From a virus, in the IMG/VR virus record IMGVR_UViG_3300042691_016187, positions 1 through 33,725 of that record: a stretch of DNA of 33,725 bases; one strand, written 5' to 3'. Position 1 is the stretch's first letter; every line of letters begins with the position of its first letter. Positions 1-33,725 of the stretch are shown here, in pieces. Made by a program: the position numbers and the translations under genes. A model generated the notes under the pieces. The model searched no databases and was not told the DNA's origin. It was given only the letters and a program-made list of their open reading frames with translations.

Positions 1-2
1 GC

Positions 3-812
3 ATCCGTTGTTTAGAAAAACTCGGCGCAGCCTTTGATCAGTTTTTTTGGTTTCCAGGAAATCACGATTTGTTCTATAAAGATAAACGTGATATTCATAG
101 TTCTGCATTCGGACGACATATTCCAGGCGTCACTGTGGTCGAAGATGTATGCACCATAGGTGATGTGACCTTAGTACCATGGTTGGTAGGTGACGAATGG
201 AAAAATATCAGCAAAGTTAAGAGCCGATATATGTTTGGGCATTTTGAATTGCCATTGTTTTATATGAACGCTATGGTTCAAATGCCCGATCACGGTGAAC
301 TACAACCAGAACATTTTAAACATCAAGAATATGTATTCAGTGGGCATTTCCATAAACGCCAAAACAGAGGTAAAATTTGGTACATCGGTAACGCATTTCC
401 TCATAACTTTAGCGATACATGGGATGATGAACGAGGAATGATGATCTTAGAATGGGGAGGAACTCCTCAATTTATCAATTGGGATAACTGTCCAAAATTT
501 AGAACTATTAAACTAAGTGATCTAATTGATAAAAAAGATTCTATAATGAAATCTAAAATGTATCTAAGAGTTAATTTAGATATAGATATTAGTTTTGAAG
601 AAGCCAATTTTATTAAAGAAACATTTACAAGAGATTATGACATACGTGAAATTAGTTTAATTCAAGATAAAGTAAGTTTAGACACAACAACAGAAGACAA
701 CCCAGATACTAAATTCGAAAGCGTTGATCAAATTGTAACTGAAAGTTTAGTTGCAGTTGAATCGGAACAATTTGATAAAAAAATATTATTAGACATTTAC
801 AACAATTTATGA
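3..812 (+). CDS. 47: gp47-like recombination endonuclease subunit (Mre11-type phosphoesterase), 5' end missing
   Basis: This is the C-terminal 269 codons of a T4 gp47 homologue. The frame is already open at the left edge, so the gene starts outside the window; the TTG at 69 is internal. Two metallophosphatase motifs are visible: GNHD at nt 57-68, and GHFH at about nt 342-353, whose histidines would bind the catalytic metals. In T4, gp47 and gp46 form the Mre11/Rad50-like complex that resects DNA ends for recombination-dependent replication and host DNA breakdown. The stop overlaps the gp46 start as ATGA (809-812), which implies translational coupling. The identification rests on the two motifs together with the adjacent gp46. 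The N-terminal metal-binding motifs cannot be checked. Confidence 0.93.
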   Translation: MRCLEKLGAAFDQFFWFPGNHDLFYKDKRDIHSSAFGRHIPGVTVVEDVCTIGDVTLVPWLVGDEWKNISKVKSRYMFGHFELPLFYMNAMVQMPDHGELQPEHFKHQEYVFSGHFHKRQNRGKIWYIGNAFPHNFSDTWDDERGMMILEWGGTPQFINWDNCPKFRTIKLSDLIDKKDSIMKSKMYLRVNLDIDISFEEANFIKETFTRDYDIREISLIQDKVSLDTTTEDNPDTKFESVDQIVTESLVAVESEQFDKKILLDIYNNL

Positions 813-2590
813 ACTTTATCGTTAAAAATCTCACAGTAAAAAATTTCATGAGTGTAGGAAATCAAACTCAAGCAGTTGATTTTAATCGTGAACACCTTAC
901 ACTTGTATTAGGAAGCAACTTAGATCTAGGTGGTGATGATACCGGGTCACGTAACGGAACTGGCAAAACAACTATCATCAATGCATTAAGTTACGGCTTA
1001 TACGGACAAGCATTGACTAACATTAAAAAAGAAAATCTCATTAATAAAATTAATGGGAAACATATGTTAGTTACTGTAGAATTTCAAAAAAATAATATTA
1101 ACTATCGTATTGAAAGAGGTAGAAAACCAAATGTTCTTAAATTATTTGTTAATAACGAACAATTAAAAACAGAAGAAGAAGACGACAGTCAGGGTGACAG
1201 TAGAGAAACTCAAAAAGCAATTGAACAACTGCTTGAAATGAGTCACACTATGTTTAAGCATTTACTTGCATTAAACACTTATACCGAACCATTTCTTAGT
1301 ATGAAGGCTGCTGATCAAAGAGAAGTAATAGAACAATTATTAGGAATTACTTTACTAAGTGAAAAAGCAGAATTACTTAAATCTTTAGTTAAAGAAACTA
1401 AAGATACTATTCAACAAGAACAATATCGTATTGAAGGAATTAAAACTGCAAACGAAAATGTACAAAAGAGCATTGATAGTTTAAAGATAAAAAGTTCTGC
1501 ATGGGATTCTAAACATCAAACAGACATAGAAAATACAGCAAAAGCCATAATGCAATTAGAAAATGTTGACATTAATGCTGAATTACAATTGCATAAAGAA
1601 CTTCAAAAATGGACTGAAAATAATTCACAACTATTGGCTTTAACTAAACAACGAGCAACCTTAGAAACTGCTGTTATTCAGGCTGGAAAAACTGTTGACA
1701 AATATAGTAAAGAATTAGAAAAACTAAAGGACAAAAAATGCCCTGCATGTGAACAAGAGATTCAAGGTCACAAGCATAAAGAAATGGTTAAAGATGTAAA
1801 GAAAAACATTCAAGATGCTGATACTTACGCTCAAAAAGTAATAAATGATTTAGGTGTTATTAACAATGAAATAGAATCTATAGGTAAACAAGATAAAAAA
1901 CCTACTACATTTTATGATACAGAAGCAGAAGCATTAGGGCATAAAAATAATTTAGAACAACTTAATAAAACATTAGATTCTAAACTAGAAGAAAAAAATC
2001 CTTACGACGAACAAATTGAAGAATTAAAGAAAACTGCTATACAAGAAATTACTTGGGACCATATAAACACTTTAACTAAGAGTAAAGATCATCAAGAATT
2101 TTTATTAAAATTGTTAACTAACAAAGACAGTTTTATACGTAAGAAAATTATTGATCAAAATTTAAATTATCTAAACAAAAGATTAAGTTATTATATTGAT
2201 AAACTAGGTTTACCTCATAAGGTAATATTTCAGAACGACTTGAGTGTAGAAATTACTCAGTTGGGTCAAGATTTAGACTTTGATAATTTAAGTCGTGGAG
2301 AACGAAACCGATTAATTTTAAGTATGAGTTTTGCATTTAGAGATGTATGGGAAGGATTATACCAAACTACAAATCTATTGTTTATCGATGAACTAGTTGA
2401 TTCAGGTATGGATTCTGCAGGTGTAGAATCAGCATTATCTGTTCTGAAAAAGATGGCTAGAGAAAGAAACAAAAACATTTACCTCATTAGTCACAAAGAT
2501 GAGTTAATCGGAAGAGTTAATAGTGTTCTTAGAGTTGTAAAAGAAAATGGTTTTACAAATTATTCAGATAATATAGAATATGTCAACTGA
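809..2590 (+). CDS. 46: gp46-like recombination endonuclease subunit (Rad50/SMC-type ATPase)
   Basis: This 593-aa protein has the full Rad50-type layout. Walker A (GSRNGTGKT) is at residues 46-54. Two long charged coiled-coil arms flank a zinc-hook CPAC at residues 311-314. The ABC signature LSRGE is at about 494-498, and Walker B with its catalytic acid (LLFIDE) at about 523-528. T4 gp46 is slightly shorter, at about 560 aa. With gp47 it forms the ATP-driven end-processing nuclease for phage recombination. The gene starts inside the gp47 stop (ATGA) with no clear Shine-Dalgarno, and its last 11 nt overlap the next gene, so three genes are probably co-translated. All key motifs look intact. 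Confidence 0.96.
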   Translation: MNFIVKNLTVKNFMSVGNQTQAVDFNREHLTLVLGSNLDLGGDDTGSRNGTGKTTIINALSYGLYGQALTNIKKENLINKINGKHMLVTVEFQKNNINYRIERGRKPNVLKLFVNNEQLKTEEEDDSQGDSRETQKAIEQLLEMSHTMFKHLLALNTYTEPFLSMKAADQREVIEQLLGITLLSEKAELLKSLVKETKDTIQQEQYRIEGIKTANENVQKSIDSLKIKSSAWDSKHQTDIENTAKAIMQLENVDINAELQLHKELQKWTENNSQLLALTKQRATLETAVIQAGKTVDKYSKELEKLKDKKCPACEQEIQGHKHKEMVKDVKKNIQDADTYAQKVINDLGVINNEIESIGKQDKKPTTFYDTEAEALGHKNNLEQLNKTLDSKLEEKNPYDEQIEELKKTAIQEITWDHINTLTKSKDHQEFLLKLLTNKDSFIRKKIIDQNLNYLNKRLSYYIDKLGLPHKVIFQNDLSVEITQLGQDLDFDNLSRGERNRLILSMSFAFRDVWEGLYQTTNLLFIDELVDSGMDSAGVESALSVLKKMARERNKNIYLISHKDELIGRVNSVLRVVKENGFTNYSDNIEYVN

Positions 2591-2870
2591 AGAATTAGAC
2601 AAATACAATGCTCTGTATGCTCGATTTTTAGAAGAAATGGTCGAGATGCACAATGCTCATCTTACCTTTATAAGGCGTAGGGGACGTGAAACTGTTTTTA
2701 AAGTTAGACGATTTCATAAAAAAATCATCAGTACTCAAAAAGAGTTATATAAATTAACTGGAAAAGTTTATGCAGAGCATCGAGAAAACACTAAAGAACG
2801 ATTAGCAAATCAACGAGAAGAACGAAAATTAAAAACAAATAAAAAACAAAATCAAAATCAACAAACGTAA
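2580..2870 (+). CDS. small basic hypothetical protein downstream of gp46
   Basis: This 96-aa protein starts with ATG inside the end of gp46 (11-nt overlap, different frame). It is rich in Lys, Arg and Glu and is predicted to be mostly helical, with an FIRRRGRETVFKVRRFHKK segment in the middle and a low-complexity Lys/Asn/Gln tail. I see no catalytic motif, signal peptide or membrane segment. The tight overlap suggests it belongs to the gp47-gp46 transcription unit, and its charge would suit DNA or RNA binding, but that is inference. The downstream T-rich stretch at about 2871-2880 has no stem and is not a convincing terminator. I do not recognise the family. Confidence 0.75.
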   Translation: MSTEELDKYNALYARFLEEMVEMHNAHLTFIRRRGRETVFKVRRFHKKIISTQKELYKLTGKVYAEHRENTKERLANQREERKLKTNKKQNQNQQT

Positions 2871-2894
2871 ATTTTTTATATACTAATTATATGA

Positions 2895-3329
2895 ATGTCA
2901 TGGCTTTATCAAAACAATGTTATTGAAACCTTACCAGAAGATTGCGTGGGTTTTGTATATATAATAACCAATTTAATTAATAATAAAAAATACATAGGCA
3001 AAAAACTGGCAAAATTTTCAAAAACAACTTATAAAACAATAAAACTTAAAAACGGCACTAAAAAGAAAAAGAAAATTAGATCAAAAATAGATAGCGATTG
3101 GCTTACATATTATGGTTCAAGTCCAAATTTAACAGAAGATATAAACAAATTAGGCAAAGATCATTTTAAAAGAGAAATATTGTATTTTTGTAAATCAAAA
3201 GCGGAATGTAGTTATATCGAAGCAAAACTACAATTTGAAAATTGTGTATTAGAATCAGATGACTATTACAACAACAATATTCAAATCCGCGTCCATGGCT
3301 CCCACATTAAAGGCAAATTAAACGGTTAA
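2895..3329 (+). CDS. GIY-YIG family nuclease, single domain
   Basis: This 144-aa protein carries a GIY-YIG-type core near its N-terminus: GFVYII at about residues 19-24, then a YIGKK turn at about 34-38. A Lys-rich insertion follows, then a conserved-looking DWLTYYGSS segment and a glutamate in the SYIEAKL helix that could be the metal-binding residue. Very similar stand-alone proteins occur across T4-like marine phages, often annotated as homing or Seg-like endonucleases. No NUMOD or HNH DNA-binding module is fused to it, so its target specificity is not evident. It lies between the gp46 unit and a gene-free, structured 524-nt stretch, a position compatible with a mobile or recently inserted nuclease. 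Its base composition is very A+T-rich, about 23% G+C by hand count over 2941-3120. Confidence 0.82.
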   Translation: MSWLYQNNVIETLPEDCVGFVYIITNLINNKKYIGKKLAKFSKTTYKTIKLKNGTKKKKKIRSKIDSDWLTYYGSSPNLTEDINKLGKDHFKREILYFCKSKAECSYIEAKLQFENCVLESDDYYNNNIQIRVHGSHIKGKLNG

Positions 3330-3853
3330 CGGCTAACGCAGGCCTATTTCGTGCGTATATGATAACGGGACCTCGGGTCACCGGGACATAAATCTCTGCC
3401 GTAAGAGTACTCAACCACTACCCATAATGGATGTAGATCGCTAATAAGACCTGCGATTTGGTTGTTTGAATAGGATATTAAGGCAAAATGATGATCTAAA
3501 AAGATCAGGTTACATTACACAGATAGCGTTGAGTAATGTAATTGCCGTTGTGAAGACAGGATGAGTAGGTACCGGACAACCGCCTACGCTATGTACTATT
3601 AATCGCGCATTAGAGTGTTAATGCTTGATTAATGTTACATTATAGTTCTAACGCTATGTGACTGTGCTACTCGAATGATGCACTCTTGGCCCTAACGGGC
3701 TTTAGTGTGACCGCTTAATCTGAATGATATTAATACACTGCTTCGTTTTACTACGCAGCATTAAATTCTTAAATAAATTGCTCTGAATCGAAGATGAAAG
3801 AGCAAACGAACGCAGTTCGTTTATAAATAAAGAAAACTATTTAGGAATTTAAA
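3330..3853 (+). ncRNA. candidate large structured noncoding RNA (gene-free region)
   Basis: No credible protein gene lies here. G+C is about 42% over 3361-3720 by hand count, well above the neighbouring gene. Several perfect stems are present: ATCGC 3437-3441 with GCGAT 3453-3457; TGATCT-AAAA-AGATCA 3492-3507; TACATTAC 3511-3518 with GTAATGTA 3533-3540. The last two sit together inside a closing GGCAA/TTGCC stem (3482-3486 with 3542-3546), forming a three-way junction. ATTAATC/GATTAAT (3598-3604 with 3627-3633) encloses GCATTA/TAATGC. GCCC-TAAC-GGGC is at 3689-3700, and AAACGAAC-GCA-GTTCGTTT at 3804-3822. A possible pseudoknot pairs GTTGT/ACAAC with GTAGG/CCTAC (3547-3587). No tRNA T-arm or tmRNA/RNase P signature was seen. 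The strand is assumed to be plus from the neighbours. Size and complexity recall phage giant RNAs such as GOLLD or ROOL, but I cannot assign a family. Confidence 0.5.
3822..3829 (+). promoter_or_regulatory. T4-type late promoter box (TATAAATA)
   Basis: This is an exact match to the T4 late-promoter -10 octamer TATAAATA. It lies 24 nt upstream of the ATG at 3854 and directly abuts the 8-bp hairpin 3804-3822. In T4 such boxes are read by host RNA polymerase carrying gp55 and gp33 with the gp45 clamp. The spacing puts transcription start at about 3835, leaving a short leader. A weaker TTAAATAA lies upstream at about 3769-3776. Confidence 0.7.
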
Positions 3854-4336
3854 ATGCGTATTCATGAACTTGTTTTAGAAAATGATCAATTGGATGAATT
3901 AACTGCTCGTGGAGTAGGTAGAGGCATAGGAAAAGTTGCAGGACATACTGTAAGAGGTACGTCCGACTTTTTCTCGGGAATAAAGCAAGGATACAAACAA
4001 GCAAGAAGTGGAACAGCACCTGCTAGTTCAGGAACACCTAGTTCTGCTGCACAAAGTGGTGTAGGTACAACTTCAAGTGGAACAGCACCTGCTAGTTCAG
4101 GAACACCTAGTTCTGCTGCACAAAGTAGTGCTCCGCCAGCAATGAAAGCAGTAGAAATTGTTAAAGATTTAGATGGAGTATGGCAAAAAGCAACTGCTGA
4201 TCAAGGAAGTGAAACTACTTCACCTCAGGTACAAAATCAAATTAGAACTATGGCTAAACAAGCAGGTTTAACAGGACAAACAATAAAAGAAAACAAAGTA
4301 GGTTACTCTAGTAAATTTTTAGGAATTACAATTTAA
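3854..4336 (+). CDS. hypothetical late protein with duplicated Ser/Ala/Thr/Pro-rich linker
   Basis: This 160-aa protein is read from the late promoter just upstream. The N-terminal 50 residues are charged and Gly-rich (GVGRGIGKVAGH, then FFSGIKQGYKQA). The centre is a low-complexity linker in which the 17-residue unit SGTAPASSGTPSSAAQS occurs twice. The C-terminal 65 residues look helical. There is no signal peptide, membrane segment or catalytic motif. Its stop codon shares two bases with the stop of the convergent minus-strand gene. Late expression beside baseplate and tape-measure genes suggests a virion or assembly role, but I do not recognise the family. Confidence 0.75.
   Translation: MRIHELVLENDQLDELTARGVGRGIGKVAGHTVRGTSDFFSGIKQGYKQARSGTAPASSGTPSSAAQSGVGTTSSGTAPASSGTPSSAAQSSAPPAMKAVEIVKDLDGVWQKATADQGSETTSPQVQNQIRTMAKQAGLTGQTIKENKVGYSSKFLGITI
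4006..4126 (+). repeat. 52-bp exact direct repeat inside the 160-aa gene
   Basis: Bases 4006-4057 and 4075-4126 are identical over 52 bp at a 69-bp offset (23 codons), keeping the reading frame. The exact identity, including third codon positions, points to a recent in-frame duplication of the linker. Confidence 0.9.
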
Positions 4337-4551
4337 AAGAACGGTAAATGAGTTTCTTTAGTAGTGTTTAAATTATCTTCGATAATTTTGGCTATTATTT
4401 CTCTATCTTCTAAACTTAATTGATAAGATTCAGAAATTGAAATACTACCTCTCATATACCAACAAATTCTATATAATTCATCTTTAATGGCTTTTGTATC
4501 TTTTTCAAATTCTTTAACTACTTTATTAATTCCGTCAATATCGAGATACAA
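4333..4551 (-). CDS. small conserved T4-like protein paired with gp26
   Basis: This 72-aa minus-strand protein lies 5 nt downstream of the gp26-like gene and is clearly co-transcribed with it. It uses a TTG start; AAGG just upstream, overlapping the gp26 stop, could be the ribosome-binding site. The sequence has a CWYMRG segment at about residues 30-35, followed by LEDREIIAKIIEDNLNTT and ends in PFF. From memory, this pattern recurs in small proteins encoded beside gp26 in T4-like marine phages. A role in baseplate-hub assembly, gp51-like or chaperone-like, is plausible from position only. No catalytic motif is visible. Confidence 0.72.
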   Translation of the reverse strand: MYLDIDGINKVVKEFEKDTKAIKDELYRICWYMRGSISISESYQLSLEDREIIAKIIEDNLNTTKETHLPFF

Positions 4552-4556
4552 AAGCC

Positions 4557-5420
4557 TTATACGAAAAAAGTTGACGGATCGAATACTAATGGTATTTCAA
4601 CAAACTCACCTGTAAAACCTTTTTCTTTCATATCATCGGTTACAGGAACACGAATTGGTTTAACTGAATTTATTTCTCTTAAATTATCAAGGTGCAATTG
4701 AACTTTATTAAAAATTTCTTTATCGGCATTGTCTAAAAATTCTTTAATATATTTAGGATTTTCAGTACTACCTGCAGATGAATCTATCTTATAGATACTT
4801 GATTCTACAACTCCGATAGTAACTTCTGTTAATTTTTTAAAACTTTCTTTAAATATTTTTACTTTGTCGTCTTCGTTTATATTTTCGTTATTAACAGCAT
4901 CAATAATTTTTTGAGTTTCGAATGTCTTTACTGCACTTTCACTAATTTTACTATAAGGCAAAGGTTTTACATAAATTGTGAGATCATCGTTAATCGGTAC
5001 AACAGGGTCCCAGGTTATTTGAGTTAATAACGCATCCATTACTAATCTTAAATCTACTTGATATTCTAACTCTGTATCATTGCCTAGATTAATAGGAGTA
5101 GACATGTTTTCACCGTAGGTTGCTAATCTAATACCTATTAATATCACATCTAAGTCAATCGTTGGTATATTCCATGCATTTTTTATGTTCGGAACACAAT
5201 GTTGAATAACATCAACTACTGCTTGCCCACTTATTAATGCATCTGGAATTTTAAGCATTAATTCGTCTTTAGCCGTCATTGAAAATACAGGAAAGTCTCC
5301 AGTTTCTGTCATTTCTAAACTGCCTTCAGGCCAAAAATTTCCATTACTTGGTAATTTAATATAAATTTTTGGTTGACGCATGAACATGCTTAACGGGTTT
5401 GCAGACGATGATTGAACCAT
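4557..5420 (-). CDS. 26: gp26-like baseplate hub subunit
   Basis: This 287-aa minus-strand protein matches the T4 baseplate gp26-type family: an N-terminal MRQPKIYIKLPSNG segment, then a FPVFSMTAKDELMLKIPDAL block and an IRLATYG segment, the usual signature of this hub protein. It contributes to the central hub of the contractile-tail baseplate. I chose the ATG at 5418-5420 because GGAGA lies about 8 nt upstream of it. The in-frame ATG at 5459 would add 13 hydrophobic residues with no ribosome-binding site. The protein is longer than T4 gp26 (about 208 aa). It is divergent from the tape-measure gene and is read from a late-promoter-like box at 5462-5469. Confidence 0.83.
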   Translation of the reverse strand: MVQSSSANPLSMFMRQPKIYIKLPSNGNFWPEGSLEMTETGDFPVFSMTAKDELMLKIPDALISGQAVVDVIQHCVPNIKNAWNIPTIDLDVILIGIRLATYGENMSTPINLGNDTELEYQVDLRLVMDALLTQITWDPVVPINDDLTIYVKPLPYSKISESAVKTFETQKIIDAVNNENINEDDKVKIFKESFKKLTEVTIGVVESSIYKIDSSAGSTENPKYIKEFLDNADKEIFNKVQLHLDNLREINSVKPIRVPVTDDMKEKGFTGEFVEIPLVFDPSTFFV

Positions 5421-5461
5421 ATTTGAATCTCCGATAAATAAAATATAACTTAGGAACATGA

Positions 5462-5469
5462 TATTTATC
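5462..5469 (-). promoter_or_regulatory. late-promoter-like box GATAAATA for the gp26 unit
   Basis: Read on the minus strand this is GATAAATA, one mismatch from the T4 late octamer. It lies about 40 nt before the preferred gp26 start at 5420, leaving room for the GGAGA ribosome-binding site in the leader. It sits in the short divergent interval between gp26 and the tape-measure gene. Confidence 0.5.
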
Positions 5470-5492
5470 TACATAGATAATGCATAAAAATA

Positions 5493-7910
5493 ATGGCTGA
5501 CGTTTTTGGTGTAATCGGTAATCAACGAGTAGAACTTAACAATGCTGCTACTGAAGCAACAATGCGAGAATTGTTGTTGGCTATTCAAGGAATGGGCAGC
5601 GGGTCCTCTGCTGCCAAAACAGCACAGGTAGCAACAGTTGCTGGTATTAATAATGCCAACACACAACTTCAAAATTTATCTGTAACAACATCGAAAACGC
5701 AGCAAGCCGGTGAAAAACTAGGAAGAGGCTTTGCATATACACAAATTGCTGCCGAAAGTCTAACATCATCCTTTAATAAAGTTGATGATGCTATTGGACC
5801 GTTTGTATCAAAACTAATAAGTGGTACAGCAACAGTTAGTGATTTTTACGGAACGTTATCTAAACTGCCCGGAGTTTTAGGAGCAGTTGCTGGAATATTT
5901 CAGAAAGTTGCAAGTTTTCAAGAAACTAACTTAGCATCATATCAACAACTCACTAAAGCAGGTGTTAACTTCGGAGGAAGTTTAACTCAACTACGTGAAG
6001 CGGCATTAAGCACGTATATGAGTTTAGATCAATTTACAAACTTGATGAAAACAAATAGCACTACGTTTGCTAAAATGGGCGGTAGTGCAGATTTTGGTGC
6101 TCGTGCATTTGTTAAAATGAGTAATGATCTTAATGCAAGTAATGCAGGACGAGAACTAAGAGCATTAGGATTAACTTCAGAAGAAGTTAATCAAGGTCTA
6201 GCAGATTATATAGCACTAACTGGTGGTAGGACTAGACAAGAATTACAAAATACAAGAGACATAACAAAAGGGGCTTCTGAATATTTAGAACAACTAGATG
6301 GATTAGCAAAGTTAACAGGTGAAAGCAGAGAAGAGTTAGCAAAGAAGATGAAAGAAGATGCTGCTAATCAAGCATTTGATTCATACTTGCTAACGCTAGA
6401 CGAAGAAGGCAGAAAGAAAGCCATTATGGCAAGAACAGAAGCCGAAGCAAGAGGCGGTAAAGGTGCGGCCCAGGCTTTACAAGCAAAGTTAATGGGATTA
6501 CCACCTATGACCGAAGCCGCACAGAAATTTGTCGGTACAATGAAAAATGGTAATCAAGCCTTAGACGGACTAGCAAGTAGTGTAAAAGATAATAGTAAAA
6601 CTGTAGATGATGTAAGAAAATCTGGTGCAAATTTTACTGCTGGATTAGCACAAGACGGTAGAAATTTAAAACAAGTCGGAACTGCTATGATTATGGCAAA
6701 CAAAGATGTTGAACTTTACGGAAAAGCAGTAGGTGCAGCAAATCAAGCAACCCGAAACGGAATAACGACTGCTGAACAACAGCGAGCATTTGAAGCAAAA
6801 CAAGCAGAAGACGCCAAAAAACAAAAAAAATCAGAAGCAGACGCAGCAGCAGAGGCGCAAAAGTCTATTCAGCAAATGGGACAGAGTATAATGGCAATGC
6901 TAATGCCTGCTATTCAATTACTAACTCCTTTAGTTAATGCATTAGTGTCCAGTTTTGGATGGTTAATTGGAAAATTAGCAGAATTTAAGAATGTTACAAT
7001 AGGTTTAGTTGCTGCACTAGTTTCATATGCTGCTACGCAAAAAGTCTTAGAAGCAATGGCAAGAGTTAAGGCTGCAAGAGAAGCAGGTGCAGGTGGCGCA
7101 GGAGTATTAGGAAGCATATTTCAAAGTAAAGGACAATTAGGATCTTCGGCGTTAAATCCTTTATATGTAATGGTTATTGGTTCTTTACCTGGCGGCAGGG
7201 GCAGCCTTCCGGGCGGCCCCTCAGGCCAAGGTAGAACTAGTGGACAAACTGGTGCTACTGGAGTAGGAGGACCGTCAGATTTAAGACAACAAAGATTAGA
7301 CAGAGTTCAACAAGGTAGAGCAATGCAAACGGCAGGAACAGGATTAAAAGTAGCAGGAGTTGTAGGATCCTTAGCGGCCGCTGCATCGATGATTAGTGAA
7401 TTAAGAAATATTGATAAAAAAGCAGAAGAAAGAGCAAAAGAAGTTGGAAAAGAAAAAGCAGACGCAGAAGCAAGTAAAGAAAAAGGTGGTGTAATAGGAG
7501 AAACTGCGGGGGGTATGGCAGGAGGACTTGCTGGTGCTAAAGCCGGCGCAGTAATTGGCGCAATCGGTGGCCCGTTAGGAGTAGCAATAGGCGGAGCCAT
7601 TGGAGGTATTGCTGGCGGATTATTAGGTGCGTGGGGCGGTAAAAGTGCAGGCGAAGCAATGGCTGGCTCAAAATCAATACCAAAAATGGCAGAAGGTGGT
7701 GTTGTAACGCAGCCGACTACTGTACTGGCTGGAGAAGCAGGCCCTGAGGCAATTATTCCTCTTAAACATTTCGAAAGTTTACAGATAGAATTACAAATGT
7801 TAAATAAACAAACAGCAGAAATGATTAGATATATGCGTGATACTGCCGAATATACTAAACGTACCGTTGATGCAACAAAATCTCTAAATGGAGATTTATT
7901 TAAATTTTAA
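5493..7910 (+). CDS. tape-measure-like tail protein
   Basis: This 805-aa protein has tape-measure architecture. A long helical N-terminal two-thirds is rich in Ala, Gln, Lys and Glu. A hydrophobic stretch (MAMLMPAIQLL through LVAALVSYAA) spans about residues 468-515. A flexible Gly-rich linker lies at about 565-590. A glycine-zipper hydrophobic segment spans about 668-725 (GGLAGAKAGAVIGAIGG and similar). Near the C-terminus is the motif GGVV...PTTVLAGEAGPEAIIPL (about 735-757), typical of phage tape-measure proteins. It would set tail length and be ejected into the cell envelope on infection, filling the T4 gp29 role, though the sequence is not obviously gp29. No Shine-Dalgarno is visible at the ATG. 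It is divergent from gp26 and followed 43 nt later by the portal gene. Confidence 0.85.
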   Translation: MADVFGVIGNQRVELNNAATEATMRELLLAIQGMGSGSSAAKTAQVATVAGINNANTQLQNLSVTTSKTQQAGEKLGRGFAYTQIAAESLTSSFNKVDDAIGPFVSKLISGTATVSDFYGTLSKLPGVLGAVAGIFQKVASFQETNLASYQQLTKAGVNFGGSLTQLREAALSTYMSLDQFTNLMKTNSTTFAKMGGSADFGARAFVKMSNDLNASNAGRELRALGLTSEEVNQGLADYIALTGGRTRQELQNTRDITKGASEYLEQLDGLAKLTGESREELAKKMKEDAANQAFDSYLLTLDEEGRKKAIMARTEAEARGGKGAAQALQAKLMGLPPMTEAAQKFVGTMKNGNQALDGLASSVKDNSKTVDDVRKSGANFTAGLAQDGRNLKQVGTAMIMANKDVELYGKAVGAANQATRNGITTAEQQRAFEAKQAEDAKKQKKSEADAAAEAQKSIQQMGQSIMAMLMPAIQLLTPLVNALVSSFGWLIGKLAEFKNVTIGLVAALVSYAATQKVLEAMARVKAAREAGAGGAGVLGSIFQSKGQLGSSALNPLYVMVIGSLPGGRGSLPGGPSGQGRTSGQTGATGVGGPSDLRQQRLDRVQQGRAMQTAGTGLKVAGVVGSLAAAASMISELRNIDKKAEERAKEVGKEKADAEASKEKGGVIGETAGGMAGGLAGAKAGAVIGAIGGPLGVAIGGAIGGIAGGLLGAWGGKSAGEAMAGSKSIPKMAEGGVVTQPTTVLAGEAGPEAIIPLKHFESLQIELQMLNKQTAEMIRYMRDTAEYTKRTVDATKSLNGDLFKF
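7189..7225. other. GC-rich hairpin inside the tape-measure gene
   Basis: An exceptionally GC-rich inverted repeat lies inside an A+T-rich gene. AGGGGC 7197-7202 pairs with GCCCCT 7216-7221; inside it GCC 7204-7206 pairs with GGC 7212-7214 around a TTCCG loop, with one A-G mismatch. CCTG 7189-7192 pairs with CAGG 7222-7225 outside. It encodes part of the Gly/Pro-rich linker (LPGGRGSLPGGPSGQG). No T-run follows, so it is not a terminator. Confidence 0.7.
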
Positions 7911-7953
7911 CATATAATACTAATACAACTAAACAGATCAAAGGTATACATTT

Positions 7954-9687
7954 ATGAGTTGGAAACGTTATTTTACACTAGTTGATACATCGGGATCGAT
8001 GAGTCCTATTAATGGTTCAACAGGATTAACTCGATCTGACGCCAATCCTACTCATAGAAATTACGCAAGTTTTTTACCTGATGTTTATTCAGGACATCCT
8101 AATCGATTAGAAAGATATGGACAATACGACACCATGGATAGTGATAGTGAAGTAAATGCTGCATTAGATATTTTGGCTGAATTTTGTACACAAGAAAATG
8201 AAGAAAATGGAACTCCATTCCAAGCATTTTTTAAAGAAAATGCTACTAATACTGAAATAAAAATTATTAAAAAATTGTTACAACAATGGACTAAGTTAAA
8301 CAAATTTCATACAAGAATGTTTAAAATTGTTCGAAACAGTTTTAAGTACGGAGATACATTTTTTGTTAGAGACCCAGAAACTCAAGCATGGATGTATGTT
8401 GATCCTGCTAAAGTAGATAAAATTATTGTAAATGAATCTGAAGGTAAAAAACCTGAACAATATATTATACGAGACTGGAATCCAAATTTAGAAACATTAG
8501 CAACTACACAAATTAATCCTAGTAATGTTACAGGTGGTGGAAGTCAATATGCTAGTGGATATGCAGGAAACAATGCCGGTGTAGGAATGAGTAGAGGTAT
8601 GACCGGGTCATATCCTAGTAACGTTACTGGAAACAGATTTCAACGCACAGAAAATCAATATGCAATTGATGCTAAACATGTAATTCACTTAAGCATGAGC
8701 GAAGGGCTAGATAACAATTATCCCTTCGGTACAAGTTTATTAGAAAGTATCTTTAAAGTTTACAAACAAAAAGAACTTCTTGAAGATGCTATTATCATTT
8801 ATCGTATTCAACGTGCTCCGGAAAGAAGAGTGTTTTACATTGATGTAGGAAACATGCCTAGCCACTTAGCAATGAGTTTCGTTGAACGTGTTAAAAATGA
8901 AGTTAATCAACGACGTATTCCTAGTGTAACAGGTGGTAGTCAAACAGTTATTGATGCTGGATATAATCCGTTAAGTATCAATGAAGATTATTTTTTCCCA
9001 CAAACAGCAGAAGGGCGCGGCAGTAAAGTTGAAGTATTACCTGGTGGTACAAATTTAGGAGAAATAGATGATCTTAAGTATTTTACTAATAAGTTGTTTA
9101 GGGCTTTACGTATTCCTAGCAGTTACCTCCCTACTGGACCTGACGACGGAGGAAGCAACTTCAATGATGGTAGAGTTGGAACAGCATACATTCAAGAATT
9201 AAGATTTAACAAGTATTGTGAAAGATTACAATCTATATTAAATGATCATTTTGATTTAGAATTTAAGTTTTATCTTCATAATAAAGGTATTAATATCGAT
9301 AGTAATATCTTTGATGTTAAATTTAATCCCCCGCAAAATTTTGCTTCGTATCGTCAAAGCGAAATGGACACAGCAAGAGTTACAACTTTCAGTACTGTAA
9401 TGCAAGTTCCGTTTATAAGTAAACGATTTGCGTTAAAGAGATTCTTAGGTTTAACTGCTGAAGAAGTAGCAGAGAACGAAACACTATGGCGAGAAGAAAA
9501 TGTAGATGAAGATACTGAACTAAGTGCTAGTTCTGAATTACGGGGTGCTGGAGTTACTGCAAACGGATTATCATCTGATCTAAGTTCTATAAGTGGTGCA
9601 ACAGCACCACCGAGTGCACCAGGTAATGCTAGTGAAGCAGGTGCACCCGCAGGACAACAACCTGATGTTGCTCCTCCTACAACATAA
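7954..9687 (+). CDS. 20: portal vertex protein gp20
   Basis: This 577-aa protein is the T4-type portal. Landmarks are HPNRLERYGQYDTMDSDSEV with ALDILAEFCT at about residues 48-79, and RAPERRVFYIDVGNMP in the middle, both characteristic of gp20. It forms the dodecameric ring at the unique capsid vertex that starts prohead assembly, is the channel for DNA packaging, and joins head to tail. T4 gp20 is 524 aa; the extra length is mainly a Gly/Ser-rich insertion near residues 190-225 and a Pro/Ala-rich C-terminal tail. It opens the head operon and is preceded by AAAGG at a fair distance from the ATG. Confidence 0.96.
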   Translation: MSWKRYFTLVDTSGSMSPINGSTGLTRSDANPTHRNYASFLPDVYSGHPNRLERYGQYDTMDSDSEVNAALDILAEFCTQENEENGTPFQAFFKENATNTEIKIIKKLLQQWTKLNKFHTRMFKIVRNSFKYGDTFFVRDPETQAWMYVDPAKVDKIIVNESEGKKPEQYIIRDWNPNLETLATTQINPSNVTGGGSQYASGYAGNNAGVGMSRGMTGSYPSNVTGNRFQRTENQYAIDAKHVIHLSMSEGLDNNYPFGTSLLESIFKVYKQKELLEDAIIIYRIQRAPERRVFYIDVGNMPSHLAMSFVERVKNEVNQRRIPSVTGGSQTVIDAGYNPLSINEDYFFPQTAEGRGSKVEVLPGGTNLGEIDDLKYFTNKLFRALRIPSSYLPTGPDDGGSNFNDGRVGTAYIQELRFNKYCERLQSILNDHFDLEFKFYLHNKGINIDSNIFDVKFNPPQNFASYRQSEMDTARVTTFSTVMQVPFISKRFALKRFLGLTAEEVAENETLWREENVDEDTELSASSELRGAGVTANGLSSDLSSISGATAPPSAPGNASEAGAPAGQQPDVAPPTT

Positions 9688-9695
9688 ATATTATT

Positions 9696-9941
9696 ATGCT
9701 ATTACGTGAATTTATATATTTTGATAAAAACAGGCCTGAAATGGTTAATGATTTGCGCTATGAATCAGATAAAGACACGAGTATTCTTGGGCCAAATGAT
9801 CTTCGTAAAACAAGATTAACTTTAAGAATGCTAAATGATTTACGTAAAGCAAGTGATGCAAGGGAAAAAGAAAGACGAGACGATCTCGGTTTAGTTAGAA
9901 AAATGTATGCTGCTCCGCCACCGGAAGCAGCACCTGCATAA
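9696..9941 (+). CDS. small head-operon protein (gp67 position)
   Basis: This 81-aa protein begins MLLREFIYFDKN, has a charged, helical, Arg/Lys-rich middle (NDLRKTRLTLRMLNDLRKAS) and ends in an Ala/Pro-rich tail. From memory, similar short proteins follow the portal gene in many T4-like cyanophages. T4 places prohead-core gp67 here, but this protein is basic rather than acidic, so the correspondence is positional only. It starts 8 nt after the portal stop with no clear Shine-Dalgarno, which suggests translational coupling. Confidence 0.75.
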   Translation: MLLREFIYFDKNRPEMVNDLRYESDKDTSILGPNDLRKTRLTLRMLNDLRKASDAREKERRDDLGLVRKMYAAPPPEAAPA

Positions 9942-9948
9942 TTTATTA

Positions 9949-10033
9949 AATTTAATTATTAAGTTAAAAAAATTTAATTTTTATGATTAATAATTAAATT
10001 TCTTTAGTATAAGTCAAAAATCTTCAATTTTTG
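9949..10033. promoter_or_regulatory. A/T-only inverted repeat and hairpin in the leader of the prohead-core gene
   Basis: AATTTAATTATTAA at 9949-9962 is perfectly complementary to TTAATAATTAAATT at 9987-10000, a 14-bp A/T-only stem around a 24-nt loop. A second small hairpin follows: CAAAAAT 10015-10021 with ATTTTTG 10027-10033. Both lie in the 173-nt gap between two head genes. They could attenuate or protect transcripts and so tune prohead-core dosage. No canonical terminator is formed. Confidence 0.5.
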
Positions 10034-10114
10034 GCCTATTTTTCGCATGTTTTAATAAAACAGTTTAAATATAATCACAAAGCCTTGCCGCTACCAATTA
10101 AGGAGAAATTTGCA

Positions 10115-11155
10115 ATGTCTACAAAGTTTGAACAACTATTAGACTATATTGTCAACGAAGAAATGGATAAAGCCAATGAGTTGTTCCACGAAATCGTTGT
10201 TGAAAAGTCTAGAACAATTTACGAAAATTTAATTGCTCAAGAATCAGAAGAAGAAGGAACTGACGGGTCCGATGATGATCTTGAAGAGTCTGATGATGAT
10301 CTTGAAGAGTCTGATGATGATCTTGAAGAGTCCGATGATGATCTCGAAGAGTCCGATGATGATCTCGAAGAGTCTGAAAATGAAGAAACAGATGAATCTT
10401 TTGAAATAGAAGATTCATATGGCATGGAAGAAGGTGGCGATGATATGCCTCCTGAACCAAGTGCTGTAGGTGATGCAACAGATGACCTAGAAGGTGATGT
10501 TTCTGCAGAACCAGAAGAAGAAGTTGAACTTGACATTCAACAAGCCATCGAACAATTACAAGCCGCTTTAGATAAACTAGACGGAACTTCTGGAGATATG
10601 GGTGCTGATGATGAATTTAGTACCGATGACGGAGAAACTGATGACGAGTTACCTGCTAAAGAAATGATGGGTGTTCCTGCGATGGAAAGCAAAAAGCGTA
10701 TCACACGCGAGTATACTGAAAAAGTCGGAAATGATTGGGACAAAAGTGGCTCAATGAAAACTCAAAAACAATACGTAGGTGCTGGAACAGGTGATAAAGA
10801 AGGTGCTCCTAATGAAGGAAAAAGCCCAATTGCTAATTTAGCCAAGCCTGGTCCTACTGGTGTAAGTGCTAAGAATTTAAATCAAGGTGCTACAGAAGGT
10901 CAAAGCAATACAGGTACAAGTCCTGGCAAAGTAAGCAAAGGTCTACCACAACATTCAGGTGAAAAACTTGCAGCCGGTATGCATAATGTCGACGGCAAAA
11001 AATCTGGTGTTAAAACATTAAGCAATGTTAAAGGTGGCCACGGTGCTGAAAAGAAAGGCGCTGGTCCAGGCCCAGTAGGTTCAGGAACAGGTGACAAAGC
11101 AGGACAAACAAGTGTTCCTGGTGTTAAGCAGTTCTTAAAACCTTATAGTAAATAA
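10115..11155 (+). CDS. acidic prohead core protein (gp67/gp68-like)
   Basis: This protein is 346 aa from the ATG at 10115, chosen because AAGGAG lies about 8 nt upstream; the in-frame TTG at 10031 has no ribosome-binding site. The first 45 residues (KFEQLLDYIVNEEMDKANEL, then FHEIVVEKSRTIYENLI) resemble the short helical start of T4 prohead-core gp67, followed as there by a very acidic region. Here that region contains five SDDDLEE repeats. The C-terminal 150 residues are Gly/Lys/Ser-rich and disordered in appearance. It lies where T4 has gp67 and gp68, between portal and protease, so it is probably an internal core component cleaved by gp21 during maturation. The exact T4 equivalent is uncertain. 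Confidence 0.8.
   Translation: MSTKFEQLLDYIVNEEMDKANELFHEIVVEKSRTIYENLIAQESEEEGTDGSDDDLEESDDDLEESDDDLEESDDDLEESDDDLEESENEETDESFEIEDSYGMEEGGDDMPPEPSAVGDATDDLEGDVSAEPEEEVELDIQQAIEQLQAALDKLDGTSGDMGADDEFSTDDGETDDELPAKEMMGVPAMESKKRITREYTEKVGNDWDKSGSMKTQKQYVGAGTGDKEGAPNEGKSPIANLAKPGPTGVSAKNLNQGATEGQSNTGTSPGKVSKGLPQHSGEKLAAGMHNVDGKKSGVKTLSNVKGGHGAEKKGAGPGPVGSGTGDKAGQTSVPGVKQFLKPYSK
10268..10372 (+). repeat. 5 x 21-bp tandem repeat encoding SDDDLEE
   Basis: Five in-frame 21-bp units, differing only by synonymous T/C changes, encode SDDDLEE repeats in the acidic core protein. This is a typical slippage-prone microsatellite-like coding repeat; copy number may vary among relatives. Confidence 0.92.
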
Positions 11156-11169
11156 ATTAGGGAACTAGG

Positions 11170-11799
11170 ATGAAACTAAGTTACTTAAGAGAACATTTAA
11201 GTTTTGATCAATCTGGCATTGTATTAGAATCTGACGATAAAGATGGTAAAAACCTTTATCTAAAAGGAATTGCTATTCAAGGCGGTATTCGCAATGCCAA
11301 TGGTCGAGTTTATCCAGTAGATGAAATTGAACGTGCAGTAAAAACACTGAACGATCAACTACAAAATGGATATAGTGTTTTAGGTGAAGTAGATCATCCT
11401 GATGACTTAAAAGTTAATTTGGATCGTGTATCTCATATGATTACTCAAATGTGGATGGACGGTCCTAATGGTTATGGGAAGATGAAAATTCTTCCTACAC
11501 CAATGGGCAATTTAATTCGCACTATGTTAGAAAGCGGAGTAAAACTCGGTGTTAGTTCAAGAGGTAGCGGCAACGTTGACGACTTGAGCGGAAGAGTATC
11601 CGATTTTGAAATTATTACTGTGGATGTAGTTGCACAACCTAGCGCTCCTGGTGCTTACCCAACTCCTGTTTATGAACATCTCATGAACACAAGAGGAGGA
11701 AATAAAGCATTTAGAGTTGCTACTGAAGTAAGAGAAGATCCAAAGGCCCAGAAATATCTAAAAGAAAGTCTCTTGCAGATTATTAAAGGTCTAAAATAA
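11170..11799 (+). CDS. 21: prohead maturation protease gp21
   Basis: This 209-aa protein is close in length to T4 gp21 (212 aa). Catalytic landmarks are visible: His76 in GEVDHPDD and a serine in GVSSRGSG (residues 127-134), followed by the DFEIITVDVVAQPSAP block common to these serine-type prohead proteases. After assembly it cleaves scaffold, core and capsid proteins after (Leu/Ile)-X-Glu sites, then cleaves itself. It lies 14 nt after the core gene and 16 nt before the scaffold gene, in T4 order. Confidence 0.95.
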   Translation: MKLSYLREHLSFDQSGIVLESDDKDGKNLYLKGIAIQGGIRNANGRVYPVDEIERAVKTLNDQLQNGYSVLGEVDHPDDLKVNLDRVSHMITQMWMDGPNGYGKMKILPTPMGNLIRTMLESGVKLGVSSRGSGNVDDLSGRVSDFEIITVDVVAQPSAPGAYPTPVYEHLMNTRGGNKAFRVATEVREDPKAQKYLKESLLQIIKGLK

Positions 11800-11815
11800 G
11801 CCCGAGGAGAAATAA

Positions 11816-12901
11816 ATGTTGGACGCATTCAAAAAATTAGTTGAAAGTGGAGCAATTTCAGAGGTTGTAGGTACTGAATTGTCTACTGCTTTATCTGTTA
11901 AAATTCAAGAGAATCGCGACCAAGTAACCGCTGAACTTCGTGAAGAATTTGCACAAAAATATAATCATGACAAGCAAGTTATGGTTGAAGCAATTGACAA
12001 GATGTTAAGCGACAGATTGGCCGCAGAGATGGCCGAATTGTATGAAGACAAAAAGGCTCTAGCAGAAGCAAAAGCACAATACAAACAACGTGTTAGTGAA
12101 GATGCTAAAAAACTAGAAGGATTTGTCATTAAGCAATTAGGCAAAGAGTTAGTTGAGTTCCAGAGCGATCGTCGTAAAGTTTCTGAGAACTTCCAAAAAT
12201 TAGAGCAGTTTGTTGTACATGCTCTAGCAAAAGAAATCCAAGAATTTTCTGCTGATAAGCGTAATTTAGCCGAGACAAAAGTTAAATTAGTCCGCGAAGC
12301 AAAAGAAAGATTCGAAACAATTAAGCAAAACTTTATTACTCGTTCTGCAAAAGTAGTAGAAAATGTTATTACACACAAGTTAACATCTGAAATCAAACAA
12401 TTGAAAGAAGATATTGACAACAGTCGTAATAATGATTTCGGACGCAGAATTTATGAAGCATTTGCACAAGAGTTTGCCGGTTCTTATCTAAATGAAAAAT
12501 CTGAAACAAGTAAATTGTTAAAGATAATTCAGAAAAAAGAACAAGAACTTGCAGAAGCCACACGTATTGCAGAAGAAAAAGCAACATTGGTCGAGTCAGC
12601 ACAGAGAGAAATCCGTGTTACTAAAGATCTAATGGAGCGTAAACACGTTATGGCTGAATTATTAGCACCTCTTGGTGCTGATAAAAGAGAGTTGATGAAA
12701 GAACTTTTGGAATCAGTTCAGACTCCAAAACTTTCAGCAGCATTTGAGAAATACCTACCCGCAGTAATGGAAGGCGAAAAGAAAAAGGCAACTAAAGTTG
12801 CTTTAACTGAAAGCACTGAAGTAACAGGTAATCGTGAACCCAAGCCCGAGGTAGGCTTAGACAACATCTTAGATATCCGCAAACTAGCGGGTCTAAAATA
12901 A
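11816..12901 (+). CDS. 22: scaffolding prohead core protein gp22
   Basis: This 361-aa, almost wholly helical, Lys/Glu/Gln-rich protein has long heptad-like coiled coils from about residue 25 to 290 and a short basic, Ala-rich C-terminal region (LGADKRELMKELLESVQTPK). This is the expected pattern for the T4 major scaffold gp22 (269 aa), between protease and capsid genes. It is degraded by gp21 on maturation. GAGGAG lies about 6 nt before the ATG. The middle appears internally repetitive (three similar blocks from about residue 90 to 190, each with EFxxDxR), which may explain the extra length. Confidence 0.9.
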   Translation: MLDAFKKLVESGAISEVVGTELSTALSVKIQENRDQVTAELREEFAQKYNHDKQVMVEAIDKMLSDRLAAEMAELYEDKKALAEAKAQYKQRVSEDAKKLEGFVIKQLGKELVEFQSDRRKVSENFQKLEQFVVHALAKEIQEFSADKRNLAETKVKLVREAKERFETIKQNFITRSAKVVENVITHKLTSEIKQLKEDIDNSRNNDFGRRIYEAFAQEFAGSYLNEKSETSKLLKIIQKKEQELAEATRIAEEKATLVESAQREIRVTKDLMERKHVMAELLAPLGADKRELMKELLESVQTPKLSAAFEKYLPAVMEGEKKKATKVALTESTEVTGNREPKPEVGLDNILDIRKLAGLK

Positions 12902-12922
12902 TATTCAAGGAGACAATAAGAA

Positions 12923-14098
12923 ATGTCACAACTTTTAAATGAAAGATGGTCAGAGACCAAAGACGCTCTGCTTGAAGGCCTACAAGGTAACCGTCGTGCT
13001 TCTATGGGCGTATGCTTAGAGAACACTCGTCGTTATTTGGCAGAAGCCGCAACAGCAGGTGCAACAAGCGCTGGTAATATCGCTACTCTAAATCGCGTTA
13101 TTCTTCCAGTTATCCGTCGTGTTATGCCAACCGTTATCGCTAACGAAATCATCGGCGTTCAGCCAATGACTGGCCCAGTAGCACAAATCCATACTCTACG
13201 TGTTCGCTATGCTGACAGTGGAGACGGAGTTGTAGCAGGTGAAGAGGCACTAAGCCCATTCAAGATCGCTGCTGCTTACTCTGGTAACAACGTTGATGCT
13301 ACACCTAAGGCACAAGTAACTTCTATGATGGAAGGTACACCTGGTAAGCGTATGAGCATCCAGATCTTAAAGACACCAGTCGAAGCCAAGTCTCGTAAAC
13401 TAAGTGCTCGTTGGACCTTTGAGGCTGCACAAGATGCACAAGCACAACAAGGTATTGATATCGAAGCAGAAATTATGGCTGCATTAGCACAAGAAATTAC
13501 TGCTGAAATTGACCAAGAAATTCTAGCAAGTCTACGTAGTTTAGCAAGTGTTGAAGAAACTTATGACCAGTCACTAGTTTCTGGTACTGCTACATTCGTT
13601 GGTGATGAGCACGCTGCTCTAGCAATCCAAATTAATCGTGTAAGCAACTTAATTGCTCAGCGTACACGTCGTGGATCTGCTAACTGGGCGGTTGTTTCTA
13701 ACCAGGCTCTAACAATTCTACAGAGCGCAACAACTTCTGCTTTTGCTCGCACAACAGAAGGCACATTCGAGGCTCCGACAAACACCAAGTTCGTTGGTAC
13801 TCTAAACGGTGCAATGCGTGTTTATGTAGACGCTTACATGAGCGACACAAACGACAACAACCAAGTTCTATTAGGTTATAAGGGTACAAGCGAGGCTGAC
13901 GCTGCTGCTTTCTATTGCCCATATATTCCTCTAATGAGTTCTGGTGTTGTTCTAGATCCAGCAACATTCGAGCCAGTAGTTGGCTTCTTAACACGTTACG
14001 GATATGTTGAGTTAACAAACACAGCATCTTCTCTAGGTAACGCTGCTGACTACCTAGGTAAGGTTGCTATTACAAGCGCAAACGTAAGTTTCAAATAA
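12923..14098 (+). CDS. 23: major capsid protein gp23
   Basis: This 391-aa protein shows the gp23 core signature: NRVILPVIRRVMPTVIANEI, then IGVQPMTGPVAQIHTLRVRYA. Near the N-terminus LAE (residues 39-41) followed by Ala fits a gp21 maturation site, which would release a propeptide of about 41 residues. The mature HK97-fold subunit would be about 350 aa, much shorter than T4 gp23 (521 aa), so the T4-type insertion domain is probably missing. A strong AAGGAG precedes the ATG. The gene is visibly richer in G+C (about 47% in two sampled 60-bp lines) and favours C-ending codons, as expected for the most abundant virion protein. A strong terminator follows. Confidence 0.96.
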   Translation: MSQLLNERWSETKDALLEGLQGNRRASMGVCLENTRRYLAEAATAGATSAGNIATLNRVILPVIRRVMPTVIANEIIGVQPMTGPVAQIHTLRVRYADSGDGVVAGEEALSPFKIAAAYSGNNVDATPKAQVTSMMEGTPGKRMSIQILKTPVEAKSRKLSARWTFEAAQDAQAQQGIDIEAEIMAALAQEITAEIDQEILASLRSLASVEETYDQSLVSGTATFVGDEHAALAIQINRVSNLIAQRTRRGSANWAVVSNQALTILQSATTSAFARTTEGTFEAPTNTKFVGTLNGAMRVYVDAYMSDTNDNNQVLLGYKGTSEADAAAFYCPYIPLMSSGVVLDPATFEPVVGFLTRYGYVELTNTASSLGNAADYLGKVAITSANVSFK

Positions 14099-14123
14099 TC
14101 AATTATTTGATTTTTACACAATC

Positions 14124-14147
14124 AAAACCCGCTTCGGCGGGTTTTTT
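14124..14147 (+). terminator. intrinsic terminator after gp23
   Basis: CCCGC-TTCG-GCGGG (14128-14141) forms a perfect GC stem with a UUCG tetraloop, flanked by AAAA upstream and a run of six T downstream. It is a textbook rho-independent terminator closing the head operon. Confidence 0.95.
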
Positions 14148-14160
14148 ATTAAATAAAGAG

Positions 14161-14199
14161 TCTAGATTATTATGCGGCACCCACCGCGTAGAGCCTAGA
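14161..14199 (+). promoter_or_regulatory. structured leader upstream of the 215-aa virion gene
   Basis: TCTAG 14161-14165 can pair with CTAGA 14195-14199, enclosing GCGG-CACCCA-CCGC (14174-14187). It lies between the gp23 terminator and the AAGGAG of the next gene, so it would form a stem-loop in the 5' leader. A TTAAATAA sequence near 14149, resembling the late-promoter box, precedes it. Confidence 0.4.
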
Positions 14200-14227
14200 A
14201 CGCTCATTATTATCAAGGAGAAAACAA

Positions 14228-14875
14228 ATGGGACGTCCTATTAAATCAAAATATTTCGGAACACGTAAAGGCCAAGGTGTCGGCGGCGAAAGCGTTAGTT
14301 TAGTTACTATTGGAACTAATCCAGTATCTACACAAACTGTTACTGTTGTGTTCGGAGCACCTAATCTTGCAGGTGGAACACAGGCAACTGGTTCTGCTGT
14401 TAAAACAGGTAATACAGTTACTAGTGTATTAATTACTCAAGTTGGTAGTGGTTATACTGCTGCTCCTTCGGTTACATTTACAGGAACAAATATGTCTGTT
14501 ATAGGAAGCGCTACTGCTTCGTTGACTACTAGTGTTACTGATGTAATTGCATGTACTGCATACTTATCAACAGGATCAAGTGCTGTAACTTCTGATATTC
14601 AAGAACAAGTTGCTAGTAAAAAATATCGTGTAGTTAATGCACAAGGTGTAGGCGGAGTTAAATTAGTTCCAACTGATTCATTATCTGCTGGGCAAATGTA
14701 TATCGTAGCAACTGATACTAACGGTAGTACATATTACGTTAAAAAATTAACTGCTCGTCGTGCTATATTAGTACAAAAAACAGTTAACGGTTCATTTTTA
14801 TTTGATACTAACGAAGCAGCAGGTTGGAGTTTAGATGCTGCTTCAACAGGTGTAGTATTAATTGACAATAGATAA
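14228..14875 (+). CDS. beta-rich virion structural protein downstream of gp23
   Basis: This 215-aa protein has a strong AAGGAG ribosome-binding site. It starts MGRPIKSKYFG, followed by Gly/Thr/Val-rich beta-strand sequence that includes the motif VGSGYTAAPSVTFTG (about residues 77-91), seen in many phage structural proteins. The C-terminal half is also beta-rich (YYVKKLTARRAILVQKTVNG). It is monocistronic, between two strong terminators right after the capsid gene, which suggests high late expression. A capsid decoration or head-associated role is plausible but unproven. Confidence 0.75.
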   Translation: MGRPIKSKYFGTRKGQGVGGESVSLVTIGTNPVSTQTVTVVFGAPNLAGGTQATGSAVKTGNTVTSVLITQVGSGYTAAPSVTFTGTNMSVIGSATASLTTSVTDVIACTAYLSTGSSAVTSDIQEQVASKKYRVVNAQGVGGVKLVPTDSLSAGQMYIVATDTNGSTYYVKKLTARRAILVQKTVNGSFLFDTNEAAGWSLDAASTGVVLIDNR

Positions 14876-14898
14876 AATTTAATAATTTTATTTGATTC

Positions 14899-14933
14899 AA
14901 ATTAGGGGACTACGTAGTCCCCTAATTTTTTAT
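14899..14933 (+). terminator. intrinsic terminator, 15-bp perfect palindrome
   Basis: AAATTAGGGGACTAC at 14899-14913 is mirrored exactly by its reverse complement at 14914-14928, followed by T-rich sequence. This gives a very stable hairpin with a U tail that ends the 215-aa gene transcript and isolates the fibre gene block downstream. Confidence 0.93.
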
Positions 14934-14937
14934 TCTG

Positions 14938-14945
14938 GTAAATAA
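14938..14945 (+). promoter_or_regulatory. late-promoter-like box GTAAATAA, weak
   Basis: GTAAATAA lies just after the terminator and 5 nt before the ATG at 14950. The sequence GTAAATAAT recurs exactly at 25022-25030 just before another start, and AATAAATA occurs at 30752-30759 before a third. The distance to the ATG would leave almost no leader if these are promoters, so they might instead act in translation initiation. Confidence 0.3.
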
Positions 14946-14949
14946 TGGT

Positions 14950-15474
14950 ATGACTACTAATTGGGCATTACCTTCTAACATAGAACAATATTCAGAATCT
15001 GGTGCAGAAAATATTCATATTTCTTGGTTAGATTTAAATAATTTTGAAAACATAAAAATTAATAATGGTAAATCTATTAAATTAATTGATAACTTAAAAC
15101 ATATAGCACGAGATCCTAGACACGACATTACTGATAAAACATATTATTTAAAATGTACAAATTTTAATTTTACTAATGTTCCATCTATTATAAACGGTAT
15201 TGAGGTAAAATTAACTATGAATAGATCCGGTAGAGTAACTGATGATACTGTTCAATTATGTTTAAATGGAAATTTAATCGGTGACAATCAAGCATCTTTA
15301 GATTTATCTCCAATAAAAATTTACGGAGGAAATAATGATTTATGGAATACTACTTTAAGTTCGACAGACATTCAAAATGTTACATTTGGTATAATTTTAA
15401 GATTTAAAAGCCATCCAAATTGGCCACATTCTTCAAATGCATTAATTGATGCAATAGAAATAAAAGTTTCTTAA
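14950..15474 (+). CDS. beta-rich virion protein, unrecognised family
   Basis: This 174-aa protein starts with ATG after GTAAATAATGGT and has no Shine-Dalgarno. Its sequence alternates beta strands: INGIEVKLTMNRSGRV, DDTVQLCLNGNLIG, KIYGGNNDLW, FGIILRFKSHP, IDAIEIKV. The pattern resembles small beta-sandwich virion proteins of T4-like marine phages that carry an IDGIEV...DLW...FGI...IDAIEI series. It stands first in the fibre block. No enzyme motif or membrane segment is seen. A fibre-associated or capsid-surface role is inferred from context alone. Confidence 0.7.
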   Translation: MTTNWALPSNIEQYSESGAENIHISWLDLNNFENIKINNGKSIKLIDNLKHIARDPRHDITDKTYYLKCTNFNFTNVPSIINGIEVKLTMNRSGRVTDDTVQLCLNGNLIGDNQASLDLSPIKIYGGNNDLWNTTLSSTDIQNVTFGIILRFKSHPNWPHSSNALIDAIEIKVS

Positions 15475-15482
15475 AATAAATA
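15475..15482 (+). promoter_or_regulatory. late-promoter-like box AATAAATA upstream of the giant fibre gene
   Basis: AATAAATA differs from the T4 late octamer by one base. It lies 17 nt before the ATG at 15500, with a GAGG ribosome-binding site between them, so spacing is compatible with a very short leader transcript. Confidence 0.45.
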
Positions 15483-15499
15483 CATACGAGGATTTATAA

Positions 15500-18400
15500 A
15501 TGACTACCAATGTACTAAATTTACCAGGTAACTATAAAATACTAGCCGCAAACGGATTGATTTATATCGAATCCGGTTCTACGACAGAGATAAATGCAGG
15601 CGATACTATCTTACTAAATGCAGCCAATAATTTAGAAGTCGATGTCGGAAACGAAGTACTAGTTACAGCACCTACTCAAGTATTTGTAGATTCACCATTA
15701 ACAGAATTAACGGGCGATTTAGTAGTTACTCAAGACTCGTATTTAAATCGTAATACATTTGTTGGAGATTCTACAGGTGATGAAGTAGAATTTCAGGCTA
15801 GAGTAATTTCTGATTTTGTACCTAAAGATGGGGCTACTTTTGATTTAGGTATAGATAGTAACACTTGGAAAAGATTAAACACAGAAGAAATAGAAACTTT
15901 TAGCCCTTTAAACACCGGAAATCCCTACGGAAGACCCTACGATCCAGGTGATATCTACGGATCTGAAGCACAACGAAGAGAAGCATCTGTTTACGTTACT
16001 GGTGGTGTAGGTATTGAAAAAGATCTTAACGTAGGTGGTTTTATTTATGGAAGAATCGAAACTGCTGTTACGACAACTTTTATTGCAGTTACATCTACTA
16101 ATATAGACAATTATTTTTATCTAACCTTTGTATCTGCGCCAGAAAATGATAACCCGATTCTTGCCGATATTACAAGTTCAGAAGAAACTTATCCTGGATT
16201 AAGATATAATCCGTTTCTTGGTAAACTATTAACAGAAAAAATAAATGTTGTAAGCACCGAAACATCAACATCGACTAATACAGGTGCATTGGTAGTAGAC
16301 GGTGGAGTCGGCGTTGCTAAAGACGTTGTCATTGGACAAGATTTACTACCTGCTAAAAACAATAGTTCGAATATTGGCTCAACATCTAGTCAATGGGCCG
16401 AAGCATATATACAAGATTTATATGCAAAATATATTAAAACAACATCAGGCCCTCTAACTATCGCACCAACAGAACCATTAACAGAAATTTTTGGAGATAT
16501 TAGAGTAAGAGGCGCAACACCAATAGGTACGGCACCTGTTGTTACAAATACTTTATATGTAACAGTTGACGGCAATGACACTAACGATGGTAGAGCACAA
16601 GATTCTAGTCGTGCATGTCGCACGATTACAGGTGCCGTTAACAGTCCCTACTATAAAGAAGGAACACAAATTTTAGTTAGTGCAGGTTTTTATTTAGAAG
16701 ATAATCCTATTAGATTAAAACCATACACTAGTGTACGCGGTTCTGACATTAGAACAACATTTATTGAACCAATTAATAAAACACAAGATTTATTTCATTT
16801 AGATAGCGGATGCTATTTAAATTATATGACTTTCTTAAATGGTCGTAGTGGTCTATTGGAAGGGCCATATGCTCCTGAATTTAACAGAGGAGCATATGCT
16901 ACAGCATTTCCTCCATTAACAGGTTCTGATAGGATTGACTTATTCCACTCACCGTATGTTCAAAACTGTACTAATCAAAGTGGACCGTGGTTACGTGATG
17001 GAACAATGTTTGTTCCAAATCAAACAGTACAAGTACCTAGTGCAGTTGGTACAGGATCATGGCCGACAAACACAACTACTATAGTTGTAAATTTAACAAC
17101 AGGCACAATAACTCAAGGGATGTATATTAATGCCGGACAACAAAATCCGGGATTCTTTAACGCTAGAACATTATTATTAGCAAACAAACCTTTCTTACAA
17201 GAACAAGTTGTAAAATATGTTGATTTTACATTTAATTCTAGCACGTTTGTTTACGATTCTGTAAAATGTTCTAGAGATATTGGATTAATTGTAGATTCTA
17301 TTGCTACTGATCTAGTATATGACAGCGAAAGCGAAAGTATATTTTCAGGATTACAATATTGGAGACAAAGTGGTTATGTAGATGCAATAGAAGATCAAAT
17401 AACAACTACATCAAATGCCATCTCATATGTTAAAACACAAGCAGTAGCAGCAGTTACTCCAGTTTCAGCACTATTGGCTGCATCGGTATCTTCAAATTTT
17501 GATTTAATTACTACAATATTAAATACGTCGACAGTTACGCTATCAAACGGAACATTTGCAGAATGGATTACTGATTTAGTTGCTGCAAATCCTAACGGTG
17601 CTCCGTCAACAAACCCGACTACAATTTCTGCATATGATGCATTATTAGCAGCAAAATCAACTATTCAAACAGATACTATAAATTATATAACTAGTTCTAC
17701 AGGTCTTAATTTTACAAATTTTGATACATCAACATGTTTTAGAGACGTTGGTTATATTATAGATAGTATTGCGTTCGACTTATTACACGGCGGCAAAAAA
17801 CAAAGTATTAAGTCAGGTGTATATTACTTTGGATACACTTCTACTGCTACAGAAATTCCGAATGAAGTACCACAAACTGTACAGGCATATAATTTTATTA
17901 AATCTTTAGTACCAAATGTTGTACTAGGAAAACCAATTTTAAATGTGTACCAAACAGGAACAGTGCAAGTAACTGCATTAAATTCTGCTACAACATACGA
18001 AGTAGAAATAATTGAAGACAAAATAGAAATTATAACTGATATTATTCGAAACGGGCCTAGCAAGGCACCTTCTAGAATACCAATGAATCTTGATAGAAGT
18101 GGTGTTCAAGGAGTTCTGAACGCATATGATTTATTAGTTGCTAATAAAAACTTTATTATAAATGAAACAATTGCGTTTATTAATTCAACTATTGCATCAC
18201 CATTTGTTTATTCTAGAGAAAAATGTTTTAGAGATGTTGGTATACTAGTAGAAAATATTTCTTATGATGCTGCATTTGGAGGAAATCAAAAAGCAGTTGA
18301 GAGTGGTTTAGCATACTACGATGGTGTAATAAGTCGAATCGCAGGACAAGAAACACAAACAATTGCTGCTATCGATTACTTGAATAGTCTTGCACAAAAT

Positions 18401-21400
18401 GTAATAACAAATACAACATGTACTGATTTATTCTTTGACGGCATAGTAACAACAGCCACATATAATCAAGTTATAAATTTAGCATTAACTGGTGGTGAAA
18501 TTTCTGCCGATTCTATAGATAACTTATTTGATACTATAACTGACATTATCGAAAAAGGACCAGAATCAGCCCCTCAGATATACACAAGTACCGGACCTGA
18601 TGCTGCATTTGTTTCTGCTGAAACATTAATGCAAGCAAACAGAACATTTATACAACAAGATACAATTAATTATATTAATAATATTGTATATGCTGGTGCA
18701 CTGCCATATAGCGAAATTAAATGCAGAAGAGACACTGGGTTAATTATTGATAGTATACTCTCTGATTTAAAATTTCCTACTGCACAATATAGTCAATCTA
18801 CGTTTGCAGGACTACAATATTGGAGTCAAGGAAATTATGTCGGTGATATAGAAGATCAATTAAATCCAACAATAAGTGCAATTACATACTTAAAAGAAAC
18901 TGCATCTAAGATTCTTAGAAATATAACTCCTGCCGACGATCTAGTTCCAAGATATTATAGTGGAGTCATAACTCAAAACACTAGTTTAGAGGCAGCCACT
19001 ACTAACGAAGTTAATATATCTAACAATTTATTTGATATAATTATTGAAATTGTAAATGGAAATAAAACTGGGTGGACCGATAGAATAGTTTCTAATGGTA
19101 ATGCAACTAATTTAACTAGCATTTATAATGCATACAACTTATTACAAGAAAACAAAGAATATCTTGCATATGAAATTACAGCATATGTAGATGCTACAAA
19201 TTTTGGATTAGTATACGACGCTGGAAAATGCAGAAGAGACGTAGGTTATATGATCGATGCAATATGCTACGATATGATTTACGGTGGAAATCGTCAAAGT
19301 GTACAAAATGGATTATATTACTTTGGATTTACAAGCGGAACTTTAAATATTCATGGAGGCCAAAACACAGCAACTATTGCAGCATTTAATCATTTGGCTA
19401 CTATAACTAATTTAATAATTCAAGGGCAACCAGTACCTGCTAAACAAACTAATAAATCTCAAATTTATAGTGTATATACAGCAACTGCCGCAGAAGGATT
19501 ATTGTTATCTAAAGCAATTTCTACAATTACAAATATTATCCAAAATGGTGTAGGAGTTGCTGCACTTCCTACTGCAATAGCATTTACTGCAACAACATCA
19601 ACAAACATTATAAATGCATATGATCTTGTAAATTTAAATAAAGAATTTATTATTGAAGAAGTTATAGCATATATCGATCAAACATTTAATGCAGATAGAT
19701 TTAACTATAACGAAGAAAAATGCTATAGAGATGTTGGATTAATTGTTGATGCAGTTAGTCAAGACATTTTATTAGGTGGTAATCAAAAATCTATCGAAGC
19801 AGGTGTGGCTTATTGGAGCGGCGGCTATAATGTTATTACAGGTCAAGAAACAACTACTACTTTAGCAATTAACCACGCTAAAGATATAGCATTACAAATT
19901 ATAGCAAATACTCCAGTGACACCACAATCTGGAACTGTTATTACACAAATTATTAATCCTTACTTCCAATATGGCGGTGATTATATGCCGCAACAAGCCG
20001 TTGCAAGAAACTTTAATATAATTACTTCTATTATAGAGAAAGGTCCGTTATATGCTCCCCCGGTATATGCAGGAGGAGGGTTATTTGCATTAACTGGATT
20101 AAATGGATCAGACGTAAAAATTAGTCCTCAAGTTACATCAGTAACAACTGCATCATATGATGAAACACTATGCAGAAGAGATGGTAATTATATTTTAACA
20201 GGCGTTTACTACGATACTGGATTAGGTACTAACTATAATGGAATTACTTCCGGTAATGCGTATAGAAGAGGAACAGCATCGTCACAATCTGTTATTAATA
20301 ATGAACTACCACAAACTATTGCTGCTATCAACTATTTAAAAACAAGCACAGAATTATTGTTTATATCAAACGATATTGCTGTAACTCGTTCGAATACTAG
20401 TTTTGATGATTTAATATATGTATTAAAAGGATATAATCCTCCCGATATAACATTTACTAATCCATCTACTGCAAGTACAGCAACAATTGCTGCAAAAGAT
20501 CAATTAGTTAAGAATAAAGAATTTATACAAGGTGAAACTGTTGCTTGGATCAAATATCAAATTGATAATAATATAGGTCCGTTTACTAATTTTGATTATG
20601 ATTGGCAACTTTGTTATAGAGATGTAGGATATATTGTAGACGCATTGTGCTACGATATTCTATATAGCGGTAATAGTGCTTCTAAAATGTGCGCTCAAGC
20701 GTATTTTACACAATCCGGCCAAAGTGTAATTTACGGTGAAACATCTCAGTCTGTTTTAGCGTTCCAACATATGTCAACTGTGTCGCAAAAAGTAATTACA
20801 GGTGTACCGGTAGTTGCTACAACAGGTACGTTTGGATCACAATCAATGATTGGTAATTTTGCAACTACAGTACAATCAACAACGTTAAGTAATCTAGTTT
20901 CAATAATAACAAATGCTATATCTGCAGGATCATTGTCAGGATTACCTGCTACAGTGAATCCATCGATTAGTTGGGCGCCTGATGATGTAGAAACTGTTGT
21001 AAACACACTACTAACATCAACAGCAACAATGATTAACAATATGATTGATATTGTTAACTCATTATATACTGGCACGTATGTTGTAGGTCTAAACACATCT
21101 ACTATAGGATTTGGTGTAAACTCTACACTATATTTTGGTAATACATTAATATTTCCGTTAAGAGATTACGAAGTTGAAGAGTTAAGTTTAGAACTTACTG
21201 GAAGTACATCAACATGGAATCAAAGAAAAGTAGATCCAGTTGGATCTATGGGCGGTAGTCTTGTTGACGGATCTGTAATTAGCGATAGAAGCCCTATACA
21301 GTCTTTCGTTTATGATGCGTTTACTCAAGTTAATCAAGGCGGAAGAGGAGTCCACATTAAAAATGATGGATATGCACAGTTAGTTTCTGTGTTTACAATT

Positions 21401-22957
21401 TTCTGCTCTATTGGTGTTGAAGTAGAAAGCGGCGGCATTGCTTCTATTGTTAACAGTAATGCAAACTTTGGTAATATTTGTTTACAGGCTAGGGGATACG
21501 GTGACCGTAAATTTAGTGGAACTATATACAATCCTCCATTCAAAGCATACCCGGATAATCCAACATTTAACCAATATTTCCCGAATGGATACTGGCCAAA
21601 TGGCGGAAGAGTACGTGTATTTTTACCAGATTTAGATGATAGACCTCATATATCATTAGTAATGGAAGTTGTTCCACCAGATACAGTAATAGGTATTAAC
21701 GGTCTTCCAACACCACAAAGAAATGAACAAGGTTTTCCTGGATTCTTAAACGCAAATCCAACATTAGCAACTTTGACTACAGGGTCAATTACTATTAATG
21801 GTATTAACACAGAAGGTATTGCTGTAGGAAACTACGTTTATATTAGAGATCAATTTGGTAAAACAACCGGAAGCAATTTTGTACAATATGCCGATACTGG
21901 AACTATTGTAACAGACATAGGGTATCAAAGTATTACACTTAATAAAGCATTGACTAATGGCGGTGGCGAAATAGGAAATGATAGATTCTTTGATTTATAT
22001 TTCTGCGGAAACGCTTACTATACTGTGTTAAGTAGTGAAGTAGGAGCAAATCCGTTACCTGTCGGGGTTAATGTATTGTCTGTAGCAGCAGGATTACCTG
22101 CAGATCAGGTAGCAGCGCATGTACAATCATTACAACATTTAAATACTATAACAAATTCAATTATTAATAATTTAGAAATAGTTCCTACAGCAGGTAATAC
22201 ATTAACTCAAATTACAAATAATTTAATTTTAGACGGAGGATTAGCAACTACGTTTATAGATTTGAGATTTAACGATTTAATTAATATTGTAAACGCTCCT
22301 AATTTAACTTCAGCAGAAGCAGTTGTTCCTATGAAATTAAGAACAATTTCAGGTCCTACTGTTCAAGGAGCAGGTGGTGCAATTTCTTTAATTGAATCTA
22401 ATTTAGATTTCATGACCGAAGAAGTATCAAAATATGTTGAAGTAAATAATCCAGGACTACCATTTAATAAATCAAAATGTAAACGAGATGTAAAAATTAT
22501 TTTACAAAGATTAATTTATGATATTGAATCTGGTGGAAAATATAATTCTGTAATGAGTGGATTAAGTTATTGGCAACGTGATGGAACTCATCATATAGTT
22601 CAATTAGGTGAAAACGTAAGAAGAACAGATTTGTTCCCAGATGGTGCTACAGTTAATTTCTATCAACGTAGTTACATAAGTGCATCAGGATATGTATTTG
22701 AATATGTTGGTGCAGGAATTGATTACGGTGCATTACCACAACGTGGTGTTGCAGACCCAGTTCAAAGTAAAGAAGTAGTTATGCTTGATAGTGGTAAAGT
22801 ATTCTTTACAAGTACAGATCAGAACGGTGACTTTAGAATTGGCCCAGGACTAGTTATTAGCCAAGCAACCGGTGTATTAAGCGGACGAACATTTACTAAA
22901 TCGTTGTTTGCAAATATGACACCATTCATTCTAGCAATTGAAAGCGGCGGAGGTTAA
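15500..22957 (+). CDS. giant virion structural / tail-fibre-like protein with CxRD repeat array
   Basis: This 2485-aa protein has GAGG before its ATG. Residues 1-150 resemble T4 fibre starts (GDLVV..., then an ATFDLGIDSNTWKRL turn). Two fibre modules follow (YVTGGVGIEKDLNVGGFIYG, and TGALVVDGGVGVAKDVVIG). From about residue 356 comes a beta-helix-like part (VDGNDTNDGRAQDSSRACRT ... IRLKPYTSVRGSD). Residues about 550-1800 hold eight repeats of about 147-169 aa, each marked by [KTL]CxRD; a ninth copy is near residue 2327. Residues about 1935-2010 (SFVYDAFTQVNQGGRGVHIK ...) look like the rest of the beta-helix. The end (FFTSTDQNGDFRIGPGL ... FILAIE) matches the C-termini of large virion proteins of T4-like cyanophages. 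It is probably a long tail- or baseplate-attached fibre contacting host glycans. Enzymatic activity is not evident. Confidence 0.85.
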   Translation: MTTNVLNLPGNYKILAANGLIYIESGSTTEINAGDTILLNAANNLEVDVGNEVLVTAPTQVFVDSPLTELTGDLVVTQDSYLNRNTFVGDSTGDEVEFQARVISDFVPKDGATFDLGIDSNTWKRLNTEEIETFSPLNTGNPYGRPYDPGDIYGSEAQRREASVYVTGGVGIEKDLNVGGFIYGRIETAVTTTFIAVTSTNIDNYFYLTFVSAPENDNPILADITSSEETYPGLRYNPFLGKLLTEKINVVSTETSTSTNTGALVVDGGVGVAKDVVIGQDLLPAKNNSSNIGSTSSQWAEAYIQDLYAKYIKTTSGPLTIAPTEPLTEIFGDIRVRGATPIGTAPVVTNTLYVTVDGNDTNDGRAQDSSRACRTITGAVNSPYYKEGTQILVSAGFYLEDNPIRLKPYTSVRGSDIRTTFIEPINKTQDLFHLDSGCYLNYMTFLNGRSGLLEGPYAPEFNRGAYATAFPPLTGSDRIDLFHSPYVQNCTNQSGPWLRDGTMFVPNQTVQVPSAVGTGSWPTNTTTIVVNLTTGTITQGMYINAGQQNPGFFNARTLLLANKPFLQEQVVKYVDFTFNSSTFVYDSVKCSRDIGLIVDSIATDLVYDSESESIFSGLQYWRQSGYVDAIEDQITTTSNAISYVKTQAVAAVTPVSALLAASVSSNFDLITTILNTSTVTLSNGTFAEWITDLVAANPNGAPSTNPTTISAYDALLAAKSTIQTDTINYITSSTGLNFTNFDTSTCFRDVGYIIDSIAFDLLHGGKKQSIKSGVYYFGYTSTATEIPNEVPQTVQAYNFIKSLVPNVVLGKPILNVYQTGTVQVTALNSATTYEVEIIEDKIEIITDIIRNGPSKAPSRIPMNLDRSGVQGVLNAYDLLVANKNFIINETIAFINSTIASPFVYSREKCFRDVGILVENISYDAAFGGNQKAVESGLAYYDGVISRIAGQETQTIAAIDYLNSLAQNVITNTTCTDLFFDGIVTTATYNQVINLALTGGEISADSIDNLFDTITDIIEKGPESAPQIYTSTGPDAAFVSAETLMQANRTFIQQDTINYINNIVYAGALPYSEIKCRRDTGLIIDSILSDLKFPTAQYSQSTFAGLQYWSQGNYVGDIEDQLNPTISAITYLKETASKILRNITPADDLVPRYYSGVITQNTSLEAATTNEVNISNNLFDIIIEIVNGNKTGWTDRIVSNGNATNLTSIYNAYNLLQENKEYLAYEITAYVDATNFGLVYDAGKCRRDVGYMIDAICYDMIYGGNRQSVQNGLYYFGFTSGTLNIHGGQNTATIAAFNHLATITNLIIQGQPVPAKQTNKSQIYSVYTATAAEGLLLSKAISTITNIIQNGVGVAALPTAIAFTATTSTNIINAYDLVNLNKEFIIEEVIAYIDQTFNADRFNYNEEKCYRDVGLIVDAVSQDILLGGNQKSIEAGVAYWSGGYNVITGQETTTTLAINHAKDIALQIIANTPVTPQSGTVITQIINPYFQYGGDYMPQQAVARNFNIITSIIEKGPLYAPPVYAGGGLFALTGLNGSDVKISPQVTSVTTASYDETLCRRDGNYILTGVYYDTGLGTNYNGITSGNAYRRGTASSQSVINNELPQTIAAINYLKTSTELLFISNDIAVTRSNTSFDDLIYVLKGYNPPDITFTNPSTASTATIAAKDQLVKNKEFIQGETVAWIKYQIDNNIGPFTNFDYDWQLCYRDVGYIVDALCYDILYSGNSASKMCAQAYFTQSGQSVIYGETSQSVLAFQHMSTVSQKVITGVPVVATTGTFGSQSMIGNFATTVQSTTLSNLVSIITNAISAGSLSGLPATVNPSISWAPDDVETVVNTLLTSTATMINNMIDIVNSLYTGTYVVGLNTSTIGFGVNSTLYFGNTLIFPLRDYEVEELSLELTGSTSTWNQRKVDPVGSMGGSLVDGSVISDRSPIQSFVYDAFTQVNQGGRGVHIKNDGYAQLVSVFTIFCSIGVEVESGGIASIVNSNANFGNICLQARGYGDRKFSGTIYNPPFKAYPDNPTFNQYFPNGYWPNGGRVRVFLPDLDDRPHISLVMEVVPPDTVIGINGLPTPQRNEQGFPGFLNANPTLATLTTGSITINGINTEGIAVGNYVYIRDQFGKTTGSNFVQYADTGTIVTDIGYQSITLNKALTNGGGEIGNDRFFDLYFCGNAYYTVLSSEVGANPLPVGVNVLSVAAGLPADQVAAHVQSLQHLNTITNSIINNLEIVPTAGNTLTQITNNLILDGGLATTFIDLRFNDLINIVNAPNLTSAEAVVPMKLRTISGPTVQGAGGAISLIESNLDFMTEEVSKYVEVNNPGLPFNKSKCKRDVKIILQRLIYDIESGGKYNSVMSGLSYWQRDGTHHIVQLGENVRRTDLFPDGATVNFYQRSYISASGYVFEYVGAGIDYGALPQRGVADPVQSKEVVMLDSGKVFFTSTDQNGDFRIGPGLVISQATGVLSGRTFTKSLFANMTPFILAIESGGG
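17267..22480 (+). repeat. array of about 160-aa CxRD protein repeats
   Basis: The Cys codons of successive CxRD motifs start at 17267, 17735, 18224, 18722, 19229, 19721, 20171, 20612 and 22478. The first eight are 441-507 bp apart. A typical unit is A-x-x-L-x-x-N-K-x-F-I (helix), about 20 aa, then KCxRDVGxIVDxI, GGNxQS, GxxY, QTxAAI and a variable stretch often containing NGP or KGP. Copy 7 (LCRRDGNYILTG) is degenerate. The unit is conserved at protein level, and its DNA has diverged. Confidence 0.85.
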
Positions 22958-22969
22958 AAAGGATATATT

Positions 22970-23353
22970 ATGGCATTAATACCATTAAACACATTTAAAA
23001 CAAAAACATATTTACTAAACAATATTTCTACACAAACTGTTTATACAGCACCAGTAGGAGTAACATCAATTGTACTTATGGCACAAATATCTAACTTAAG
23101 TACAGTTACACAATATGTAAATGTTGCTCATCATAGAAATTTACCAATTTTAGCAGATGCACAAGGATTCGGTGCACAAGCACCTGACACGGATTCGTAT
23201 TTGGTGCGAGATTTTCCTATACCGGAAAACGATGCTGCAACAGTATTATCAGGTAAACTAATTATAGAAACATTAGATAGCCTTCGTGCATCATCATTAA
23301 CTAGCGGAACTTGTCAACTAATATTAAGTATATTAGAAACTGCAAACGACTAA
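22970..23353 (+). CDS. small conserved virion protein, fibre-associated
   Basis: This 127-aa protein starts 12 nt after the giant gene, with AAAGGA before its ATG. It reads MALIPLNTFKTKTYLL, then VYTAPVGVTSIVLMAQISNL, then DFPIPENDAATVLSGKLIIE, a pattern shared with small structural proteins encoded beside large fibre genes in T4-like marine phages. It is predicted to be a compact beta fold. Position and family suggest a connector or capping subunit of the fibre, but no direct functional evidence is visible. Confidence 0.78.
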   Translation: MALIPLNTFKTKTYLLNNISTQTVYTAPVGVTSIVLMAQISNLSTVTQYVNVAHHRNLPILADAQGFGAQAPDTDSYLVRDFPIPENDAATVLSGKLIIETLDSLRASSLTSGTCQLILSILETAND

Positions 23354-23367
23354 AATAGAGAAATATT

Positions 23368-25020
23368 ATGCCAAGATTATTAAGTGGATCAACATTAAGA
23401 AGAGGCGGTAGCGGCGAATTCATTGATTTGGCAGGCGCTATGCCTCAACTTCCTGCCACAGAAACAACCTTAACAGGTTTTTCGTTAGTTACTGATAGTT
23501 TATTAAGAACTAGTTATAGATCTAGTTTAGGGTTTGTTGAATTTCACACTGCATCTATGTACAGTGCATTACCTTTAGGCACAATAAAGGTACTAGCAAC
23601 AGGATCAACATTTTTATCTACTTCTACTAATACTGGAAATCTTGTTGTAGAAGGTGGTATCGGCGTTGGTGGAAATATGCATATCGAGGATGATATTGTA
23701 GTAAATGGACTAACAATTGGTAGAGGATATGAAGGTCTAAATAATATCGTTATAAAAGGCGAAGCCGAACCAGTCGGTTATGAAGGTAATGACGGCCAAG
23801 AAACGATTATTATAGGATACGACGCATTAACTGGACTTGTTACTTCTTATAAAAACATTGCAATAGGTAGATATGCATTAAATTCAGGAACCAGAATATC
23901 AAATTCTATTGCGATTGGTGATAGCAGTTTAAAATTATCTGGATTTATAGATAAAATTTTATCAGGCGTTATATCAAATGTTACAATAACTCCGTCATCG
24001 TCTATTTCTGCTGTGTCTAATACTAGTCCTATATCAGTAACTTCTGTAGGGCACGGATTAACTTCAGGTACACAAATTTATATAGAAGGTGTTAGTGGCA
24101 TATCAATCGGACCAGCAAGTGTAGTTAATGATCAAGTATTGTATGCATGGGTAGTCGATTCTCAAACTATAGATCTATACTACAACAAAAGTTTAACAAT
24201 ACCAGTTAACGGAACAACTGCAACTGCATATGTAAGTGGAGGTCTAATACGTACACCGGTAGTATTGACGATACTGAATTCATCATTGACTACAGGATCT
24301 AATATTTTTATTGATAATGTTTCTGGAATGACTGAGTTAAACAATCAGTCGTATTATGTTAATGAAATAACAACAAGTACTTTCGGTCTTTATGTAGATC
24401 CTATTATAGAAAATCCTTTAGATGGAACATCATATAGTTCTTATACTGGTGGTGGAAATGTCTATAGAATAATGGCAAGAGAAGGTAATGTTTCTATAGG
24501 AAATAATTCATCAGAATATCTCATTGATGGAAGAGACAATGTTTTCATAGGAAACAAAGCAGGGCAGACCTTAACAACCGGTTCATATAATATAATTATT
24601 GGACATAATAAATTACCATTTTTAAATACAGGGTCGGGTATAATAAGTATCGGCGGTGATAATATTGTCGATGGATTAGATGATCAAGTTAATATCGGCA
24701 GCGTATTTTACTATGACGGCCGTGGATATTCATACATCAGCGCCGACACTAGTATAGGATTAGGTACAGATTCTACAGGTACAAGTTCCGGTGCATTAAT
24801 GGTCACAGGAGGTGTAGGTGTTTCGGGTAGTGTATATAGTGCCGATGGTAATCCAGACGAAAATCAATTATTATATACACCAAAAGTAACAATTACTGCT
24901 GGTACTGCCCCAGCGAATCCAAAAGTCGGAGATTTTTGGATAGATTCATCGTTACCGGCATTTTTGCAGTATGTTAAAGATGGTACTAATACTTTCTGGA
25001 TTCAAATAGGTGCAGTTTAA
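23368..25020 (+). CDS. tail-fibre-like protein with YadA-type IG repeats
   Basis: This 550-aa protein begins MPRLLSGSTLRRGGSGEFID. At about residues 85-115 it carries one copy of the shared fibre module (STNTGNLVVEGGIGVGGNMH). Next come trimeric-adhesin-like repeats (NIAIGRYAL, NSIAIGDSS, later NVFIGNKAG and NIIIGHNKL), the left-handed beta-roll type found in YadA-like heads and some phage fibres. A second module is near residue 470 (SSGALMVTGGVGVSGSVYSA). The end (PKVGDFWIDSSLP ... FWIQIGAV) is a common fibre-terminal fold. It is probably a homotrimeric fibre. The Shine-Dalgarno is weak. Confidence 0.8.
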   Translation: MPRLLSGSTLRRGGSGEFIDLAGAMPQLPATETTLTGFSLVTDSLLRTSYRSSLGFVEFHTASMYSALPLGTIKVLATGSTFLSTSTNTGNLVVEGGIGVGGNMHIEDDIVVNGLTIGRGYEGLNNIVIKGEAEPVGYEGNDGQETIIIGYDALTGLVTSYKNIAIGRYALNSGTRISNSIAIGDSSLKLSGFIDKILSGVISNVTITPSSSISAVSNTSPISVTSVGHGLTSGTQIYIEGVSGISIGPASVVNDQVLYAWVVDSQTIDLYYNKSLTIPVNGTTATAYVSGGLIRTPVVLTILNSSLTTGSNIFIDNVSGMTELNNQSYYVNEITTSTFGLYVDPIIENPLDGTSYSSYTGGGNVYRIMAREGNVSIGNNSSEYLIDGRDNVFIGNKAGQTLTTGSYNIIIGHNKLPFLNTGSGIISIGGDNIVDGLDDQVNIGSVFYYDGRGYSYISADTSIGLGTDSTGTSSGALMVTGGVGVSGSVYSADGNPDENQLLYTPKVTITAGTAPANPKVGDFWIDSSLPAFLQYVKDGTNTFWIQIGAV

Positions 25021-25021
25021 A

Positions 25022-25029
25022 GTAAATAA
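25022..25029 (+). promoter_or_regulatory. late-promoter-like box GTAAATAA, weak
   Basis: GTAAATAAT occurs right after the stop of the 550-aa gene, 5 nt before the ATG at 25035, identical to 14938-14946. The downstream gene lacks a Shine-Dalgarno. It may be a promoter or a translation-initiation element. Confidence 0.28.
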
Positions 25030-25034
25030 TAGTT

Positions 25035-26300
25035 ATGAGCAATTTAAATTTTCCAACAAATCCAACAATAGGTGACCTATGGACAGTCGGTACTAAAACT
25101 TATCGATGGACAGGGCAAGCATGGGTGGTATATGTAACAAATATTTTTACATCTACAAATGTATCGTCGAGTTTAACTTTCGTTACATCAACAACGAATT
25201 CAATTTCTACTACAACTGGAGCATTAACTGTAGCAGGAGGAGTTGGAATTGGTGGAGATTTATATGTAGGCGGAACTATTTATGGTAACATTGCAGGAGC
25301 ATCATCGACTTCTACTTCTTTAGAAGTTGTTGAAACAACTAGTGCATTTACACATTATGTAACATTTGTTGATAGTAACAATACAACTACTGAGGCCGAA
25401 CTATTTTATACAACTAGTTCTTTATCACTTAATCCAAGCGAAGGTGAAGTATATATTAGGTCAAGATTAGGAATTAACACTGTTAGTTCTACAGCAACAT
25501 TGGCTATAGATGGAAAAATGGTAGTCGGGGATAGAATTAACGCCGAAAACGTTGGAAATATTTTAAACTATGCAGCAACTTCAGGAACAACAGCATACAG
25601 GTCTTTTAATCTAATAGACTCTAGTGCTGGAATAAAAATAGCAAGGTTAAGCAGTACAGATACACATGCAGTTATAGAATTACAACATTGGGATACAACT
25701 GCTTCGACTCTGTATTCCTATTTTGATTTATATACTGGCCCTGCCCAAGGCGAATTTTCTATTAGAGATAGAAAAACAGCAGGAAGCCCTGCTAGAATAA
25801 CAATTAGTTCAACTGGTACAGTAAACATACTATCAACTAACACATCTGTGTCAACTAACACAGGTGCATTGGTAGTAACAGGAGGAGTAGGTATCGGCGG
25901 TGATGTATGGGCCGAGGGAAGAGTATCAGCAGAAAGCGTTAAAATTTTAGACGCAGTATTTGACTCAACTAAACTAATCTTAACTCCTTTAGATGGAAAC
26001 GGGGATCAAGTTATTGATACTTATTCGTTAGATGAGTATCGAGCAGCAAAATATTTTATTCAAATATCAAAAGGAACTGGAACATCTTCGACCTTCCAGG
26101 CCCAAGAAATTACACTTATAGCAAGTAATACTAGCACTGTTGATATTAGTGTGTACGGAAAAGTAACTACCAATGGTCCTACGGGATTAGGTACATTTAC
26201 AGCAGCCGTAATTAGTACAACTACTGTTAACTTAATATTTACACCAGACTACGCAGACGATTATGTAATTAAAGTATTAAGAACTGCTATGACATCTTAA
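25035..26300 (+). CDS. tail-fibre-like protein with shared TGAL/GGVGIGG modules
   Basis: This 421-aa protein starts with a short beta domain (FPTNPTIGDLWTVGTKTYRW, then TGQAWV) common at phage fibre N-termini. It then has module A (STTTGALTVAGGVGIGGDLY), module B (HYVTFVDSNN ... AELFYTTSSLSLNPSEGEVY), a longer unique region (about residues 155-265), and another module A (STNTGALVVTGGVGIGGDVW). The C-terminal 120 residues form a beta-rich region (FQAQEITLIASNTSTVDISV). It lies between two fibre genes with the same modules. The protein is probably a trimeric fibre segment; receptor binding is possible but not shown. Confidence 0.8.
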   Translation: MSNLNFPTNPTIGDLWTVGTKTYRWTGQAWVVYVTNIFTSTNVSSSLTFVTSTTNSISTTTGALTVAGGVGIGGDLYVGGTIYGNIAGASSTSTSLEVVETTSAFTHYVTFVDSNNTTTEAELFYTTSSLSLNPSEGEVYIRSRLGINTVSSTATLAIDGKMVVGDRINAENVGNILNYAATSGTTAYRSFNLIDSSAGIKIARLSSTDTHAVIELQHWDTTASTLYSYFDLYTGPAQGEFSIRDRKTAGSPARITISSTGTVNILSTNTSVSTNTGALVVTGGVGIGGDVWAEGRVSAESVKILDAVFDSTKLILTPLDGNGDQVIDTYSLDEYRAAKYFIQISKGTGTSSTFQAQEITLIASNTSTVDISVYGKVTTNGPTGLGTFTAAVISTTTVNLIFTPDYADDYVIKVLRTAMTS

Positions 26301-26310
26301 GGAAATTTAA

Positions 26311-29300
26311 ATGGCCGTACAAAAAGATTTCATAACTGAATACGGGATATTAATCCAGGGTTCTAATGCAGTTAATAGTTCCACAGGACAAACTAAAGCC
26401 CTTCAAGTAGACGGCGGCGCAGCAGTTGCTAAAAATTTAATTGTCGGATCGACTGCTACAATTTACGGCCTAACAGAATTACAAAATAATCTTACAGTTA
26501 ACGGCAACTCGACGATTAACGACTTGATTGTTAATAATACAAGCACAAGTTTATTAACAAGTTCTTCAAACGCAGTACACATTTTTGGCGGAACTTGGAT
26601 TGACAAAAATCTTACAGTTGAAGATACAGCAAATCTTAATAAAGTTGTTGTTAAAAATCTTGAATCTAACACATCTTCTATTTCTAATAATGCATTACAA
26701 GTATTAGGTGGTGCATGGATTGATAACAATTTATTTGTAAAAGGTGATGCAGTATTCGATGGAAATGTTATATTTCTTGGATCAGCAACCTATGTTTATT
26801 CTGAAAACTCATATCTAACAGATAATATACTAAACTTTCACGTTCCGAATCAAGATATTAACCAATTGTGGACACTTGATGACGGTAAAGATATAGGTAT
26901 ACGTTTTCAATATTACACAAATACAAATACAAATGCAGCATTAGTTTTAGCAAACGATACTAAATGGTTAGAGTGGTATGAATCTGGAGCCGACGGATTA
27001 AATGTTATTTCGAACGGTGTATACGGAACATTTAAAACTGCAAGAATTAGATTAGTAGGAACAGATTCTGCTTTTTCTACAACTACAGGTGCATTAACAG
27101 TAGTCGGTGGTGTAGGTATTGGCGGTGATCTATGGGTCGGTGGAACTATATACGGCAATATAAATGGTACTATATCTACTGCAACTAACGTAGAAAATGG
27201 ATTACCGGGGTCTTTAGTATATCAAAGAAGCACATCGACTACTGATTTTATAACTATTGGCTCGACAGGAACTATATTACAAAGTAACGGATATACAGCA
27301 ACTTTTGTTTCTACGTCAACACTGTTTGTACAAACGTCAGTTTATTCTAGTTACGCATCTAATATATTAAATGGTACTGCTGGCCAACTTGTTTATCAAC
27401 AAGCAACTAGCAGTACAAGTTTTATTGGACCAGGAATACCGGGACAAATATTAGTCAGCGACGGAACTAACGGTCCGATTTATGTTAACACTGGCAATAT
27501 ATATGTAGGTACAGCATTAAAAACAAATTCTCTTATAGGCGGAAACACTGGCGATATACCTTTACAAATATCAACAGGTACTACTTCTTTTATAAAAGCA
27601 GGAAATGCTGGTGATTTGCTACAAAGTCAAGGAAGTACTGCAACTTTTGTTAGCACTTCTACAATTATAGTAGGTGCAGCAGAAAAATGGGCAACTCCTA
27701 GAACTTTAACTCTTGCTGGTGATTTGTCTGGTAATGTTACATTTGACGGGTCGACAAACTTTACATTAACTGCAACAGTTTCTGCAGCAATAATAGCAAC
27801 AACTGCTACCAGTATTATTACAGTTACTACCTCTAATAATCAATCATATTATTTGACTTTTGTTGATTCAGATAATACAACTCCTGCAGCAGAAAGTTTA
27901 TATACCACAAGTTCGTTTTATATAGATCCTAGTACAGGTGATCTTTATTTAACAGGAACATTTTACGGAAATTCGATTTTTGCAGAAGTATCTACAGCAA
28001 GTAACGTAAAAGTTGTAGAACAAACAAATACTTCTACACATTACATAACGTTTGTTGATAGTAATAATACTACATCGACTGCTGAAAGTTTATATACAAC
28101 TAGTAGTTTTACTATTAGTCCAGGTACCGGAAATGTTGGTATTAACGGAAAATTAGGTGTTAACACATCGACGGTTAACGATAGATATACAGTTCAAATT
28201 GTTCCTACTGAAAATAATAGTAATAAAGTCGGTTTTGCTGTTATGGGGGCAACGACAGATTACACTAATGGCATTGAATTTGGTGAATCGTCTACACAGT
28301 CAGGCGGAATTTATTGGGTAACTTCATCTAAACAGGTCAGAATAACCAGTTATAACCATGCATATCCAATTTCGTTTGGAAATAATTGGTTATATGCCAG
28401 TACCAGTTCAAATATCGGTATAGGAACAACAGTAACAAATTCAAAATTAACTGTTGCTGGATCAGTAAGCATTTCTGGAATTACTACAGTTACTAACACA
28501 ACTACTGCAATTTCTACACAAACAGGTGCATTGCAGGTAGCAGGTGGTGTTGGCATTAGCGATACCTTACACGTCTATAAAACAATCAATCTTGGGCTTG
28601 GTGTTCCTCCGACTACTACTGGTTTATACCTGAATAATACTAACATCGAGGGCGTTAATGCATTATATTTTAATGACTCGGGTCCCGACGGAAGCATTGA
28701 ATGGAACGGCGGATCAGGCTGGAGAATATTTGAAAGTCCAGACGATTTAGTTACTAACACCGGAGGAAATTTACAATTTGTTACGTCTTCGACTAGAAGA
28801 GTTACATTTAATGCAAACGGCCAAGTTGAAATTACTACATCGACAAATGCTACGTCGACTAATACCGGTGCACTACAAGTTGTAGGTGGTACAGGTATTG
28901 GAGGTGCATTATATGTAGGCGGCCTAGCAAATATATCAGGCGCAACATCAATAACAAATACTACTAGTGCATTTAGTACGACTACAGGTGCATTAACTGT
29001 TGCTGGCGGAGTAGGTATTCAAGGTAGCCTATATGTCGGCGACACTATAATAGGAAATCTTACTGGAAATGTTAATGGAAATGCTACTACTGTAGGTACA
29101 AAAAACGTAGCAATTCTATCATCACCACATTATTTGACATTTGTTAATTCAAATAATAGTAGTACTACTGCTGAATTATTTTATACAACAAGTAGTTTAC
29201 GATTTATTCCTTCAACAGGAATTGTTGAAATAGATAGAACAACAACTTCTACAGGTACTACAACAGGGGCATTGGTTGTTACTGGTGGTGTAGGTATTGG

Positions 29301-29844
29301 TCGTGATTTATATGTTGGCGGCATTATTTATGGTACTGCTACAACAGCAACGTCAGTTAATGCTGTTCAACAAACTGCAAATCAATCATACTACTTGACA
29401 TTTGTTGATAGTAATAATGCAACTTCAACTGCCGAACTTCTGTATACAACTAGTTCTATTACTATAAATCCAAGTACAGGTGAAGTTGATATACTAAGTT
29501 CGTTAAATTCTACAAGTACTACTACAGGTGCTTTGGTAGTATCAGGTGGTGCTGGAATTAGTGGTAACTTGTATGTTGGCGGAGATATTGTTGCTCAACG
29601 GTTAATAATAGAATATACAACAGTAACAACAACGTTAGTAGTTACTGACGATATAATCAAAACAACAAACAATACTCAATCAATAAATACCACAACTGGA
29701 GCACTACAAGTAACAGGTGGTGCCGGTATTGGAGGAAATTTATATGTCGGGAATCGTGTCGGATTTGTTAACACTAGTAATGTTAGTGCAGTTTATCAAA
29801 TTTATAACCCTATAACAAATAGTTTAGACACGGTATTCGGATAA
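26311..29844 (+). CDS. long modular tail-fibre-like protein
   Basis: This 1177-aa protein has AAGGA before its ATG. Residues 1-160 hold three diverged modules (KALQVDGGAAVAKNLIVG, HIFGGTWIDKNLTVE, ALQVLGGAWIDNNLFVKG). A common fibre domain follows (GNVIFLGSATYVYSENSYLT ... KWLEWYESG). Residues about 300-455 are three repeats of an L-x-YQ/QIST-x-TSFI-x-x-G...TFVSTST unit. Then comes RTLTLAGDLSGNVTFDGS, typical of phage fibres, and module B four times alternating with module A. At least six module A copies crowd 28506-29758. Its last base is shared with the next start (TAATG). This is probably the main rod of a long fibre built from repeated beta units. Confidence 0.82.
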   Translation: MAVQKDFITEYGILIQGSNAVNSSTGQTKALQVDGGAAVAKNLIVGSTATIYGLTELQNNLTVNGNSTINDLIVNNTSTSLLTSSSNAVHIFGGTWIDKNLTVEDTANLNKVVVKNLESNTSSISNNALQVLGGAWIDNNLFVKGDAVFDGNVIFLGSATYVYSENSYLTDNILNFHVPNQDINQLWTLDDGKDIGIRFQYYTNTNTNAALVLANDTKWLEWYESGADGLNVISNGVYGTFKTARIRLVGTDSAFSTTTGALTVVGGVGIGGDLWVGGTIYGNINGTISTATNVENGLPGSLVYQRSTSTTDFITIGSTGTILQSNGYTATFVSTSTLFVQTSVYSSYASNILNGTAGQLVYQQATSSTSFIGPGIPGQILVSDGTNGPIYVNTGNIYVGTALKTNSLIGGNTGDIPLQISTGTTSFIKAGNAGDLLQSQGSTATFVSTSTIIVGAAEKWATPRTLTLAGDLSGNVTFDGSTNFTLTATVSAAIIATTATSIITVTTSNNQSYYLTFVDSDNTTPAAESLYTTSSFYIDPSTGDLYLTGTFYGNSIFAEVSTASNVKVVEQTNTSTHYITFVDSNNTTSTAESLYTTSSFTISPGTGNVGINGKLGVNTSTVNDRYTVQIVPTENNSNKVGFAVMGATTDYTNGIEFGESSTQSGGIYWVTSSKQVRITSYNHAYPISFGNNWLYASTSSNIGIGTTVTNSKLTVAGSVSISGITTVTNTTTAISTQTGALQVAGGVGISDTLHVYKTINLGLGVPPTTTGLYLNNTNIEGVNALYFNDSGPDGSIEWNGGSGWRIFESPDDLVTNTGGNLQFVTSSTRRVTFNANGQVEITTSTNATSTNTGALQVVGGTGIGGALYVGGLANISGATSITNTTSAFSTTTGALTVAGGVGIQGSLYVGDTIIGNLTGNVNGNATTVGTKNVAILSSPHYLTFVNSNNSSTTAELFYTTSSLRFIPSTGIVEIDRTTTSTGTTTGALVVTGGVGIGRDLYVGGIIYGTATTATSVNAVQQTANQSYYLTFVDSNNATSTAELLYTTSSITINPSTGEVDILSSLNSTSTTTGALVVSGGAGISGNLYVGGDIVAQRLIIEYTTVTTTLVVTDDIIKTTNNTQSINTTTGALQVTGGAGIGGNLYVGNRVGFVNTSNVSAVYQIYNPITNSLDTVFG
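28506..29758 (+). repeat. dense cluster of fibre module A (TGALxVxGGVGIGGxLYVGGxI)
   Basis: Module A copies begin near 28506, 28852, 28969, 29245, 29510 and 29680, each about 75-90 bp. They encode close variants of S-T-x-T-G-A-L-x-V-x-G-G-x-G-I-x-G-x-L-Y-V-G-G. Third codon positions differ widely between copies, so these are old, selected repeats rather than fresh duplications. Confidence 0.85.
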
Positions 29845-30746
29845 TGGCAATAATATCGACTCGACTTAACTCTTCAGGAACCCTTTATGTTAACGGAATT
29901 CTTGATGAGATTTCTACTTCAACCCTAAGAACTACTACTGATACTGTCTACGCTGCTGCATTTGATGAAGTAACATATGCTGGAGATCTTTCATTTGCAC
30001 AACGGTTAGGAAGTGACGGAACACATTATGTAACTGACGAGTTTGATGAATTTACTGGTGCCCCTTTAGTAGATAATAGTCTTGTATTGTGGCTCGATGC
30101 TGGACAACCGGCTAGTTATCCAGGTGTAGGAAATACTTGGACTAGTTTAACATCTGCTGCTACAACTTCTAGTCTTTTTACTACAACCTACTTAACATCA
30201 ATTGGCGGAAGTTTAAACTTTAATGGTATAACATCGTATGCTGATGTTGTAATTCCTAATTTAACATCAGCATCTACTTGTACAGTTGAAATGCTTGTTA
30301 ATATAAAAGCGACTGGATCTAGAATGCCATTTGGATTTACAAGTTATGATGTCTATCTCATCGGCGGCAATATAGGATTTAATACAGGCGCTAGCGATTT
30401 GTACGGTATTCCTTCATCTACAGTAACTAATTTAGGAATTGTTAATAAGTGGACACACTATACATTTGTTATGAGAAACAATGTAATATTTCCGACAGTA
30501 CCATATACAAATAATAAAATTTATATTAACGGAGTTGCACAATCGTTAACACAAATTTTAAATACACAAAGCAGTATATTAAGATCATTTAGTAACGGAA
30601 TATGTCGAATTTCCGGATGGGTAAACTCAAGTACTCAATACAAAGCATCAATGGATTTAGCAGTTTTTAAAGTTTATAATCGAGAATTAACAGAAGACGA
30701 GGTTCAGCAGAATTTTAATGCCACTCGTAGAAGATACAATATTTGA
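29844..30746 (+). CDS. LamG/concanavalin-like virion protein
   Basis: This 300-aa protein starts on the overlapping TAATG of the previous gene. The first 75 residues are a fibre-type attachment region (RLNSSGTLYVNGILDE). From about residue 79, SLVLWLDAGQPASYPGVGNTW starts a laminin-G/concanavalin A-like jelly roll: SLNFNGITSYADVVI, then a WTHYTFVM strand, KIYINGVAQSL, and the classical closing segment (LAVFKVYNRELTEDEVQQNF, then NATRRRYNI). Such domains often bind carbohydrate, so this is a good candidate for a receptor-binding or glycan-binding tip of the fibre complex. No catalytic residues are evident. Confidence 0.82.
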   Translation: MAIISTRLNSSGTLYVNGILDEISTSTLRTTTDTVYAAAFDEVTYAGDLSFAQRLGSDGTHYVTDEFDEFTGAPLVDNSLVLWLDAGQPASYPGVGNTWTSLTSAATTSSLFTTTYLTSIGGSLNFNGITSYADVVIPNLTSASTCTVEMLVNIKATGSRMPFGFTSYDVYLIGGNIGFNTGASDLYGIPSSTVTNLGIVNKWTHYTFVMRNNVIFPTVPYTNNKIYINGVAQSLTQILNTQSSILRSFSNGICRISGWVNSSTQYKASMDLAVFKVYNRELTEDEVQQNFNATRRRYNI

Positions 30747-30751
30747 TGTAG

Positions 30752-30759
30752 AATAAATA
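30752..30759 (+). promoter_or_regulatory. late-promoter-like box AATAAATA before the collagen-like gene
   Basis: AATAAATA, one base off the T4 late octamer, lies between the LamG-like gene stop and the ATG at 30767. The 7-nt distance to the start codon would give an almost leaderless transcript, so a promoter role is uncertain. Confidence 0.33.
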
Positions 30760-30766
30760 ATAAGTT

Positions 30767-33725
30767 ATGGCAAAACTTTCATCTGGTACACGAATATACG
30801 GCACAGCCACAATAGACTCTACATTATTCATTAATGGTGGAACAACATCATCATCTACTACTACAGGCGATTTACAAGTCGTAGGTGGCGTAGGCATAGG
30901 AGAAGATTTATATGTTGGCGGAACTATTAACAACATTAGATTTACTCAGCCTGCAACAAGTGCAACATTGACAATTGCTGACGGACAAACTGTTAATTTT
31001 CCTCAAGGTTTAACCTTTCCAAATACTATAGGAACTGGAACATACGTTTTAGCAACAGATGGGAATCAAAATTTATACTGGGCAACAGGATTAACAGGTA
31101 TACAAGGAGTTCAAGGTACACAAGGCGTTCAGGGAACACAAGGACCACAAGGCGTTCAGGGAACACAAGGTACTCAGGGACCGCAAGGTATACAAGGATC
31201 ACAAGGAGTTCAAGGAACTCAAGGTATACAGGGATCTAATGCCAACGTACAAGGTATTCAAGGCGTTCAAGGATCGCAAGGCGTTCAAGGTACACAAGGT
31301 ATTCAAGGACCTCAAGGCGTTCAAGGAACACAGGGTGTACAGGGATCGGGTGCTAATGTACAAGGATTACAAGGCACACAAGGCGTTCAAGGCACACAAG
31401 GCGTTCAAGGACTCCAAGGTACTCAAGGAGTTCAGGGAACGCAAGGTATACAGGGATCTAATGCCAATGTACAAGGTATTCAAGGTGTACAAGGATCACA
31501 AGGAATCCAAGGAACACAAGGCATCCAAGGACCGCAAGGAACACAAGGTATACAAGGACCTCAAGGAACACAGGGTATACAAGGTACTCAAGGACCTCAA
31601 GGCGTTCAAGGAACACAGGGTGTACAGGGATCGAATGCTAATGTACAAGGACTACAAGGTATTCAAGGTACACAAGGAATTCAAGGTGTACAAGGCACAC
31701 AAGGAGTTCAAGGTACACAAGGTATTCAGGGATCAAATGCCAACGTACAAGGTATTCAAGGAGTTCAAGGTATTCAAGGAGTGCAGGGACCTCAAGGTGT
31801 TCAAGGACGACAAGGAGTTCAGGGGACACAAGGAATCCAAGGACCACAAGGCGTTCAAGGTACACAAGGCGTCCAGGGAACACAAGGTACACAAGGCGTT
31901 CAGGGATCAAATGCCAACGTACAAGGATTACAAGGCATACAAGGACCGCAAGGAGTTCAAGGCACACAAGGCATACAAGGACCGCAAGGAGTTCAAGGCA
32001 CACAAGGCATACAAGGACCGCAAGGCGTACAAGGCGTTCAAGGAACTCAAGGCATTCAAGGCATTCAAGGAACGCAAGGTATTCAGGGATCTAATGCCAA
32101 TGTACAAGGTATTCAAGGCGTTCAAGGAACACAAGGCATCCAAGGAACACAAGGCATCCAAGGACCGCAAGGAACACAGGGTATACAAGGACCGCAAGGA
32201 ACACAGGGTATACAAGGTACTCAAGGTATTCAAGGCGTACAAGGAACTCAAGGTGTACAGGGATCGAATGCTAATGTACAAGGATTACAAGGCGTTCAAG
32301 GAACACAAGGACCGCAAGGCATACAAGGATCACAAGGTGTACAAGGAACACAAGGTATACAGGGATCCAATGCTAACGTACAAGGTATTCAAGGCGTTCA
32401 AGGAATACAAGGTATTCAAGGTATTCAAGGAGTGCAAGGACCGCAAGGCGTCCAAGGACGACAAGGAGTTCAAGGAACACAAGGAATCCAAGGACCACAA
32501 GGTACGCAAGGCGTTCAAGGAACACAAGGAATTCAAGGATCTAACGCCAACGTACAAGGAATTCAAGGACCGCAAGGAGTTCAAGGCACACAAGGTATAC
32601 AGGGATCTCAAGGAGTTCAAGGAACACAAGGTGTACAGGGATCTGGTGCTAACGTACAAGGAATTCAAGGCACACAAGGTATACAAGGAATTCAAGGCTC
32701 ACAAGGGATTCAAGGACCTCAAGGAGTTCAAGGAACACAGGGTGTACAGGGATCGGGCGCTAACGTACAAGGCGTTCAAGGTACTCAAGGTATTCAAGGA
32801 CCTCAAGGAGTTCAAGGTACACAAGGTATTCAAGGACCGCAAGGCATTCAGGGAACGCAAGGTATACAGGGATCTAATGCCAACGTACAAGGTATCCAAG
32901 GAGTTCAAGGTATCCAAGGTATCCAAGGAGTACAAGGACCACAAGGTGTCCAAGGACGACAAGGTGTTCAGGGAACACAAGGAATTCAAGGACCACAAGG
33001 CACACAAGGTATTCAAGGACCGCAAGGAGTTCAAGGTACTCAAGGTATTCAGGGGTCAAATGCCAATGTACAAGGGTTACAAGGGTTACAAGGGTTACAA
33101 GGGTTACAAGGACCGCAAGGAGTTCAAGGAACACAAGGCATTCAGGGAACGCAAGGTATACAGGGATCCAATGCTAACGTACAAGGTATCCAAGGAGTTC
33201 AAGGTATCCAAGGTATCCAAGGAGTACAAGGACCACAAGGTGTCCAAGGACGACAAGGTGTTCAGGGAACACAAGGAGTACAAGGACCACAAGGGACTCA
33301 AGGTATTCAAGGACCGCAAGGAGTTCAAGGTACTCAAGGTATTCAAGGATCTAATGCTAACGTACAAGGATTACAAGGAGTCCAAGGAACACAAGGACCG
33401 CAAGGCGTTCAAGGAACACAAGGTGTACAAGGAACACAAGGTATACAGGGACCTCAAGGTATCCAGGGACCTCAAGGTATCCAGGGACCACAAGGCATTC
33501 AGGGAACTCAAGGTATACAAGGATCTAATGCCAACGTACAAGGTATTCAAGGCGTTCAAGGCTCACAAGGAATTCAAGGCTCACAAGGAATTCAAGGACC
33601 GCAGGGTATTCAAGGAACACAGGGTGTACAGGGATCAGGAGCCAATGTACAAGGGTTACAAGGTACTCAAGGTATACAAGGACCGCAAGGAGTTCAAGGA
33701 ACACAAGGCATTCAGGGAACGCAAG
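30767..33725 (+). CDS. collagen-like (Gly-X-Gln) fibre protein, 3' end outside window
   Basis: The frame opens at the ATG at 30767 and stays open to the right edge, at least 986 codons. Residues 1-110 are a fibre-type N-terminal part with one shared module A ([20 protein letters not shown]) and a short beta region (LPNTIG-like turn, [18 protein letters not shown]). From residue 111 (nt 31097) the protein is almost entirely Gly-X-Gln triplets, X being Ile, Val, Thr, Pro, Ser or Leu, with rare Arg. This should form a collagen-like triple helix and so a long trimeric rod. The series is broken 18 times by SNANVQ or SGANVQ. It is preceded by AATAAATA at 30752-30759. The C-terminal tip domain is not visible. 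Confidence 0.88.
31934..32005 (+). repeat. two exact 36-bp tandem copies in the collagen-like tract
   Basis: Bases 31934-31969 and 31970-32005 are identical (encoding [12 protein letters not shown]), with a partial third copy from 32006. Synonymous sites are identical too, which suggests recent unequal crossing-over or slippage. Confidence 0.9.
32882..33277 (+). repeat. 102-bp exact direct repeat, 294 bp apart
   Basis: Bases 32882-32983 recur exactly at 33176-33277. Both copies follow a SNANVQ interruption and include the rare GRQ triplet. The duplicated block preserves the reading frame (294 = 98 codons). Confidence 0.9.
33071..33106 (+). repeat. four exact 9-bp units (CAAGGGTTA)
   Basis: CAAGGGTTA is repeated four times in a row, encoding GLQ triplets. 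It is the only long run of one identical 9-mer seen in the tract and a likely replication-slippage hot spot. Confidence 0.9.

Follow-up and report, generated by a model that had tools for sequence, protein, structure and literature searches.

A large structured RNA of freshwater T4-like phages and bacterial islands that contains the Polynucleobacter-1 motif

The RNA and its place in the phage genome

The DNA analyzed here (the window, 33,725 nt; IMG/VR record IMGVR_UViG_3300042691_016187) is a contig of a T4-like phage. A gap of 524 nt at positions 3330-3853 lies downstream of gp47- and gp46-like genes and upstream of baseplate-hub and gp20 portal genes. It directly follows a segE-type GIY-YIG endonuclease gene (2895-3329, + strand; PF19835, 2.5e-32) and is followed by a variable late-type gene on the same strand (3854-4336) that is missing in many relatives. 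No open reading frame of 60 amino acids or more lies within the gap, in agreement with a preliminary description of it as free of protein genes and rich in hairpins; the hairpins are real. Its G+C content (about 0.40-0.43) had also been described as much higher than that of its neighbors, which is correct for the upstream DNA (0.23-0.29) but not for the downstream gene (0.46 at 3901-4100). The predicted folding energy was −146.8 kcal/mol versus −121.3 ± 5.6 kcal/mol for dinucleotide shuffles (z = −4.5), and none of 100 shuffled sequences folded as well. The complementary strand gave z = −3.4.

The gap encodes a large structured noncoding RNA of about 500 bases on the + strand. It spans positions 3331-3826, with approximate ends that were set by homologue conservation and covariation. 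Databases cover the first quarter only. Positions 3331-3467 matched Rfam family RF01718 (Polynucleobacter-1) at 99 bits (gathering score 37) over the whole model (1-141), and the earlier statement that no family motif could be recognized therefore fails for the first 137 nt. No match to GOLLD, ROOL, HEARO, OLE or any other Rfam family was detected in the region up to E = 1. Polynucleobacter-1 was reported in 2010 as a candidate motif from Burkholderiales and fresh water, tentatively marked in a table as probably cis-regulatory (Weinberg et al., 2010, PMC2864571), and among the open-licence papers searched it is named only in that discovery paper.

Among 99 IMG/VR contigs reached via segE or via an RNA pattern, RF01718 was present in 71, at most once per contig even in contigs longer than 350 kb. 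The gene order gp46 - segE - RNA - baseplate-hub genes forms one locus, in which the RNA starts 0-57 nt past the end of segE in every phage with enough upstream sequence. The gp46-segE loci that lacked a match lie on contigs that simply end soon after segE. Copies of segE at other phage loci are not accompanied by the RNA, and the RNA was not found in isolate phages with segE. The early contig ends and the RNA-free segE genes elsewhere indicate that the RNA is tied to the locus and not to segE generally. What comes downstream of the phage RNA is either a convergent − gene or a + gene of variable identity, often with a TATAAATA-like box in between. In the window TATAAATA, which resembles a T4 late promoter, occurs at 3822-3829 (+) and nowhere else (5.9 occurrences expected by chance); ATAAATA is found just 3' of the RNA at 73 of 159 loci. 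The box probably serves the gene that follows, not the RNA. No convincing promoter was recognized upstream of the phage or bacterial RNAs. The product of 3854-4336 and those of the equivalent + genes in relatives are variable late-type proteins with a shared MKIxELIxE-like N-terminus, which we take to be reminiscent of T4 capsid-targeting sequences. Elsewhere in the window, positions 14152-14230 (+) matched freshwater-2 RNA (RF02980; 63.7 bits, gathering score 49.9), a candidate cis-regulatory element that ends at the start of a 215-amino acid gene (14228-14875) and is preceded, at about 14129-14148, by a GC hairpin plus T run that resembles a terminator.

Extent and secondary structure of the RNA

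Seeding with an 18-nt motif that lies beyond the Rfam model (3568-3585) yielded at least about 118 further contigs. All but one or two of the motif-seeded contigs listed matched the full-length profile, mostly end to end. Since these contigs were reached independently of the Rfam model, the full-length matches argue for one contiguous RNA. Matches to the motif in genome contigs were due to chance, with no RNA around them. The homologues are 471-585 nt long as extracted, and the 159 unique cores share a mean identity of about 54%; 143 of these are non-redundant at 92%. The RNA, of about 450-560 nt, occurs singly in the phage contigs searched, and in an alignment of 50 homologues conservation ran on to about 3838.

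Covariation was scored with a home-made R-scape-style G-test with APC, for which 40 replicates of substitutions replayed along the tree supplied the null. In the 143 non-redundant homologues covariation extended over the full length of the RNA. At E < 0.05, 55 pairs were significant, of which 41 were canonical (15 within the Rfam part and 26 beyond it). Conservation and these 26 pairs thus continue past the end of the 141-nt family, and RF01718 models only part of the RNA; the family is to be corrected, and the window is not excluded from it. By family name, the RNA is a member of RF01718. It matches the whole model and shares the freshwater/Burkholderiales setting of Polynucleobacter-1, but it is about three times longer and has features that the model lacks: three pseudoknots, one of them crossing the Rfam part, the twin heptamers and a defined genomic setting. 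As far as the open-licence papers searched show, no earlier description covers its true length, its fold, the genes around it or the heptamer rule.

A structure with three pseudoknots was written from the covarying pairs and then scored on 43 diverse members, aligned separately with MAFFT. In this alignment 91.8% of the cells were paired, a percentage that is favored by construction because the structure derives from the same family. Compensatory changes are less affected by this circularity; they were seen in 67 of 90 pairs (49 in shuffles), and double-change cells numbered 612 versus 174 when shuffled (0 of 500 shuffles reached the observed count) and 69-101 with the partners slid. Covarying pairs included 193 G-U cells and 69 A-C cells, and this excess of G-U identifies the + strand as the RNA. 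Covariation together with irregular homologue lengths rules out both chance and a decayed coding gene. The proposal of a large structured RNA is therefore borne out, with homologues, covariation, folding energy and the test for a decayed gene all in its favor.

The RNA begins with an H-type pseudoknot (3331-3356), in which 3331-3333/3342-3344 crosses 3336-3340/3352-3356. Its first helix is missing from the Rfam structure, and pairs 3332-3343, 3338-3354 and 3340-3352 covary. Five helices follow within 3357-3464, namely 3365-3371/3377-3384, 3392-3397/3404-3408, 3412-3417/3459-3464, 3418-3423/3429-3433 and 3436-3441/3453-3458. Beside a helix in this part, 3421 and 3432 form a covarying mismatch that is U-C in 86 and C-U in 57 of the 143 sequences. 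A three-way junction had been drawn at 3482-3546; covariation instead gave a small hairpin (3493-3506, stem 3493-3496/3503-3506) and a long hairpin (3511-3540) with compensatory changes in all 11 of its pairs. The loop of the long hairpin (3523-3529) pairs with 3651-3657 to form the second pseudoknot, in which 7 of 7 pairs had compensatory changes and 96.9% of the cells were paired. The third pseudoknot region (3547-3648) comprises 3547-3551/3576-3580, 3567-3569/3583-3585 and 3559-3562/3645-3648 and includes the strongly conserved block GGTACCGGACAACCGCC. Covariation backs the crossing of its first two helices, as had been suggested for 3547-3587. An extra hairpin extension (3591-3640) is shared by this phage with some relatives; most others have alignment gaps there. 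Toward the 3' end, a hairpin at 3685-3705 separates two heptamers, and two further hairpins (3781-3784/3799-3802 and 3804-3811/3815-3822, within 3781-3822) have similar counterparts in bacterial copies.

Twin heptamers that change together

The sequence GAATGAT occurs on both sides of the 3685-3705 hairpin, at 3673-3679 after an invariant CTC and at 3722-3728 after an invariant TCT (both +). The two copies covary position by position, like letter with like letter: G with G, A with A, U with U, and once C with C. They are identical in 141 of the 143 phage RNAs (25 expected), with about eleven distinct heptamers among them. The triplets before them are fixed yet different, CTC and TCT in 143 of 143, which argues against gene conversion between the copies; after the heptamers, G is mostly opposite A. 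Parsimony counts depend on the quality of the trees used. On one tree, built without the heptamer region, about 62 changes were inferred, 61 of them in the two copies together on a single branch; on another, derived from the segE region, 67 of about 69 were shared in this way. On the same two trees four ordinary base pairs gave 79 of 88 and 102 of about 112 synchronous changes. Heptamer changes were synchronous on three trees in all.

Ordinary base pairing does not explain this same-letter covariation. No third column or complementary segment that follows the heptamer was found within the RNA, and the heptamer complement, alone or with a GRG-type extension, was not enriched in the 5-15 kb flanks. 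A linker helix formed by the strands preceding the heptamers, seen by eye, scored 5.15 versus 5.11 for shuffled partners and was dismissed. A trans partner shared by both copies is the conservative reading. It would need triple changes some 60 times and is thus harder to defend than it appears, whereas direct contact or identity checking, like base pairs, needs double changes only. We therefore also consider, tentatively and as the less probable case, that the heptamers touch or are compared directly in parallel register, as a parallel-stranded homo-pair duplex or in an identity-checking step. To our knowledge, covariation analysis has not previously shown an RNA interaction of this kind. The synchronous same-letter change is a signal beyond standard RNA models.

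Bacterial loci and the likely mode of action

The RNA is common to many freshwater T4-like phages and to mobile islands of bacteria. RF01718 scored above the cut-off in 3 of 399 Burkholderiales genomes and, within one Burkholderiales genus, in 19 of 186 genomes, twice in some. The bacterial copies are about 480-560 nt long, with recognizable 5' part, twin heptamers and 3' hairpins. Their heptamers, most commonly AGCGAAA, are identical in 24 of 27 and differ at one or two positions in the other three. A divergent DUF6641 gene lies directly upstream in all 27 copies for which upstream sequence is available; with one exception, these copies were found via the RNA search. Variable cargo, on either strand, often follows the RNA, and a tyrosine recombinase of about 190-225 amino acids is encoded downstream in 23 of 28 loci, so that the islands (loci L308, L309 and L368-L390) read DUF6641 (−), RNA (+), variable cargo, small tyrosine recombinase (+). 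Nine cargo proteins were tested; one resembles AbiEi and one PDC-S14. At 10262-15738 of L309, genes with SNF2/Mrr and EH_Signature domains adjoin the RNA/DUF6641 locus, and these presumably resemble components of Zorya defence. In bacterial loci a TAAATAA box, mostly CTAAATAA, recurs some 25-75 nt ahead of the point where the Rfam match starts; it may be part of a promoter or mark a 5' extension of the RNA.

The leading candidate for a partner of the bacterial RNA is the divergent DUF6641 protein. A search of 30 phage contigs that carry the RNA found no DUF6641, so partners would have to differ between phages and bacteria; searches with one bacterial query found no relative in INPHARED or IMG/VR, and no solved structure of the family was found. 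Several DUF6641 copies occur per genome, mostly without the RNA (L330-L344), suggesting a role wider than its association with the RNA. DUF6641 was considered as a relative of SegE; the two proteins are unrelated.

These settings bear on whether the RNA could be a partner or guide of the SegE nuclease, by analogy with the reRNAs downstream of TnpB genes. The short distance to segE at every locus tested, and the persistence of the segE-RNA pair where gp46 is more distant, would fit such a role, and the reRNA or omega RNA of TnpB or IscB is likewise a structured RNA beside a nuclease gene (PMC11061315). SegE, however, is a small GIY-YIG protein, the bacterial copies adjoin DUF6641 in its place, and segE genes of isolate phages or elsewhere in phage genomes stand without the RNA, so that RNA and nuclease are not always side by side. 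Moreover, neither end of the alignment contains a hypervariable guide segment, nor does the family have a variable one, and SegE residues showed no coevolution with the heptamer beyond phylogeny. We regard this role as very improbable.

A cis-acting leader, attenuator or 3' UTR that controls segE upstream or the gene downstream would agree with the intergenic position of the RNA, often a short distance ahead of a + gene, and with its 2010 marking as probably cis-regulatory (PMC2864571). A leader is expected at a constant position upstream of a common gene; here the downstream gene changes identity, is convergent in many phages so that no + gene follows the RNA, or is absent, and where a + gene does follow, a late-promoter-like box often intervenes. 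Given the variable or convergent next gene and the bacterial cargo on either strand, the RNA is not the leader of one gene, and cis action is unlikely.

The heptamer rule itself is what would be expected of a recombination or homing site acting at the DNA level, with 7-mers analogous to the 7-bp overlap in tyrosine recombinase sites, for which only identity counts. The downstream recombinase in most bacterial loci and the variable cargo beside the RNA in phages and bacteria alike point the same way. Against this, the G-U bias and the three covarying pseudoknots reflect selection on RNA, phage loci have no recombinase nearby, the heptamers are merely about 49-75 bp apart, and their fixed flanks are not inverted repeats. 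We consider a DNA site highly doubtful.

In being large, pseudoknotted, noncoding and present in phages and bacteria, the RNA is similar to GOLLD and ROOL, large ornate RNAs of unknown function (PMC12286853). Such size, pseudoknots and distribution would suit an RNA-only homo-oligomer that has no protein partner. The RNA has no Rfam relation to GOLLD, ROOL or OLE and, at roughly 500 nt, differs from GOLLD and ROOL by its locus, with segE or with DUF6641 and a tyrosine recombinase, and by the twin-heptamer rule; a homo-oligomer of this type is improbable. OLE, also a large conserved bacterial RNA, works as a ribonucleoprotein, but differs in sequence, hosts and neighbors.

We favor, with a probability of about 0.6, a free-standing trans-acting RNA in which the twin heptamers form a paired recognition surface. 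No other feature gives as specific a hint to the mechanism as these heptamers. The RNA would be transcribed at the end of a gp47-gp46-segE operon, with the transcript cut or terminated near the 3' hairpin, and the folded molecule would act in trans, probably as a ribonucleoprotein. The 3685-3705 hairpin and the pseudoknotted core may hold the two identical heptamer modules apart as a two-fold surface that meets the same partner twice; this partner could be a protein, a nucleic acid, or the other heptamer copy.

The orphan motif of 2010 is thus one piece of a large RNA under strong selection. This RNA is widespread among freshwater T4-like phages, and bacterial islands with the same RNA can carry defence-type cargo. 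Now that the full structure, strand, locus and candidate partners are in hand, its function becomes testable. If the heptamers do touch or are compared directly, this interaction would belong to a new phage/bacterial element composed of the RNA, DUF6641, cargo and a small tyrosine recombinase.
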